A stretch of 64,000 nucleotides of DNA, from positions 1 to 64,000 of the forward strand of contig NZ_AP028056.1 of NCBI RefSeq assembly GCF_030297015.1, read 5' to 3'. The stretch's first letter is position 1; each line of letters begins with the position of its first letter. Origin of the DNA: Brooklawnia propionicigenes. Lineage in GTDB: Bacteria; Actinomycetota; Actinomycetes; Propionibacteriales; Propionibacteriaceae. Made by a program: the position numbers and the translations under genes. This document shows positions 1 through 64,000 of the stretch, in pieces. The notes beneath the pieces were generated by a model. The model was not told where the DNA came from and made no database searches. It saw only the letters and a program-made list of their open reading frames with translations.

Positions 1-862
1 GCACCGCCTGGGCCGCACCATAGCCGGCCAGGAACGCATCCTGCTGGACGAGCCCGATCTGCACCATCTCCGCTTGCAGCAGCGGCAGCACAAGATGTCC
101 ACCGCCGAACACCAGCGCCCCCGAGCGGAAGAAGATGTCGAGCAACCGGATGGCTCCGTCGCCGCTGGCAGCGGCCAGCACCGGCAGTCCGGTCAGCAGT
201 ACTGCGAATCCGATCAGGCAGGCAATCGCTGTCCAGCGGGGCACCCGGATCGCGAGCGCCGCAGCGTCCTCAGCGGGGTCGGGTGTGGCCCGCAGCCATG
301 CCAGTCCGGCCAGTCCGGCGGCCGCGATGGCCACGACCTGGACGAACGCACCTGGGACGAGGAGCACGGCGATCATCGCGGCCACGGCGATTGTCGCGCG
401 CTTGGCGTCCGGCGTCAGAGACTTCGCCATGCCGAGCACCGCATGAGCGACCACCGCGACCGCGGCGGCCTTCAGTCCATGAATCCAGCTGGCGGATGCA
501 AGATCACCGAGCGCAGTGATCCCGTAGGCGAAGGCGACGAGCAGGATTGCCGAGGGCAGGGTGAACCCCGCCCAGGCCGCCAGCAGCCCACCGAATCCCG
601 CGCGATGCAGCCCGATCGCCATCCCGACCTGGCTGGATGCCGGTCCCGGAAGAAACTGGCACAGCGCCACCAGGTCGGCATACGCCCGGTCTCCGAGCCA
701 CTTGCGGCGCTCAACGAACGCTTCGCGGAAGTAGCCCAGGTGCGCGACGGGGCCGCCGAACGAGGTCAGTCCGAGCCGCAAGAAGACCAAGAAGACCTCG
801 CCGACGGAGCCGGGCGGACGATGCTCTCCGCCGGAAGACGGGGATTCAGTCATCACCACCAT
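1..862 (-). CDS. chrA: Chromate transporter ChrA, C-terminus beyond window edge
   Basis: The reverse strand is open from an ATG at 862 to base 1 and runs off the window, so about 287 N-terminal residues are present. The N-terminal half carries the CHR-family signature FGGP followed by AHLGYF, then QFLPGPASSQ near residue 60. A second CHR half begins near residue 240 with FGGGHLVLPLL. The two half-domains and many hydrophobic segments fit the long-chain CHR family (about 390-450 residues), which expels chromate at the inner membrane. A second in-frame ATG at 853 is equally possible; neither has a convincing Shine-Dalgarno sequence. The family assignment is firm, but chromate as the true substrate is inferred, since many CHR proteins are untested. 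The promoter should lie in the 100-bp gap before the symporter gene. Confidence 0.88.
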   Translation of the reverse strand, partial: MVVMTESPSSGGEHRPPGSVGEVFLVFLRLGLTSFGGPVAHLGYFREAFVERRKWLGDRAYADLVALCQFLPGPASSQVGMAIGLHRAGFGGLLAAWAGFTLPSAILLVAFAYGITALGDLASASWIHGLKAAAVAVVAHAVLGMAKSLTPDAKRATIAVAAMIAVLLVPGAFVQVVAIAAAGLAGLAWLRATPDPAEDAAALAIRVPRWTAIACLIGFAVLLTGLPVLAAASGDGAIRLLDIFFRSGALVFGGGHLVLPLLQAEMVQIGLVQQDAFLAGYGAAQAV

Positions 863-961
863 CTTGTCTCATGGCCGGGTGCCGCCGTCGCCATCGAGAC
901 AATGAACTATCAGACTGCCGACCGGGGCCGGCCAATCAGTCCTGGCCGGCAACCGGCGGGA

Positions 962-2407
962 TCATCGCTGAATCGCCGGCTCATCGTCGCGCGGTTCATC
1001 AATGTGCTGCAACGACGCCGTGCCGAGCAGCGTGGAAACCGCCGGCTCATTCTCAAGGGTCGGGTCGACGGCCAGATAGGCCTTCGTCTCACGTGCGATC
1101 AGGCCCGAGCAGATCAGCAGGCCAATCAGGTTGGGCAGCGCCATCAGACCGTTCGCAACGTCGGAGAACGTCCAGACCGTCGACAGCTCAACGGTCGCGC
1201 CCACGAACACCACTACGCTGAAGATCAGGCGGTAGGGCATCACGCCTTTGACACCGATCAGACGTTCAACGTTGCGTTCGCCGTAATAGGCCCAACCGAG
1301 CACGGTCGAGTAGGCGAAGAAGATCAGCGCGATGGCCACGATGCTGCCGCCCCACTGGCCGGGCAGACCGGTGCTGAAACCCTCGGAGGTGAGCGCCGAG
1401 CCGGTACTACCGTCCTGCCAAACACCGGTCGTGATGATCACCAGACCGGTCATCGACACCACGATGATCGTGTCGATGAAGGTCTGGGTCATCGAAACCA
1501 GGCCCTGGCGCACGGGGTGCTTGGTCTTGGCGGCCGCCGCAACGATCGCTGCGGAACCCATACCGGACTCGTTGCTGAAGATCCCCCGGGCGACACCGAA
1601 CTGGACCGCTTGCGCCATCGCCGAACCGGCGAAACCGCCAACCGCGGCGGTGCCGGTGAATGCGTCGGAGAAGACAATGCCGAGGGCCGGAAGGATGCCT
1701 TGCCAGTTGATGGCGAGCACCACCAAGCCGGCGACAACGTAGAAGATGATCATAAATGGCACCATGCCGGAGGTGATCCTGCTGATGGACTTGATGCCGC
1801 CGATCAGCACCAGCGCCGTGAACACGGCGAGCACGATCCCGACGATGAACGGCTCGACTCCGAAGGTGCTCTCCATCGCGGCAGCCACCGAGTTCGACTG
1901 GGTCATGTTGCCGATGCCGAAGGAAGCGATCACCGCGGCAATGGCGAAGAACAGCGACAAGAAACTGCCGAAGCGGTTCGGGATGGCCTTCTTCAGGTAA
2001 TACTGCGGGCCTCCCGACATCTCACCTTTGGCGTCGGTCGTGCGGAACCGGACCCCCATGAAGGCCTCGGAGTACTTGGCAGCCATTCCGAAGATCGCCG
2101 AAACCCACATCCAGAACAGTGCGCCGGGCCCGCCCAGATGGATCGCCGTCGCGACACCGGCGATATTGCCGACGCCGACAGTCGCGGCAAGCGCGGTGGC
2201 CAGAGCCTGGTAGTGCGAGACATCGCCCGGCTCACCGTCGGCATCATGACGCCGCAGCAGTGCAAGCTTCAGCGCAGGGATGAGCTTGGTGAACTGCACC
2301 CCACCCAGGCGGATCGTCAGCCAGATGCCCGTGCCGAGCAGTAGTGGGATGAGAACGAACGGTCCCCAGATGATGCTGCTGAGTCTGTTCAGTATCTCGT
2401 CCAACAC
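962..2407 (-). CDS. Alanine/glycine:cation symporter (AGCS family)
   Basis: This 481-residue membrane protein should import small neutral amino acids with Na+ or H+. Hallmarks are the N-terminal hydrophobic helix, [12 protein letters not shown] near residue 77, the [10 protein letters not shown] stretch, and a conserved centre with SGGPQYY and [11 protein letters not shown]. About ten or eleven membrane segments are visible. Length and motif order match AgcS/DagA/AlsT proteins. The start is a GTG at 2407 preceded by GGAGG at suitable spacing. It is transcribed alone, toward chrA and away from the unknown gene at 2487. Substrate (alanine, glycine or another amino acid) cannot be told from sequence. 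The C-terminal tail after the last helix is rich in acidic residues and not obviously functional. Confidence 0.93.
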
Positions 2408-2486
2408 GATGGCCTCCGTCGACGGCTAGAAAACAACCAGCCAATCAAAGCACTCGGAGATCCTTGCTCGCGGTGGTGACCAAGAA

Positions 2487-3596
2487 ATGGGATGCAACAG
2501 TGCTCCGATCCTCGTCGATATCGAGACCTGGTTGAATCGAAGAGTGTCGCCCTGTCTCCTGACACTCACCATCGATTCGTTTGCCGCGATGCTGAATTGC
2601 GAGTTCTCCGATCATCCGGACTATGACGCGCTCGAGTTGCAGTGGTTCGACGATGAGCGGCACGGTCGCGGCATGCTCGCCTTTCTCTCCCGACGCTCGG
2701 ACGGGCGAGTTGACTACTATCTTCAGCCAGGTCTTCGCCTGGACCGCGACGCCTACGCCATCGGCGGGGGCGTCGGGGCCTGGGTCGAAACGGAGTTCGA
2801 GACGGCACGGCTGATTGTCGCCGATGACGGCGTGTTCGCTGAAGCTCATTTCGTCGACGTCGACGGGCGGGCAATCGAGGTGCGCATCGATGATCGCGAC
2901 GGTCAACAACGTGAACGCGCCGGGCTCCTGGCACCCATCTCAGCCGGGATCCAGCACCCGAATTCGCTCATGCTCGTGTGGTTGCCCAGCTTTGATCTGC
3001 TGCGCGCCACGAGCAACAAGCCAGTGATCCGCATCGGCGGCGCAGACGCCCGGGTCGGCAGGCTGCCGGGGGAGCGTCTGCACCGCCGGATTCTCGTCAA
3101 GTACGCCGCGCCGATTGTCGTCGCCACAGTTGCCGAAGCCTACGATGGCTCGATTGCCGGCCTGGAAACCAGTCACCAGCTGGTGTCCGGCGCGGCAGGA
3201 TCGGTCGGTGCTGTGGTCGCCGCAGCGGACGGCCATATCGCCCGCCTCTGCTTCGTCCCGGAGATACCCGATCCGGAAGCGATGTCCGTGGATTCCAGCG
3301 CAACCGGCCGATGGCAGATCGCGATCGATGGTACCGGGATCACCGGCGGCAGCTGGGCCATCCATCGCACACACGACCGTCTCGAGCTGGGAGTCGACGT
3401 GACCGAGCGGTGGCGTCCGGGGCCTCTACCGCTGCTGATGCGTCTGGTGACCACGATGGTGCCTGTCTTTCGCCGGTGGCCGACCTCCTACCGGTGGCGC
3501 GCCACTGCCCAGCTCGGCGCCGACCCCACTCTCACCTCCCGATGGGAACGAACCGGATCCGGCGGGCGGTATCTGAACCAGGACACCTCCCGATAG
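2487..3596 (+). CDS. Conserved-looking protein of unknown function
   Basis: I do not recognise this 369-residue protein. It has no signal peptide and no clear membrane helix. The sequence alternates short beta-like segments and polar turns, which suggests a two-lobed beta-rich fold, perhaps a lipid- or ligand-binding barrel. Codon use is ordinary for the window and the frame is intact, so it is probably real. The start is uncertain: the ATG at 2487 lacks a clear ribosome-binding site, and a GTG near 2544 is an alternative that would remove about 19 residues. It converges on the WS/DGAT gene with only 15 bp between stops. That may hint at a link with neutral lipid metabolism, but convergent position alone is weak evidence. 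Confidence 0.6.
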   Translation: MGCNSAPILVDIETWLNRRVSPCLLTLTIDSFAAMLNCEFSDHPDYDALELQWFDDERHGRGMLAFLSRRSDGRVDYYLQPGLRLDRDAYAIGGGVGAWVETEFETARLIVADDGVFAEAHFVDVDGRAIEVRIDDRDGQQRERAGLLAPISAGIQHPNSLMLVWLPSFDLLRATSNKPVIRIGGADARVGRLPGERLHRRILVKYAAPIVVATVAEAYDGSIAGLETSHQLVSGAAGSVGAVVAAADGHIARLCFVPEIPDPEAMSVDSSATGRWQIAIDGTGITGGSWAIHRTHDRLELGVDVTERWRPGPLPLLMRLVTTMVPVFRRWPTSYRWRATAQLGADPTLTSRWERTGSGGRYLNQDTSR

Positions 3597-3611
3597 GACT
3601 GGCGCACCAGC

Positions 3612-4877
3612 CTATTGGCGAGCCGTGATGTGGGCGAGCTCCTCGCCCAGTGCGCGGCCCGCCACGCGCGCATCGAGCACCCCGGCGTCCAGATGCACGG
3701 TGACGCTGAATCGTCCGGCATATGACATCGCCGAAATGCCGAAACGGACGTTGCCCTGCAGCGGGGTGATGGGCCACGCGTGTTCCAGCGGCGCACCGGC
3801 AACCGTGAGGCGCTCCTCGGGCCCGCGGACGTTGGTGACGAACACGGCGATGAACCGCTGGCGTCGCGCGAGCCAAGCGAACAGGCGCGAACCCCAGCGG
3901 GTTCGGGTGAGTTCGTAGGTTCCTTGGGCGCGGGCCTCAGCCTTCGCGGACCGCGTGGCTGCCGCGATCCGCGCGAGCCGTTCGCCGGTTGGTGTCTGCC
4001 CGGCGGGCAGGGGAACGACCATCACGCCGACCGCGTTGCCCGACGAGCCGCGATGGGGGAGTGCCACCGGGACGCTGGCTGGCAACACGGCTGGCACGGG
4101 ATGTCCGGCGGCCTGCAGGGCTGCCTCGGCGGCCGCCACCGACGCGGCGAGCAGCGCATCGTTGATGGTGGCCCCGGCAGTCCTGGCAGCTGCGGCGAGC
4201 GCGCCGAGATCGACGTCAACGAAAGCCACGCCACGCCGCGCTCCGATGGTTCCGAGCAGCACGGTGGATGGGACGGCGGCCCGGAACATGGCCAGCACCC
4301 GCATGGCGCCGGTCACGAAAGCACGGCACCACCCCCGGGCCGGCGGCGTCGCCGAGGCACGAAGTGACTCCGGGTCTTCGGGCGCCGGCCCGCTGTCGAA
4401 CAGCCGCTGCACCACCCGGACACCGGCGACCCCATCGGCAACCGCATGATGTATCCGCAGGATCATTCCCGGCGCGGCGGGTGATGCGCCTGGCACGATC
4501 AGCAGCTCCCACATCGGCCGGTCCAGGGGCAGCGGCACGGTCATCAGAGCGGCGCCCAGGTCGGCGAGTCCATCGCGCCCGTCGACCGGATCGACCAGCC
4601 GGATGTGCCAGGCCAGGTCCGGGTCACAGGTCTCCCACTGCGAAGATCTGCGGACGCGCTGGCTCAACCGAGCCAACTCCTTCAATTCAGGGTCCGCCAG
4701 GCGGGCAGCCAGGGTCGCTCGAAGCAGCTCGATGTCAATGGTGCCGTCGGCAGCAACGAAACCGCCGACACCGAGGATTCCGGCGATCAGGAAGACGTTG
4801 ACCTGGTCAGGGGCGTCGATCACAACATTGGACGCGTCAGCGGCACTCAACCGCTCCTCGTCGCGAGGTTGCCGCAT
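3612..4877 (-). CDS. Wax ester synthase/diacylglycerol acyltransferase (WS/DGAT)
   Basis: The 421-residue product belongs to the bifunctional WS/DGAT family, which moves an acyl group from acyl-CoA to a fatty alcohol or diacylglycerol to make storage lipid at the membrane face. The catalytic HHxxxDG motif is present as HHAVADG at residues 143-149. The upstream block PLDRPMWE matches the conserved PLDRPLWE region, and C-terminal NVRGP matches the family ND/NVPGP region. Length is slightly short of the usual 450-480. The ATG at 4877 is preceded by GAGGAG. It is monocistronic and convergent with the unknown gene at 2487. Family assignment is strong. Whether the cell accumulates triacylglycerol or wax esters, or uses this enzyme on another acyl acceptor, is not shown. 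Confidence 0.9.
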   Translation of the reverse strand: MRQPRDEERLSAADASNVVIDAPDQVNVFLIAGILGVGGFVAADGTIDIELLRATLAARLADPELKELARLSQRVRRSSQWETCDPDLAWHIRLVDPVDGRDGLADLGAALMTVPLPLDRPMWELLIVPGASPAAPGMILRIHHAVADGVAGVRVVQRLFDSGPAPEDPESLRASATPPARGWCRAFVTGAMRVLAMFRAAVPSTVLLGTIGARRGVAFVDVDLGALAAAARTAGATINDALLAASVAAAEAALQAAGHPVPAVLPASVPVALPHRGSSGNAVGVMVVPLPAGQTPTGERLARIAAATRSAKAEARAQGTYELTRTRWGSRLFAWLARRQRFIAVFVTNVRGPEERLTVAGAPLEHAWPITPLQGNVRFGISAMSYAGRFSVTVHLDAGVLDARVAGRALGEELAHITARQ

Positions 4878-4961
4878 GCGAACTCCTCGGCCCGGAATCC
4901 CTTATCAAGCAACCCCATCGTACGGTTCGCCGCAGCAGAATCGCCGACCCGTATCAGGTCG

Positions 4962-5690
4962 TCAATCGAGCCGCTGACGTGACACGAAGCGGAACCGGTC
5001 GCCTCGGAATCGTCCGACGGACCATTCGACGGTGTGCCCGTCCGGATCCCAGCCGGTCCGGTTGATCAGCAGCAATGGCAGCCCCGTCTCGACACCCAGC
5101 AGATCGGCGGTCACCGGATCGGCCAGCACGGTTTCTATCGTGTCCTCGGCGGTGGCGATGGTGATGTCGTAGGCCTCGTGCAGCGTGCGGTACAAGGACG
5201 AATGCGCGGCGAGTTGACCGGCCAGGTCCGGCAAGGGCCCGGGCAGCAAGGCGACCTCATGGGCGATCGGTTCGTCCACCGCGGTGCGCAACCGTTCCAC
5301 CCGATGGACCAGAGTGCCGGGGGAGACCTGGAGTCGCTCGGCCGCCTCGGCGCTGGCCGGCACTTCGGAGATGTCCAGCACGATGCTGCCCGGATGCCAT
5401 CCTTCGGACTGGAGATCCTGCGAGAACGACGTCAGTGGACGCACCACCATCAGCTTCGGCTGAGCCACGAACGTGCCGCTGCCCTGGGTGCGAGCCAGCC
5501 GCCCGTCCACCACGAGTTCGGCGATCGCCTGGCGCACGGTGGTTCGCGACGTCGCGAACCGCGCAGCGAGTTCGCGCTCGGTGGGTACCGGCGTGCCGGG
5601 AGCCAGACCCGCGATGAGCGCGAGGATTTCCTTCTTGACCAGGTAGTACTTCGGTACTCGCACGGCCGTGGGCTCAGGGTTCTCGGGCAT
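4962..5690 (-). CDS. nagR: GntR-family GlcNAc regulator (NagR/DasR-like)
   Basis: This 242-residue regulator has an N-terminal winged helix (about residues 12-78, with [19 protein letters not shown] typical of GntR) and a C-terminal UTRA effector domain (about 95-235). The UTRA class senses sugar phosphates; NagR and DasR bind glucosamine-6-phosphate or GlcNAc-6-phosphate. It is divergent from nagE-nagB-nagA and the shared 120-bp gap holds three 16-bp sites matching the DasR consensus, which makes the assignment solid. The ATG at 5690 is only 6 nt from a TAGACT -10 box (5697-5702), so the mRNA is probably leaderless. The nearest operator (5707-5722) lies directly upstream of that box, which predicts autorepression. 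Whether it also controls distant genes, as DasR does in Streptomyces, cannot be seen here. Confidence 0.9.
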
Positions 5691-5706
5691 GACGACAGTC
5701 TACAAG

Positions 5707-5722
5707 ATTGGACTAGACAACC
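5707..5722. promoter_or_regulatory. dre-like operator 1 (nagR side)
   Basis: ATTGGACTAGACAACC matches the DasR/NagR consensus ACTGGTCTAGACCACT at 12 of 16 positions, including the central CTAGAC. It sits just upstream of the nagR -10 box and would let the regulator repress its own gene. Binding is inferred. Confidence 0.7.
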
Positions 5723-5723
5723 C

Positions 5724-5752
5724 TTGACATTGGTATTGGTCTATGCCATTCT
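5724..5752 (+). promoter_or_regulatory. nagE promoter
   Basis: A perfect -35 TTGACA lies at 5724-5729. A weak -10 candidate, CATTCT, lies at 5747-5752 after a 17-bp spacer. The spacer contains operator 2, so bound regulator would block RNA polymerase. The leader to the nagE ATG is about 50 nt and contains operator 3 and a GAGGAGA ribosome-binding site at 5801-5807. Confidence 0.6.
5735..5750. promoter_or_regulatory. dre-like operator 2 (nagE promoter spacer)
   Basis: ATTGGTCTATGCCATT matches the consensus dre, with the left half TGGTCTA intact and the right half reading TGCCA. It overlaps the spacer and -10 region of the nagE promoter, the classic position for repression. Confidence 0.75.
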
Positions 5753-5758
5753 CTCCTT

Positions 5759-5774
5759 ATTGGTCTACACCATT
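5759..5774. promoter_or_regulatory. dre-like operator 3 (nagE leader)
   Basis: ATTGGTCTACACCATT is the best of the three sites and nearly palindromic (TGGTCTA then ACCA). It starts 24 bp after operator 2 begins. It lies downstream of the likely transcription start and could act as a roadblock or strengthen repression together with operator 2. Confidence 0.8.
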
Positions 5775-5810
5775 TACGGCCAACGTTGTCCTACCGTCAC
5801 GAGGAGACAG

Positions 5811-7895
5811 ATGAGTACCACCACCTCGGGGTCAGCCGCCAAACAGAAGTCCGGCCTGCGCATCCCCGGTTTCGCTCAACTGCAGCGGCTCGGCAAGAGC
5901 CTCATGCTGCCCATCGCTCTGCTGCCCGCGGCCGGCATCCTGCTGCGCCTGGGGCAGCCCGATCTGCTGGGTCAGATCACCACGCCGGTGATCGGACCGT
6001 TCTTCGAGGCCATGAGCGCCGCCGGGAGCGCGATCTTCAGCAGCCTTCCGCTGCTGTTCGCGATCGGTGTTGCGATCGGCTTCGCCAAGCGGGCGGACGG
6101 ATCAACCGCCTTGTCGGCGGCCGCCGGCTATCTGGTCATTGATGCCGTCTTCAAGACCATGTCACCGGTCGTGCTGCGCGACGTGGTCAATCAGGCCGGT
6201 GATCAGGCCGTCATCAACTACAGCGTCTTCGCCGGCATCGCGGTCGGCCTGGTCACAGCCTGGCTGTTCGACCGCTACCACAACATTCAGCTGCCCCCAT
6301 ATCTGGGCTTCTTCGGCGGCCGGCGCTTCGTGCCGATCGTCACCTCGCTGGCCTGCCTGATCATGGGCTTCGCGCTCAGCTACTTCTACCCGATCTTCAA
6401 CACCGGCCTGACCGGGGTGGGTGCGTTCATCGGTGGCACCGGGGTCATCGGTGCTTTCGTCTACGGCTTCATCAACCGCCTGTTGATTCCGATCGGTCTG
6501 CACCACATCGTCAACACCTACATCTGGTTCATCTACGGCGACTACACCACCGCGGCCGGCAACGTCGTCACCGGAGAACTCACCCGCTTCGCCGCCGGCG
6601 ATCCGGCCGCAGGGCTGCTGACCTCCGGCTTCTACCCGATCCTGATGTTCGGGCTACCCGCCGCCGCACTGGCCATGATCCATGTTGCCAAGCCGAAGCA
6701 GAAGAAGGTCGCCGTCGGCATCTTGTCCGCCGCCGGTCTGACCGCCTTCATCACCGGTGTCACCGAGCCGCTCGAGTTCGCCTTCATGTTCGTGGCGTTC
6801 CCGCTGTACCTGATTCACGCGGTACTGACCGGCCTGTCGCTGGCCATCGCCTACGCGCTCGACATCCATCTCGGCTTCTCGTTCTCGGCCGGCCTGATCG
6901 ACCTCCTGCTGTACGGCAGCGCACCAGCCGCCAAGGACATCCCCCTGCTGTTGGTGATGGGCGTTGCATTCTTCGCGATCTACTACTTCCTCTTCCGGTT
7001 CGCCATCGTCAAGTGGAATATGCGTACCCCGGGCCGCCAGGACGACGATGACTTCGAGGCCGAGCAGGCCGCCAACCAAACCGATGCCAGCGGCTCCTCC
7101 GGCGGCGCCACCAGCCCCGCCTCCGCGAAGGCCGAGCAACTGATCGCCGCCTTCGGAGGCCGTGCGAATCTGGTCAATGTCGACGCCTGCATCACCCGAT
7201 TGCGCATGGAGGTCGCCGACAAGAGCAAGGTCGACCAGGCTCGGCTGAAGGCCCTCGGTGCCGCCGGCGTGGTCGAGGTAGGCAACAACGTCCAGGCGAT
7301 CTTCGGCACCCAGGCGGACGCCCTGAAGTCCGACATCCAGGACGCTCTGGCCGCCAATCCCACAGATCCGATCGAGACGATCGCCGCGATCGAAGAGATA
7401 GCGCCGGCGACGGTCGTGGCAGCCGAGGCGAGCGCACCGGCGATCACCGTCATGGCGCCGATCGCCGGCCGGCCGGTCGCACTCAAGGACGTGCCGGACG
7501 CCACCTTCGCCGAGGGCATCGTCGGATATGGGCTTGCCATTGATCCGCCTCGCGATCTGGTGGACGCAGTCGCCCCGGTGGCCGGCAAGGTGATGCAGCT
7601 GTGGCCGCACGCGTTCGTCATCCTCACCGACGACCAGGTCGCCGTGCTCGTGCATCTCGGCCTGGACACCGTGCAACTGAAGGGCGAGGGCTTCACCACC
7701 CATGTCAGCCAGGGTGACCGGGTTGAGGCCGGTCAGCTGATCACCACCTACGACGTGCCGGCCGTGGCGGCCTCGGGCCGCAACCCGATCGTCCCCGTCG
7801 TCGTCATGGAGCGCAAGGCAGACGCCGTCGCCTTCACCGATGCCGTCATCGGCGACCAGGTCGCCGCTCTCGACGCACTGTTCACCGTCCGCTGA
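5811..7895 (+). CDS. nagE: PTS N-acetylglucosamine transporter EIICBA
   Basis: The 694-residue protein imports and phosphorylates N-acetylglucosamine using phosphate passed from HPr. The order is EIIC (about residues 20-400, about ten membrane segments, glucose superfamily), EIIB (about 445-525) and a Crr-type EIIA (about 545-694). The phospho-accepting EIIB cysteine is Cys460 in ACITRLR, and the EIIA histidine is His615 in [11 protein letters not shown] variable linker of Asp, Glu, Ser and Gly joins EIIC to EIIB. The frame stays open far upstream to 5034, but the ATG at 5811 follows GAGGAGA and the operator region, so it is the real start. The neighbours nagR, nagB and nagA support GlcNAc rather than glucose. 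Regulation should be release of NagR from the three dre sites when the amino sugar is present. Confidence 0.94.
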
Positions 7896-7931
7896 CATCC
7901 GCTGAAACCGTCTTCACCAGGAGAAGAAACC

Positions 7932-8717
7932 ATGGAAATCGTCATCTGCCCCGATGCCACCGAAGCCGGCCGGCTCGGCGCGAACGCCATCGTCGCCTTG
8001 TTGCAGCGCAAACCAGATGCGGTGCTTGGGCTGGCCACCGGGTCCTCACCGATGGCCATCTACGACGAGTTGGTCCGCCGCCGGCAGTCCGGTGAGGTGT
8101 CGTTCGCCCAGGCCCGCGCCTTCACCCTCGACGAATACGTCGGGCTTGCATCGGACCACCGCGAGACCTACCACAACGTCATCCGCAGGGATTTCGTCGA
8201 CAGGGTCGACTTCGCGCCGGCCGCAGTCCACGGCCCTGATGGCCTGGCCGCAGACCTTCCGGCGGTGTGCCACGAGTACGAGGAGGCGATCGTCACTGCC
8301 GGTGGCGTCGATCTGCAGATCCTGGGCATCGGCACCGACGGCCACATCGGCTTCAACGAGCCGAGCTCATCACTGGCCTCCCGCACCAGGATCAAGACCC
8401 TCGCCACGCAGACCCGCATCGACAACGCCCGCTTCTTCGGCGGCGATGTCGACCAGGTGCCCACGCACTGCATCACCCAAGGTTTGGGCACCATTATGGA
8501 CGCCCGGCATGTGGTGCTGGTAGCGAGCGGACACGGCAAGGCCGAAGCCGTTCACCAGCTTGCCGAGGGCCCGGTCAGCGCGATGTGGCCCGCGACGATC
8601 CTGCAGCATCACCCGCATGTCACGGTGTTGTTGGACGAGGCCGCCGCCGGGCGCGTGCAGCTGTATAGCTACTACCGCGAGACCTACGCGGCCAAGCCGC
8701 AATGGCAGGGTCTGTGA
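7932..8717 (+). CDS. nagB: Glucosamine-6-phosphate deaminase NagB
   Basis: NagB converts glucosamine-6-phosphate to fructose-6-phosphate and ammonia in the cytosol, the last step of GlcNAc breakdown. The 261-residue length is normal for the family. Visible signatures are GLATGSSP near residue 36 (phosphate binding), LDEYVGL near residue 60 with the catalytic Asp, and GIGTDGHIGFNEP near residue 137. The ATG at 7932 follows AGGAGAAG. It lies 36 bp after nagE and 26 bp before nagA, so the three are almost certainly one transcript. The C-terminal active-site lid region is intact. No allosteric GlcNAc-6-phosphate site can be judged from sequence. Confidence 0.95.
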   Translation: MEIVICPDATEAGRLGANAIVALLQRKPDAVLGLATGSSPMAIYDELVRRRQSGEVSFAQARAFTLDEYVGLASDHRETYHNVIRRDFVDRVDFAPAAVHGPDGLAADLPAVCHEYEEAIVTAGGVDLQILGIGTDGHIGFNEPSSSLASRTRIKTLATQTRIDNARFFGGDVDQVPTHCITQGLGTIMDARHVVLVASGHGKAEAVHQLAEGPVSAMWPATILQHHPHVTVLLDEAAAGRVQLYSYYRETYAAKPQWQGL

Positions 8718-8743
8718 GCGCGCGAGCCGGAAGGAGCCGAACA

Positions 8744-9907
8744 ATGCTGATCACCGCCGAGCGCATCCTGACCGGGACCGACGTGCTGTGCCCCGGCTGG
8801 CTGGAAATCACCGATGGGACGATCAGCGCGCTGGGGCAGGGGACACCTCCGCGTCCGATCGACCCGACGGCCGGTGATCTGGAACTGGGCCCGCAGATCG
8901 TCGTCCCGGGCTTTGTCGACATGCATACGCACGGTGGCGGCTCCGGGGCCTTCCCGGACGCCACCGAGCAGAGCTCCCGGACGGCAGTGGCGCTCCACCG
9001 CCGCCACGGCACCACCACCCTGATCGCGTCGCTGGTGTCGGCCCATCCCGAAGAGTTGCTGCGCGAGGTGAGCGTGCTCGGCGAGCAGGTCCAAGAGGGC
9101 CTGATCGCCGGCATCCACCTCGAAGGCCCCTGGTTATCGTCGAGACGCTGCGGAGCACACGAGCCGTCAGCGTTGCGCCGGCCGGATCCGGCCGAGATCA
9201 GCCGGGTCTTCGCGGCCGCCAAGGGTGGGATACGGATGGTCACCATCGCTCCCGAACTGGACGGTGCACTGCCGGCGATCCACCAGATCGTCGAACTGGG
9301 GGCGGTCGCAGCCGTCGGTCACACCGATGCCACCTACGACCAAGCCAGGGCGGCCATCGCCGCCGGGGCGACGGTGGCCACGCACCTGTTCAATGCGATG
9401 CGTCCCGTCCATCAACGCGAACCCGGCCCCGTGGTGGCGTTGGGTGAAGATCCTCGGGTTACCGTCGAGATGATCACCGACGGAGTCCACCTGCACCCGG
9501 CGCTGTACCGTGCGGTGAGCTGCGAGGTCGGCCCTGACCGGGTCGCGCTCGTCACCGACGCGATGGCGGCCGCGGGTATGGCCGACGGATCGTACAATCT
9601 CGGCGAACTCGCGGTTGAGGTTCGCGAGGGCGTCGCCCGGCTTGCCGGCACCGACACGATCGCGGGCAGCACGGCCACCATGGACCGGCTCTTCCGTAAT
9701 GCGGTGGTCAACAGCGGCCTGCCCCGAGACGAGGCACTGGCCCTGGCCGTGCGCCAGACCAGCATCAACCCCGCCCGCGCGGTCGGGTTGCCGGAAGCCG
9801 GACTGGTCGTCGGACGTCCCGCAGATCTGGTCGTCCTGGACGCCGATCTGCGGGTTCAGCGGGTCCTGCACCGAGGCTCGTGGGTGGACGGCGTCATGAA
9901 GGATTGA
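8744..9907 (+). CDS. nagA: N-acetylglucosamine-6-phosphate deacetylase NagA
   Basis: NagA removes acetate from GlcNAc-6-phosphate, made by NagE, to give the NagB substrate. The 387-residue protein is an amidohydrolase with the metal-binding HTHGGG near residue 65, the IHLEGPWL motif with its conserved Glu near residue 125, and paired histidines in VGHTDATY and ATHLFNAM. TDAM near residue 275 gives the catalytic Asp. An upstream in-frame ATG at 8702 overlaps nagB, but AAGGAG at 8731-8736 points to 8744. It is the third gene of the nag operon. Its 3' end overlaps the convergent VOC gene by 14 bp. The order transporter, deaminase, deacetylase gives the complete route from external GlcNAc to fructose-6-phosphate. 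Confidence 0.94.
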   Translation: MLITAERILTGTDVLCPGWLEITDGTISALGQGTPPRPIDPTAGDLELGPQIVVPGFVDMHTHGGGSGAFPDATEQSSRTAVALHRRHGTTTLIASLVSAHPEELLREVSVLGEQVQEGLIAGIHLEGPWLSSRRCGAHEPSALRRPDPAEISRVFAAAKGGIRMVTIAPELDGALPAIHQIVELGAVAAVGHTDATYDQARAAIAAGATVATHLFNAMRPVHQREPGPVVALGEDPRVTVEMITDGVHLHPALYRAVSCEVGPDRVALVTDAMAAAGMADGSYNLGELAVEVREGVARLAGTDTIAGSTATMDRLFRNAVVNSGLPRDEALALAVRQTSINPARAVGLPEAGLVVGRPADLVVLDADLRVQRVLHRGSWVDGVMKD

Positions 9908-10259
9908 CCACGCCCTCGAACAAGCCGATGTAGTTGCCATCCGGATCGACAATCACGGCCCACCAGCTGCTGTCGGTGATGTTCTGCTTCTCCGCCGCGA
10001 CAGATCCTCCGGCCCGGGTTGCTTTTTCGATCGCATCGTCGATGGAATCGACCTCGACATAGGAACGGGGCTGGGTGAACCGGTCGTCGCGCGGGGCGAG
10101 ACCGCCACCGGAGATGCCATTCGGCGCCTGCCACATCGGGTAGCCCTCAAAGCCGGGAATCTCGGCGATGTCCCACCCGAACAGGTCCGAATAGAAGCCG
10201 GCCGCGCGTCCGAGGTCACTTACCGGGATGTCGATATGCGTGATGTCTCCATGTGCCAT
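9894..10259 (-). CDS. VOC-family (glyoxalase/bleomycin-resistance fold) protein
   Basis: This 121-residue protein is a single vicinal-oxygen-chelate unit with two beta-alpha-beta-beta-beta modules. An N-terminal HIDIPVSDLGRAAGFYSDLFGW pattern is typical, and DPDGNYIGLFE near the C-terminus is the other family hallmark. Metal ligands expected of enzymes are partly present (His8 and the Glu of LFE), so it may be an active lyase or dioxygenase or only a binding protein; its reaction cannot be assigned. The ATG at 10259 follows a strong AAGGAGG. The gene is monocistronic, and its end overlaps the convergent nagA. The upstream 140-bp gap is shared with the lipase gene at 10400 and contains ATTGTTCAAT, a small near-palindrome of unknown meaning. 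Confidence 0.85.
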   Translation of the reverse strand: MAHGDITHIDIPVSDLGRAAGFYSDLFGWDIAEIPGFEGYPMWQAPNGISGGGLAPRDDRFTQPRSYVEVDSIDDAIEKATRAGGSVAAEKQNITDSSWWAVIVDPDGNYIGLFEGVVNPS

Positions 10260-10399
10260 GACAACCTCCTTGTGTTGGTTCTGGTGACCTCATCCAGCGT
10301 CGGTTGTGCCGGCGGCCAAAGTCAATAGGGAAAGTTCATTGTTCAATAAATGGGCAGGTCTCGCGAGATGGCCACGTCATCATGTGAGAACCTTTCCCC

Positions 10400-12175
10400 A
10401 TGCAAGATGCGTGCCGAGCTGTCATGGACCGGCTGCGCATCGCTAATCGCGGACCAGCCTGGCGCATCCTGATCGCGGCCTGCGGCATTGCTCTGGTTGT
10501 GGGGGCGGCCGTCCTCATCGTCCGGCCTCTGACCGCACTGACGGGCCTCGTGATCACCCTCTCGGCTGCGCTCGTCCTGGCCGGCGTCAAAGTAGTGGGC
10601 AGCCGGCCTCGACAGCCGTGGCGGTGGATCTGGGCAGTCCTGCTGGTCGGTGTTGCGCCGGTTCTTCTGCTGCTTCTTCCGTCTGTGGTCCGCGCGCTGC
10701 CCGGGGCCGTGGCCATCTCACTGGTGGCGAATGCGGGGCGACTCGCATTTCGGGGAATGCGGAGCGACCCACTCAGCCTCCGGCTGGGTCAGGGCGCCTA
10801 TGTCCTCGCGAATCTGCTTGTCGCGTACCTGGTCGTGGCATGGCCCGATCTTGCTGCTGTCCTGCTCGCCGTCGGATTCTCAGCTGCCATCGGCGGCATC
10901 GGGGCCCTACTGCTGTTCGGTGCGATCGGTCCACAACGCTCCCACCCGCGATCCCGCCCGCCGGCATCGGCGATGCGTCGCATCGCCGGAGGGATCGTGG
11001 TGCTCGCCATGGCGATCGCCGCTACCACCGGATCAATCCTCCTGACCGCCGGCACCGCGCGAGTGGACGACTTCTACACCTGGCGCGGCGATATCTCAGC
11101 CACGCCCGGCCACGTGCTGCGAGTGGCCGACTATTCGGGTGAGGTACCGGCAGGCGCGGCCGCTGTGCGCGTCCTGTACACGGCGACGTACTCCGACGGG
11201 TCGCCGGCGTTGGCCAGTGCCGTGGTGGCCTACCCGACCTCGCCGACCGATGAGCCGCGCCCCGTACTGGCCTGGCAGCACGGCACAACCGGGGTGGCGC
11301 GTTCGTGCGCGCCGAGTGCGGGACCGGAGGCGCTGACCGAATACGCGATTCCCGGGATCTCGCGGGCGATGGAGCGCGGCTGGGTCGTCGTGGCCACCGA
11401 CTATCCGGGGCAGGGCACGCCCGGACGCTATCCGTATCTGATCGGTGAGGGCGAGGGACGAGCCACCCTGGATGCGATCCGCGCCGCGCAGCAGATCGAG
11501 GACGCCCACGCCTCGCTCAATGCATGGATCTGGGGGCATTCGCAGGGAGGCCACGCGTCATTGTGGGCGGCTCAGATCGTCGTGGACTACGCGCCCGAGG
11601 TCACCATCATCGGGGTGGCCGCGTTGTCGGCCGCATCCGACCCGCTGATGCTCTCCGAACGGATCACCGGAGGGCAGTCGACTGCCCTGACCAGGGTGGT
11701 CATCTCGCTGGTCCTGGTGCCCTACGCGGACGAGTACCCGGACGTGAGTCTGGCATCGGCCGTGCATCCGGCCGGCCAGGGGATCGTGGAGACCTTCGCG
11801 AGTCGTTGCGTGATCGAACGATCGACCTTGGTGTCCGTGCTCGTCGCGTCCGCGCTCGCCTGGGATGCACCGCTCTACCGGATCAATGTGGTCTCGGGTC
11901 CCATGCACGAGCGCCTCAGCCAGAACATCGCCGACGGCATCGTGGCAGCCCCGCTGTTTCTCGGACAGGGCGTCGATGACGAGGTCATCCCGATCACCAT
12001 GCAGCGCGCCCTCGACGCGAAGCTGTGCGCTTCCGGTCGCACGGTGGAGACCCACGAGTACCCGGGCCGCAGTCACATGGGGGTTATCGCACAAGACTCG
12101 CCCCTGATCGATGATCTGTTCGCGTGGGCAGACGCCGTCGCGGCAGGAGCCGCACCGGGCAATTGTGGGTCGTGA
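10400..12175 (+). CDS. Membrane-anchored alpha/beta hydrolase (secretory-lipase-like)
   Basis: The 591-residue product joins two parts. Residues 1-230 hold about seven hydrophobic segments, resembling a DUF308/HdeD-type membrane domain. Residues about 240-590 form an alpha/beta hydrolase like the secretory lipase (LIP) family, placed outside the membrane. The nucleophile elbow is GHSQGG near residue 381, and an oxyanion region WQHGTTG lies near residue 292. DDEVIP and RSHMG in the last 60 residues would supply the catalytic Asp and His. Substrate could be an acylglycerol or another ester. It has no operon partner; the exporter permease converges 18 bp downstream. The ATG at 10400 has only a weak ribosome-binding site, so the start is less certain than the family. 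Confidence 0.83.
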   Translation: MQDACRAVMDRLRIANRGPAWRILIAACGIALVVGAAVLIVRPLTALTGLVITLSAALVLAGVKVVGSRPRQPWRWIWAVLLVGVAPVLLLLLPSVVRALPGAVAISLVANAGRLAFRGMRSDPLSLRLGQGAYVLANLLVAYLVVAWPDLAAVLLAVGFSAAIGGIGALLLFGAIGPQRSHPRSRPPASAMRRIAGGIVVLAMAIAATTGSILLTAGTARVDDFYTWRGDISATPGHVLRVADYSGEVPAGAAAVRVLYTATYSDGSPALASAVVAYPTSPTDEPRPVLAWQHGTTGVARSCAPSAGPEALTEYAIPGISRAMERGWVVVATDYPGQGTPGRYPYLIGEGEGRATLDAIRAAQQIEDAHASLNAWIWGHSQGGHASLWAAQIVVDYAPEVTIIGVAALSAASDPLMLSERITGGQSTALTRVVISLVLVPYADEYPDVSLASAVHPAGQGIVETFASRCVIERSTLVSVLVASALAWDAPLYRINVVSGPMHERLSQNIADGIVAAPLFLGQGVDDEVIPITMQRALDAKLCASGRTVETHEYPGRSHMGVIAQDSPLIDDLFAWADAVAAGAAPGNCGS

Positions 12176-12193
12176 GGACGGTCATTCAGTTCC

Positions 12194-13816
12194 TCAGCCG
12201 CCGGTCACCAGTTCGCGCCGCCTCATCGACGCCACCGCCAGTGCAGCGGTGACCAGGCCGATCCCGATCATCCACAGTCCTCCGGTCCAGTCGACGCTGT
12301 CGCCGACCGGCACCGGCGCGTGGGTGAACGGCGAGACGTTCACCAACCATTTCGGAGCGCCGAACAGCGGCCCGAAGATGCCGAGCATCGCCAAGAACCC
12401 GACCAGGCTCCAGGCGAGCGGGATCGTCGCTCGGGGCAGGTAAGCGAAGACGAGCAGCGTCAGTCCGAGGAAGACCAGGGCCACTGGGATCTGCGCGATG
12501 GCGGTCTCTACAAGCTCGGTGGCCAGTGCGTCGGGATCTGCTGCGCGCCCGACCCCGACCAGGCCGGCCAAGGCCGCGCAGGCGAGCACGATCAGCGTCG
12601 CGAGTACACCGACGAGCCAGTAGTCGGCCAGCCAGCGAATCCGGGGGACCGGTGTTGTCAGCACAGTTTCCGCCGTGCCGTGCGCCTCCTCCTGACGAGC
12701 GCGGATACCGATCTGGACGACACAGCAGCAGGCGAGCACGCCGACGATCCCGAAGACGGTCGCCATCAGCGCCTGCTCCAGGCTGGCCGCGCCACCCAGG
12801 GAGCCCTGCAGCACCTTCGCCACGTCGGGGGCCTCGCTGCCGACCTCATCAACCAGCGAGGAAAGCGAGGTCGCAAGCAGCCCGCCGACGGCACCACCGA
12901 CGGCCCACGAGGCGATCACCGTGCTGTTGAGCCGCCAGGCGAGACCGACGGAACTCGACAGCAGCGGCCCGGCATTGGCGCGTCCGGGTCGTCCGGGAAT
13001 CAGGCTCGCCCCCTGATCGCGCACCGACTGCAATCCGAACACGACGGCGACCAGCACAGCGGAGAAGACGACGGCCAGGAGCAGTGGCCGCAGATCGTTG
13101 CGCACATAGGCGCCGGTTGCCTGCCCCCACCCGATGGGTGAGATCCAGCTCGGCCAGGCGGGTGTGACGTGCAGCAGGTCATCGGACGGTGTGCCTGCGG
13201 CGTCGCCGATGCCCCGCATGATGTAGGCACCGATGACGAACGCGACGCCTGCCCCGTTCGCGCCGCGCGAGGTGCGGAACAGTTGCGCCACGAACAGCCC
13301 GAATGCCAGGCATGTTGCGCCCACTGCCGTCACCGCGGCACCGAACACGAACGATCCTGCGGCGTCCAGCCCGTTGGCGATCAGAGCGAGCGCCACGAGC
13401 ACACCGACCACGACGTTGGCCAGCAGACCATGCACCACGGTGGCGACAGTCGGCAGAATGCGGCCGGCCGGCGTGGAGGCGACAAGTTCGGCTCGGCCCA
13501 GCTCCTCGTCGGCTCGGCTGTGGCGCACGGCGAGGAAGCTGCTCATCAGCCCGACCATGACTGCCAGCCAGCTGAAGAGTTCGAAGAAGACGAAGGCGCC
13601 GAGTGACGGACCGTTCGGTGTCCCGCGGAAGACCAGAACCGTGCGGGTGGCGACGGCGAGTTGCAGAATCTGCGTTCGTCCGGCCTCGTCACCGTAGGTG
13701 CCGGCAACCGATGCGGTGGACGCATAGGTCAGCAGACCGATGCTGATGATCCACACCGCAAGCTGGAACCGATCCCGGCGACGACGCTGCCTCAACAACA
13801 CCAGCAGCTCGTTCAC
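12194..13816 (-). CDS. ABC-2 type exporter permease
   Basis: The 540-residue membrane protein has two similar six-helix halves and fits the fused permeases paired with DrrA-type ATPases (polyketide antibiotic or multidrug exporters). The first half contains a cytoplasmic HSRADEELGRAELVAST loop; the second has a matching ARQEEAHGTAETVLTTP loop, a repeat typical of this family. Its ATG at 13816 overlaps the ATPase stop by 4 bp (ATGA), so translation is coupled. The substrate is unknown; an antimicrobial, lipid or toxic metabolite is likely by family. The pair is divergent from a TetR gene, which probably controls it. No periplasmic binding protein is present, which agrees with export. Confidence 0.88.
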   Translation of the reverse strand: MNELLVLLRQRRRRDRFQLAVWIISIGLLTYASTASVAGTYGDEAGRTQILQLAVATRTVLVFRGTPNGPSLGAFVFFELFSWLAVMVGLMSSFLAVRHSRADEELGRAELVASTPAGRILPTVATVVHGLLANVVVGVLVALALIANGLDAAGSFVFGAAVTAVGATCLAFGLFVAQLFRTSRGANGAGVAFVIGAYIMRGIGDAAGTPSDDLLHVTPAWPSWISPIGWGQATGAYVRNDLRPLLLAVVFSAVLVAVVFGLQSVRDQGASLIPGRPGRANAGPLLSSSVGLAWRLNSTVIASWAVGGAVGGLLATSLSSLVDEVGSEAPDVAKVLQGSLGGAASLEQALMATVFGIVGVLACCCVVQIGIRARQEEAHGTAETVLTTPVPRIRWLADYWLVGVLATLIVLACAALAGLVGVGRAADPDALATELVETAIAQIPVALVFLGLTLLVFAYLPRATIPLAWSLVGFLAMLGIFGPLFGAPKWLVNVSPFTHAPVPVGDSVDWTGGLWMIGIGLVTAALAVASMRRRELVTGG

Positions 13817-14757
13817 GAACGAACCTCCCTGGAACCGCGTGTCCCGGCGGGAGCGAGTTCGTCGCCATAGTCGCGCAGGAACAACTCCTCGAGCGAGGGC
13901 GGCTTGATGGTGAGCCCCGTCACCTCGAGACGGGCAAGTTCGGGCAGCACTGCCGTGACGCGGTCGCTGTCGATGGTGAAGCTCACCCGCCCGTTATCGA
14001 TCCGCACGTCGTTGGCGCCGGGCACGCCGGTGAGCACCCCAGGGTCTTGTCCCTGCGTCGAGAAGGCGACCTCGGTGCGGGTGAGATGGCGCAGATCGGC
14101 GAGCGTACCGGTCTCGGCCATGCGGCCGGCGCGGATGATCGTCACCCGATTGCAGAGCTGTTCGACCTCGCTGAGGATATGGCTGGACAACAGCACGGTA
14201 GCGCCCTGCTCGGCCACGCGGGCGACCTCCCGATTGAACACCTGCTCCATCAGCGGGTCGAGACCGCTCGTCGGCTCGTCCAGGAGGTAGAGCTCGGCGG
14301 GTGTGGCGAAGGCGGAGATGAGCGCCACCTTCTGCCTGTTGCCCTTGGAGTAGGTGCGCCCTTTCTTCCGCGGATCGAACTCGAACGCCGCGATCAGGCG
14401 CTGCTTGCGCTCGAGATAGGCCTCCTTGTCTTTTCCGTCTCCGCGAAGTCGCGCAATGAGGTCGATCGCTTCACCGCCGGTGAAGTTCGGCCACAGGCTC
14501 ACGTCGCCCGGCACATAGGCGATGCGTCGATGAAGCTCGTGCGCCCGCCGCCAGGGGTCCTCGCCGAAGACGGTCGCCTCACCGCCGGTAGCCCGAGCAA
14601 GGCCGAGAAGGATGCGAATCGTCGTGGACTTACCTGCACCATTCGGGCCGAGGAAGCCGTGTACTTCACCTGCGGATACGGACATGTCGAGACCGTCGAG
14701 CGCGCGAACACGACCGTAGGTCTTCACGAGGTCGCGCGTCTGAATCACAGTGGTCAT
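13813..14757 (-). CDS. ABC exporter ATP-binding protein
   Basis: This 314-residue ATPase powers the permease encoded next to it. The Walker A motif is GPNGAGKST near residue 38, with a downstream YSKGNRQKVALI in place of the classical signature LSGGQ and LLDEPTSGLDP as Walker B. The variant signature YSKGNRQK is typical of the DrrA/CcmA exporter group. The C-terminal 90 residues form the extra domain seen in these exporters. The ATG at 14757 lies 7 nt from a TAGTGT box (14765-14770), so the mRNA is probably leaderless; a TTG at 14782-14784 is a less likely start. It forms a two-gene operon with the permease by a 4-bp overlap, divergent from the TetR gene at 14916. Confidence 0.91.
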   Translation of the reverse strand: MTTVIQTRDLVKTYGRVRALDGLDMSVSAGEVHGFLGPNGAGKSTTIRILLGLARATGGEATVFGEDPWRRAHELHRRIAYVPGDVSLWPNFTGGEAIDLIARLRGDGKDKEAYLERKQRLIAAFEFDPRKKGRTYSKGNRQKVALISAFATPAELYLLDEPTSGLDPLMEQVFNREVARVAEQGATVLLSSHILSEVEQLCNRVTIIRAGRMAETGTLADLRHLTRTEVAFSTQGQDPGVLTGVPGANDVRIDNGRVSFTIDSDRVTAVLPELARLEVTGLTIKPPSLEELFLRDYGDELAPAGTRGSREVRS

Positions 14758-14880
14758 TGACGGCACACTACGCCGAATCCACAACCCTGTGAAGGTCCGG
14801 TCGGAGGGCTCCGGCAGGCCGGAATCGACCCCGTCGGCGGGCGCGAAATCTCCCGAGCGAGACCAGAAAGAAGACCGCCC

Positions 14881-14909
14881 TTGCGTCTGTACCTAGAGGT
14901 ATGTACAGT
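14881..14909 (+). promoter_or_regulatory. TetR gene promoter with operator palindrome
   Basis: A -35 TTGCGT (14881-14886) and a -10 TACAGT (14904-14909) are separated by 17 bp. The spacer contains the inverted repeat TACCT-AG-AGGTA (14890-14901), a likely TetR-dimer operator. The -10 box ends 6 nt before the ATG at 14916, so transcription should start at the start codon. Operator function is inferred from position and symmetry. Confidence 0.65.
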
Positions 14910-14915
14910 CAAGGC

Positions 14916-15563
14916 ATGGAGTCCCGAGAGCGGTTGGTTACCGCGATGAGTGAGTTGATGTGGGAGCGCGGATATGCGGCGACCAGCCCACGCGAGGTAA
15001 GGGAGCGCTCGGGCGTCGGCCAGGGCAGCATGTACCACCATTTCCCGAGCAAACGGGATCTCGCTTTGGCCGCGCTGCAACGCAACTGCGACGACCTTCT
15101 TCCGGCCACCACCGACCTGCTCACCGGGCCAGACGATCCGATGGACAAGATCGCGGCCTATCTGACTCGGCCGAGACCCGCGCTGAAGGGATGCAAGGTC
15201 GGCCGGATGACCCAGGATCCACTGGTCGCCACCGATCCGGGGCTTCTGGCGCCGGTGGCCGACGCCTTCGCCACGGTTCATCATCACCTGACAGTGGTGC
15301 TGCGCGAAGCGGCCGAGCGGGGTGAGCTCAGCACGGCGGTCGACCCCGAACGGCTGGCCTATCTGCTGTCCGCGACGATCCAGGGCGGCTATGTCTTGGC
15401 CATCGCGGCGCAGGATCCTCGTCCGTACGACGACGCCTGCGCCGGGGCGCTCGAACTGCTGCGCGCATCCGCACCACCGGCTCAACGGCACGACGAACCC
15501 ATCAGCACCACGAACATCCCCGCCGCGGCATCAGCATCGGCGGCAAGCGAGAGGAACGATTGA
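14916..15563 (+). CDS. TetR/AcrR-family regulator
   Basis: The 215-residue protein starts with a TetR DNA-binding domain (about residues 3-50, with SGVGQGSMYHHFPSKRDLALAAL characteristic of the recognition helix region) followed by an all-helical ligand domain. Its tail after residue 185 is low-complexity Ala/Ser/Pro. The start at 14916 is preferred over the ATG at 14901 because the latter sits inside the operator palindrome, and the -10 box is 6 nt upstream of 14916. The protein probably represses the divergent ABC exporter and itself. Unusually, its stop is followed after one base by the gap start, so a single mRNA may carry the regulator and a glycolytic enzyme. The ligand is unknown. Confidence 0.88.
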   Translation: MESRERLVTAMSELMWERGYAATSPREVRERSGVGQGSMYHHFPSKRDLALAALQRNCDDLLPATTDLLTGPDDPMDKIAAYLTRPRPALKGCKVGRMTQDPLVATDPGLLAPVADAFATVHHHLTVVLREAAERGELSTAVDPERLAYLLSATIQGGYVLAIAAQDPRPYDDACAGALELLRASAPPAQRHDEPISTTNIPAAASASAASERND

Positions 15564-15564
15564 G

Positions 15565-16569
15565 ATGACAGTTCGTATCGGAATCAACGGCTTCGGACGA
15601 ATCGGACGCAGCTATCTGCGTGCGGCACTGGCCAACAAAGCGGACGTCCAGGTGGTCGCCGTCAACGACCTCACCGACGCGTCCACGCTGGCGACACTAC
15701 TGGAGTGGGATTCGATCTCCGGCCACCTCGATGGGGTCAGTGTCGACGGTGACGTGATCACCGTGGGCGCCAACCAGATCAAGGTACTGTCCACGGCCGA
15801 TCCCAGCGCCATTGCGTGGGGGGAGTACGGGGCGGACGTGGTGATCGAATCGACCGGAAGATTCACCGACGGGGCGAAGGCTCTGGCGCATCTGAGCGGA
15901 GGCGCCAAGAAGGTGATCGTCTCGGCCCCCGCCAAGGGAGATGTGCCGACGTTCGTGCTGGGCGTGAACGACGACCGGCTTGATCCCACCGCCTCCGACG
16001 TGTTCTCGAACGGCTCGTGCACGACCAACTCGCTGGCGCCGCTGGCCAAGGTGCTCAACGACAGCTTCGGCATCGAGAGCGGCCTGATGACCACCGTTCA
16101 TGCCTACACCGGCGATCAGCGGCTGCAGGACGCCCCGCATTCGGACCTTCGCCGAGCCCGTGCCGCAGCGGTCTCGACCATCCCGACCTCCTCGGGTGCA
16201 GCCAAGGCGATCGGCAAGGTGATTCCCGAACTCGATGGACGTCTCACCGGTTTCGCATTGCGCGTGCCCATCCCGGTTGGTTCCATCACCGACCTGACTG
16301 CCGTCCTCACCAAGAGCGCTGACGTGGCCGAGATCAACCAGGCGTTCGCGGACGCCGCCGCGGCCGGCCCGCTGAAGGGCTACCTGCAGTACTCCGAAGC
16401 TCCGCTGGTCTCCGCTGACATCGTCGGCAATCCGCACTCCTCGATCTTCGACGCTCCGCTCACCCAGGTCGTCGGTCATCAGGTGAAGGTGCTGGGTTGG
16501 TACGACAATGAGTGGGGGTTCTCCAACCGGCTGGTCGAGTTCTCCGAACGTATCGGGAAGGCGCTGTAG
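15565..16569 (+). CDS. gap: Type I glyceraldehyde-3-phosphate dehydrogenase
   Basis: This 334-residue enzyme oxidises glyceraldehyde-3-phosphate to 1,3-bisphosphoglycerate with NAD(P)+ in glycolysis. The N-terminal INGFGRIGR is the dinucleotide-binding loop, Cys152 in NGSCTTNS is the catalytic cysteine, and the partner His lies in TTVHAYTGDQ. Two deviations stand out: the usual SCTTNC reads SCTTNS (Ser156 replaces the second Cys), and the residue before SC is Gly instead of Ala. WYDNEWG near the C-terminus is intact. The frame stays open upstream to 15322, but the ATG at 15565 gives the normal N-terminus and lies 1 bp after the TetR stop. It may be a second, condition-specific GAPDH; the main copy with pgk and tpi is not in the window. 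Confidence 0.93.
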   Translation: MTVRIGINGFGRIGRSYLRAALANKADVQVVAVNDLTDASTLATLLEWDSISGHLDGVSVDGDVITVGANQIKVLSTADPSAIAWGEYGADVVIESTGRFTDGAKALAHLSGGAKKVIVSAPAKGDVPTFVLGVNDDRLDPTASDVFSNGSCTTNSLAPLAKVLNDSFGIESGLMTTVHAYTGDQRLQDAPHSDLRRARAAAVSTIPTSSGAAKAIGKVIPELDGRLTGFALRVPIPVGSITDLTAVLTKSADVAEINQAFADAAAAGPLKGYLQYSEAPLVSADIVGNPHSSIFDAPLTQVVGHQVKVLGWYDNEWGFSNRLVEFSERIGKAL

Positions 16570-16590
16570 GGTCTGCCGGGAGGAGCGTCC

Positions 16591-17199
16591 GTGAGCAGTA
16601 ATTCTGCTGGCATCCCGCGCGTTGCCGTGCTGGGTACGGCGAGCGGCCTGATCTTGATGGCCTTCTTCACGGTTCTGTGGGGATCTTGGTCGCTTGTCGG
16701 ATTGTCGGGCCCGCTCGCCGTCGCAGTCATCGTTGCCTTCTCGAGCCTCGGGGTGGTCTTCGTCGTGGAGGGCGTCCGCCTGCTGCTGATCCTCCGGCGA
16801 TTCCCGACGATCGACACCGCGTCGCGCCGAGCGCAGACCAAGCGCATCGGCTTGCGGTTCGGCATCATCTTCGGGATCGAAGGCGTGCTGATCGGCGCGG
16901 CGAGCGGCCTGCTGGCCACGGCCGGGTTGTCGGATTACCTCAACCCGGTGATCGCGCTGATCGTCGGGCTGCATTTCATCCCGCTGGCGAGGGTGTTCGC
17001 GCGCACGATCGACTACTACATCGCCGGATGGGTCGTGATCGTGGCGATCACCGGAATCTGTCTTCTCGCCTTCAGCGGGACTCCCGTCTACACGGTGTGG
17101 ACGATGGTCTCGCTGGCCACGGCCTGTGGCACGAGCGCCTACGGCATCTACATGCGCCAACTGTCGAGGCGTCTGCGTGGTGAGCGGGCGGCAAGTTGA
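16591..17199 (+). CDS. Six-helix membrane protein, unknown function
   Basis: The 202-residue protein has about six hydrophobic segments separated by short loops and a basic C-terminal tail. I do not recognise a named family with certainty; it resembles small integral membrane proteins of the DUF7010/DUF308 type. The start is a GTG at 16591 preceded by GGGAGGAGC. It follows gap by 21 bp on the same strand and could be co-transcribed with the TetR-gap pair. There are no catalytic motifs or conserved charged residues inside helices except an Asp-Tyr-Tyr near residue 138. Function is open; membrane location is the only firm statement. Confidence 0.75.
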   Translation: MSSNSAGIPRVAVLGTASGLILMAFFTVLWGSWSLVGLSGPLAVAVIVAFSSLGVVFVVEGVRLLLILRRFPTIDTASRRAQTKRIGLRFGIIFGIEGVLIGAASGLLATAGLSDYLNPVIALIVGLHFIPLARVFARTIDYYIAGWVVIVAITGICLLAFSGTPVYTVWTMVSLATACGTSAYGIYMRQLSRRLRGERAAS

Positions 17200-17359
17200 G
17201 GCTGCGGGAACGGACAGCTCGCGGGGACACTCCCAGGCACTCCACAGCCAGCGGCAACCGGATCGGCTGCACCCGGCACGTACGGTAGTTGACAACGCAA
17301 TTACACATCCGAACCTGCGGCGTACAGCTCGCCGTCGCCAACCTCTCTGGAGGCACGAC

Positions 17360-17839
17360 ATGACCCCATCGGCTGCATTCACCAAGCGCGTCCGCTACGG
17401 CGCGGCAGTCGCCGGCCTGGCCGGCATTCTTGTTTTCGCCGGCTGCTCGGCCGAGACCGACGCCAGCGAAGAGACCCCGGCCGCCGCGACGTCCGAATCG
17501 TCCAGCACCTCGACGGCCCGAACCACGGCGGCGTCCACCGGCAAGTATGCCGATGGCACCTACACGGCGTCCGGCTCGTATCAGACCCCCGAGACCGTCG
17601 AGACGATCAGCGTCACCCTCACGTTGGACAATGACGTGATCACCGAGGTGAACGTCATCGGCGATCCCCAAGCGCGCGAGACTCAGCAGTACCAGGGCCA
17701 GTTCATCGGAGGCATCTCCGATGTGGTCGTCGGCAAGAACATCGACGAGATCTCGGTCAGCCGCGTTGCCGGCTCCTCGCTGACCAGCAAGGGATTCAAC
17801 TCCGCGGTGGACAAGATCAAGTCGGAAGCCTCATCCTGA
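17360..17839 (+). CDS. FMN-binding lipoprotein (covalent flavin acceptor)
   Basis: This 159-residue lipoprotein has a signal peptide ending in LVFAGC (Cys29 becomes lipidated), a Ser/Thr/Ala-rich linker (about 30-65) and a C-terminal FMN-binding domain like those of NqrC and RnfG. The flavinylation region aligns as AGSSLTSKGFN (137-147) with the family SGATLTS pattern, so Ser140 is the likely acceptor of FMN through a phosphoester bond. The next gene, with a 1-bp overlap, encodes ApbE, the enzyme that attaches FMN. It should act on the outer face of the membrane as an electron carrier. The ATG at 17360 follows CTGGAGG. It is the first gene of a three-gene redox operon. Flavinylation at Ser140 is inferred by alignment. 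Confidence 0.88.
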   Translation: MTPSAAFTKRVRYGAAVAGLAGILVFAGCSAETDASEETPAAATSESSSTSTARTTAASTGKYADGTYTASGSYQTPETVETISVTLTLDNDVITEVNVIGDPQARETQQYQGQFIGGISDVVVGKNIDEISVSRVAGSSLTSKGFNSAVDKIKSEASS

Positions 17840-18696
17840 TGCCCGAGCAGTGGCGGTTCGAGGCCATCGGCACCCGGTGGGAGATCGAGACCGTCCGCCC
17901 GCTGCAGCCCGGCGAACGTGCCCGCATCACGCGGCTGATCGACCAGTTCGACCGGGAATGGTCACGTTTCCGGTCTGATTCGATAGTCAGCCGGCTGGCC
18001 GTTTCGGGCGGCGAGACGGCCGCACCACCGGACGCCGCCGCGATGCTCGATGTCTTCCGCGAACTGTCAGCGGCCACCCGGGGCGCGGTCAACCCACTGA
18101 TAGGGGAGAGCCTGGCCCGGCGCGGCTACGACGCGTCCTATTCGTTCGTGGACACCGGGCCGATTGCCGCACCGCCCGATTGGACGACGGCCCTCACCTG
18201 GGACGACGGCCTGCTCCGCCTCGCCCAGCCCGCTGTGATCGACGTCGGAGCGCTCGGCAAGGGCCGCCTGGTCGATCTGATCAGCGCCGCCGTCTCTTCC
18301 ATCACCGACGGGCCGATCGTGGTGGACGCCAGTGGCGACCTGGCGGTGCGTGGTGGACCGGTCCGCATCGGGCTGGAAGATCCCCGCGACCCGCGGCGGG
18401 CGGTAGGAATCTGGGATGTGACCGACGCCGCGCTGTGCGCCTCGGCGATCAACCGGCGCACCTGGGGCGAGGGTCTGCACCACGTGCTCGACGCCCGGAC
18501 CGGCCGGCCCGTGAGAGAGGTCATCGCGACCTGGGCGCTCGCCTCGGACGCCATGCATGCCGATGCGGCGGCCACCGCGCTGTTCTTCTCCGGCGGGGCA
18601 GAGCTCGCGCACGACTGGGGAGTGGACTGGGTGCGGATGACCCACGAAGGCCGGCTCGAATGGTCACCCTCAACGACGGCAGAGTTGTTCACATGA
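17839..18696 (+). CDS. apbE: FAD:protein FMN transferase ApbE
   Basis: ApbE splits FAD and links FMN to a Thr or Ser of target proteins, most likely the lipoprotein encoded just upstream. The 285-residue sequence has the family N-terminus (FEAIGTRWEIE), a DREWSRFRSDSIVSRL region for FAD contact, the IDVGALGKGRLVD motif near residue 134, and HHVLDARTGRP near residue 214. A metal-binding DAMHADAAATALF segment lies near residue 235, the normal place for the Asp and Thr ligands. No lipobox is seen, so the protein may stay in the cytosol or be exported unusually. Start and stop overlap both neighbours (TGATG with the lipoprotein, ATGA with the reductase), showing tight translational coupling of the three genes. 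Confidence 0.92.
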   Translation: MPEQWRFEAIGTRWEIETVRPLQPGERARITRLIDQFDREWSRFRSDSIVSRLAVSGGETAAPPDAAAMLDVFRELSAATRGAVNPLIGESLARRGYDASYSFVDTGPIAAPPDWTTALTWDDGLLRLAQPAVIDVGALGKGRLVDLISAAVSSITDGPIVVDASGDLAVRGGPVRIGLEDPRDPRRAVGIWDVTDAALCASAINRRTWGEGLHHVLDARTGRPVREVIATWALASDAMHADAAATALFFSGGAELAHDWGVDWVRMTHEGRLEWSPSTTAELFT

Positions 18697-20274
18697 TCGG
18701 GCGGCTGACGGGAATCCGGACCCTTGTTTACGCGGAACTGGGGCGCCTGTCGATGTACCGGCTGGTGTTGTTGGCCCTCGACGCGCTCATAGTGATCGCC
18801 TTCGTCCTGGCGTTGCTGGGACTCGTCGTCCCCACGGGGGCCGAGTTGCTGGTCAGCGCCGTCGTGCTCGCGGGAGCCTGCCTGCTCACCGATCTGATCG
18901 GGCACCGATCTGATCGGGCACCGCCTGATCGGACGCCAGCTGCGCTTCGAATCGTCGCTGATCACCGCGAGCATTATGATGTTCGTGCTGCGTCCAACCA
19001 TCGAACCCATCGGCCTGGCCGGGCTCGTCATCGCGGCGGCGGTGGCCTGCGCTTCGAAGTACCTGCTCGTCTGGCGCGGACGCCACATCTTCAACCCGGC
19101 CGCTGTCGGTGCGACGGTCGTGACCATCGTCGCCACCGTGCTACCGCTGGACGCGGGTATCGGAAGTTCGGCGTGGTGGGTGGGTTCTCCGATTTTGCTT
19201 GTTCCGGTTCTCGTGCTGGGGATCATCGTCGCCTGGCGAACCGAGAAGCTCGCCGTGGTCTCGCTGTTCCTGCTGGTCGCGCTCGTAGTGACCACCATCC
19301 GGGTCGGCGTTCAGTACCAGCAGGCCGGCCTTGAGCTGAGCCTGGGGGACGCCGCCTGGCAGATGCTGAGCGCCTCCCCGTTCGTCTTCCTCGCCACCTT
19401 CATGCTGACCGAGCCGCTCACCACGGCTCCGCGGCGCTGGCAGCAACTCGTGGTGGCCGGCGTCGTGGGGCTGGCCGCAGGCTGGCCCATTCCGGTTGGC
19501 TACCTGACGCTCGGTCAAGAACGGGCACTGCTGATCGGCAATCTGGTGGCCTTCATCTTGTGCGTCCGCGGCTCGTTGCGCCTCAGCCTCACTGACCGCG
19601 GCTGGTTGACGCCGACGATTCAAGAACTCGTCTTCACCGTCGATGACCGGCTCCGTTTCGAGGCGGGACAGTACCTCGAATTGGAGGTACCGCATCCCCA
19701 TCCGGACTCCCGCGGTACTCGGCGTCCATTCAGCATCGTCTCGGCACCTGAGGACCTGCCGACACTGCGGATCGCCTACCGCGACGGCGCGCAACCACGA
19801 AGCAGCTTCAAGACCGCGCTGGCCGATGTGGAACGCGGCGGGCTGCTGCACGCCACCGGCGTGTGGGGTGACTTCCTGCTGCCCGCAGATGCGCGCCGCC
19901 CGATCCTGCTGCTGGCCGGTGGTATCGGGATCACGCCCTTCATTTCGCAGCTGCGGCACCTGGCAGCTTCCGGACAGACCCGTGACATCGTCCTGGTCTA
20001 TGTGGTCTCGGACCCCGCGATCGCCTTCCGTGACGAGATCGCGGCGACCGGCATTGCGACCGTCGTCTTCGCCCAGCAGGCTCCGGACGAGCTGCCCGCA
20101 GGCTGGACACTCGCCCCATCGGCCCGCATCGACGGCGAATCGTTGCTGGCGGCGGTGCCCGACCTGAGCTCCCGAGATGCCTACGTCTCCGGCCCGCCGC
20201 GGCTCATCGCCGACCTCACGCCGTCCCTGCGCGGCGCGCGCACACTGACGACCGACGCGTTCGCCGGCTACTGA
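18693..20274 (+). pseudogene. NqrB/RnfD-like membrane flavin reductase, frameshifted
   Basis: The gene starts with an ATG overlapping the apbE stop. It reads through one and a half membrane helices until a perfect 16-bp tandem duplication at 18891-18922 shifts the frame. Removing one copy restores a continuous protein of about 520 residues: an NqrB/RnfD-like membrane domain (with GRHIFNPAAVGA), then an FNR-type reductase module with RRPFSIVSAP for flavin and GGIGITPF for NAD(P)H. In the present form the 3' part is open from ATG 18976 (432 residues, lacking the first two helices), and the 5' frame would end at 19334 after about 140 unrelated residues. The intact protein should pass electrons from NAD(P)H through the membrane to the FMN lipoprotein. 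No 2Fe-2S motif is present. Inactivation, reversible phase variation or an assembly error are all possible. Confidence 0.85.
18891..18922 (+). repeat. 16-bp perfect tandem duplication causing the frameshift
   Basis: The unit GATCTGATCGGGCACC occurs twice with no spacer (18891-18906 and 18907-18922). A partial third copy, GCCTGATCGG, follows, which would favour slipped-strand replication. Sixteen is not a multiple of three, so the extra copy moves the reading frame of the membrane reductase by one base. Confidence 0.95.
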
Positions 20275-20329
20275 GCTGCTGGGAGTCGCTCAAGGACGAA
20301 GTGTCGGCACCGATGGCTACCATGGCCCC

Positions 20330-22168
20330 ATGCCTGATCTTTCCCCACTCGACGTGCTGCGGACCACGTTCGGGTACGACGAATTCCGGGGTGACCAGGC
20401 GCAGGTGATCGACCATGTCATCGCCGGCGGTGACGCGATCGTGTTGATGCCCACAGGAGGCGGCAAGTCGCTGTGCTACCAGATTCCGGCGATGGTGCGC
20501 ACCGGGGTGGGCGTGGTGATCTCCCCGCTGATCGCGCTGATGCACGACCAGGTCAGCGCGCTGGAGAGCCTCGGCGTACGCGCCGGATTCCTCAACTCCA
20601 CCCAGAGCTACGACGAGCAGCGGGCCACCGAGCAGCGCGCGCTCAACGGCGAGCTCGACCTGCTGTACCTCGCCCCCGAACGCCTCGACCTGCCGCGAAC
20701 CCGGGAGTTCTTCGACCGGCTCGCGATCTCGCTCTTCGCCATCGACGAGGCGCACTGCGTCTCCCAGTGGGGCCACGACTTTCGTCCGGAGTACCTGAAG
20801 CTGTCGGTGCTGGGCGAACGCTGGCCCGGCGTGCCGCGAATCGCGCTGACCGCGACCGCCACCACCGCCACCCGTCACGAGATCGCCGAACGGCTCGGCC
20901 TGCAACAAGCCCGCACCTTCGTGGCCAGCTTCGACCGCCCCAACATCAGCTACCGCATCGAGACCAAGCAGCAACCGCTGAAACAGCTGATCTCGCTGAT
21001 CCGCGCCGAGCACGTTGGCGATGCCGGCATCGTCTACTGCCTCAGCCGCAAGTCGGTCGAGGCGACCGCAGCGGCCCTGGTCAGGGAGGGGATCGAGGCG
21101 CTGCCGTACCATGCCGGGCTTCCGGGGCCGGTACGTTCGGCCAATCAGTCCCGGTTCTTGCGCGACGACGGCGTGGTGATGGTGGCGACCATCGCCTTCG
21201 GGATGGGAATCGACAAGCCCGATGTCCGCTTCGTCGCCCATCTCGACCTGCCGCGCAGCATCGAGGGGTACTACCAGGAGACCGGGCGGGCCGGACGCGA
21301 CGGCCTGCCGGCGACCGCGTGGATGGCCTACGGGATGGCCGACATCGTGCAGCAGCGTCAGTTGATCGAGGGTTCGGACGGCGATTCCGCGCACAAGCGC
21401 CTGCTCGGCCAGCACCTGGACGCGATGCTCGGGCTGTGCGAGACGCTGCGCTGCCGTCGTCAACTGATGCTGGAGTACTTCGGTGAAGCCAGTGAGCCAT
21501 GCGGCAACTGCGACACCTGCCTGGATCCGCCCACACCCTGGGACGGCACCGTCGCCACTCAGAAACTGCTGTCCACCGTGGTGCGGCTCAAGCGCGAACG
21601 CAATCAGCGCTTCGGTGCCGGCCAGCTCATCGATATCCTGCTGGGCAGGCGGACACCACGCGTCGAACAGTGGCATCACGACCAGTTGAGCACCTTCGGG
21701 ATCGGCACCGAACTCACCGATCTGCAGTGGCGGGCCATGGTGCGTCAGCTGCTGGCCGCCGGACTGCTCGGCGTCTCCGCCGATGGACACCAGACCCTGG
21801 AGCCTACCCAGGCCTCGTGGGCGGTGCTGCGCGGGCAGCGCTCCGTCGCGCTGCGACACGATGCGATCACCCGTGCAGGAGCTGCGAAGAAGCGCAAGGA
21901 CAGCACCAGAACCGGCTCACGAGCATCGGCGGTCGACGACCTGGTGGCCGGAGATCGGGAACTGTTCGAACAGCTGCGCGCCTGGCGGGCCGAAACGGCG
22001 CGAGCAGCGTCCGTTCCGGCGTATGTGGTCTTTCCCGATGCCACGCTGGCGGCGATCGCACAACGCCGTCCCGACTCGTTGGACGGACTGTTCGCCATCA
22101 GCGGCGTAGGTGCCAAGAAGCTGGAATCCTACGGCGAGGCCGTCCTGCAAGTGATCAGTGCAGGCTGA
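20330..22168 (+). CDS. recQ: ATP-dependent DNA helicase RecQ
   Basis: RecQ unwinds DNA 3' to 5' in recombination and repair. The 612-residue length is typical. Residues 10-210 are the first RecA-like domain with PTGGGKS (41-47) as Walker A and DEAH (139-142) as Walker B. The second RecA domain contains GRAGRDGLP near residue 325. A zinc site (CRRQ, CGNCDTC around 380-405), a winged-helix RQC region and a C-terminal HRDC domain (about 535-605) follow. The start ATG 20330 lies 6 nt after a TACCAT box (20318-20323), so the message is probably leaderless. It is on the same strand as the redox cassette but separated by 55 bp, and appears to have its own promoter. Confidence 0.95.
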
Positions 22169-22218
22169 GACTTGCCGATCCGGCTCGAATCGCCACGGCC
22201 CTGCGACATACTGAGGCG

Positions 22219-23085
22219 ATGACCACGAACAAACCCAAGCTGCTCGCGCCACTGCTGCGCTGCCCGAACGGTCCGGTCGATGCCCGCGATTTCAACCCGG
22301 ATGCCAAGCCCGGATACCCCAATGGCAAGGACAAGGACGGCGACGACCTGCGCACCGAACTCGAGCCGCTGCTCGACGACCTGCAGGAGCGCCTGTTCGC
22401 CGCCGGCACCAGAAGTCCCCAGGCCCCGCGGGTGCTGCTCATTCTGCAAGGCCTCGACACTGCGGGCAAGGGCGGCACGATCCGGCACGTCATCGGCATG
22501 ATGGATCCGCAAGGGGTCCACATTCACTCCTTCAAGAGGCCGACCGCCGAAGAACTGGCCCACGATTTCTTGTGGCGCATCGAGCGGGAACTGCCACGTA
22601 GCGGTCAGGTGGGCATCTTCGACCGCTCGCATTACGAGGACGTGCTCATCCAGCGCGTCGACCATCTCGCCCCGCCCGAGGAGATCGAGCGCCGCTACGG
22701 GGCCATCAATGATTTCGAGGCCAAGCTGATCGCTTCGGGCACCGTGATCGTCAAGTGCTTTCTCACCATCTCCCGGGGTGAGCAGAAGCAGCGTCTGGCC
22801 GAACGACTGACCAATCCCGAGAAGTACTACAAGTACAACCCGGGCGATCTCGACGTCGCCTTGAAGTGGGAGTCCTACATGGACGCCTACTCGATCGCGC
22901 TGACCCGATGCAATACGGACGCAGCCCCCTGGTTCGTGGTGCCGGCCAACCGTAAGTGGTACCGCAACTGGGCAATCACGAATCTGATCATCGAGGCGCT
23001 CGGCAGCCTGAACCTCGGCTGGCCGGCGGCCAACTTCGACGTGAAAGCCGAACGCCAGCGGCTGGAGGCCCTGCCGTCGAAGTAG
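22219..23085 (+). CDS. ppk2: Polyphosphate kinase 2 family protein
   Basis: PPK2 enzymes move phosphate between polyphosphate and nucleotides. The 288-residue protein has a single PPK2 domain with Walker A QGLDTAGKGG (77-86), Walker B IFDRSHYED (133-141) and the lid region RLTNPEKYYKYNPGD. The domain architecture is the short one-domain kind that usually makes NDP or NTP from polyphosphate. Class (I, II or III) cannot be settled without comparison, but the sequence resembles actinobacterial PPK2 proteins that phosphorylate AMP or ADP. The ATG at 22219 is 6 nt after CATACT and also has GAGG nearby. It follows recQ by 50 bp and precedes the dehydrogenase by 114 bp. Polyphosphate use fits energy and phosphate storage. 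Confidence 0.92.
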   Translation: MTTNKPKLLAPLLRCPNGPVDARDFNPDAKPGYPNGKDKDGDDLRTELEPLLDDLQERLFAAGTRSPQAPRVLLILQGLDTAGKGGTIRHVIGMMDPQGVHIHSFKRPTAEELAHDFLWRIERELPRSGQVGIFDRSHYEDVLIQRVDHLAPPEEIERRYGAINDFEAKLIASGTVIVKCFLTISRGEQKQRLAERLTNPEKYYKYNPGDLDVALKWESYMDAYSIALTRCNTDAAPWFVVPANRKWYRNWAITNLIIEALGSLNLGWPAANFDVKAERQRLEALPSK

Positions 23086-23199
23086 CCCGACCCCACCCCT
23101 CCCGGCGGTCGTCGCCTCCGGACAAGCGGATAGGCTACCTGATAGAAGGCCTTGCTCCGCCGGGCGGGGTCCACTGCCCCGAGGAGGACAAGGACGGAT

Positions 23200-24171
23200 A
23201 TGACGTACGACGTTGTGAAGATCGGGATCGTGGGAATGGGTCATGTGGGCCCACATGCTGCGAGTGCTCTCATCAACTGGGGCGTCGCGGATGTGATCTA
23301 CGTCAGCGACATCGACGAGAAGAAGGCCCAGGCCGAGCAGCTGGATCTGATGGACTCGACGGCGTTCCTGCCCCGGCCGACACGAGTGATCAGCGTCGGT
23401 GCCGACTACGAGGTCCTTGCTCGCGCCGACGTCATCATCAATGCCGCCGGTGACATCACCAAGGTGGCCACCAACCGGGACGGCGAGCTCTACGGAACGA
23501 CCGACATCGCGCGAACCTTCGTCGGGAGGATCGCCGCAGCGGGGTTCGAGGGCTTCTGGATCAACGTCTCGAATCCCTGCGACGTGGTGACGCGGCTCGT
23601 CCACGAGCTGTCCGGGCTGCCCTCCAATCACGTCCTCGGCACGGGCACCTCACTGGATTCGGCGCGGCTGCGGCGCGCCATCTCCCAACGAACCGGTCTG
23701 TCCATCCAGTCCATCGACGCCTACATGCTCGGTGAGCACGGCGCAAGCGAGGTTGCCGCGTTCTCCCAGGTGTCCATCGCGGGTAAGCCGTTGGCCGAAC
23801 TGGCCGTCGAACGGCCGGGACGATTCGGCTTCAGCGGGGACGACGTGGAGCGCGACGGGCTCAACGGCGGCTACGACATCTACAACACCAAGCACTGCAC
23901 CGAATACGGCATCGGCGCCGCGGCTGCGCGGCTCGCCGCCGCCATCGTCCGCGGGGAGCGGACGGTACTGCCTGCGTCGGTGTACCTGTGCGGGCAGTAC
24001 GGCCAGTCCGGCTTCTACATCTCGACACCAGCCGTGATCGGGGCCGACGGTGTCGAGGACATCTACGAGCTTCGTCTCACCGACACCGAGCGCGAACGCT
24101 TCCTCGCCTCGTGCGACAAGGTGAAGCACAACTACGAACTGGTTCGCGACCACGCCGCTCGCGCGTCCTGA
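23200..24171 (+). CDS. L-2-hydroxyacid dehydrogenase (LDH/MDH superfamily, HicDH-like)
   Basis: The 323-residue protein is an NAD-dependent L-2-hydroxyacid dehydrogenase. GIVGMGHVGPHAA is the Rossmann loop, NVSNPCDVV and TGTSLDSARLRR hold the substrate-side Asp and Arg, and GEHGASEVAAFS has the catalytic His. Two differences from ordinary lactate dehydrogenase stand out: the Asp of GEHGDS is Ala, and the mobile loop reads GDITKVATNRDGE instead of QKPGETR. These changes, and the overall pattern, resemble L-2-hydroxyisocaproate dehydrogenase, which prefers bulky 2-oxoacids. The start at 23200 follows GAGGAGG; an upstream in-frame start at 23152 lacks support. The convergent aminotransferase could supply 2-oxoacids, but this link is speculative. 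Lactate remains a possible substrate. Confidence 0.82.
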   Translation: MTYDVVKIGIVGMGHVGPHAASALINWGVADVIYVSDIDEKKAQAEQLDLMDSTAFLPRPTRVISVGADYEVLARADVIINAAGDITKVATNRDGELYGTTDIARTFVGRIAAAGFEGFWINVSNPCDVVTRLVHELSGLPSNHVLGTGTSLDSARLRRAISQRTGLSIQSIDAYMLGEHGASEVAAFSQVSIAGKPLAELAVERPGRFGFSGDDVERDGLNGGYDIYNTKHCTEYGIGAAAARLAAAIVRGERTVLPASVYLCGQYGQSGFYISTPAVIGADGVEDIYELRLTDTERERFLASCDKVKHNYELVRDHAARAS

Positions 24172-24198
24172 CCGGGCCGCGCCGCACCGCCACCAGGC

Positions 24199-25428
24199 TC
24201 AGAGCCCCGCCAGCCGGGACGCAGCCTCACGCAGCACGTCCTCACGCTTGCAGAACGCGAAACGCAGCAGCGAACGGTACTGCGCAACGTGCTCGGGCTG
24301 CACGAAAGCCGAAACCGGCACCCCGACCACACCCACCAGCTCGGGCAACCGACGGGCCAACTGGGTGGCGTCCTCGAAGCCCACCGCTGCGGTGTCGACC
24401 AGCACGTAGTAGGCCCCCGCGGGTGAGAACACCTGGAAACCGGCCTGCTGCAGCCCGTCGATGAGAATGGTGCGTTTGCGCTGCAGATTCGAGGCGATGG
24501 ACGCGTAGAAGTCGTCCCCCAACCGCAGGCCGGTCGCAATCGCCGGTTGGAAAGGCGCCCCATTGACGAAGGTCAGGTACTGCTTGACCGTCAGGATGGC
24601 GGTGATGACGTCGGCGGGGGCCACCACCCAGCCGATCTTCCAGCCCGTGGTCGAGAACGTCTTGCCGGCCGATGAGATCGTGATGGTGCGCTCGGTCGCG
24701 CCCGGAAAGGTGGCGACAGGAATGTGGCGGGCACCATCGAAGACCAGATGCTCGTAGACCTCGTCGGTCACGATGAACGCGTTGTGCCGATGTGCCAGGT
24801 CGACGATGTGCTGCAGGGTCTCAGCGGGAAACACTGCACCGGTCGGGTTGTTCGGGTCATTGACGATGATCAACCGGGTCTTGTCGGTGACCACCGTGTC
24901 GAACTCGTCCAGATCGGGCTGAAAATCCGGTGCCCGCAGCGCCACGGTGACGTGCCTGCCGCCGGCCAGACCGATGACCGCGGCATAGGCATCGTAGAAG
25001 GGCTCAAAGGTGACCACCTCGTCGCCCGGTTCCACCAGCGCCAGGACGGTGGCGGCAATGGCCTCGGTTGCCCCGGCGGTGACCAGGATCTCGGTGCCCG
25101 GATCGGCCTCCAGACCATAGAAGCGCTGCTGGTGCTCGCCGATCGCCGCACGTAGGTCGGGTTCGCCGCGGCCGGGGGAGTACTGGTTGATGCCGGCGTC
25201 GATGGCTGCCTTCGCCGCGTCCAGCACCTGTTGGGGGCCGTCCTCGTCCGGGAATCCCTGACCCAGGTTGATGGCGCCGAGTTGCCTGGCCAGCATGGTC
25301 ATCTCGGTGAAGATGGTGGTGGACAGGCGACCGTCTGTGCCGAGCAATCCGGCGTAGGCAGCGGTCCGCTGCCAGGGACCGGCGAGGTCGGGTTGGACGC
25401 TGAGACTCGATGACAATGGGCTGGACAT
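24199..25428 (-). CDS. Class I/II PLP-dependent aminotransferase
   Basis: This 409-residue fold-type I aminotransferase has INLGQGFPDEDGP near residue 53, VNDPNNPTGAVF near residue 190 and the PLP lysine in SSAGKTFSTTGWKIGW near residue 255. It is most like the kynurenine/methionine aminotransferase (YbdL) and actinobacterial DapC group, so the amino donor could be methionine, an aromatic amino acid or N-succinyl-diaminopimelate. The start at 25428 is chosen because it follows AGAGGAAT and gives the normal N-terminus; an upstream in-frame start at 25497 would add 23 residues that overlap the metQ remnant. It is divergent from the methionine importer region, which would fit a methionine link, but the exact substrate is not readable. 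Confidence 0.88.
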   Translation of the reverse strand: MSSPLSSSLSVQPDLAGPWQRTAAYAGLLGTDGRLSTTIFTEMTMLARQLGAINLGQGFPDEDGPQQVLDAAKAAIDAGINQYSPGRGEPDLRAAIGEHQQRFYGLEADPGTEILVTAGATEAIAATVLALVEPGDEVVTFEPFYDAYAAVIGLAGGRHVTVALRAPDFQPDLDEFDTVVTDKTRLIIVNDPNNPTGAVFPAETLQHIVDLAHRHNAFIVTDEVYEHLVFDGARHIPVATFPGATERTITISSAGKTFSTTGWKIGWVVAPADVITAILTVKQYLTFVNGAPFQPAIATGLRLGDDFYASIASNLQRKRTILIDGLQQAGFQVFSPAGAYYVLVDTAAVGFEDATQLARRLPELVGVVGVPVSAFVQPEHVAQYRSLLRFAFCKREDVLREAASRLAGL

Positions 25429-25487
25429 GATTCCTCTGATCGGTTCCGGCAAGTCTATCGAGGCCGGGCAGGCATCAGCACACCCGT

Positions 25488-25940
25488 CGGCGCGCACTCG
25501 TCCTGCAGTCCGCCGGACTGATCACGCTCAAGGACGGCGGCAACGCGCTGTCGACTCCGGCCGATATCGACGAAGGTGCATCGCGGGTGACGGTGGTTCC
25601 GGTGGATGCGAACCAGACCGCGGTCCAGCTCCGGTCGTTGGATGGCGCGGTCATCAACAACAACTTCGCCGCCGATGCGAACCTGGATCCGACCAGCGCG
25701 ATCTACTCCGACCTGCAGGATCTCAAGGCCGCCGAGCCCTACATCAACGTCTGGGTGGTCCGCAGGGAAGACGTGGACGACGCCACGCTGAACAGGTTGG
25801 TCGAGATCTACCATGATCCCTCGGTGATCGGCGCTCTGCTCGACGAGAACAAGGGCACCGCGGTTGCGGTGGACAAGACGCCCCAGGAGCTCCAGGACAT
25901 CCTGACCGGTCTCGAAGACCTCATCCGCAGCCAGGGCTGA
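25488..25940 (+). pseudogene. metQ: 5'-truncated MetQ methionine-binding protein remnant
   Basis: The translation from 25488 matches the C-terminal half of NlpA/MetQ lipoproteins: RALVLQSAGLITLKDG, then a DGAVINNNFAADANL segment and the final AAEPYINVWVVR...LVEIYHDPSV pattern. About 150 residues remain of the usual 270-290. The signal peptide, lipobox and first lobe are missing. An in-frame TGA at 25437-25439 closes the frame upstream, and no ATG or GTG with a ribosome-binding site lies before the homologous region; the first GTG codons (25587) are internal. The break falls just after the start of the divergent aminotransferase, as if a deletion joined the two. metN and metI downstream are intact, so import would need another binding protein. 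Confidence 0.85.
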
Positions 25941-25984
25941 TCGTCGCACCGCCTACCTAGACAGGAAGAAGGTATCGGACACTG

Positions 25985-27055
25985 ATGGGAGCCACCGTTT
26001 CCCTGCGCGGGGTCACCAAGGACTTCGACACACCGGGTGGATCGATCCGCGCGGTCGACAATGTATCGCTGGACATCGGATCCGGAGAAGTCTTCGGCAT
26101 CATCGGCTACTCGGGTGCCGGGAAGTCGACCTTGGTCCGCTTGATCAATGGCCTGGAGACCCCGACGTCGGGAAGCGTGGCGATCGATGGGCAGGTGATC
26201 ACCGGGCTGCCCGAGCGCAGACTGCGTCCGGTCCGCGCCGGGATCGGGTTCGTTTTCCAGCAGTTCAATCTGTTGTCCTCGCGGACCGTCGCCGGCAATG
26301 TGGGCTTCCCGCTGCGGGTAGCAGGCGTTGACAAACGCGCCCGAGAACGCCGAGTCGCTGAACTCCTCGATTTCGTCGGCCTGGCTGACAAGGCCCAGCA
26401 GTACCCTGATCAGCTGTCAGGTGGCCAGAAGCAACGGGTGGGCATCGCCCGTGCTCTGGCCACCAAGCCCAGCCTGCTGCTGGCCGACGAAGCCACCAGC
26501 GCGCTCGACCCCGAGACCACTCGTGATGTGCTCGACCTGCTGCGCCGCGCCAACGACAGACTCGGGGTGACCATCGCGGTGATCACCCACGAGATGTCGG
26601 TGGTGTCCTATTTGTGTAGCCGGGTCGCGGTCATGGAGATGGGTCACGTCGTCGAGACCGGTCCGGTCTACGACGTCTTCGCCGATCCCCAGCGTCCGGT
26701 GACCCGGCGTTTCGTGGGCACCGCGCTGCATGACCGGCCGCGGGCCGATGTCGTGGCGAGATTGCGCCAACGGCACTCGGGACGCATCGTCACGGTGGCG
26801 GTCACCGACCAGAACGGCTCGTCGACGCTGCTCACCGAACGACTGCGCCACTACGGTGTCGACGGAGCCGTCATCCACGGCGGTATCACCGAGATCGACT
26901 CGCGCCCGCTGGGCGCGTTGACCGTCGAATTGGTGGGCCTGGATTCGGCCATCGAGGAGCTGCTGAGCGACCTCCGCCGGCATACCGACGTCGTGGACCA
27001 TGGCACCGCGCAGAACCCTATCGACAGCACCGATGAGGATGGAGACCCACGATGA
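25985..27055 (+). CDS. metN: Methionine ABC importer ATP-binding protein MetN
   Basis: MetN powers methionine import with MetI. The 356-residue protein has Walker A GYSGAGKST near residue 42, the signature LSGGQKQRVGIARAL near residue 145 and LLADEATSALDP as Walker B. After residue 265 comes the NIL (ACT-like) domain that binds methionine and shuts the transporter when the cell has enough. The start follows AGGAAGAAGG at somewhat long spacing. It overlaps metI by 4 bp (ATGA). A TACCTAGAC sequence about 30 bp upstream could be a -10 box. The cognate metQ directly upstream is truncated, so the complex may borrow another binding protein or be inactive. Confidence 0.94.
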   Translation: MGATVSLRGVTKDFDTPGGSIRAVDNVSLDIGSGEVFGIIGYSGAGKSTLVRLINGLETPTSGSVAIDGQVITGLPERRLRPVRAGIGFVFQQFNLLSSRTVAGNVGFPLRVAGVDKRARERRVAELLDFVGLADKAQQYPDQLSGGQKQRVGIARALATKPSLLLADEATSALDPETTRDVLDLLRRANDRLGVTIAVITHEMSVVSYLCSRVAVMEMGHVVETGPVYDVFADPQRPVTRRFVGTALHDRPRADVVARLRQRHSGRIVTVAVTDQNGSSTLLTERLRHYGVDGAVIHGGITEIDSRPLGALTVELVGLDSAIEELLSDLRRHTDVVDHGTAQNPIDSTDEDGDPR

Positions 27056-27714
27056 CCTCCGGAAGCCAAAGCCTGTGGCCCGTCTTGTTCGAGGCCTTGG
27101 GACAAACCCTGCAGATGGTCTTCGTGACGCTGGGCATCGGCGGTCTGGCCGGTCTGCTACTCGGTCTGGGGCTGTACACCACGCGGCAGGGCAATCTGCT
27201 GTCGAATCGGCCCGTCTACTTCGTGCTCAACCTGATCGTCAACATCATCCGGCCGATTCCGTTCATCATTTTTATCTCCGCGATGCTCCCGCTGACCATC
27301 AAGGTGACCGGGACGAGCTTCGGCCCGACCGCGGCCATCTTCCCGATGAGCATCATGGCCACCGTTGCCACCTCCCGGATCGTGGAGCAGAACATCGTCG
27401 CACTCGACCCGGGGCTGATCGAAGCAGCCCGCGCGATGGGTGCGAGCCCGCTGCGCATCATCGCTACGGTGATCATCCCCGAAGCGCTCGGCCCGCTGAT
27501 CCTCGGCTACACCTTCTTGTTCGTCGGCATCACCGACATGTCCGCGATGGCCGGGGCAGTGGCAGGCGGTGGCCTGGGCGATTTCGCGATCGTCTACGGC
27601 TACCAGCGCTACAACTTCGTCGTCACCTGGATTGCGGTGGGCGTCATCATCGTGGTCGTCCAGCTTGCCCAGCTCGTCGGCAACATCCTCGCCCGCCGGG
27701 TACTGCGCCGCTGA
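27052..27714 (+). CDS. metI: Methionine ABC importer permease MetI
   Basis: The 220-residue inner-membrane protein has five hydrophobic segments and the binding-protein-dependent permease motif: EAARAMGASPLRIIATVIIPEALGPL near residue 135 is the EAA loop that docks on MetN. Length and sequence match MetI. It starts inside the last codons of metN (4-bp overlap) and is the last gene of the operon; the FAD oxidase converges 35 bp downstream. Substrate assignment to methionine rests on the NIL domain of MetN and the metQ remnant; D- and L-methionine or related amino acids are possible. Five helices with a periplasmic N-terminus agree with known MetI topology. Confidence 0.93.
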   Translation: MTSGSQSLWPVLFEALGQTLQMVFVTLGIGGLAGLLLGLGLYTTRQGNLLSNRPVYFVLNLIVNIIRPIPFIIFISAMLPLTIKVTGTSFGPTAAIFPMSIMATVATSRIVEQNIVALDPGLIEAARAMGASPLRIIATVIIPEALGPLILGYTFLFVGITDMSAMAGAVAGGGLGDFAIVYGYQRYNFVVTWIAVGVIIVVVQLAQLVGNILARRVLRR

Positions 27715-27749
27715 GCCGCCAGCAGCGCGGGATCACGGTGTGCGGACGA

Positions 27750-29114
27750 TCACAGCTTCTTGCCGGGATTGAGCACGCCGGTCGGGTCGAGCACGTCCTT
27801 GATCCCGCGCTGCAGACCCCGCAACCGGGGACCCAGCTCCGCGTCCACCGCGCTCAACTTCTCCAGGCCGATGCCGTGTTCACCGGTCACCGTGCCGCCC
27901 AGTTCGTTGGCCAGCCCCAAGACGAGTTCGTGGGTCCGGTGGGCGGTGCGGACCTGATCGGGGTCGTCGGGGTCGAAGCAGATCACGGGGTGCAGGTTGC
28001 CGTCGCCCACATGGCCGGCGGTGCCGATGGGCAGCCCGACCTGGTCGGACAGTTCGGCCAGCCTGACCAGCAGGTCGAACAGCCTGCCCCGTGGCACGGC
28101 GACGTCCTCGTTGAGGCTGTCGCCGCGCAGGGCGTGCATGGCGGGGTTGAGGACTCGCCTAGCCCGCAGCAGTTCGGCGACCCGATCGGGGTCGTCGGCC
28201 ACATCCACCCGCATCGCGCCGTGGCGGCGCACCACGTCGACATAGCTGGCGATGTCGTCAGCTGCTGCGGTGCGTGCGTCGGTGAGCACGAGAAGCCAGG
28301 CCTTGGCGTCGGTCGGCAGCCCGGCGTCCGGGTCGTAGGCCAGTGTCGCGCCGATCACCACCTCGTCCATGAACTCCAGGGTGCTCGGCCGGTGCGGGCC
28401 GGCCATGATCTGGTTGGCGGCGTCGAGCGCGGCCTTGCTGGAACTGAAGCCCGCGGTGATGCCTCGTACCGGGCCGGGGGCCGGCAGCAGTCCCACGGTG
28501 ATCTCGGTGATCACCCCCAGGGTGCCTTCCGACCCGACCAGCAATGACGTCAGGTCGAGCCCACCCACCGCTTTCACGGTCGGCGGTGAGGTGCGGATCA
28601 CATCTCCGTTGGCGAGCACGACCTCCAGCGAACGCACCGCGTCGCGGGTCACACCGTACTTGACGCAGCGCATTCCTCCCGCATTGGTGGCGACGTTCCC
28701 GCCGAGCGTGGACTCGGCGGCCGAGGCCGGGTCGGGGGCATAGAACAGGTCCTGCTCGGCGGCCGCGGCCGCCAGATCCGCGGTGATGACGCCGGGCTGG
28801 ACGACGGCAGCCAGGTCGATGGGATCGATGCGCAGGATCTGGTCCATCGCGGTCAGATCGAGCAGGATCGCCCCGGGCACCGCATTGGCCCCACCGGCCA
28901 GGCCCGTCAGCGCACCCTGCGGAACCACCGGAACGTCGTGAGCGTGCGCAAGGCGCATCACCAGGCTGACCTGGTCGGTGCTGCGTGGACGCACCACCGC
29001 CAGCGGCGCACCGACGGCGGGGGAGCCCGACCGGTCGTGCGAACGCTCGGCCAGAACGGCTGGGTCGGTAACGACAGCCTGCTCACCAAGGGATTCGCGC
29101 AACTGCGTCAGCAT
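27750..29114 (-). CDS. FAD-linked oxidase (glycolate oxidase GlcD / D-lactate dehydrogenase family)
   Basis: The 454-residue flavoenzyme has an N-terminal FAD-binding PCMH domain (about 35-215) with PQGALTGLAGGANA and GGNVATNAGGMRCVKYG, and a C-terminal FAD-oxidase domain. GHVGDGNLHPVI near residue 375 and GEHGIGLEKL near residue 420 are the family active-site signatures. Family members oxidise D-lactate, glycolate or D-2-hydroxyglutarate; the exact acid is uncertain. There is no partner FeS subunit nearby, which argues for a single-subunit enzyme. The ATG at 29114 is 6 nt from TAACCT on the reverse strand (29121-29126), so it is probably leaderless. It is convergent with metI. Confidence 0.9.
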   Translation of the reverse strand: MLTQLRESLGEQAVVTDPAVLAERSHDRSGSPAVGAPLAVVRPRSTDQVSLVMRLAHAHDVPVVPQGALTGLAGGANAVPGAILLDLTAMDQILRIDPIDLAAVVQPGVITADLAAAAAEQDLFYAPDPASAAESTLGGNVATNAGGMRCVKYGVTRDAVRSLEVVLANGDVIRTSPPTVKAVGGLDLTSLLVGSEGTLGVITEITVGLLPAPGPVRGITAGFSSSKAALDAANQIMAGPHRPSTLEFMDEVVIGATLAYDPDAGLPTDAKAWLLVLTDARTAAADDIASYVDVVRRHGAMRVDVADDPDRVAELLRARRVLNPAMHALRGDSLNEDVAVPRGRLFDLLVRLAELSDQVGLPIGTAGHVGDGNLHPVICFDPDDPDQVRTAHRTHELVLGLANELGGTVTGEHGIGLEKLSAVDAELGPRLRGLQRGIKDVLDPTGVLNPGKKL

Positions 29115-29145
29115 CCCCGTAGGTTACACCGGCGCGTCATCGCCA

Positions 29146-29532
29146 TCATCGTGTCCGCCGGGCGTGCTTGCGGGCGCAGTCGATGCAGGTATCTGCCGCA
29201 GGCCGAGCGTCGAGCCGATCCTGCGTTATGCGGCGCCCGCACTCCACGCACACCCCGTAGGTCCCCGCGGCGACCCGGGCCAGTGCCGCGTCCAGCTGAT
29301 CGAGGGACGATTCGGCGGCGACCAACTCGGCCTGCGCCAGTGACCACTCGTAGGTGAGTGTCGATCCTTCGGGGTCATGCTCGTCGTCGGTGACCGCGGC
29401 AGCCCGCTCCGAGCGGATCTCGGACAGCTTCGCCCGCGCCACCGCACGCGCCGTCTCCGCCTCGGCGCGCAGCGAACGGAGCCGGACATCGGCAGGTTCT
29501 GTTCGCGGCCCGGCAGACGACAACTCATTCAT
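29146..29532 (-). CDS. TraR/DksA-family zinc-finger protein
   Basis: This 128-residue protein has a helical, charged N-terminal part (about residues 15-95, coiled-coil-like) and a C-terminal C4 zinc finger formed by CVECGRRI and CIDCA. That matches TraR/DksA proteins, which enter the secondary channel of RNA polymerase and alter initiation. The acidic tip residues of DksA are not clearly conserved, so activity on RNA polymerase is unproven. The start is placed at 29532 because ATG there lies 7 nt from TACGAT; the frame stays open much further upstream, but that part reads as antisense to mgtA. It is divergent from mgtA with 72 bp between. Confidence 0.85.
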   Translation of the reverse strand: MNELSSAGPRTEPADVRLRSLRAEAETARAVARAKLSEIRSERAAAVTDDEHDPEGSTLTYEWSLAQAELVAAESSLDQLDAALARVAAGTYGVCVECGRRITQDRLDARPAADTCIDCARKHARRTR

Positions 29533-29604
29533 GAGATCAATCGTAGGCAGCGCATTGCGGCAACCCTTTGGAAGTGGACTCGGGTCAGGGGCAGCATTGG
29601 GATC

Positions 29605-32355
29605 ATGCGGCAAACAACACAGCCGGCCCCAAGCCGGCAGCACCCCGACGCCGACATGGTCCAGGCCAGCCAGCACGACGCCGACACGGTCGTCGCGGGG
29701 TTGAACTCCGGCACCGATGGGCTGAAGGATGCCCAGGTCAATTCGGCACGCGAGACCTACGGCCTCAATGTGGTCTCCGAATCCCACGCTCCCAGCCTGC
29801 CGGCAACCATCCTCGGCTCGTTCCGCAATCCGTTCGTGCTCTTGCTCATCGTCCTGGCGGCGATCATGGTCGCCACCAACGACCACATCGGCGCCTCCAC
29901 CATCACCGTGATGGTGCTGATCTCCGTCGGACTCAACACCACCCAGGAGTACAAGGCCACCCGCGCCGCTCAGGCGCTGCGCGCCATGGTCGTGGCGACC
30001 ACCACCGTCATCCGGCAGGGCAAAGCCAGCGAGATCCCCGTCGCTCAGGTCGTCCCCGGCGACATCATCGAGCTCAAGGCAGGCGACCTCATCCCTGCTG
30101 ATCTGCGGGTTGTGCGCGCCAAAGACCTGACCGTCTCCCAGTCGTCGCTGACCGGGGAATCGCGTCCCCAGGACAAGACGGCTGAGCCACAGGACAGCAC
30201 CGATGAGAACCTGCTGCATGCCCGCAACGTCTGTTTCATGGGCACCTCGGTGTTGTCCGGATCAGGGCTGGGCGTGGTCGTCACGACCGGGCGCAACACC
30301 TACTTCGGAGCCATGGCTCGGGCGGTGGCCGACGTCCAGCCGCGTTCTGCCTACGACCTCGCCATCCGGCGCATCACCTTGTTGCTGATCCGGATCATGT
30401 TGATCATGGCGCCGACGGTCTTCCTGCTGAACTGGTGGCATACCGGCGACTGGCTCCAGGCGTTGCTGTTCGCGGTAGCGATCGGGGTGGGCCTGACTCC
30501 GTCGATGCTGCCCACGATCATTTCCGCGAACCTGGCCCGCGGCACCAGCTTCATGGCCGCGCGCAAGGTGATCGTCAAGGTCCCCGACTCCATCGAGAAT
30601 CTCGGCTCGATGGATGTGCTGTGCACCGACAAGACCGGCACACTCACCGAGGACCGGATCGTCCTGCAGCGTCACCTCGACATCGAAGGAAAGCCGAGTC
30701 AGCTGGTGCTGATCATCGGATACCTCAATTCCATGCACTCGACCGGAGTGCGCAACACCATGGATGATGCCGTCATCGGTGCGATGAACAAATCGACCGG
30801 CACGGCGCTGCCGGCCTATCGGGTTGTCGACGAGATACCTTTCGACTTCGAGCGACGCCGACTGTCGGTGATCCTCGACCGGGTCACGGACCTGGACCAA
30901 CTGACCCCGCCCGACGAGGTCAAGGACGTCGGCCCGCAAGAGTTGCATCTGGCCCCGGGCGAGGATCTGCTGCTCACCAAGGGCGCGGTACGCGAAGTCA
31001 TGTCCGTGTGCTCCCGGGTGATGCACGACGGCAGCATCACTGCCCTGGACGACGCCGCCCGCGCCACGGCCGTCGCAACCGCCGAGTCGCTGAATTCGGA
31101 CGGCATGCGAGTCCTCGCAGTGTCGACCCGCATCATCGGAGCCGACGCGGCCCGCGCCCATTTCGTCCATGACAACTGGGGCTACACCCCGGCCGACGAG
31201 GCAGACATGGTGCTCATCGGTTTCCTGGCCTTCCTGGATCCGCCCAAAGAGTCTGCCTCCGCCGCCATCCAGGATCTTCACCGAGCCGCCGTGGATGTCA
31301 AGGTGGTCTCCGGCGACTCCGGTCTGGTCTGTGCCCATGTCGTGGACGCCCTGAACCTGTGGGACGACACTCCAGCCGACGCCAGGGCACAGCGGTCGAT
31401 GACCGGCGCACAGGTCGACCAGCTGGACGACGAGGCCTTGGCACAACGAGTGAACGATGTCCTGGTGTTCTCCGAAATGAGCCCGCTGCAGAAGGCTCGG
31501 GTGGTCGGCGCGCTCCAGGCCCGCGGTCATGTCGTGGGGCACATGGGCGACGGCATCAACGACACCCCGGCGCTGCGCAAAGCCGACGTGGGCATCAGCG
31601 TCACCGACGGTGTGGACATCGCCAAGGACACCGCCGACATCATCTTGCTCGAACAGGACCTGCGGGTGCTGCGAGACGGGATCCTCGAGGGCCGGCGCAC
31701 CTTCGGGAACATTCAGAAGTACCTGAAGATCACGGTGGCGTCCAATTTCGGGAACGTCTTCTCGGTCCTCATCGCGTCGGTGTTCATTCCGTTCCTGCCG
31801 ATGCTGGCTGTCCAGTTGCTGGTTCAGAACATGCTGTACGACATCTCCCAGACGTCGCTGCCGTGGGACAGGGTGGACGGGTCGGTGCTGGCCCGACCGC
31901 GCAGATGGACCGATGGGCACATCACTCGCTTCATGGTGATTCTGGGTCCGGTCTCGACCATCTTCGACGTCGTGGCCTTCCTGCTGATGTGGTTCGTCTT
32001 CCATGCGACGGGAACCACTGCGTCCGGTGCCGTGGACCCCACGTCGCAGCATCTGTTCCAGACCGGCTGGTTCCTGGTGGGCATCTGCACCCAGGTGATG
32101 GTGGTGCACATGATCCGAACCGAGAAGATCCCGTTCATTCAGTCGACCGCGGCGCGCCCGGTGCTGTGGGCCAGTGCCGCAGCCATCGCCGTCGCGCTGG
32201 TGCTACCGGTGGTGCCGTTCACGGCGGCCGCCTTCAGCTTCGTCGCCCCGCCGGCCACGTTCTATCCATGGCTGCTCGCCACCGTGCTCGCCTACTGTCT
32301 GCTCACCCAGTGGGTGAAGACCCGCTACATCCGCCGCTGGCACGAATGGCTCTAG
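29605..32355 (+). CDS. mgtA: Magnesium-translocating P-type ATPase (MgtA-like)
   Basis: The 916-residue type IIIB P-ATPase moves Mg2+ into the cell using ATP. DKTGTLTED contains the phosphorylated Asp342, and LTGES is the actuator loop near residue 190. VGLTPSMLPTII is helix 4 with the Mg-specific PSMLP motif, and MGDGINDTPAL is the hinge. Ten membrane helices are visible, with a C-terminal set typical of MgtA. The ATG at 29605 has no strong ribosome-binding site, and a longer in-frame reading from 29377 would be antisense to the TraR gene. The 72-nt leader is too short for an mgtA-type riboswitch and shows none. It is convergent with DUF3175 at a distance of 4 bp. Mg2+ as substrate follows from PSMLP and overall similarity. 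Confidence 0.92.
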   Translation: MRQTTQPAPSRQHPDADMVQASQHDADTVVAGLNSGTDGLKDAQVNSARETYGLNVVSESHAPSLPATILGSFRNPFVLLLIVLAAIMVATNDHIGASTITVMVLISVGLNTTQEYKATRAAQALRAMVVATTTVIRQGKASEIPVAQVVPGDIIELKAGDLIPADLRVVRAKDLTVSQSSLTGESRPQDKTAEPQDSTDENLLHARNVCFMGTSVLSGSGLGVVVTTGRNTYFGAMARAVADVQPRSAYDLAIRRITLLLIRIMLIMAPTVFLLNWWHTGDWLQALLFAVAIGVGLTPSMLPTIISANLARGTSFMAARKVIVKVPDSIENLGSMDVLCTDKTGTLTEDRIVLQRHLDIEGKPSQLVLIIGYLNSMHSTGVRNTMDDAVIGAMNKSTGTALPAYRVVDEIPFDFERRRLSVILDRVTDLDQLTPPDEVKDVGPQELHLAPGEDLLLTKGAVREVMSVCSRVMHDGSITALDDAARATAVATAESLNSDGMRVLAVSTRIIGADAARAHFVHDNWGYTPADEADMVLIGFLAFLDPPKESASAAIQDLHRAAVDVKVVSGDSGLVCAHVVDALNLWDDTPADARAQRSMTGAQVDQLDDEALAQRVNDVLVFSEMSPLQKARVVGALQARGHVVGHMGDGINDTPALRKADVGISVTDGVDIAKDTADIILLEQDLRVLRDGILEGRRTFGNIQKYLKITVASNFGNVFSVLIASVFIPFLPMLAVQLLVQNMLYDISQTSLPWDRVDGSVLARPRRWTDGHITRFMVILGPVSTIFDVVAFLLMWFVFHATGTTASGAVDPTSQHLFQTGWFLVGICTQVMVVHMIRTEKIPFIQSTAARPVLWASAAAIAVALVLPVVPFTAAAFSFVAPPATFYPWLLATVLAYCLLTQWVKTRYIRRWHEWL

Positions 32356-32359
32356 CGGT

Positions 32360-32641
32360 TCACTCCTCGTCCGCGTGCAGGCGGCGCAATTCGTCCTTGG
32401 CGCGTTCCAGCACCTCGCGACGCTCGTCGCTCAGACCCGATCCCGCGCGATTGATATAGAAGGTCAGCATCGACATCGCAGAGCGGTAGGGCGAGGAGGC
32501 CTTGCGACGGGTCGAGTTCTGTGCCGAACGCAGCAGCGATCGGGCGATCCGTTCGGGATCCGACCAGGTGAAAACACCCTCCTCGAGGTCCAGAGCATCG
32601 GAGTGCGCGGTGACGTCCTGCGACCATTTGTGCTCAGCCAT
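32360..32641 (-). CDS. DUF3175 family protein
   Basis: The 93-residue protein matches the DUF3175 pattern closely: KWSQDVTAHSDALDLEEGVF, a RIARSLLRSAQNSTRRK basic stretch and YRSAMSMLTFYINRAG. The C-terminal 25 residues form an amphipathic charged helix. No function is known for the family. It is small, soluble and probably nucleic-acid or protein binding given its Arg/Lys and Trp content, but that is a guess. The gene is convergent with mgtA, 4 bp apart, and lies 15 bp downstream of the MFS gene in the same direction, so the two might share a transcript. Confidence 0.88.
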   Translation of the reverse strand: MAEHKWSQDVTAHSDALDLEEGVFTWSDPERIARSLLRSAQNSTRRKASSPYRSAMSMLTFYINRAGSGLSDERREVLERAKDELRRLHADEE

Positions 32642-32656
32642 GGTCCCATTGTCCGC

Positions 32657-33994
32657 TCAGGAGAGTCGCTGCAGCCGATGCGAGGCCCGGCTCACCGACC
32701 CGGCGAACAGGCAGCCGATCCCGATCAGGGCGACCAGCCAGCCGACCAGGCCCCACCAGCCGAAGGCATGCATGACATGGCCCGACAGGTAGCCGATGAT
32801 CGACGAACCGAGGTAGTAGCAGGCCAGATACATGCCGGAGGCTTCACCGCGGCTGGCGGGAGCCAATGCGCCGACCCACCCGGATGCCACCGAGTGCACG
32901 GTGAAAAAGCCGTAGGTGAACAAGGCGACCCCCGGCAGCATCAGCCACAACTGGCCGGCGGCGATCACCGGCATGCCGACGATGGCCATCGCCGCGCCGA
33001 CAAGAAGGGCCTTGTCGCGTCCAAAATGACCGACCATTCGCCCAGCTTGGGCGGATGCCAAGGTGCCGAACAGATAGAGCAGGAAGACCAGGCCGATGGC
33101 CGACATCGGCAGTCCGAACGTCGAGTTGAGCCGGTATCCGAGGAAGTCGTACAGGGAGACGAAGACGCCCATGAAGATGAATCCCACCCCGAACAAGCCG
33201 GCCAGCCGACGGTCACGCCACTGAGCGGCCATGGTGCGCAGCTCCGAACTGAGCCGCAGCCGTTTCGGGGTGAAACGGCGTTCGGCTGGGATGACGGTAG
33301 CGATGAGGATCGCGCAGGCCAGCGCGAAGGCCATGTCGATGCCCAAGGCGAGCCGCCAGCCGGCGAACTGCAGCACCCCGGACGGGATCAGGCGTCCCAG
33401 CAGCCCACCGACGGTATTGCCCGCCACATACAGTCCCATCGCCCTGGGCAGATCGCGGGGATGAATCTCCTGGGCGAGCCAGGCCATCGCGGTGGCAGGC
33501 ACGCCCGCGACCAGCAACCCCTGCAGGGCACGCCCGGCCACCAGCCATCCCAGCCCTGGTGCCAGCGGCAGCAGCAACCCGAGCAGGGTGGCGGCCAGCG
33601 CCGAAGCGACGATGACGCGGCCGCGCCCGAATCTTTCCGAAAGCACGGACGCGGGCAGGATCGAGACCGCCAGGACGCCGGTGGCGGCGCTGACGGTCAG
33701 CGCGGCCTGAGCGGGGGAGGCATGCAGGCTCGCGGTCAGCGTCGGCATCAGGGCCTGAGTGCAGTAGAGCGCGTTGAACGACGCCAGCCCAGCCGCCAGC
33801 AGAGCCAGCGAGGCTCGCAGATAGCCCGGCTCGCCACGACGCAGACCCTCGGGAGACGCCGCACGCCTGATCTCGGGCCTGCGCGCGATCTCCACCGAGC
33901 GTGGCCGGTCGGGGATGGTGTCGATCTGGAGTGCTGAGTAGGTCGTCGTCACGTCATCTACTGTGAACTTCCCGCAACTACAATGGAAATGCAT
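32657..33994 (-). CDS. MFS exporter (YnfM/PunC-like)
   Basis: This 12-helix major facilitator protein (445 residues from the ATG) resembles YnfM, renamed PunC in E. coli, a purine-linked exporter. The loop 2-3 motif reads SERFGRGRVI and a second repeat AGRMVGHFGRDKAL follows helix 8. The divergent LysR gene mirrors the E. coli ynfL-ynfM (punR-punC) layout, which supports the pairing, although substrate may differ. The start is uncertain: ATG 33994 lies inside an inverted repeat, while GTG at 33952 has CACAGT 7 nt upstream and would give a leaderless 431-residue protein with a short N-terminal tail. Membrane location is clear; the transported compound is not. Confidence 0.84.
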   Translation of the reverse strand: MHFHCSCGKFTVDDVTTTYSALQIDTIPDRPRSVEIARRPEIRRAASPEGLRRGEPGYLRASLALLAAGLASFNALYCTQALMPTLTASLHASPAQAALTVSAATGVLAVSILPASVLSERFGRGRVIVASALAATLLGLLLPLAPGLGWLVAGRALQGLLVAGVPATAMAWLAQEIHPRDLPRAMGLYVAGNTVGGLLGRLIPSGVLQFAGWRLALGIDMAFALACAILIATVIPAERRFTPKRLRLSSELRTMAAQWRDRRLAGLFGVGFIFMGVFVSLYDFLGYRLNSTFGLPMSAIGLVFLLYLFGTLASAQAGRMVGHFGRDKALLVGAAMAIVGMPVIAAGQLWLMLPGVALFTYGFFTVHSVASGWVGALAPASRGEASGMYLACYYLGSSIIGYLSGHVMHAFGWWGLVGWLVALIGIGCLFAGSVSRASHRLQRLS

Positions 33995-34037
33995 ATAGAT
34001 GCCTGAATCGATGCACTTCTGGTATTAGTCTTGCGCT

Positions 34038-34928
34038 GTGCTGTCCGATGATCTGTCGTGGTTCCTCGTGCTCGCCGAGACCGAGCATGTGGGTGATGCT
34101 GCCGCCGAGCTGCGCATTCCTCAACCCACCTTGTCGCGCCGGCTGGCACGACTGGAGCAGCGGATGGGCACCACCTTGTTCGATCGGCATGGTCGATCGC
34201 TGAGTCTCAATGTCCGCGGAAAGGCACTGCGTAGCAGAATCCGGGCCGCTGTCACCCAGCTCGATCTGGCCGAGTCCGAGGTGCGCCGGCTGCTCGACCC
34301 CGAAACCGGCCTGGTGCGTTTCGACTTCCTGCACTCCCTGGGCACCTGGCTGGCCCCGCAACTCATCCGCGCCTTCGCCACCAGCCATCCCCGGGCCGAG
34401 ATCAGGCTGCACCAGGGCACCGGCACCGAGCTCGTCGACCGGGTGCTGGACGACGAAGCAGATATCGCGCTGAGTTCTCCTCGTCCGGACCGCGACGACA
34501 TGGCCTGGCTCGAGATGTGGCGTCAGCCGCTCGCGTTGTGCGTGCCCGCCGACCACTGGTTGGCCGGGCGAAGCACCGTCTCGCTCAGCGATGCCGCCGG
34601 GGAACCGTTCATCTCCACCCCGAAGAGCTTCCACTCCCGAGATCTCCTGGACGCGGTGGCCGCCGACGAGGGCATCGAGGCCAAGGTGGCATACGAGTCC
34701 GACGAGCTGTCAACCGTTGCGGGTCTGGTGGTTGCCGGTATCGGAGTGGCGCTGCTGCCGGCCGACGACCCCTATCTGCCGCTGGCCGGCGCGACATTCA
34801 TTCCGTTGCGCACCGAACGGACCCGCGAGATCGGGCTGATCTGGCGGGCCGATCACGACCCGGAGTCCACGACCGGGCTGTTTCTCGAAGCTGCGCGCGG
34901 ACTCACCGCGCACAGCTCAGCCCAGTGA
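34038..34928 (+). CDS. LysR-family transcriptional regulator
   Basis: The 296-residue protein begins with a winged helix (about 1-60; AAAELRIPQPTLSRRLARLEQ is the recognition region) and continues into a periplasmic-binding-protein-like effector domain (about 90-290). It most likely controls the divergent MFS gene, as PunR does for PunC. The start is a GTG at 34038, 6 nt after TAGTCT (34026-34031), so the message is probably leaderless. The intergenic inverted repeat TGCAT-N16-ATGCA (33990-34015) is a candidate binding site. The 3' end overlaps the convergent DUF2252 gene by 12 bp. The effector ligand is unknown. Confidence 0.88.
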   Translation: MLSDDLSWFLVLAETEHVGDAAAELRIPQPTLSRRLARLEQRMGTTLFDRHGRSLSLNVRGKALRSRIRAAVTQLDLAESEVRRLLDPETGLVRFDFLHSLGTWLAPQLIRAFATSHPRAEIRLHQGTGTELVDRVLDDEADIALSSPRPDRDDMAWLEMWRQPLALCVPADHWLAGRSTVSLSDAAGEPFISTPKSFHSRDLLDAVAADEGIEAKVAYESDELSTVAGLVVAGIGVALLPADDPYLPLAGATFIPLRTERTREIGLIWRADHDPESTTGLFLEAARGLTAHSSAQ

Positions 34929-36287
34929 ATCGGCGGTGATGCGTCCCTCGGCGATGGCCGCCAGCAGGGCCTGGTAGTCGGCATCGTTCTGTTCGGCATA
35001 GCCCAGCGCGAACGCAGCCATCGCCTCGTCGAAGGCAGTGCCCTTGCCCAGATACCCCGAGATGAGCGCGGGTTCGGCGGTTTGGGCATGCGCCCGAGCG
35101 AGGACCAGGCCGCACAGTTGCCCGTACTTGTTGAGCAGATCCGCCGACAGGCGCTCGATCTGGAAAGCGCCCTTCATATCGCGGAACTGCCGCACGTAGT
35201 ACTCGTGACCGTCCGAGCAGGTCCAGCCGAGGAACGGATCGGAGACCGCCTGCATGATCCGCTGACCACTGACCACTCGTTCTCCGGCCTGCGACAGCTC
35301 ACTTGCTCCGGCGTAGGGCTCCAGCACCGAGGTGGTGGCCTCCTTGATCTGCAGGATCAGCGGGCTTTCGGTGGCGTCCACGAGCAGTTCGATGAAGCAC
35401 CGCGTGCCCACGCTGCCCACGCCGACCACGCGCAACATGCCGTCGACCGGCTGGAAGCGCTTCAGGAGCGCGCGGATGTCGGGACCCACCGAGGCGCCGT
35501 AGACCTTGGGTACCGAGGCGATGTCGTCGGGCCACTGCTGTGGCCGGACCATCAGGGGTGGCTGCTCGACCAGTCGGAGCTCGCCGTTCTCGCAGACGGT
35601 GGTCAGCTTCTGCAAAGCCGTCTCGGAGGTGCGGCCCTCGGCCTTGCGGGTGGCCCGGGCGATCTCCTTACCGGCCGCACCCATATCCATCTGCTCACTG
35701 CGCGACAGCAGCTCACTGGCCTTGACGAGGGTGTGGAAGTTCTGCAGTGCGCCGCGGGCGGCGAGCCACCTCATGGCTGTGCGGTAAGCGCGGGCGCAGC
35801 CGATGGCCACGGTAGTGGCCACCTGATCGCCGAAGCCCGAAGAACGCGCAGCCACCACCAGCGAAGCCACCAGCCGCTCGACATCCCACTCCCAGGGCGC
35901 CGGAAGCGTCTCGTCGAAATCGTTCAGATCGAAGACGAGTTCGCGTTCGGGTGAGGCATAGAACCCGAAGTTCGAGAGGTGTGCGTCCCCGCACGCCTGG
36001 ACGCGCACTCCCGAGACCGGAGTCGGGGCCAGATCGTGAGCCATCAGGGCAGCAGCGCCCCGGTAGAACGCAAAGGCCGACTGCGACATGCGCCCCCAGC
36101 GAATAGGGACCAGTGACTGCACCCGGCCGGCGTTCTGCGCTTCGAGCAGCGCGATCGGATCTCGATCGAAGTTGCATCCGGTTCCCAGGTCCGAGCGAGG
36201 GCACTGCTTGCGCAGCTGCTTGCCCTGCTGCGCAAGCTCGTTGACAGATGGCCGCGGCCCGTAGAGGGCAGTGTGATCAGCCGGCAT
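34917..36287 (-). CDS. DUF2252 family protein
   Basis: The 456-residue protein matches DUF2252: RMSQSAFAFYRGAA near residue 66, VQACGDAHLSNFGFYASPER near residue 95, VFDLNDFDETLPAPWEWDV just after, and a C-terminal YYVRQFRDMKG block. The DUF2252 fold resembles a kinase-like or aminoglycoside-phosphotransferase-like fold, and GDAHLSN with DLNDFDE would correspond to its catalytic and Mg-binding loops. Activity and substrate have not been established to my knowledge. The ATG at 36287 has AGGAA upstream. It is a single gene, 12 bp overlapping with the LysR gene at its 3' end. Length is typical (430-470). Confidence 0.9.
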   Translation of the reverse strand: MPADHTALYGPRPSVNELAQQGKQLRKQCPRSDLGTGCNFDRDPIALLEAQNAGRVQSLVPIRWGRMSQSAFAFYRGAAALMAHDLAPTPVSGVRVQACGDAHLSNFGFYASPERELVFDLNDFDETLPAPWEWDVERLVASLVVAARSSGFGDQVATTVAIGCARAYRTAMRWLAARGALQNFHTLVKASELLSRSEQMDMGAAGKEIARATRKAEGRTSETALQKLTTVCENGELRLVEQPPLMVRPQQWPDDIASVPKVYGASVGPDIRALLKRFQPVDGMLRVVGVGSVGTRCFIELLVDATESPLILQIKEATTSVLEPYAGASELSQAGERVVSGQRIMQAVSDPFLGWTCSDGHEYYVRQFRDMKGAFQIERLSADLLNKYGQLCGLVLARAHAQTAEPALISGYLGKGTAFDEAMAAFALGYAEQNDADYQALLAAIAEGRITADSLG

Positions 36288-36399
36288 AGCAGTTCCTTTT
36301 TCCCGACGCCGAAGCAGCGTTCTCCAGGGCTCACGCTACTGCGTTGGGTTCGCCGGCCGCGCGACGTGTCCGAGTTCGGGGGTGAGAAAGGGACGACGG

Positions 36400-37074
36400 C
36401 TAGGGCAGGAACTTCCCGGTTGCCGCCAACAGCAGCGCGTCTATCGCCAGCAGGACGGCCACCACCACGATGAGTGCCGTGGTGATGATCCACACCGGTC
36501 TACGCGATCTGCTCAACCAGCGATGCAACCAGGCGCTGACCCTCGCGGTCGCGCCGAGTCCGTCGGCGATGCAGACCAGGACCAGCGGGGACATCGCGAT
36601 CAGATACCACAGCGTCAGGCCCACCACCCGCCAGGAGGCCGGATGCCCCGATCCGGCCAGCACAGCCCCGGAGTAACCAGGATCGGCGAATGCGGCCACC
36701 GCCAAGCCGACAGCAATCGCCACGAGCATCCACAGCGGCGCCGAGCGGGCGCCGCCCTGCTTGTCCGGGCCGAGACCGGTACGTACCCGGACGATCGCCC
36801 AGACCAATAAGCCGACAGCGCTGGCAGTCTCGACCGTGACCCACGCCCATCTCGGTACCGACTGCAGCCAGTGCCGCAGGGGGCCGAGCACGGCATCGAG
36901 TGCGCTGCCCGCGGCCACGCCGAGCACCACGATCATGATCCAGTTGACTGCCGTGAACGTCAACGTGTGCCCGAACCGGGCACCGCCTGCAATGAAGGTA
37001 AGCATGATGATGGCGCCCAGCGGATCGAAACCGACCACGCCGAGCGCCGCCATCTCCGACAGATACAGAGCCAT
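36400..37074 (-). CDS. Sap/GAP-like six-helix membrane protein
   Basis: This 224-residue protein has about six membrane helices and starts with MALYLSEMAALGVVGFDPLG, matching the Sap (sulfolipid-1-addressing protein)/GAP family of the LysE-like superfamily. In mycobacteria, relatives help move glycolipids across the membrane. The central region has a conserved helix with AVAAFADPGYSG and a second repeat beginning near residue 150, as expected for a two-repeat transporter. The ATG at 37074 follows GAGAGG. It is not in an obvious operon; the universal stress gene lies 42 bp upstream on the same strand and might share a transcript. A glycolipid or amino-acid substrate is only a possibility. Confidence 0.8.
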   Translation of the reverse strand: MALYLSEMAALGVVGFDPLGAIIMLTFIAGGARFGHTLTFTAVNWIMIVVLGVAAGSALDAVLGPLRHWLQSVPRWAWVTVETASAVGLLVWAIVRVRTGLGPDKQGGARSAPLWMLVAIAVGLAVAAFADPGYSGAVLAGSGHPASWRVVGLTLWYLIAMSPLVLVCIADGLGATARVSAWLHRWLSRSRRPVWIITTALIVVVAVLLAIDALLLAATGKFLP

Positions 37075-37116
37075 GGGACCTCTCAGCAGGCTGATACGTG
37101 AGGCTCAGTATGCGCT

Positions 37117-38055
37117 CTAGGACTGCTTGCCGTTCTTCGAGCCTTCCGCTCGCGTGACGACCACCGGGCAGTGCGCCTCGCGCAGTACCCGCTTACTCGT
37201 GGATCCGAGCAGTAGGCCGGTGAACCCACCGCGTCCACGAGACCCGACAACCACCAGGCCGGCATCGATCGATGCGTCGATCAACGCCTGCGACGCACTG
37301 GAATCGACGATCCTCAGCTCGACCTGCACTTCCGGATACTGGGCCTTGATATCGGCGAAGACACCCTCGATATTCTTCGTGAGCGTATCCAGGATCTCCG
37401 ACATCGACTCGTCCCAGATGTCGTATTCCCACGGCGTGCCGAGCATGGCGTAATCCCAGGCGTGGATGACGACCAGCGGAACTCCACGCAGATCAGCGGC
37501 CTCGAAGGCCAGCTTCGCCGCGGCCCGGGCCTCGTTCGAATCGTCGATGCCGACCACCACCGGGCCACCCGGGTTCTCCTGCGCCTCATCGGTGATCACT
37601 GCCACCGGTCCGTGCGCGTGGGAGGCGACAGCGTCCGAGACACCGCCGAGCAGCTTCACCGAAATCGGGGCGCGTCGTCCGCGTGCTCCCACCACCACCT
37701 GCGCCGCATTCTTGGACGCCTGAGCCAGCACATAGGAGGCATAGCCCTCCACCAGTTCGGCCTTGACGTCCAGCGTCGGATGAGCTGCGCGCAGCCGCTC
37801 CAGTTCGGCATTCAACCGCTGTTGGCATCGCCGCTTGAACTGGGTCTGGTACTCGTCGGTGACCGCGGTGAAGGTACGCCCGATCTGGGGTCCCGGAATG
37901 ACCATGACGATCAGCAACGGGAGCCCGCGCGCCAACGCCCGATCGGCCGCCCAGTCCACTGCCTTACGTGCGCGCTCTGAGCCATCAGTACCCACCACGA
38001 TCCGGCCCGCGGTATCCAGCCGGATTCGACCTGCGCCCTGCGTCTGCTCGCTCAT
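37117..38055 (-). CDS. Tandem-domain universal stress protein
   Basis: The 312-residue protein contains two USP domains (about 15-155 and 160-300). Each begins with a VVG-D-S strand and ends with an ATP-binding loop. The second loop, VVGSRGRGGFTGLLLGSTSKRVL, has the complete G-x2-G-x9-G-S pattern. The first, VVGARGRRAPISVKLLGGVSD, is modified, so only the second domain may bind ATP. Tandem USPs are common in actinobacteria and respond to hypoxia and stationary phase. The start is set at 38055, where ATG follows GGAGG; upstream frame to 38133 lacks a signal. A TAGGAT box about 50 bp upstream is a possible -10. Confidence 0.92.
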   Translation of the reverse strand: MSEQTQGAGRIRLDTAGRIVVGTDGSERARKAVDWAADRALARGLPLLIVMVIPGPQIGRTFTAVTDEYQTQFKRRCQQRLNAELERLRAAHPTLDVKAELVEGYASYVLAQASKNAAQVVVGARGRRAPISVKLLGGVSDAVASHAHGPVAVITDEAQENPGGPVVVGIDDSNEARAAAKLAFEAADLRGVPLVVIHAWDYAMLGTPWEYDIWDESMSEILDTLTKNIEGVFADIKAQYPEVQVELRIVDSSASQALIDASIDAGLVVVGSRGRGGFTGLLLGSTSKRVLREAHCPVVVTRAEGSKNGKQS

Positions 38056-38226
38056 GATGACCTCCGCCGTCCGCGACTGCTGTGTCGCGATCTGTTCAGC
38101 AATCCTAGCGGTGGCGGCACGGCCGGACGGCAAATGACCGACATCCAGCGAGCCAGCAACCCGACATCCTATAAGTTGATGGCGTCCATGGCCAGCACAG
38201 AGTTCGTGATGAGGCCCGAAGTCACT

Positions 38227-38232
38227 TATAAT
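38227..38232 (+). promoter_or_regulatory. Leaderless -10 box of the L,D-transpeptidase gene
   Basis: A perfect TATAAT lies 7 nt upstream of the GTG at 38240, so transcription should start at or next to the start codon. No good -35 is seen at 16-18 bp (TCGTGA at 38204-38209 is weak). No Shine-Dalgarno is present, which fits a leaderless mRNA. Confidence 0.7.
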
Positions 38233-38239
38233 AGCGCCT

Positions 38240-39682
38240 GTGAATCAGAAGGGGTTACCTCATCGGCTCATCTTCTGGGTTATTTCAGGACTTGTCGTGG
38301 CGCTGGGTATTGGCGCCGCGGTCTACACAGCCTATTTCTCTACCCATGGATTGCCGGGCGCATCAGTCGCCGGAGTATCGGTCACCGGACAGACCAAGAG
38401 TCAGCTTGCCGCCGAACTCGGCGAGCGAGCCGACCAGGTCAGTGTCACGCTGCAGATCGACGATCACAGCCGCGAACTGAGTCTGGCCGATCTCGGCATC
38501 TCCGTTGACGCACAGGCGACTGCCGATCAGGTATTCGCCGCCAACGAGAACCTGGGCCAGCGCTACTCGGCTGTCTTCACCAAGCAGACATCCCCTGTGG
38601 TGGCGACGGTCGACGAGTCGAAGATCGACGCACTGACAGCCGAACTCGTCTCCGAATACGGTGACCCCGCCAAGGACGCGATCGTCAAGCTCGGCGATGA
38701 CAACGCATCGTTCGTCATCGAGCCCGCCCAGGCCGGTACCGGCGTGGACGCCTCCGACCTGACCGCCGCAGCGGACCGGGCCGTCCAGACGCTGAGTTCC
38801 CAGACCGTCAGGCTGACGACCAGCCAGGTGGACCCCCACACCTCCACCGACCAGGCTCAGACCGTCGCGGACAAGGCGAACAAGCTGGTCGCGCTCGACG
38901 TGAACCTCACCGGGCGTGAATCGGACAGCTACCCGGCCACTGCCACTCAGAAGGCGCAGTGGATCACCATCCCCACCGCCGAGAACGGCTCGCTCGGCGA
39001 ACCGGTCATCAGTCAGGAGAAGGTCGCCGCGTGGGTTCAGCAGACAGCTGACACCGCCGGGGTAGAAGTGGTCAACGGCATCCGCAACGTCAACCAGGCG
39101 GGCACCGTCGTGTCGACCCTGCAGGAGGCGCGCGACGGATGGCAGGTGAACAACGCCACCCAACTGGCCGACAACCTGGTCAATGCACTCGGCTCGGGAC
39201 AGCCCTATGCCGGCTCCTTCAGCTTCGACAAGGTGGATCCGACCTACCAGGACAAGGTCATCGCCGATGGCGCCCAGAATCTCTCCTATGCGGCCGCACC
39301 GGGGGAGAGGTGGCTGGACGTCAACCTCGGCAACAACACCGTGACCGCCTACGAAGGCGCGACCGTGGCCCGCGGGCCGATCTATGTCGTGCCCGGCATG
39401 CCAGGTCTGGAGACCCCCACCGGCAAGTTCAACGTCTATCTGAAGTACCAGAGTCAGACCATGCGCGGCACCAACCTGGACGGCACCACCTACGTCGCGG
39501 AGAACATCCCGTGGGTCACCTACTTCACCGGTTCGATCGCCTTCCACGGCGCACCGTGGCGTGACTCGTTCGGTTGGAGCGGCCCGGGTGGTTCGCACGG
39601 CTGCCTCAACATGCCGGTCGCCGACGCGCAGTTCATCTACGGCTGGGCTCCGATGGGCGCTGTCGTGGTCAGCCACTACTGA
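38240..39682 (+). CDS. L,D-transpeptidase (YkuD) with peptidoglycan-binding domains
   Basis: The 480-residue cell-wall enzyme has one N-terminal membrane helix (about 9-32), two repeated peptidoglycan-binding-4-like regions (about 45-190 and 200-335) and a C-terminal YkuD domain (about 350-480). The catalytic motif is HGAPWRD followed by SHGCLNMP, with Cys455 as nucleophile. It makes 3-3 or lipoprotein/protein cross-links in peptidoglycan outside the membrane. The layout is like actinobacterial proteins with PF12229 plus YkuD. The GTG start follows TATAAT by 7 nt. It is transcribed away from the universal stress gene and toward a MATE gene 47 bp downstream. Beta-lactam tolerance could result, but nothing here shows it. 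Confidence 0.94.
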   Translation: MNQKGLPHRLIFWVISGLVVALGIGAAVYTAYFSTHGLPGASVAGVSVTGQTKSQLAAELGERADQVSVTLQIDDHSRELSLADLGISVDAQATADQVFAANENLGQRYSAVFTKQTSPVVATVDESKIDALTAELVSEYGDPAKDAIVKLGDDNASFVIEPAQAGTGVDASDLTAAADRAVQTLSSQTVRLTTSQVDPHTSTDQAQTVADKANKLVALDVNLTGRESDSYPATATQKAQWITIPTAENGSLGEPVISQEKVAAWVQQTADTAGVEVVNGIRNVNQAGTVVSTLQEARDGWQVNNATQLADNLVNALGSGQPYAGSFSFDKVDPTYQDKVIADGAQNLSYAAAPGERWLDVNLGNNTVTAYEGATVARGPIYVVPGMPGLETPTGKFNVYLKYQSQTMRGTNLDGTTYVAENIPWVTYFTGSIAFHGAPWRDSFGWSGPGGSHGCLNMPVADAQFIYGWAPMGAVVVSHY

Positions 39683-39729
39683 GTCTTATCTGACTAGTGC
39701 CGTTACCATTTACATGGCGGATCACCGCC

Positions 39730-41040
39730 ATGGACCGCAGGCTGGGATCCCTGGCCATCCCAGCCCTCGGGGCGTTGATCGCTGAGCCGCTGTTCGTGCT
39801 CACCGACACCGCGATGGTCGGTCACCTGGGCGAGACCGTGCTGGCCGGCATGTCGATCGGCTCGACGGTGATGCAGACCGTGATCGGCCTGTGCATCTTC
39901 CTCAGCTACACCACCACGCCGATGGTGGCACGGCGACTCGGCGCCAACGACAAGCCGGGCGCGATCCGCGCCGGTATCGATGGCATCTGGCTCGGTCTGG
40001 GCTTGGGTGTCATCCTTCTGCTGGTCGGACTGCCGCTCACCGGCACCATCACCAGCGCCTTCACCCCCGACCCCGCGGTGGCCCGGCAGGCATATCACTA
40101 CATCGCGATCTGCCTGTGGGGTCTGCCGGGCATGCTCACGGTGCTCGCCGCGACCGGTCTGCTCCGCGGGTTGCAGGACACCCGCACCCCGCTGGCAGTC
40201 GCGGCCGGTGGCGCCGTGGTCAATGTGATCCTGAACTGGCTGTTCATCTATCCGTTCGGCCTGGGAATCGCCGGTTCCGCGCTCGGCACGGCCATCACCC
40301 AGACCCTGATGGCCCTGGTGTATGCGGCGGTCGCAGTTCGTGCCGCCCGGGCTAACGAGGTCTCCTTGAGGCCCGGTATCGGTTCTCCCGGCCACGCCTT
40401 CATGGTCTCCTCGCTGATGCTGTTGCGCACCGCCACGTTGCGTATCGTGCTGATCGTGCTGGTCTGGGCCGCCGCCCGGCTGGGCACCTCGGAACTTGCC
40501 GCGCTGCAGGTGACGATGGCGGTCTACATGCTGCTGGTCAACACGATGGACGCGCTGGCCATCGCCGCGCAGGCCATGATCGGCCATGACCTCGGCGCCG
40601 GCGACAGCGTAGGCGTCCGGCAGCAACTCAACCGGATCGCCGGCTGGGGGATTCTCGTCGGGGTGGTCCTGGGGATCGCGGTCGCCGTCGTTTCCCCGGT
40701 AGTCGGAGCGGTGTTCACCCCGGACGCCTCGGTGCGCGCCCTGCTGCCGGTCAGCTTCATCATGATGGCTGTCTTCCTGCCGATGTGTGGAGTGCTCTTC
40801 GTGCTCGACGGGGTGCTCATCGGCGCCGGGGACGTGCGCTACCTGGCGCTGGCGGGGCTGTGGCCGCTGGTGAGCTTCGCTGCAGCGATCGGCGCCATGA
40901 TGTGGATCCGGCCGGTGGGAATCGCCGCCATGGTCTGGCTGTGGCTCTGCTACTACGGGGCCTTCATGACCGCGCGTCTGCTGGTGCTCCTGCTGCGCGC
41001 CCGGACCAGCGCATGGCTGGTCACCGGACACGACCGATAG
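39730..41040 (+). CDS. MATE-family efflux protein (DinF-like)
   Basis: The 436-residue membrane protein has 12 helices and belongs to the MATE family, DinF branch. The opening helix reads LAIPALGALIAEPLFVLTDTAMVGHLG, the typical family start, and a repeat begins near residue 235. It should export cationic drugs or metabolites using Na+ or H+. The start ATG 39730 follows GGCGGA; the frame continues to 39697, but the added residues look non-coding. It lies 47 bp after the transpeptidase gene and 37 bp before an MFS gene. TTACCATT a little upstream might be a promoter. The transported compound is unknown. Confidence 0.92.
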   Translation: MDRRLGSLAIPALGALIAEPLFVLTDTAMVGHLGETVLAGMSIGSTVMQTVIGLCIFLSYTTTPMVARRLGANDKPGAIRAGIDGIWLGLGLGVILLLVGLPLTGTITSAFTPDPAVARQAYHYIAICLWGLPGMLTVLAATGLLRGLQDTRTPLAVAAGGAVVNVILNWLFIYPFGLGIAGSALGTAITQTLMALVYAAVAVRAARANEVSLRPGIGSPGHAFMVSSLMLLRTATLRIVLIVLVWAAARLGTSELAALQVTMAVYMLLVNTMDALAIAAQAMIGHDLGAGDSVGVRQQLNRIAGWGILVGVVLGIAVAVVSPVVGAVFTPDASVRALLPVSFIMMAVFLPMCGVLFVLDGVLIGAGDVRYLALAGLWPLVSFAAAIGAMMWIRPVGIAAMVWLWLCYYGAFMTARLLVLLLRARTSAWLVTGHDR

Positions 41041-41077
41041 CTAGACTGGCGGTCACATCACGAGAAGGGCCCGCTGA

Positions 41078-42514
41078 ATGACAGAGATGTCCGGGGGCGC
41101 AGGCGAGCAACCGGTGCAGCGGGTCAGCGAGGCCGCCGTCATGACGGTCCGGACTGGATCCAATTCCCGGCCCAAACGCTCGCCATGTTATGCACTGGTC
41201 ACCATCGGCGCGGTCTGCGCTCAGATCTCCGCCGGCATCGTGTTGAGCGGTCTATCGATGTTCATCGACAGGATCCGCGCCGACTTGTGGCCGGACGGCC
41301 AGACGAGCCGGGCGCAAGTACAGAGTGTCTATACGGTGCTGCTGCTGGTCGCGATCGCGATGATGCCCATCGCCGGACGCCTGATCGGCAGGTGGGGCGG
41401 CCGCCGGCTGCTCCTGATCGGCGGCACGATCAGCTCCTTGGGACTGGCCGCGATGTCGACAGCACAGGGCATGGGCGGGCTGTATGCCTTCGCGATCATC
41501 ACCGGCCTGGGATTCGGAATGTCGGTGAACTATGTGCCGGTCATCCTGGTGAACAGCTGGTTCCACAAGCACAAGGGCGTCATCATGGGCGTCACGGTCG
41601 CAGGTACCGGTCTGGGTGGCATTCTGTCCTCGCTCGTGTTCACCAATACCAATCAGCCGGTCAGCGAAGGTGGCCTCGGTTGGCGCGCCTCCATGCTCAT
41701 CGGCGCGGGACTCTACGCATTCTTCTGTCTGGTGCCCGCCTGGTTGCTGGTGGTGAACAAGCCCTCCGACGTGGGGCTGCCGATTTACGGCAAGGCCGCT
41801 GTCGGGGTGGACGTCGCCACCGTGCGGGTAGGCGAGGTTCCGGTCGAACAGGTGCCCGGTCTGCGGCTCGGGCAAGCACTGCGCAGCGGCTGGTTCTGGC
41901 TGTTGTACGCCATGGTCACATTGCTCGGCGTGTTCTGCGCGATGGGCCAGATCACCCAACCCTTCTTCATCAATCAGCAGACCTATCCCGGTTCCGGTAT
42001 GACCCCCGGGCTGGCCGGAACCCTGATGACCACGCAGATGGTCGGCCTGATCATGGCCAAACCGGTGCTCGGCTGGCTGATCGAAGCCATCGGGATGGTC
42101 AAAGCAATGATCATCCTGATGGCGATCCACGGTGTCGCCGGCTACCTGCTCGGCACCATCGTCTACCCCGCGTCGGGCTGGATCTTCCTGGTGATCGGTC
42201 TTGTCGGAGCGGGGTTCGCGGTGGGTTCCCTGACCCCGCCACTGGCCTGCGGTTTGGCCTTCGGGCAGCGCGACTACGCGTCCATCTACGGGGTGCTGGG
42301 TTCGGCATATGCGCTCGGCCTGGCCATCGGTTCGGTGCTGTGGAGCATCGCCGGGACGATCGCCGCCGATCCGGATCAGCCGTGGCAGCTCTACCGCGAA
42401 GCCATGAAATGGTGCTGGCTGCTCAGCATCGTGATCATCACCGGTTACCTGTTCGCGATCCGCGGCGGCCGGCGCGCCCAGTGCAGGCTGCAATCCGAGT
42501 TGACCCTGAACTGA
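41078..42514 (+). CDS. MFS transporter (OFA oxalate/formate antiporter-like)
   Basis: This 478-residue protein has 12 membrane helices and a long N-terminal cytosolic tail (about 40 residues). The helix 2-3 loop reads GRLIGRWGGRRLL, and NYVPVILVNSWFHKHKGVIMGV fits the OFA family (oxalate:formate antiporters and related monocarboxylate carriers). Central cytosolic loop residues 220-260 are polar. The ATG at 41078 follows GAGAAGGG, and a TAGACT box at 41042-41047 gives a short leader. A strong hairpin follows the stop. Substrate is probably an organic acid by family similarity, but no pathway gene nearby confirms it. Confidence 0.88.
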   Translation: MTEMSGGAGEQPVQRVSEAAVMTVRTGSNSRPKRSPCYALVTIGAVCAQISAGIVLSGLSMFIDRIRADLWPDGQTSRAQVQSVYTVLLLVAIAMMPIAGRLIGRWGGRRLLLIGGTISSLGLAAMSTAQGMGGLYAFAIITGLGFGMSVNYVPVILVNSWFHKHKGVIMGVTVAGTGLGGILSSLVFTNTNQPVSEGGLGWRASMLIGAGLYAFFCLVPAWLLVVNKPSDVGLPIYGKAAVGVDVATVRVGEVPVEQVPGLRLGQALRSGWFWLLYAMVTLLGVFCAMGQITQPFFINQQTYPGSGMTPGLAGTLMTTQMVGLIMAKPVLGWLIEAIGMVKAMIILMAIHGVAGYLLGTIVYPASGWIFLVIGLVGAGFAVGSLTPPLACGLAFGQRDYASIYGVLGSAYALGLAIGSVLWSIAGTIAADPDQPWQLYREAMKWCWLLSIVIITGYLFAIRGGRRAQCRLQSELTLN

Positions 42515-42518
42515 CCAC

Positions 42519-42567
42519 AAAAGGCCCGCAGGCTGCTCTGATCGGGAGCCTGTGACGGTAGCCTTTT
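42519..42567 (+). terminator. Rho-independent terminator after the OFA-like MFS gene
   Basis: The outer arms AAAAGGC (42519-42525) and GCCTTTT (42561-42567) pair perfectly. An inner stem pairs CAGGCT with AGCCTG. The 3' arm ends with a short T run, and flanking ACCAC and GTGGT can extend the stem. Its position right after the stop at 42514 supports termination. Confidence 0.7.
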
Positions 42568-42598
42568 GGTTCGTGGTCACTGGAAACGAAGCCAGCTG

Positions 42599-44131
42599 AT
42601 GCCCGCGACCGTGGTGCGCGAGACCTCGCGGACGCACCGACTGCGCTGGTCCGCCCTCGCCGTTCTGGCGCTGGGTCTGTTCATCGCGAGCCTCGACAAC
42701 ACGATCCTCAACGTCGCGTTGCCCACGCTGGCCCGCGAGCTGCATGCGTCCACCGACCAGCTGCAGTGGACGGTGGACGCGTACCAGATCACCTACGCCG
42801 GCCTGCTGCTGGTCGCCGGCGGGCTGGTGGACCGCTGGGGCAGATCCCGCACATTCCTGGTCGGAACCGCGGTCTTCGGCAGCTTCTCCCTGATGGCCGG
42901 GCTGGTCGGCACCACCGGCCTACTGATCAGTGCGCGTGCCCTGATGGGTGTCGGGGCGGCCCTGTTGGCTCCCTCGACGCTGGCGCTGGTCTCGTCGCTG
43001 TTCTCCGACCCGAAAGAACGCACCGTGGCCTTCGCCTTGTGGTCGGGGGCGAACGGAGCCGGGGGAGCGGTCGGGCCGTTGCTCTCGGGGGTCCTGCTGG
43101 AACACTTCAGCTGGGGTTCGATCTTCCTCATCAACGTGCCGCTTGCGGTCGGCATCGTGGTATTCGGGTTCTTCGTGCTGCCACACAGCCGCCCACGTCC
43201 GGTGGCAGGTGGTGTGGACTACCTGGGTGCGGTGCTGTCGACGGTGGCGCTCGCGCTGATCTGCTGGGCGGTGATCTCGGCGCCCGGGCTGGGCGCAGGC
43301 AATGTGCTGGTCATCGGGGCGGCCATCGGCGGGCTGAGTCTGCTCGCTGCGTTCATCTACTGGGAATCGCGGGTGCCGGCACCATTGCTGCGGCTCTCGC
43401 TGTTCAAGATCCGCACCTTCAGCGTGGCTGTCGGAGTATCCGGCCTGGTGACCGCGGCCGGCGCCGGTGCACTGTTCGTGTTGACCCAGTATCTTCAGTT
43501 CATCCTCGACTACACCCCCATGCAGACCGGGATCCGAGTGCTGCCGATCGCTGTTGCGATGCTCGTGGGCGCGGTCTCGGCGCCACGCTTCATCGACCTG
43601 GTGCAGCTCAAGGTCACTGTGCTGATCGGACTGCTGTGCGTCGGGATCGGCTATGGCTGGCTGGCCACCACCAGCGACAGTTCGGCCTTCGGTCATCTGC
43701 TTCCCGGTGTCGTGCTCTTCGGCCTCGGCGCAGGTCTCCTGGTTCCGGCAGCGACCCAGGCCGTGATGGACGCGCTGCCACCCGATGCGACCGGCGCCGG
43801 CTCGGCCACCAACACCGCACTGATGCAGGTCGGCAGCGCCTTGGGAGTCGCAGTGATCGGATCACTGTTGACTGCCCGCTACCGCGGGGTGATGATGTCG
43901 AGCTCGATCTGGGACCAGCTCGGTGACCTCCAATCGGTCGCGCTGGAATCCGTCGCGGGTGCAGCGCGGGTGGCCGAGCAGCTGACCGCAGAGTTGGGCG
44001 CCCAGTTGAACCAACTGGCCGGGCACGCATTCGTGGCCGGCATGCAGATCTCCCTGCTGGTGTGCACCATCGCGGTCTTTGCGGCGCTGATCGCGGTGTT
44101 CGTGCTGTACCCGCGCGACCGCCGCTTCTAG
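42599..44131 (+). CDS. DHA2-family MFS exporter (EmrB/QacA type)
   Basis: The 510-residue protein has 14 membrane helices. FIASLDNTILNVALPTL near residue 26 is the helix 1 DHA2 signature, and GGLVDRWGRSRTFLVG is the loop 2-3 motif. A further conserved block, FSWGSIFLINVPLAV, is the helix 5 motif C region for antiport. It should export drugs or toxic metabolites with H+. The start is the ATG at 42599; in-frame codons up to 42566 overlap the terminator hairpin. No regulator gene is adjacent. It ends 35 bp before the FMN riboswitch, so it is not controlled by it. A TATAGT promoter for the riboswitch begins only 10 bp after the stop. Confidence 0.91.
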   Translation: MPATVVRETSRTHRLRWSALAVLALGLFIASLDNTILNVALPTLARELHASTDQLQWTVDAYQITYAGLLLVAGGLVDRWGRSRTFLVGTAVFGSFSLMAGLVGTTGLLISARALMGVGAALLAPSTLALVSSLFSDPKERTVAFALWSGANGAGGAVGPLLSGVLLEHFSWGSIFLINVPLAVGIVVFGFFVLPHSRPRPVAGGVDYLGAVLSTVALALICWAVISAPGLGAGNVLVIGAAIGGLSLLAAFIYWESRVPAPLLRLSLFKIRTFSVAVGVSGLVTAAGAGALFVLTQYLQFILDYTPMQTGIRVLPIAVAMLVGAVSAPRFIDLVQLKVTVLIGLLCVGIGYGWLATTSDSSAFGHLLPGVVLFGLGAGLLVPAATQAVMDALPPDATGAGSATNTALMQVGSALGVAVIGSLLTARYRGVMMSSSIWDQLGDLQSVALESVAGAARVAEQLTAELGAQLNQLAGHAFVAGMQISLLVCTIAVFAALIAVFVLYPRDRRF

Positions 44132-44140
44132 CTGGTGCGC

Positions 44141-44146
44141 TATAGT
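44141..44146 (+). promoter_or_regulatory. -10 box for the FMN riboswitch/ribXY transcript
   Basis: TATAGT lies 20 bp before the aptamer begins, putting the transcription start near 44153. No clear -35 is visible at 17 bp. It is placed after the DHA2 gene stop, so ribXY has its own transcript. Confidence 0.55.
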
Positions 44147-44166
44147 CACGACTGAGCAATATTGAA

Positions 44167-44298
44167 CGTGCCCGGGGTCGGTGAAAGTCCGAACCGGCGG
44201 TGATAGTCCGCGACCCGCAGGTCGTCCACATGGATGGCAGGCGGTTGAACCGGTGGGATTCCGGTACCGACGGTTAGAGTCCGGATGGGAGGTGCACG
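44167..44298 (+). promoter_or_regulatory. FMN riboswitch (RFN element)
   Basis: This is an unmistakable RFN aptamer. GGGGTCGGTGAAAGTCC opens the core, ACCGGCGGTGATAGTCCGCGA follows closely (broken here only in description), and TTGAACCGGTGGGATTCC plus ACCGACGGTTAGAGTCCGG complete it. P1 is formed by CGTGC (44167-44171) and GCACG (44294-44298). It binds FMN and shuts off downstream expression when flavin is plentiful. The controlled gene, 104 bp downstream, is a riboflavin-transporter permease. The region between 44181 and 44285 carries all conserved arms; the variable arm is CCGCAGGTCGTCCACATGG-like and short. Confidence 0.97.
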
Positions 44299-44355
44299 TC
44301 GCGCTTGGCAGGCGCGTCCGGCGTCCTTGGGGCGCTCGATTCTCAGCGGCTGCCG

Positions 44356-44399
44356 CGCGTCGACCCCCGGCATGATGACCGGGGAGGGGTTGAGACGCG
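44356..44399 (+). promoter_or_regulatory. RBS-masking hairpin (riboswitch expression platform)
   Basis: A long hairpin pairs CGCGTC (44356-44361) with GACGCG (44394-44399), and CCCCGG with CCGGGG around a CATGATGA loop. It hides the only Shine-Dalgarno-like sequence, GGGGAGGGG (44381-44389). No T run follows, so control by translation rather than termination is likely. Switching partners with the aptamer are not proven. Confidence 0.6.
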
Positions 44400-44401
44400 G
44401 C

Positions 44402-45217
44402 ATGGACATCCGCCTACGGCACACACCGTTGCCTTTGCGGATTGCCGCGCCCATCGTTGCGGGGTTGATCTTCCTCCTGGCGTGGTGGTTGGTCACCAGC
44501 TTCGGATCGATTCCCGCGACGCTGCTGCCCAGTCCTGGCACCGTCGTCGGACGTCTCGGCAGAGAGCTGGCGTCCGGACGGCTGTGGGCCCCCATTGGTG
44601 TGACGATCACGGAGGCGGCCGCCGGCTGCCTGCTGGCTTCTGTCATCGCCTTGCCGACGGCCTATCTCATCGCCCATGTGCGACTTGCCGAGGCGACCCT
44701 GGCCCCCTACCTCGCGGCCTCGCAGGCCATTCCGGCAGTGGCATTGGCACCGCTGCTGGTGATCTGGGTGGGGTACGGCATGCGACCGGTCGTCCTGCTG
44801 TGTTCGGTCATGGTCTTCTTCCCGATGGTGCTGTCGACCGTGCTCGGTCTGCGCAGCATCGACCGGGAGGTCTTGGACGCGGCGCGGGTCGATGGGGCAG
44901 CAGGCGCGCAGATGGCCAGGTGGATCGAGTGGCCACTCGCCCTGCCCGCCACGTTGACCGGCGTGCGCAATGGTTTCACGCTGTCGATCACCGGCGCCGT
45001 CGTCGGCGAACTCGTGATGGGCGGCAACGGACTGGGTCAGCGGCTGGCCGTACAGTCCCAGTCGAGTGACACCACCGGCCTGTTCACCACCCTCATCGTG
45101 CTGTGTGTTCTGGCGATCGCCATCTATCTCGGCATGACGTTCATCGAATGGCTGGTCAACCCGTTTGCATCCAGTCCCCGCTGGTACCGCCTCACCCATC
45201 CGCACCACGAGAAATAG
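44402..45217 (+). CDS. ribX: Riboflavin ABC transporter permease RibX
   Basis: The 271-residue permease has about six membrane helices and the EAA-type loop (EVLDAARVDGAAGAQMARWIEWPLALP) near residue 160. It resembles the SsuC/TauC/ThiX group. The FMN riboswitch upstream and a NMT1/THI5-like lipoprotein gene downstream match the RibXY riboflavin importers known in actinobacteria and Chloroflexi. As in those systems, no ATPase gene is next to it, so a shared ATPase must be used. The start is taken as 44402; two in-frame ATGs at 44372 and 44375 lie in the loop of the masking hairpin and lack a ribosome-binding site. The next gene follows after 12 bp. Confidence 0.9.
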   Translation: MDIRLRHTPLPLRIAAPIVAGLIFLLAWWLVTSFGSIPATLLPSPGTVVGRLGRELASGRLWAPIGVTITEAAAGCLLASVIALPTAYLIAHVRLAEATLAPYLAASQAIPAVALAPLLVIWVGYGMRPVVLLCSVMVFFPMVLSTVLGLRSIDREVLDAARVDGAAGAQMARWIEWPLALPATLTGVRNGFTLSITGAVVGELVMGGNGLGQRLAVQSQSSDTTGLFTTLIVLCVLAIAIYLGMTFIEWLVNPFASSPRWYRLTHPHHEK

Positions 45218-45229
45218 GAGACCACCACC

Positions 45230-46243
45230 ATGCAATCCATGACACGCCGCACCCTGCTCGGCTCAGCCCTGCTGGCCGGGCTGGCAGCCTGCGCTCGTCC
45301 ATCGGACGGATCGAGTCCGGCCACCACGGGCTCGGACGGGGGGAGCGCGGCCGCGGCGCTGACCCTCGGGCTGACCTATGTCCCCGATATCCAGTTCGCG
45401 CCGGCCTATGTCGCCGACAAGCTCGGCTGGTTCACCGAGGAGGGCGTGTCGGTGACGCTGCGCCACCACGGCGCCAATGAGAGCCTGCTCGGTGCGCTCC
45501 AAACCGGCGACGAGCAGGTGGTCTTCGCGGGCGGTGGCGAGATGCTGCAAGGTCGCAGCGAGGGCGTTACCGTCCGCAACTTCGCGACCGCCTACCAGAC
45601 CTATCCGGCCACCATCATCGTGCCGGCAGACTCGCCGATTCAGTCGTTCGCCGACCTGCGTGGTCACAGCGTCGGACTGCCCGGCGAGTACGGAGAGAAC
45701 TGGTTCTACCTGCTGGCGGTGCTCGCCCAGAGCGGGCTCAGCCGCGACGACATCGACGTGGCCTCCATCGGCTACACCCAGTTCGCGGCGCTCAGCGGCG
45801 GCAAAGTGGACGCGGTGGTCGGCTTCTTGAACAACGAGGTCGTCCGCTTCAACGAGGCCGGCTTCGCAGTACGCACGATCAGCCTCGACGATCCGCCACT
45901 GGTCAGCGCCGGTCTGGGAGCGACGGACGCCACCATCGCTGAACGGCCGGCAGATCTGGTCGGGCTGCTGACAGCGCTGACCAGGGGAGCGGAGCTGTGT
46001 GCGTCCGACCCCGAACAGGCCGTCCAGCTGTCTGTCGACTACGTGCCGACCCTGGCGGAGCCCGACCAACAGGCCCATGCGCTGGCCGTATTGAAGGCGA
46101 CGACCGAACTCTACGGTGGGCAGTTCGGAGTTCAGAATCCAGGGCGCTGGGAGGCGATGGCAGGCTTCTTCGCCGACTCCGGCCTGGTGTCGTCCCCCGT
46201 CCCCGCCGGCGACGCCTACACCACCCAAATCGTGGCCCGCTGA
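45230..46243 (+). CDS. ribY: Riboflavin-binding lipoprotein RibY (NMT1/THI5-like)
   Basis: The 337-residue protein has a Tat- or Sec-like signal with RRTLLGSALLAGLAAC and a lipobox cysteine at Cys21, then a Ser/Gly linker and an NMT1/THI5-like binding domain (about 45-330). QFAPAYVADKLGWFTEEGV is the typical start of the binding fold. Together with RibX and the FMN riboswitch it should capture riboflavin outside the membrane. The RR before the hydrophobic segment may send it to the Tat route, but the motif is not complete. The start ATG follows ATAGGAG. The ligand is inferred from the riboswitch; pyrimidine precursors of thiamine are the nearest alternative and less likely. Confidence 0.89.
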   Translation: MQSMTRRTLLGSALLAGLAACARPSDGSSPATTGSDGGSAAAALTLGLTYVPDIQFAPAYVADKLGWFTEEGVSVTLRHHGANESLLGALQTGDEQVVFAGGGEMLQGRSEGVTVRNFATAYQTYPATIIVPADSPIQSFADLRGHSVGLPGEYGENWFYLLAVLAQSGLSRDDIDVASIGYTQFAALSGGKVDAVVGFLNNEVVRFNEAGFAVRTISLDDPPLVSAGLGATDATIAERPADLVGLLTALTRGAELCASDPEQAVQLSVDYVPTLAEPDQQAHALAVLKATTELYGGQFGVQNPGRWEAMAGFFADSGLVSSPVPAGDAYTTQIVAR

Positions 46244-46292
46244 TGGGCGGGCGGGTAGCCTGGTGTGCGCCGATCCGAAAGGGGACACATCA

Positions 46293-47594
46293 ATGACTGA
46301 TCATCCCGCCTATCAGCTGGAAACCCTGGCAGTCCACGCTGGGCAAGAAGAATCCGACTCCGCCACCAACGCTCGCGCGGTGCCGATCTACCAGACTGTT
46401 GCTTACACCTTCGATGACTCGCAGCACGCCGCCGACCTGTTCGCGCTGGCGGTTCCGGGCAACATCTACAGTCGTCTGATGAACCCCACCACGGGGGTCT
46501 ACGAGGCGCGGATCGCGGCGATGGAGGGGGGCATCGGTGCGCTGGCCACCGCCACCGGGGCAGCTGCTGTCACCTATGCGGTACTCAATGTGACCGGCGC
46601 GGGCGACAACATCGTCGCGTTGTCGACGCTGTACGGTGGCACGTTCGCGCTGTTCATGCACACCCTCAAGCAGTTCGGCATCGAGTGCCGGCTGATCGAT
46701 CCCGACCGGCCCGAAGACCTGCCCGGACTCGTCGACGAGCGCACCCGGCTGGTCTTTGGAGAGACGATCTGCAACCCGAAGCTGAACGTGGTCGACATCG
46801 ATGCGTGGGCCGAGGCCAGTCACGCGCTGGGGCTGCCCTTCATCATCGACAGCACCGTGGCCACCCCGTATCTGTGCCGCCCTATCGAGCACGGCGCAGA
46901 CGTCGTGGTGCATTCGACCACCAAGTACATGGGCGGCCACGGCACCTCGATGGGTGGTGCCATCGTGGACGCCGGGAACTTCGACTGGGCGGCCCACGCC
47001 GACCGCTTCCCCATGATGGCCACGCCCGACGCCTCCTACCACGATGTCGTGTGGACCGACGCGGCCGGCCCGGCCGCCTACATCACCAGGGCGCGTACCG
47101 TCTTGATGCGCAATACCGGGGCCACGCTGTCGCCGATGAATGCCTGGATCATCCTGCAGGGCATCGAAAGCCTGCATGTGCGGATGGACCGGCACTGCCA
47201 GAACGCTGCACAGGTCGCCGACTACCTGCGCGCTCACCCACTGGTCGCCTGGGTGAACTACCCGGGTTTCGACGACAACCCCTACCACGAGATCGCCGAT
47301 CGAGTGTTGACGGGCAAGGGCTATGGCGGTCTGGTGAGCTTCGGGCTGCGAGCCGGACGTGAGGCCGGCAGCGCCTTCGTCGAGGCACTGCAGCTGTTCA
47401 GTCACCTGGCCAACATCGGGGACGCCAAGTCGCTGGTGATCCACAATGCCTCCACGACGCACTCGCAGCTCAACGACGAGGAACTCGCGGCCGCCGGTGT
47501 CGCCCCCGAGATGGTGCGACTGTCGGTCGGCATCGAGAATGTCGATGACATCATCGCCGACCTCGAGCAGGCTCTGGACAAGACCGCTGAGTGA
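46293..47594 (+). CDS. metY: O-acetylhomoserine sulfhydrylase MetY
   Basis: MetY uses sulfide and O-acetylhomoserine to make homocysteine and acetate. The 433-residue PLP enzyme matches the Cys/Met metabolism family: YSRLMNPTTGVYEARIAAMEGG near residue 65, the PLP lysine in HSTTKYMGGHGTSMGG near residue 208, and IDSTVATPYLCRP just before. Length fits MetY rather than shorter MetB or MetZ. The ATG at 46293 follows GAAAGGGG. It is the first of three tightly spaced genes, metY-metX-metW, that perform activation and sulfur addition to homoserine. Only 49 bp separate it from ribY; a TAGCCT at 46255-46260 may be a separate promoter, otherwise it could be read through from the FMN riboswitch. Confidence 0.95.
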   Translation: MTDHPAYQLETLAVHAGQEESDSATNARAVPIYQTVAYTFDDSQHAADLFALAVPGNIYSRLMNPTTGVYEARIAAMEGGIGALATATGAAAVTYAVLNVTGAGDNIVALSTLYGGTFALFMHTLKQFGIECRLIDPDRPEDLPGLVDERTRLVFGETICNPKLNVVDIDAWAEASHALGLPFIIDSTVATPYLCRPIEHGADVVVHSTTKYMGGHGTSMGGAIVDAGNFDWAAHADRFPMMATPDASYHDVVWTDAAGPAAYITRARTVLMRNTGATLSPMNAWIILQGIESLHVRMDRHCQNAAQVADYLRAHPLVAWVNYPGFDDNPYHEIADRVLTGKGYGGLVSFGLRAGREAGSAFVEALQLFSHLANIGDAKSLVIHNASTTHSQLNDEELAAAGVAPEMVRLSVGIENVDDIIADLEQALDKTAE

Positions 47595-48751
47595 TGCCCA
47601 CCAGTAATGACAGTCTCGGCATCGTCGAGACGAAACAGGTCACGTTGTTCGATGCGGGCAATCCGCTGACGCTGGTGTGCGGCGACCAGCTGAACGAGGT
47701 GGTGATTGCCTACGAGACGTACGGAACGCTCAATGCGGACGCCAGCAATGCGATCTACATCTGCCATGCCCTGACCGGCGACGCGCACGCGGCGGGCTGG
47801 CACGAAGGAGACAAGCACCCGGGCTGGTGGGACACCATGATCGGCCCGGGCAAGGCGATCGACACCAACCGCTGGTTCGTCATCTCGTCCAATCTGCTCG
47901 GCGGCTGTCAGGGCAGCACCGGGCCGGGTTCGATCAACCCGGCAACGGGCAAGCCCTGGGGGCTCGACTTTCCGTTGCTCGATATGAGCGATTTCGTCAC
48001 CGTGCACCGGGCGCTCATCGCACGCCTGGGGGTGCGCCGGCTGCATGCGGTGGTCGGCGGATCGATGGGCGGGATGCAGGCTCTGCAATGGTCGCTGTCG
48101 TACCCGGGAGATCTCGACAATTCGGTGATCATCGCCGCGTCCAGCCGATTGACCGCGCAGAACATCGCCTTCTCGGCGGTGGGACGCGAGGCCATCATCC
48201 GCGACGAGAACTTCCAGGGCGGCCGCTTCGCCGAGAACGGCGCCAACCCGGATGTCGGGCTCTCGATCGCGCGCATGATGGCGCACATCACCTACACCTC
48301 GGAAGAGGGCTTCCAGTCGAAATTCGGGCGCAAACCGCAGTTCGACGAATCCGAACCAGGCTTCGGCGTGGACTTCGCCGTCGAGGGCTATCTGGAACAC
48401 CAGGGCGAGACCTTCCTCACCAGGTTCGACGCGCTCAGCTACCTCTATCTCACCCGGGTGATGGACTACTTCGATCCCTTCGCGGCACGATCCGCTCTCG
48501 ACGCGGTGCGGGCCGACCCGGTGCGCTACCTCGTGATGAGTTTCGACACCGACTGGCGGTTCTCGACCGCGCACAGCCAGCAGATCGTCCGGCAGCTGGC
48601 GGCCGCCGAACTGCCGGTGACCTTCCGCGACATTCGCTCGCCGTGGGGCCATGATTCCTTCCTGTTGAAGATCGATCCGTATCTGGCCACGGTGAAAGCA
48701 TTCTTGGAGGCCCATACCGACTATGAGGGCACAGCGTGGGGGCGAGCATGA
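47594..48751 (+). CDS. metX: Homoserine O-acetyltransferase MetX
   Basis: MetX makes O-acetylhomoserine from homoserine and acetyl-CoA, the substrate of MetY. The 385-residue alpha/beta hydrolase-fold enzyme has the nucleophile Ser157 in GGSMGGMQ, the catalytic Asp in MSFDTDWRF near residue 316 and the His in WGHDSFL near residue 350. HALTGDAH and LGGCQGSTGP form the oxyanion region. Its ATG overlaps the metY stop by one base (TGATG), and its own stop overlaps metW by 4 bp. A GTG at 47591 is a less likely start. Acetyl rather than succinyl specificity is usual for this family and fits MetY as the partner. Confidence 0.95.
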   Translation: MPTSNDSLGIVETKQVTLFDAGNPLTLVCGDQLNEVVIAYETYGTLNADASNAIYICHALTGDAHAAGWHEGDKHPGWWDTMIGPGKAIDTNRWFVISSNLLGGCQGSTGPGSINPATGKPWGLDFPLLDMSDFVTVHRALIARLGVRRLHAVVGGSMGGMQALQWSLSYPGDLDNSVIIAASSRLTAQNIAFSAVGREAIIRDENFQGGRFAENGANPDVGLSIARMMAHITYTSEEGFQSKFGRKPQFDESEPGFGVDFAVEGYLEHQGETFLTRFDALSYLYLTRVMDYFDPFAARSALDAVRADPVRYLVMSFDTDWRFSTAHSQQIVRQLAAAELPVTFRDIRSPWGHDSFLLKIDPYLATVKAFLEAHTDYEGTAWGRA

Positions 48752-49377
48752 GTCAGTCGATGCAGTTGCGTGATGACCTGGCGGTGATCGCCCGCAACAT
48801 CCCGGCCGGGTCTCGGGTACTCGACCTGGGTTGTGGCGACGGAGAGCTGCTCAGCTGGCTGATTCGCCGCCGCGCCTGCACCGGCACCGGGGTCGAACGC
48901 GGTCCCGATGAGGTGCTCGGCGCGATCAAGCGGGGGGTTCCGCTGATCGAGCTCGACATCGACAGCCAGCTCGGCATGTTCGCGCCCGACTCGTACGACG
49001 TGGTCGTGCTCAGCCGCACCTTGCAGGCCGTGCTGCGGCCCGATCTCGTGCTGGCGGCGATGCGCAAGATCGCGCCCCGGCAGATCGTCACCATGCCGAA
49101 TTTCGGATACTGGCGCCACCGGCTGAGGCTCCTGAACGGCCACATGCCACGATCCAGGGATCTGCCGTACAGCTGGTATGCGACACCCAACCTGCACCAT
49201 GCGACCCTGGTCGATCTGGAGCCGCTGTTCCAGGAGGTCGATCTGAAACTGGAGAGGCGCATCACCCTGTCGCCTCATGGACGCCCGCGCGCCCTCGGCC
49301 AACTCGGAGCGAACCTGATGGCCGGTTCAGCGATCTACGTGCTGGTTCGCGCGGATCAGGATCCCGCCGAACTCTAG
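48748..49377 (+). CDS. metW: MetW methyltransferase-like protein (MetX partner)
   Basis: The 209-residue protein has a class I methyltransferase fold: VLDLGCGDGELLSWL near residue 28 is motif I, and VVLSRTLQAVLRP near residue 88 is motif IV. NFGYWRHRLRLLNGHMPRS and PYSWYATPNLHH are MetW-specific. MetW supports homoserine acetylation in bacteria where it sits next to metX, and may form a complex with MetX. The start at 48748 overlaps the metX stop (ATGA); an in-frame GTG at 48736 is also possible. It overlaps the convergent exonuclease gene by 4 bp. Whether it needs S-adenosylmethionine is not known. Confidence 0.93.
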   Translation: MSQSMQLRDDLAVIARNIPAGSRVLDLGCGDGELLSWLIRRRACTGTGVERGPDEVLGAIKRGVPLIELDIDSQLGMFAPDSYDVVVLSRTLQAVLRPDLVLAAMRKIAPRQIVTMPNFGYWRHRLRLLNGHMPRSRDLPYSWYATPNLHHATLVDLEPLFQEVDLKLERRITLSPHGRPRALGQLGANLMAGSAIYVLVRADQDPAEL

Positions 49378-50306
49378 CCGCCCACCGGCTGGGAGCCGAG
49401 GGCTGCCAGGAGCCGGTTCATCGGCCCGCGGCTGTTGTGGTCCTCGGCCAGCCGGCGGCAGCGCTCTTGATCGGCGCGTCCGGGATACAGCTGGTCATCG
49501 AGCTCCGGCAGGTCCACGTCGGCGGTGGCGACGACCCGGCGGGCGCGCTGTAGATAGTCATCGGCCTGCCCGATGCTCAGCCGCAACTTCGCCGACATGC
49601 GCGACGACGGATCGGCCGCCGCCGCGATGATGGCGTCCAGATCGCCATAGCTGTTCAACAGTGCGGCGGCGGTCTTCTCGCCGATGCCGGCGATCCCGGG
49701 CAGACCGTCGGAGGGATCGCCGCGCAACGTCGCCAGATCTGCGTACTGATCGCCGCGCAGCCCGTACCTGTTCTGCAGCCAGGCATCGTCCACCAACTCG
49801 TGTTTGGCGACACCACGAGCGATGTATGCGACCTGAATCCGGTCGGCCACCAGCTGGAACAGATCGCGGTCCCCGCTGACCACGACAGCGCGTCGGCCTC
49901 TGGCCGCCGCACGACGGGCCAAAGTGCCGCAGATATCGTCGGCCTCGTATCCGGATGCGCCCGCCTGGCAGATACCCGCGGCATCCAGGCAGTCCAGAAT
50001 CCACGGCACCTGTCGGGCGAGTTCATCGTCGATCTGCTCTGCGTCGGCCGGCTCGGCAGTCGACACCCGATGGGTCTTGTAGCTCGGCACCAGGTCAACC
50101 CGCCAAGACGGACGCCAATCGTCGTCACGGCAGCAGACCACCGCTGCGGGCTGATACTGATCGATCAGCCGGGCCAGCATGTCGAGCATGCCGTGCAGAG
50201 CGTTGACCGGGCGCCCCTGCTGATCCCTGAGAGTGGTCGGAACACCGTAGTACGCGCGGAAGTACAGCGTCGCAGTATCCACGATGAGGCTGAGCGCGTC
50301 AGTCAT
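49374..50306 (-). CDS. 5'-3' exonuclease (DNA polymerase I N-domain/FEN1 family)
   Basis: The 310-residue protein matches bacterial stand-alone 5'-3' exonucleases. VDTATLYFRAYYG holds the first metal Asp; CRDDDWRPSWR, GYEADDI and VVVSGDRDLFQL supply the acidic cluster. DGLPGIAGIGEKTAAALL is the helix-hairpin-helix motif. It would cut RNA primers and flap DNA in repair or replication. The start at 50306 lies 6 nt from CACCAT on the reverse strand. The longer in-frame reading to 50474 is antisense to the AsnC gene. It is divergent from the AsnC gene with only 25 bp between the starts, which share a palindrome. Confidence 0.92.
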   Translation of the reverse strand: MTDALSLIVDTATLYFRAYYGVPTTLRDQQGRPVNALHGMLDMLARLIDQYQPAAVVCCRDDDWRPSWRVDLVPSYKTHRVSTAEPADAEQIDDELARQVPWILDCLDAAGICQAGASGYEADDICGTLARRAAARGRRAVVVSGDRDLFQLVADRIQVAYIARGVAKHELVDDAWLQNRYGLRGDQYADLATLRGDPSDGLPGIAGIGEKTAAALLNSYGDLDAIIAAAADPSSRMSAKLRLSIGQADDYLQRARRVVATADVDLPELDDQLYPGRADQERCRRLAEDHNSRGPMNRLLAALGSQPVGG

Positions 50307-50312
50307 CCCCCT

Positions 50313-50325
50313 ATGGTGCCACCAT
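50313..50325. promoter_or_regulatory. Shared palindrome with both -10 boxes (exonuclease/asnC)
   Basis: ATGGTG-C-CACCAT is a perfect inverted repeat. Each half is a TACCAT-like -10 box, reading CACCAT toward one gene, and each lies 6 nt from its start codon (50306 reverse, 50332 forward). A single bound protein, perhaps the AsnC regulator, could control both. Function is inferred from symmetry and position. Confidence 0.55.
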
Positions 50326-50331
50326 GACTGC

Positions 50332-50811
50332 ATGGAGCAAACAGACGAGCAGATACTTGCCTTGCTGTCGCGTGATGGGCGCATGTCGTTCACCGAGCTG
50401 GGGCGCAAGGTCGGGCTGTCGACGTCTGCTACGCAGCAACGTGTGCGCAGGCTGGAACAGCGGGGGATCATCACCGGCTACCGAGCGGACGTGGACGCCG
50501 CGAAGGTCGGGCGTCCACTGACGGCCTTCATCGAAATCCAGCCGCTGTCGGCGGCAGTGGCCGACAGCGCCCCGGGCTATCTGGCCAGCCTTCCGCAGAT
50601 CACCTCCTGCTACTCGGTGGCTGGTAATGCCAGCTACCTGTGTCTGGCGCAGGTGGGCTCGGCCGAGGAACTCGACGGCCTGCTGAACCTCATCCGGCGT
50701 GAGCTGTCGGTACGCACGGTGACCACGATCGTCTTGCGGACGGCTTTTCGTCACCGTCCTTTGGTAGAGGAAACTCCACACGGCCAGCAGCCGCCGGGGG
50801 CCGATGGCTAG
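50332..50811 (+). CDS. Lrp/AsnC-family transcriptional regulator
   Basis: The 159-residue protein has an N-terminal winged helix (about 1-50, with TELGRKVGLSTSATQQRVRRLE) and a C-terminal RAM effector domain (about 60-140) that binds an amino acid and forms octamers. Standard Lrp proteins are 150-165 residues, so the length is right. The C-terminal tail is Pro/Gln-rich. The start at 50332 lies 6 nt from CACCAT, and the palindrome that holds it also serves the divergent exonuclease gene. Its TAG stop is also part of the -10 box of the next gene (TAGACT). The ligand is unknown; methionine or branched-chain amino acids would suit the neighbourhood, but this is only context. Confidence 0.88.
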   Translation: MEQTDEQILALLSRDGRMSFTELGRKVGLSTSATQQRVRRLEQRGIITGYRADVDAAKVGRPLTAFIEIQPLSAAVADSAPGYLASLPQITSCYSVAGNASYLCLAQVGSAEELDGLLNLIRRELSVRTVTTIVLRTAFRHRPLVEETPHGQQPPGADG

Positions 50812-50814
50812 ACT
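50809..50814 (+). promoter_or_regulatory. Leaderless -10 box of ppm1
   Basis: TAGACT lies 7 nt upstream of the ppm1 ATG (50822), so the mRNA should be leaderless. Its first three bases are also the TAG stop of the asnC gene. Confidence 0.6.
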
Positions 50815-50821
50815 GCGGAGC

Positions 50822-51619
50822 ATGGCGCAACGCTCCGAATCCCTCGATCACGTCCTGGTGATCACGCCGACGTACAACGAAGCCGAGAACATCGAATCCA
50901 TCATTGGCAGACTGCGCGCTGCAGTCCCGAACGCGTACTGCCTGATTGCGGACGACAACTCTCCCGATGGCACCGGCGCCATCGCCGACCGGATGGCTGC
51001 ACAGGACAAGCACATCCATGTACTCCACCGAGCAGGCAAAGAAGGCCTCGCCGCCGCCTATCTTGCAGGTTTCAAGTGGGGCTTGGAGCGCGGCTTCGAT
51101 GTCATAGCCGAGATGGACGCCGATGGCTCGCATCAACCCGAGCTGCTGCCCGCCATGCTGCAGGCTCTGCGTGACAAGAACGCCGACATGGTCAAGGGTT
51201 CGCGCTGGATGCGTGGTGGCTCAACCGATCAGGGCCGATCACGGGAGATGCTCAGCAGGCTCGCCAATATCTGGATCCAGGTCGCCATGGATCTGCCCGT
51301 GCACGACGCGACCGGTGGCTTCAACGTCTTCCGGGCATCGATTCTCCGCAAGATCGACCTCGACGATGTGGCTTCGAAGGGATACACCTTCCAGATCGAC
51401 ATGACACGTCGGGTGATCGAGGCCGGCGGCACGGTTGCCGAGGTGCCGATCTACTTCCCCGACCGCGAACACGGCCTGTCGAAGATGAGCGGATCGATCA
51501 TCACCGAGGCGCTGATCAGCACCGGCCGGTGGGGGATCGAGAAGCGGACTCAGCAGCTGAAGAACGTCGGGCACAAGCTCGCGGACGAGTTCGAGAGCTT
51601 CAACTCACGCGACCACTAG
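50822..51619 (+). CDS. ppm1: Polyprenol monophosphomannose synthase (Ppm1/DPM1 catalytic domain)
   Basis: The enzyme moves mannose from GDP-mannose to polyprenyl phosphate at the membrane, giving the donor for mannosylated lipids and proteins. The 265-residue GT2 protein matches DPM1: ITPTYNEAENI near residue 16, DDNSPDGTG near residue 46, EMDADGSHQPE near residue 97 (metal-binding DxD) and the later GSRWMRGGSTDQGRSR. There is no membrane domain, so it would pair with a separate Ppm2-like acyltransferase or anchor, not seen here. The start at 50822 is preferred over 50804 because TAGACT lies 7 nt upstream. A strong terminator follows. Confidence 0.92.
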   Translation: MAQRSESLDHVLVITPTYNEAENIESIIGRLRAAVPNAYCLIADDNSPDGTGAIADRMAAQDKHIHVLHRAGKEGLAAAYLAGFKWGLERGFDVIAEMDADGSHQPELLPAMLQALRDKNADMVKGSRWMRGGSTDQGRSREMLSRLANIWIQVAMDLPVHDATGGFNVFRASILRKIDLDDVASKGYTFQIDMTRRVIEAGGTVAEVPIYFPDREHGLSKMSGSIITEALISTGRWGIEKRTQQLKNVGHKLADEFESFNSRDH

Positions 51620-51637
51620 CATCCCCGGAAGCAGGCA

Positions 51638-51675
51638 AAGAACCCGAACCAACAACGAAGTCGGTTCGGGTTCTT
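51638..51675. terminator. Bidirectional terminator between ppm1 and rbpA
   Basis: A perfect 13-bp stem, AAGAACCCGAACC (51638-51650) and GGTTCGGGTTCTT (51663-51675), with a 12-nt loop. The two genes converge here. Each arm ends in a short A or T stretch, so it can act in both directions. Confidence 0.85.
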
Positions 51676-51711
51676 ATGCCAGTTACCTACTGATCGGTTC
51701 AGATCCGCCCA

Positions 51712-52050
51712 TCAGTAGTGGGGAGTCTTGCGAACCTCTTCCAACCGTTCGGCCAGCAACTCTTCGAGTTCGGGGATGGAACGGCGCTCCAGCAGCATGT
51801 CCCAATGGGTGCGCGGGGGCTTCTCGTTCTTTTCCTCGGGCGGCGTGCCGTCGCTACGCTCGCCCATCGCTCCACAGCGCGGGCATTCCCACTCGGCGGG
51901 CAGATCCGCTTCGACGGAGAATGTCACCTCGAAGTGGTGACCATTGGTGCAGTCAAATCCCAGAACACGACGGCCAGCGAAATCGATGCCTTCCTCGTCC
52001 TCAAAGCTCTTGGCCCCCAAGCCCATTCCTCGCAGTGCACGATCAGCCAT
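51712..52050 (-). CDS. rbpA: RNA polymerase-binding protein RbpA
   Basis: The 112-residue actinobacterial RbpA binds RNA polymerase and the principal sigma factor and stabilises the open promoter. The opening MADRALRGMGLGAKSFEDE and DFAGRRVLGFDCTNGHHFEV are near-universal in the family. CPRCG near residue 57 with the earlier Cys forms the zinc site of the core domain. The C-terminal helix, ERRSIPELEELLAERLEEVR, is the sigma-interacting domain. The ATG follows GGGAGG at about 10 nt. It is convergent with ppm1 over the strong terminator. RbpA occurs only in actinobacteria, so it also supports the taxonomic placement. Confidence 0.97.
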   Translation of the reverse strand: MADRALRGMGLGAKSFEDEEGIDFAGRRVLGFDCTNGHHFEVTFSVEADLPAEWECPRCGAMGERSDGTPPEEKNEKPPRTHWDMLLERRSIPELEELLAERLEEVRKTPHY

Positions 52051-52136
52051 CCAGACCAGCCTCCCTTCGCTTCGTCGTCAGCTATAACAACCAGAGCACC
52101 ACAGTTTCTTCCGGTGTGCGTTCAAAACCCACATCA

Positions 52137-52925
52137 TCAGTCTGCCCACAGACCCCGCCTCTTGGCTACATCCCGCAGTAGTCCGATGCGATCACTGATC
52201 AACCCATCAATACCCAGGTCGATCAAATCGTCCATCTCGGCGGCTTCGTTGATCGTCCAGATGTGGATCCGCAGACCGTGCGCGCGGGCGGCGGTTATCA
52301 GCCGGGGGGTGAGTACGCGCACCGACCGGCCACCGATCGTCTGGGTGACCGGAATCTGGAAAGCCTGCCCACCCAGGGAGATCAGGCGGGGCAGCATCGG
52401 GACGAAAGCGCTCAGGGCGACCGCGGGCGCCGTGAGGCCGGTCGCGACCGAGGGCATCAGCTTCCGGAAGCGGTGCAGCCGAAGCCAGCTGAACGAGGAG
52501 ACACAGACCCGGTCCTGGGCCTGGTGCCGTTGCAGCGTTCTCACCAGTGGCGCGATCGCGCCCGGTGCCTTGATGTCGATGTTCAGGCGCGCGACGGGAA
52601 ACGACTCGAGCACCTCGTCGAGGGTGGGGATCTGATCGATGCCGCCGATACGGGCCTCGCGCACCTGGCGGAAACTCATCGCGGCGAGCGTGCCGCTGGC
52701 GTCGGTCACGCGGTCGAGGACCTGATCATGGAAGGCCACCAGGTGACCGTCAGAGGTGGCGTGCACGTCCGTCTCGAGATAGCGGTAGCCCGCCTCCACC
52801 GCGCGCCCGAACGCGTACAGACTGTTCTCGCGAGGTGCGTCCTTCTCGTCGAGGTAGCCGCCCCGATGCGCCATCAATGCGAACGGTTCATCGAAGTACG
52901 GATAGCTGCCGGCGGGACGATTCAC
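52137..52925 (-). CDS. Glycerophosphodiester phosphodiesterase (GDPD)
   Basis: The 262-residue cytosolic enzyme splits glycerophosphodiesters from phospholipid turnover into glycerol-3-phosphate and an alcohol. AHRGG near residue 19 and HRGG...ENSLYAF are the active-site loops; LETDVHATSDGHLVAFHD near residue 50 holds the Glu/Asp metal ligands and catalytic His. There is no signal peptide, so it is UgpQ-like. The start is a GTG at 52925, 6 nt from TAGACT on the reverse strand (52932-52937), so the message is probably leaderless. It is separated from rbpA by 86 bp and from the PGPGW gene by 23 bp in the same direction. Confidence 0.92.
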   Translation of the reverse strand: MNRPAGSYPYFDEPFALMAHRGGYLDEKDAPRENSLYAFGRAVEAGYRYLETDVHATSDGHLVAFHDQVLDRVTDASGTLAAMSFRQVREARIGGIDQIPTLDEVLESFPVARLNIDIKAPGAIAPLVRTLQRHQAQDRVCVSSFSWLRLHRFRKLMPSVATGLTAPAVALSAFVPMLPRLISLGGQAFQIPVTQTIGGRSVRVLTPRLITAARAHGLRIHIWTINEAAEMDDLIDLGIDGLISDRIGLLRDVAKRRGLWAD

Positions 52926-52948
52926 GTGGCAAGTCTAGGTGCTGACCG

Positions 52949-53410
52949 TCAGCTGACCCCGGGCAGATACTCCAGGACTCCGGCCGCCCAATCCGGCATC
53001 CAAGCCGGTATGCCGATGATCGCCAGCGAGGCCCACCAGAGGAGTCCGGCCACGCCGACCACCGCCACCCAGAAGAAGCGCCGCTGGTTCACCGGCCAGC
53101 AGACGTAGACGCGTACATAACGCAGCAGCCACCTGTTGACCGATTTGGCCCAGAGGAACTCGCTCGACAAGACGGCCAGCCCGGCCAGGAAGAGTGGGAT
53201 GCCGCCCGGCCCGGGCAACCAGCCGGTCAGCGGGGCGGCAATGATGAGCGCGAAGCCGAAAATGGCCACCGCAAGGCGAAACCAATAGCGACCTGTCGGT
53301 GTGGACTTGAGCCGGACACGCCATCCCAGCTTGTCGGGAACCTCATAGTCCACCCGGGTAGCCCCGCCGACCCGCGCCGGCCGGGGCGGACAATCCACCG
53401 GCTGCACCAT
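52949..53410 (-). CDS. PGPGW/TIGR02611-type small membrane protein
   Basis: The 153-residue protein (from ATG 53410) has three membrane segments. The central hairpin contains LPGPGGIPLFLAGLAVLSSEF, matching the PGPGW transmembrane family (PF09656/TIGR02611) found mainly in actinobacteria. Function is unknown. An upstream in-frame ATG at 53428 would add six residues; neither start has a clear ribosome-binding site. The protein follows the direction of the GDPD gene and could share its transcript in part, although GDPD has its own -10 box. N-terminal 35 residues are polar and probably cytosolic. Confidence 0.8.
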   Translation of the reverse strand: MVQPVDCPPRPARVGGATRVDYEVPDKLGWRVRLKSTPTGRYWFRLAVAIFGFALIIAAPLTGWLPGPGGIPLFLAGLAVLSSEFLWAKSVNRWLLRYVRVYVCWPVNQRRFFWVAVVGVAGLLWWASLAIIGIPAWMPDWAAGVLEYLPGVS

Positions 53411-53486
53411 GCATCCACTTTGCCACATCGGCCCCGCCAGCCGAAGCCCGGATGAGCTACGGTCGCCGGCGGTCTACACTTGCCGG

Positions 53487-54338
53487 GTGTCCGAAGTCCT
53501 GTCCATCCAGTCAGCTGTCTCCTACGGTTTCGCCGGCAATTCGGTTGCCGTCTTCGCGCTACGGCGCGCAGGCATCGATGTCTGGCCCGTCTTCACGGTG
53601 AACTTCTCCAACCACACCGGCTACGGCGCCTGGCGTGGTTCGGTGATGACCACCGATCAGGTCGCCGAGGTCGTCACGGGCGTCGATGACCGCGGGGCAC
53701 TGGCGAATGTGGACGCCGTGCTGTCGGGCTATCAGGGGGCCCCGGACATGGGCAGGGCGATCCTGGAGGCCGTCGCACTGACCCGCGAGCGCAACCCGCA
53801 GGCCATCTACTGCTGCGACCCGGTGATGGGCGACGTGGGTCGCGGCTTCTACGCAGCCCCAGGCATCCCCGAGTTCATGCGAGACCAGGTCGTCAGCCAG
53901 GCGACCATCATGACGCCCAACCTGTTCGAACTGGAGTACCTGACCGAACGCACCACCTCGACCATCGCCGATGTGGTGGAGGCCACGGCCGCGCTGCGGG
54001 CTCGCGGCCCGCAGACTGTGCTGGTGACCTCGGTCGTCGGGCTCGATGCCGACAGTTCGGGTATGCGGATGATCGCGCAGAACGCCACCGAGACCTGGCA
54101 GGTGACCACGCCGCTGATCGATCGCACCTTCACGGGTTCCGGTGATCTGACCACCGCGGTGCTGTTGGCCAATGTGCTCCAGGGCGCTGATCTGGGCACC
54201 GCCTTATCGAACACGGCTTCGGCGGTCTACGGAGTTCTTGCCCGAACCGACGAATTGGGGCGCAGCGAGCTGGCCCTCGTCCAGGCTCAGGACGAGATCA
54301 TCGCGCCGCGCCGGCGCTTCGAGGCCACCCGGATCTAG
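53487..54338 (+). CDS. pdxY: Pyridoxal kinase PdxY
   Basis: PdxY phosphorylates pyridoxal in the vitamin B6 salvage route. The 283-residue ribokinase-fold protein has SIQSAVSYGFAGNSVAVF at the N-terminus, FSNHTGYG near residue 48, YCCDPVMGD near residue 112 and the anion hole FTGSGDLTTAVLLA near residue 215 (usual form GTGDLF). The start is a GTG at 53487, 6 nt from TACACT (53475-53480); an open reading to 53409 upstream lacks support. It is monocistronic and convergent with the HTH-MurA gene. PdxY and PdxK are close; size and motifs favour PdxY. The variant Ser in GSGD is unlikely to stop activity. Confidence 0.92.
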   Translation: MSEVLSIQSAVSYGFAGNSVAVFALRRAGIDVWPVFTVNFSNHTGYGAWRGSVMTTDQVAEVVTGVDDRGALANVDAVLSGYQGAPDMGRAILEAVALTRERNPQAIYCCDPVMGDVGRGFYAAPGIPEFMRDQVVSQATIMTPNLFELEYLTERTTSTIADVVEATAALRARGPQTVLVTSVVGLDADSSGMRMIAQNATETWQVTTPLIDRTFTGSGDLTTAVLLANVLQGADLGTALSNTASAVYGVLARTDELGRSELALVQAQDEIIAPRRRFEATRI

Positions 54339-54354
54339 GCGATCGGCACCGGGA

Positions 54355-55881
54355 TCAGCCGAAGAACTGCGTGATCTCGGCGCCCAGGTTGTTGAGCCGG
54401 GTCGGCAGATCCTCGTAGCCGCGGTTGATCACATAGACATCACGCAGCACCGACTCACCGCGGGCGGCGAGCATGGCCAGCAGGATGCAGACCGCCGGAC
54501 GCAGCGCCGGCGGAGAGACCATGTCCCGGGCCCGCCAGGCCGTGGGTCCAATGACATTCAGCCGATGCGGATCGAGCAACTGCACATTGGCACCGAGTTT
54601 GGTCAGTTCCAGCAGGTGGATGGCGCGGTTCTCATAGACCCAGTCATGAATGAGCGTCTGGCCGTCCGCCGTCGCAGCAATGACAGCGAAGAACGGCAGG
54701 TTGTCGATATTGAGACCCGGGAAAGGCATCGGGTGGATCTTGTCCTCGTGGGCGTGCAGCTGAGAGGGCTTGACCGTGATATCGACCAGCCGAGTGAAGT
54801 CGTTGCCCGAACGGTATTCCTGCCCGATCGAGAACCGCAGGCCCATCTCGTGCAGGATCGCCAGCTCGATCTCCAGGAATTCGATCGGGGCGCGGGTGAT
54901 GGTCAGTTCGGAATGGGTCACGACGGCCGCGGTGATCAGGCTCATCGCCTCGATCGGGTCCTCCGAGATGGTGTAGGTGACATCCTTGTTGAGCTCCGCC
55001 TGGCCCTTGATGCGCAGGGTGGTCGTCCCGATGCCTTCGATCTCGACGCCCAGCATCATGAGGAAGACACACAGATCTTGCACCATGTAGTTGGGGGAGG
55101 CGTTGCGCAGCACCGTCTCGCCGGGCGTCATGGCGGCGGCCATCAGGGCGTTTTCGGTGACGGTGTCACCACGTTCGGTAAGCACGATGGTGTGCTGAGG
55201 ATGCGAATGCAGCGCGGTCGCGTTGTAGTAGCCCTCGGTGGCAATGACATCGAGGCCGAAGGCGTGCAGCGCCTGCATGTGCGGCTCGACGGTGCGGGCA
55301 CCCAGCTGGCAGCCGCCGGCGTAGGGCAACCTGAAGGAGTCCGCCAGGTGCATCAGGGGCCCGAGGAACATGATGATGCTGCGGGTACGACGGGCGGCCG
55401 AGACATCCATATTGGCCAGATCGAGCACCTCGGGACGCACGATCGTCAGATCGGCCTCGTCGGACGACCAGGTGACCTGCACGCCGATGCTCTGCAGCAC
55501 TTCGATGAGCCGGTTGACCTCTTCGATATGCGCAATGCCACGCAACCGGGTGCGGCCGCGATTCAGCAGACTGGCGCACAGCAGGGCCACGGCCGCGTTC
55601 TTCGACGAACGGGTCGTGATGGATCCGTGCAGCGCGGTCTCACCGGTGATGGACAGATTCATCGCATTGCGGCCGCCCGGCACGATCAGCGGGGACTCGA
55701 GGGCCTGAGCGATACGGTTGATCATCTCGAGCGACAGGTTCTGATTGCCCGACTCGATCCGATGGATCGCGCTCTGACTCGTGCTGAGCAGAGACGCAAG
55801 TTCATGTTGGGTGAGGCCACGCTGTTTGCGAGCGTCCCGCACGAGCCGGCCGATGCTGGCTGCGGTGGTCAACTGAGTCAC
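54355..55881 (-). CDS. HTH domain fused to MurA-like enolpyruvyl transferase
   Basis: The 508-residue protein joins an XRE-type helix-turn-helix (about residues 10-66; RGLTQHELASLLSTSQSAIHRIE) to a MurA-like EPSP-synthase fold (about 75-508). MurA adds enolpyruvate to UDP-GlcNAc, the first committed step of peptidoglycan. Key residues are mostly kept: Lys94-Asn95 in SSKNA and Cys191 in AGGCQLGAR (the fosfomycin-target cysteine). The last region ALRPAVCILLA keeps the Arg but lacks the preceding Asp of canonical MurA, and PVDLH reads TVEPH. It may be a divergent second MurA with regulatory tasks. The GTG at 55881 lies 7 nt from TATCCT, and its promoter contains a perfect palindrome, suggesting autoregulation. 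Confidence 0.9.
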   Translation of the reverse strand: MTQLTTAASIGRLVRDARKQRGLTQHELASLLSTSQSAIHRIESGNQNLSLEMINRIAQALESPLIVPGGRNAMNLSITGETALHGSITTRSSKNAAVALLCASLLNRGRTRLRGIAHIEEVNRLIEVLQSIGVQVTWSSDEADLTIVRPEVLDLANMDVSAARRTRSIIMFLGPLMHLADSFRLPYAGGCQLGARTVEPHMQALHAFGLDVIATEGYYNATALHSHPQHTIVLTERGDTVTENALMAAAMTPGETVLRNASPNYMVQDLCVFLMMLGVEIEGIGTTTLRIKGQAELNKDVTYTISEDPIEAMSLITAAVVTHSELTITRAPIEFLEIELAILHEMGLRFSIGQEYRSGNDFTRLVDITVKPSQLHAHEDKIHPMPFPGLNIDNLPFFAVIAATADGQTLIHDWVYENRAIHLLELTKLGANVQLLDPHRLNVIGPTAWRARDMVSPPALRPAVCILLAMLAARGESVLRDVYVINRGYEDLPTRLNNLGAEITQFFG

Positions 55882-55887
55882 CCCGGC

Positions 55888-55917
55888 AGGATAACTCACA
55901 TGTGAGATTGATGTAAA
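55888..55917 (-). promoter_or_regulatory. HTH-MurA promoter with palindromic operator
   Basis: On the reverse strand, -35 TTTACA (55912-55917) and -10 TATCCT (55888-55893) are 18 bp apart. The spacer contains a perfect 12-bp palindrome, CTCACATGTGAG (55895-55906). The -10 box is 7 nt from the GTG, so the mRNA is leaderless. The HTH of the encoded protein is the obvious candidate to bind there. Binding is inferred. Confidence 0.7.
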
Positions 55918-56063
55918 GCGAACTCCGAATTCCCGCGAGAGCTGACCCGCTGGGGTCTCCGACCGGCCCGTGATGCGGGCCCGGACGCGCCTGTTCGCCG
56001 CTGGCGGAAGGCATCGTCGGCTCGCAACATGGCAGCCGGTCAGGACATATAGACTCAGCAGAC

Positions 56064-57467
<1,404 letters not shown>

Positions 57468-57489
57468 TCGCAGGTCCAGATCAACTTCG

Positions 57490-57521
57490 GCCCGGCCAGG
57501 GCGATTCCGCTGTGGCCGGGC
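57490..57521 (+). terminator. Terminator-like hairpin after lpdA
   Basis: GCCCGGCCA (57490-57498) and TGGCCGGGC (57513-57521) form a perfect 9-bp stem with a 14-nt loop, 22 bp after the lpdA stop. The downstream sequence has no long T run, so termination may be partial. The rest of the gap to the livK gene (about 145 bp) holds a CATAGT box near 57634-57639 and a GAGAGAGG ribosome-binding site. Confidence 0.65.
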
Positions 57522-57665
57522 TGTCGTTCGATCTCGGCCGATACGCCGGTCACGGTTGCATTGCGATCGGCCCAGTTGACCTGAGACGATTGCTCGCCGC
57601 CGATGGGAGCGTAATAGTCTACGATGCACGACGCATAGTCAGACATTCTTTGAGAGAGGTTCTTT

Positions 57666-58826
57666 ATGAAGCGCAGTCTTGCCGCAATTGCGGCAGCCAC
57701 GCTGTCGCTGTCGCTACTTGCCGGTTGTGGTGGCGGTTCCAGCTCGTCCGACAGCGATGTCATCAAGGTTGGGATCAACTACGAGCTTTCCGGGGCGGTC
57801 GCCACCTACGGCGATGCCAGCGTCAAGGGCATCGAAATGGCCTTCGACGAGATCAACGCCGCCGGTGGCATCAATGGCAAGCAGGTCGAGACGATCAAGT
57901 ACGACACCAAGTCCGAGCCCGCCGAGGCGACGACTCTGGCCACGAAGCTGATGACCCAGGACAAGGTCGTCACCGTTATCGGCCCGGCCACCTCCGGTTC
58001 GTTCAAGGCGACCATCCCCGTCGCCAACCAGAACAAGATCCCAGTCGTTTCCGGCTCGGCGACCGCTGAGGACGTCACCGTCAGCAATGGCAAGGTGCAG
58101 GAATACGCCTTCCGTACCTGCTTCTCCGACTCGTTCCAGGGCACCGCGATGGCCAGCTTCGCCACCGACAACCTGGGCGCGAAGAGCGCGGTCATCATCA
58201 AGGACACGTCGTCCGACTACGCCAAGGGCCTGGCCGAGAACTTCAGCTCGAAGTTCGAGTCCGAGGGCGGCACCATCGTGGGCGAGGAAGGCTACGTCGC
58301 CGGTGACACCGACTTCCAGGCCATCTTGACCCGCATCAAGTCGCAGAGCTTCGACGCGATCTACCTGCCCGGCTACTACAACGAGGTCGGCCTGATCATC
58401 AAGCAGGCCCGCGATCTCGGCATCACCGCACCGATCCTGGGCGGCGACGGATACGAGTCCCCGACCCTGCTGCAGCTGGCGGGTGCCTCGGCACTGAACA
58501 ACGTGTACTACACGAATCACTACTCGTCGCTCGACACCGACAACGCCAAGGTGGGCGAGTTCATCGCGAACTTCAAGGCGAAGTACAACGAGGATCCGAG
58601 CGCCTTCAGCGCTCTTGGCTACGACACCGCCTACTTCGTTGCCGATGCCATTGGCCGGGCCAGCGATCTGACCGGTGAGGCTGTCAAGGACGCCATGGCC
58701 AGCACCACCGACTTCTCTGGTGTGACCGGGACATTCAGCATCGACGCCAATCACGACCCGGATAAGGCCGCGCTGGTGATCGGGCTGACCGATGGGGTGC
58801 CGACCTCGGCGGTCGACGCTGCATAA
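57666..58826 (+). CDS. livK: Branched-chain amino acid-binding lipoprotein LivK
   Basis: The 386-residue lipoprotein has a signal peptide with lipobox LLAGC (Cys21), a Gly/Ser linker and a type I periplasmic binding fold (about 33-380). VIKVGINYELSGAVATYGDASVKGIEMAFDEIN and IGPATSGSFKATIPVAN are Leu/Ile/Val-binding features. It delivers branched-chain amino acids to LivHMGF. It is the first gene of the operon; a strong stem-loop follows, which often lets the binding protein be made in excess. The start ATG follows GAGAGAGG. The second binding lipoprotein at 62918 is related but different. The ligand could be wider than Leu, Ile and Val. Confidence 0.94.
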   Translation: MKRSLAAIAAATLSLSLLAGCGGGSSSSDSDVIKVGINYELSGAVATYGDASVKGIEMAFDEINAAGGINGKQVETIKYDTKSEPAEATTLATKLMTQDKVVTVIGPATSGSFKATIPVANQNKIPVVSGSATAEDVTVSNGKVQEYAFRTCFSDSFQGTAMASFATDNLGAKSAVIIKDTSSDYAKGLAENFSSKFESEGGTIVGEEGYVAGDTDFQAILTRIKSQSFDAIYLPGYYNEVGLIIKQARDLGITAPILGGDGYESPTLLQLAGASALNNVYYTNHYSSLDTDNAKVGEFIANFKAKYNEDPSAFSALGYDTAYFVADAIGRASDLTGEAVKDAMASTTDFSGVTGTFSIDANHDPDKAALVIGLTDGVPTSAVDAA

Positions 58827-58836
58827 TCAGGCGATA

Positions 58837-58875
58837 CGTGGGGTGGGGGACGACAAAGAGCGCCCTCACCCCACG
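58837..58875 (+). terminator. Intercistronic stem-loop between livK and livH
   Basis: CGTGGGGTG (58837-58845) pairs perfectly with CACCCCACG (58867-58875), with extra G-C pairing inside. It begins 10 bp after the livK stop and ends 26 bp before livH. No T run follows, so it may slow decay of the livK message or reduce read-through. Confidence 0.7.
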
Positions 58876-58901
58876 CTTATGCCCAAGACGGGAAGAACCA
58901 T

Positions 58902-59786
58902 ATGGACCAGATACTTCAGCAGCTGATCAACGGATTGTCGTTGGGCAGCATCTACGCGCTCATCGCGCTCGGCTACACGATGGTGTACGGCATCATCCAG
59001 CTGATCAACTTCGCTCACGGCGATGTCTACATGGTCGGCGCCTACGTCGGTTATGTCTGCATGGCGCACTTCCATCTGGGTTTCTTCACCTCACTCATCG
59101 TGGCGATGGCGGTCTGTGCTGTGCTCGGCATGGTCATTGAACGCGTCGCGTACAAGCCGCTGCGCAACTCCACCCGCATCGCCGTGCTGATCACCGCCAT
59201 CGGCGTATCGCTGCTGCTCGAGTACACGATGATGTACTTCGCCGGGGCAGAGGTTCGCACCTATCCGCCCATGCCGGGCTTCATGAGCGGGTCCTACCAC
59301 CTGGGCGGCGTCACGGTCACCGCCCTGCAACTGATGATCATCGCCATCTCGGTTCTACTGATGGTCGCGCTGCAGTTCATCGTCAAGCGCACCCGCCTCG
59401 GCAGGGCCATGCGGGCCGTCTCCCAGGACGCCGACGCAGCCCGCCTGATGGGCATCAGCGTCGACAACACCATCTCGTTCACCTTCGCCCTGGGTTCCGC
59501 GCTGGCCGGTGCCGCCGGTGTCCTGGTCGGGGTCTACTACAACTCCATCAACCCCCTGATGGGCATCCTGCCCGGTCTGAAAGCCTTCGTCGCCGCCGTC
59601 CTCGGCGGCATCGGGCTCATCCCCGGCGCGCTCATCGGCGGTTATCTGATCGGGACGATGGAGGTCGTCGTCTCGGGTCTGGGCTTCTCGACCTATCGTG
59701 ATGCTGCGGTCTTCGCGATCCTGATCCTGGTTCTGATCGTCAAACCCAGCGGCCTGTTGGGCAAGAATGTGCGAGAGAAGGTCTAA
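58902..59786 (+). CDS. livH: Branched-chain amino acid ABC permease LivH
   Basis: The 294-residue permease has about eight membrane helices. GLSLGSIYALIALGYTMVYGIIQLINFAHGDVYM at the N-terminus is the LivH hallmark (only key parts cited here), and the C-terminal GLIPGALIGGYLIGTMEV block is the EAA-like loop zone. It pairs with LivM to form the channel of the HAAT-family importer. The start follows GACGGGAAG. Its TAA stop overlaps the livM ATG by one base (TAATG). The gene order K-H-M-G-F is the classical liv arrangement. Confidence 0.95.
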   Translation: MDQILQQLINGLSLGSIYALIALGYTMVYGIIQLINFAHGDVYMVGAYVGYVCMAHFHLGFFTSLIVAMAVCAVLGMVIERVAYKPLRNSTRIAVLITAIGVSLLLEYTMMYFAGAEVRTYPPMPGFMSGSYHLGGVTVTALQLMIIAISVLLMVALQFIVKRTRLGRAMRAVSQDADAARLMGISVDNTISFTFALGSALAGAAGVLVGVYYNSINPLMGILPGLKAFVAAVLGGIGLIPGALIGGYLIGTMEVVVSGLGFSTYRDAAVFAILILVLIVKPSGLLGKNVREKV

Positions 59787-60762
59787 TGAGTCCCCGTCTA
59801 CGCACCTTCGTGACCCGGACCGCGATGCTGGCGGCCACCTACCTGATCGTCCTGGTGCTCATCCAGGCAGGAGTCATCAACGCCTACCTGCAGGCGACCA
59901 TGGTGACGATCTGTGTGAACATCATGCTGGCCGTGAGCCTCAACCTAGTAACCGGCTTCACCGGCCAGTTCTCGCTCGGTCACGCCGGTTTCATGGCCAT
60001 CGGTGCCTACTCGACCGGCCTGATCACCATGGCGATCCCGACCGTCTGGGGTTTCGTCCTGGGCCTGGCCACCGGCGCGGTGCTGGCCGCGATGGTCGGT
60101 TTCCTCATCGGTCTGCCGACCTTGCGGTTGCGTGGCGACTACCTGGCCATCGCGACCCTCGGCATGGCCGAGATCATCCGCGTCCTGCTGCTGAACATGG
60201 GATTCACCAATGGTGCGGCCGGCCTGTCGGGCATCCCGCAGTTCGTCAACTGGAGCTGGTTGTTCGTCCTGACGGTCGGCACCGTGGTGCTGATCACCAA
60301 CTTCCTCAATTCGCGGCATGGCCGGGACTGCATCGCGGTTCGCGAAGACGAGATCGCGGCCGAATCGATCGGTGTGCGTTCCACTCGCGTCAAGACACTG
60401 GCCTTCATGACCGGCGCCTTCTTCGGTGCGGTCGCCGGTGGGGTCTACGCGTCCTACTTCTACTTCCTGAAGCCCGACCTGTTCGGCTTCATGCAATCGA
60501 TCAACATCTTGGTCATCGTCGTGCTGGGTGGTCTGGGCTCGGTCTCCGGCTCGATCATCGCCGCCGTGCTGCTCGCGATCGTGTCGACGCTGCTGCAACC
60601 GTTCCCGGAGATCCGGATGATCCTGTACTCGCTGGTACTGGTCGTGCTGATGGTCTTCCGGCCGCAGGGCATCATGGGTTCGCGGGAGCTGTCGTTGAAG
60701 GTCTTCAGCCGGCTGCTGCCAAAGCGCAGCAAGGACGCAGCCGCCACGGAAGGGGCCACCGC

Positions 60763-60766
<4 letters not shown>
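59786..60766 (+). CDS. livM: Branched-chain amino acid ABC permease LivM
   Basis: The 326-residue permease has nine or ten hydrophobic segments. NLVTGFTGQFSLGHAGFMAIGAYS near residue 52 is the LivM signature, and REDEIAAESIGVRSTRVKTLAF near residue 190 is the cytosolic loop for the ATPases. GGLGSVSGSIIAAV near residue 248 matches the end of the family domain. It starts one base inside livH and ends 4 bp inside livG (ATGA), so all liv genes are coupled. The C-terminus is basic (KRSKDA). It forms the channel with LivH. Confidence 0.95.
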
Positions 60767-61543
<777 letters not shown>

Positions 61544-61551
<8 letters not shown>

Positions 61552-62248
61552 GATCAAGGACCTGCAGGTGAGCTTCGGCGGTATCCACGCGCTCAAGGGC
61601 ATCTCGCTGCGGGTGGAGGAAGGCGAGATCGTCACGCTCATCGGCGCCAACGGTGCCGGAAAGACGACCACGCTGCGCACCGCCTCCGGTCTGGAACGTC
61701 CCGACTCGGGTTCGGTCTGGCTGAACGGTCAGGACATCACGAGGGTCTCCGCGCAGGACCGGGTGAAGCGTGGTCTGATCCAGGTGCCCGAGGGACGCCG
61801 GGTCTTCCCGATGATGAGCGTGCTGGAGAACCTCGAACTGGGGGCCTTCCTGCGGCGCGATCGGGCTCAGACTGCCAAGGACATGGATGAGGTCTTCGGA
61901 CGCTTCCCGGTGCTCGCCGATCGTCGTCAGCAGCCCGCGGGCACGCTGTCAGGCGGTGAACAGCAGATGCTGGCGATGGGGCGGGCGCTGATGGCCTCAC
62001 CCAAGGTGCTGCTGATGGATGAGCCGTCGATGGGTCTGGCGCCGCTGTTCGTCCAGGAGATCTTCAACATCATCGCGAACATCAATGCCACCGGCACCAC
62101 GATCCTGCTCGTCGAGCAGAACGCGAATATGGCTTTACAGGTGGCCAGTCGCGCGTATGTCATGGAGACGGGCAAGATAGTGCTCAGCGGGGATTCCGCA
62201 AAACTCCTGGCGACCGATGAAGTGCGCCAGGCATATCTGGGAGGTTGA
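61544..62248 (+). CDS. livF: Branched-chain amino acid ABC ATPase LivF
   Basis: The 234-residue ATPase has Walker A GANGAGKTT near residue 37, the signature LSGGEQQMLAMGRALM near residue 132 and Walker B LLMDEPSMGLAPL, which is typical of LivF. The C-terminal DEVRQAYLGG is the standard LivF end. The start at 61544 is chosen to give the normal N-terminus; it lies within the last codons of livG. A GGAGG at its own stop serves the CBS-ACT gene after it. LivF and LivG form the motor heterodimer. Confidence 0.95.
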
Positions 62249-62251
62249 TCA

Positions 62252-62893
62252 ATGTTCGTCAGATGGCGGATGACGGCTCACCCGTTCACTGTCAGCCCTT
62301 CGACGACCGTGCCTGAGGCCGTGGAGATGATGCAGACGCACAATGTGCGCAAGCTACCCGTGGTCTCCGAGGGACGCCTGGTCGGGATCATCTCCCAATC
62401 GGATATCGACCGAGCGTCGCCCTCGATGGCGACGTCGTTCAGTGCCGGGGAACTGGTGTACCTGTTTTCGAAGCTCAAGGTTTCGAAAGTGATGACCCGT
62501 GACCCGATCACGATCGGCCCGGACGCGCTGCTGGAGCAGGCCGCGATCGTGATGCGGGATCGCAAGATCGAGATACTGCCGGTCCTCGAGGATGGCGAGC
62601 TTGTCGGAGTCATCACCGAATCCGACCTGCTGGACGCGTTCATCGACCTCAACGGTGCCCGGATGAACGGCACCCGCTTGGTCATCGAGGCTGACGACCA
62701 GCCCGGCGTGATGGCCAGACTTGCCTCCATCACCGGCGCGGTGCGTACCAACATCACGCACATCGCGGTCTATCGTGGTGGTCTCGAACGTAGTCTCGTC
62801 GTTCTGGGCGTGAACACCCTCAACACTGTCGATCTCGAGCGGCAGATCGCCGATGCCGGGTTTACGCTGAAGTACCGGCTACGCAACGAGTGA
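62252..62893 (+). CDS. CBS-pair and ACT-domain protein (AcuB-like)
   Basis: The 213-residue protein has a CBS pair (about 7-130; VSEGRLVGIISQSDID and LEDGELVGVITESDLLDAF are the two repeat cores) and a C-terminal ACT domain (about 140-210; DDQPGVMARLASITGAVRTNITHI). CBS pairs bind adenine nucleotides, and ACT domains usually bind amino acids. It is placed three bases after livF, with GGAGG overlapping the livF stop, so it is part of the liv operon. A role as an amino acid and energy sensor that controls the transporter or a linked enzyme is plausible. Similar AcuB proteins are of unsettled function. Confidence 0.88.
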   Translation: MFVRWRMTAHPFTVSPSTTVPEAVEMMQTHNVRKLPVVSEGRLVGIISQSDIDRASPSMATSFSAGELVYLFSKLKVSKVMTRDPITIGPDALLEQAAIVMRDRKIEILPVLEDGELVGVITESDLLDAFIDLNGARMNGTRLVIEADDQPGVMARLASITGAVRTNITHIAVYRGGLERSLVVLGVNTLNTVDLERQIADAGFTLKYRLRNE

Positions 62894-62917
62894 ACGTGGT
62901 CGACTGAGGAGGTACCC

Positions 62918-64000
62918 GTGCGGCGCCCCATGCTCTTGGTGACAGGTCTGCTCACCGGTCTGGCATTGCTGACAGGCTGCGACTCCACTGTCGGGACTCA
63001 ACAGCATCTTGGTGACACCGTTCGGCTCGGCGTCAACGTGGAGCAGTCCGGTGACCTGGCGTCCTACGGGGATTCGATGACCAAAGGCATCCAGGTGGCG
63101 GTTGACCAGGCCAATTCGTCGGGGGGCGTTCGCGGGCGCCAGATCCAGCTGATCACGATGGACAATCAGGGCAATTCCGGCAAGGCGGTGGCCACGGCGA
63201 CCACGTTGATGAGCCAGCAGCGCGCCTTGTCAGTCATCGGTCCGGTCAGCGATGGGCTGTTCGCACTCACGTTGCCGGTGGCCGACCATCAGCAGATACC
63301 GGTCATCTCGGGTTCCGCATGCGATGCGAACAGATTGAACGACGAGAACGGCAAGGTGTACCAGTTCGGGTTCCGCACCTGCTTGGGCCTCGACCAGCAG
63401 GGTGCTGCGATGGCGACGTTTGCGCATTCGAATCTGGCGGCGTCCACCGCTGCCGTCTTCCGCACCGCGGACACGGGCTTCGCCAACGAATTCGCGGACG
63501 CATTCACCGACGCATTCACCGCCGACGGAGGCACAGTCGGCGTCCAGGACGCGTTTCCTGCGGGGGAGACGGACTACTCACGATTCGTGGACATCATGAG
63601 GAGCAGTCCCACCGATGTCGTATACGTCGCCGCACAGGCGCCGGAGGCTGCCAGCCTGATCCGCACCTTGCGCGAGGCCGGCATCGACAACCCGATCCTT
63701 GCCAGTGGCGACATGAACGCACCGGCGGCCAACGAGATCGCCGGGCCGGATGCGCTGAACCGCGTCTATTTCGTCTCGCAGTTCAGCGCGCTGGACACCG
63801 ACAACGCGGTCGCGCAGAACTTCCTGAACGCCTACCGGCAGGCCTACGGAGCCGATCCCGATACGCACGCCGCGATGGCTTACGATGCCATCCTGCTGGC
63901 CATCTACGGTATTGACCGCGCCGATGAACTGACCGGTATCAACGTGCAACGTGCCCTGGCGACGGCCCGCAACATCGACGGTGCGGGCGGCAAGTTCAGC
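62918..64000 (+). CDS. Second LivK-like binding lipoprotein, truncated by window end
   Basis: The gene starts with a GTG at 62918 after GAGGAGG (62906-62912) and is open to base 64000, giving 361 residues so far. It has a signal peptide with lipobox LLTGC (Cys21) and a type I periplasmic binding fold: VRLGVNVEQSGDLASYGDSMTKGIQVAVDQAN is the start, and VIGPVSDGLFALTLPVADHQQ follows. FRTCLGLDQQGAAMATFA parallels the equivalent region of the LivK at 57666. It could give the liv channel a second ligand range. The end is outside the window. Confidence 0.88.
   Translation, partial: MRRPMLLVTGLLTGLALLTGCDSTVGTQQHLGDTVRLGVNVEQSGDLASYGDSMTKGIQVAVDQANSSGGVRGRQIQLITMDNQGNSGKAVATATTLMSQQRALSVIGPVSDGLFALTLPVADHQQIPVISGSACDANRLNDENGKVYQFGFRTCLGLDQQGAAMATFAHSNLAASTAAVFRTADTGFANEFADAFTDAFTADGGTVGVQDAFPAGETDYSRFVDIMRSSPTDVVYVAAQAPEAASLIRTLREAGIDNPILASGDMNAPAANEIAGPDALNRVYFVSQFSALDTDNAVAQNFLNAYRQAYGADPDTHAAMAYDAILLAIYGIDRADELTGINVQRALATARNIDGAGGKFS

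Follow-up and report, generated by a model that had tools for sequence, protein, structure and literature searches.

The last gene of a flavinylation-based electron-transfer cluster in Brooklawnia propionicigenes, which encodes an NqrB/RnfD-like membrane part joined to an FNR part, is broken by a perfect 16-bp tandem duplication. We consider it probable that a single slippage duplication has recently made a pseudogene of this gene in this strain, within a species that is apparently losing the system. The window, meaning the whole stretch of DNA that was analysed, comprises the first 64,000 nucleotides of contig NZ_AP028056.1 (assembly GCF_030297015.1), and the features discussed are collected in Table 1. 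The proposed course of events starts from a one-unit ancestor with two CACCG motifs 16 bp apart, between which a single slippage event would have duplicated the 16-bp segment. The second unit imposes a +1 frame shift on the nqrB/rnfD-FNR gene of this trans-membrane electron-transfer cluster; translation from the normal start then yields about 70 family residues and a nonsense tail, and the FNR part lacks a good start of its own. In the other strain of the species, the same region would have been lost through a separate deletion. Frameshifting short tandem duplications are an ordinary kind of mutation.

Table 1. Features of the flavinylation cluster, its repeat and the lesions discussed in the text
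Feature	Position	Strand	Details
FMN_bind lipoprotein gene	17360..17839	+	PF04205 25.1 bits (cut-off 22); ATG 17360 with GGAGG upstream; motif VAGSSLTSKGF
apbE (FAD:protein FMN transferase), frame open here	17839..18696	+	PF02424 121.9 bits (cut-off 25.6)
nqrB/rnfD-like + FNR gene, broken frame	18693..20274	+	Shares ATGA with the end of apbE (start and stop overlap)
N-terminal frame of the broken gene	18693..19336	+	About 70 family-matching residues, then out-of-frame tail; stop 19334-19336
Tandem run, period 16, perfect, 37 bp	18887..18923	+	CACCG at 18887, 18903 and 18919 (putative role in slippage)
Remainder frame (rest of NqrB-like part + FNR with NAD_binding_1)	18898..20274	+	Begins SGTDLIGHRLIGRQLRFESSLITA; first ATG 18976
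Degenerate third motif	18924..18934	+	CCTGATCGGAC; coding sequence for LIGRQ
Stretch missing from the conspecific MAG	18315..19339	+	1025 bp; 1 base common at the junction
Second FMN_bind/apbE locus (G000:C1:1350788-1354124, L161)	FMN_bind 1353873-1354124; apbE 1350788-1351570	minus	

The cluster is arranged in the order FMN_bind lipoprotein gene, apbE and, last, the nqrB/rnfD-like FNR gene. Relatives of the FMN_bind protein carry a VAGSSLTSxGF-type motif, and NAD_binding_1 (PF00175) is recognised in 18976-20271 at 26.2 bits against a cut-off of 22. An FMN-binding domain, apbE and a C-terminal NAD-binding domain are features of the NQR/RNF-like flavinylation cluster, and all of them are present here. 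For the membrane part, PF03116 (NQR2_RnfD_RnfE) gave no match in the window pieces, and among five related proteins four scored below the cut-off (17.6 to 25.8 against 27.7 bits) and the fifth, a piece from locus L008 with a chosen start, gave no match. The name NqrB/RnfD-FNR, which the original prediction had used, can reasonably be kept, but the membrane part is a distant member. All 18 PDB sequences matched by an intact relative (L034) aligned to its FNR part. A substitute NqrB/RnfD family gene was sought with PF03116 in four whole genomes, this one included, and found in none, a result that says little because the model misses the studied gene too. Matches in an NCBIfam scan were all far below the curated cut-offs. 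A scan of 16400-20400 returned no promoter-like and three terminator-like sites (shuffles average 1.2) and was uninformative. Upstream of the cluster, at 16591-17199, lies a gene for a 202-aa protein without a Pfam match, to which only the conspecific MAG has a counterpart among the compared loci.

The repeated unit is GATCTGATCGGGCACC, with copies at 18891-18906 and 18907-18922 and no further exact match anywhere in the 3.21-Mb genome. The 16-bp tandem duplication of the original prediction is thereby borne out, with both units located inside a perfect period-16 run; the array amounts to only 2.3 perfect copies. Tandem Repeats Finder delimits it as 18887-18932 (2.9 copies, score 78, the top of 27 rows for the window). 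The third imperfect copy that had also been described exists as a degenerate motif, but it belongs to the normal coding sequence. When the window was simulated 20 times with a first-order Markov model, no perfect duplication of period 13-60 arose; the real window holds one, namely this run. A 400-kb sample of the genome contains six perfect runs of period 13-120 (periods 14-79), five of them of period 13-60; this corresponds to about one of the latter per 80 kb, so that one in 64 kb is about usual for this genome. The same sample bears on whether the second unit is an assembly or sequencing error and the true chromosome holds a single unit, which we judge improbable: perfect tandem runs occur elsewhere in this genome, the assembly is one contig with a completeness of 100, and a perfect 16-bp duplication is no homopolymer-type error. 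Elsewhere in the window, a 12-bp tandem array, ACGCATTCACCG, occupies 63486-63521 with three copies and 87% matches.

The unit lies within the reading frame and, at 16 bp, is no multiple of 3; the frame is lost. The N-terminal frame, whose roughly 70 family residues include two hydrophobic stretches (judged by eye), reads ...ACLLTDLIGH and then departs from the family sequence. Both frames contain TDLIGH, the translation of the duplicated segment in each of them, an overlap that a 16-bp duplication demands. It is conceivable that the split gene works, with a functional protein arising either from a +1 shift of the ribosome or from translation that begins internally at ATG 18976, and this we hold to be highly improbable. 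Between 18898 and 19333 neither frame is closed, and a shift anywhere in this interval would join them. The remainder is also open over 458 codons, which proves little because long open frames are frequent by chance here, with overlapping frames of up to 562 aa. Against internal initiation, no ribosome-binding sequence was seen upstream of ATG 18976, and a protein begun at that codon would be without the hydrophobic stretches of the N terminus; the missing ribosome-binding sequence is weak evidence, since that of the normal nqrB start is weak too. Against either route, split frames occur in 0 of 79 related loci, and a conserved split gene was rejected because those loci each have a single continuous frame, which also speaks against a programmed ribosomal frameshift.

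The related loci also reveal the ancestral state of the site. Spacing was counted beginning with the codon that follows residue 70 of the N piece and ending where the C piece begins, with shorter alignments extended ungapped; 80 related loci were fetched, and the conspecific MAG (L033) was excluded from the count as being without the N-terminal part, leaving 79. The spacing is 57 nt in all 79, against 73 nt in the window, a difference of exactly 16, from which it follows that one unit is ancestral and the second derived; the loci are mostly from Microbacterium and therefore not independent. An intact gene from the same family (G146, 58-59% identity) likewise has 57 nt, as taken from coordinates. 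The frame from the start to the C piece is open over at least 89 codons in every one of the 79. The exact 16-bp unit is absent from all compared loci of other genomes, and the constant spacing means that a repeat array at this place is not kept in relatives. The claim that the duplication breaks the frame and that one copy fewer restores it agrees with the additional 16 nt and with the two overlapping frames, and the comparison with related genomes, which had been suggested along with it, returns one-unit spacing throughout and no locus with an extra unit.

The FMN_bind, apbE and nqrB-FNR genes stand in this order in 76 of the 79 relatives, while L059, L088 and L104 are without a match to one or two of them. 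Relaxed constraint was looked for in alignment columns that do not vary among the other loci. In nqrB-FNR there are 109 such columns across the other 79 rows, and the window departs from 5 of them, but it is also the most divergent row; when those 79 rows were put through the same test, 61 showed no change, 13 showed one, four showed two and one showed four. For apbE, 59 columns do not vary among the other 76 rows, and the window has 0 changes in them. A family-wide search found matches at E <= 1e-20 in 5 of 198 genomes, including this one and the MAG, and the best of the others (G146, 59% identity) shows that the gene also occurs in the family outside this species. The nearest copies found are from Microbacteriaceae, at up to 66%; acquisition followed by loss is a possible history of the cluster.

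Some further observations concern the related loci themselves. Of 78 related loci whose sequence extends far enough, 5 have perfect tandem repeats (periods 14-41) that start within 250 bp past the nqrB-FNR stop codon; in one further locus, L060, the repeat begins just upstream of that codon. These repeats fall at about 7290-7610 in each of L039, L057, L060, L061, L078 and L096, with units that vary between species, and other 250-bp bins around the cluster have at most one locus with a perfect tandem repeat. Microbacterium-like copies appear in records of Planococcus sp. APC 4015 (L047, 60% identity) and Stenotrophomonas maltophilia P13 (L108, 55%), and a plasmid collection gave a single match, weak and partial, to an unannotated Pseudomonas record (NZ_CP081947.1), at 73% over 11% of the cluster DNA. 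These three records are possibly contaminated or mislabelled.

Among the eight genomes of the genus that were searched, this one included, one other belongs to the same species. It is a MAG, Propionibacterium sp. isolate AS27yjCOA_218 (G057), and it is about 99.7% identical to the window over 12.7 kb, with 38 differences in about 12,660 positions outside a deletion (the table of position differences has 42 rows, of which 4 are junction artefacts). Besides the array, the deletion removes the 3′ portion of apbE and the 5′ portion of nqrB-FNR, and it is out of frame for both genes. The MAG assembly contains no match to the missing stretch at any other place; the deletion could be an assembly fault. 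It took the repeat site along, whatever number of units once stood there. The FNR part that remains carries G298S, at a position that is Gly in 83 of 83 other aligned loci.

A lesion of another kind is present at a second FMN_bind/apbE locus of the genome. Compared with the MAG (G057:C40, L162), the window's genome has 2251 extra bases here, whose ends overlap by 5 bases, and this insertion holds an IS4/5-type transposase (PF13340 84.8 bits, PF01609 52.8 bits). The element sits at the FMN_bind/apbE overlap, past the first apbE codons as listed in the MAG (L162 1505-2449), which leaves the second-locus apbE without its own start; a start codon inside the element, giving a 345-aa frame, is possible. 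In the MAG, nothing interrupts the locus. With the IS insertion in one strain and the 1025-bp deletion in the other, each strain has a flavinylation-gene lesion that is absent from its counterpart, and further apbE/FMN_bind genes kept in the genome indicate that not all flavinylation is lost.

The original prediction had left the choice between a switch and a recent loss. In the former, the copy number of the 16-bp unit would change at a high rate and toggle electron transfer within the population, as a form of phase variation, which we regard as unlikely. In its favour, the period is no multiple of 3, all 37 bp of the run are perfect, and as single-stranded DNA the array has a better fold than 199 of 200 shuffles do (z -2.6), a suggestive sign only that the fold could help slippage; there is also an actinobacterial precedent for phase variation through tandem-repeat copy number, in promoters, as described in an extract of PMC12817950. 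Slippage could mechanically revert a perfect duplication. Against a switch stand the mere 2.3 perfect copies, the absence of an extra unit here from all 79 related loci, and the other strain, which has a deletion and no different copy number; no allele with another copy number was seen in the species, where the one other genome is itself without the site. A combination of the two readings, in which the species repeatedly inactivates its flavinylation-based electron-export genes, seems quite unlikely to us: the two-unit allele would be a slippage-revertible off state in part of the population, and the MAG deletion and the second-locus IS insertion would be results, irreversible or slower to arise, of one and the same selection against that system. 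Recent loss is favoured over an evolved switch by the different lesions in the two strains, the lack of an array in relatives and the very low copy number. The loss part of the original prediction thus gains from the related loci and from the MAG, and the switch part is without positive evidence. The trend towards loss that we infer is drawn from two genomes of the species, one of them a MAG.

If the gene has been lost, it should be annotated as a pseudogene, and both strains are probably without the route from NAD(P)H to an extracytosolic flavin, with the FMN_bind gene kept. Were populations to show reversion of the duplication, an actinobacterium would instead offer a case of an extracytosolic redox system switched by a tandem duplication in a coding gene.

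The duplication has partial parallels in known systems. In the consulted portion of a review of fungi (PMC13207564), microhomology-mediated tandem duplications likewise involve a short direct repeat flanking the segment and a premature stop in a coding gene. That portion calls the fungal duplications reversible, whereas the one described here is known as a two-unit allele in one genome. Phase variation in Mycobacterium tuberculosis likewise pairs an actinobacterium with tandem-repeat copy number; according to the same extract of PMC12817950, however, the repeats there lie in promoters (one of 54-56 bp) and vary in copy number between strains and populations, in contrast to a single coding 16-bp duplication in one genome. 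The cluster itself is of a known type. As far as the consulted part of Meheust et al. (2021, eLife, PMC8238504) goes, 127 NQR/RNF-like clusters were found in 127 genomes, primarily of Actinobacteria and the candidate phyla radiation, with a presumed electron flow from NAD(P)H to extracytosolic FMN. Common to those clusters and to this one are an FMN-binding domain protein, apbE and, as a more distant member here, an NqrB/RnfD-like membrane part joined to a NAD-binding domain at the C terminus, with the difference that the fusion gene here is frame-shifted and that the membrane part of four close relatives falls below the PF03116 cut-off. In essence, the finding is a fresh instance of a known cluster type combined with a known kind of mutation.
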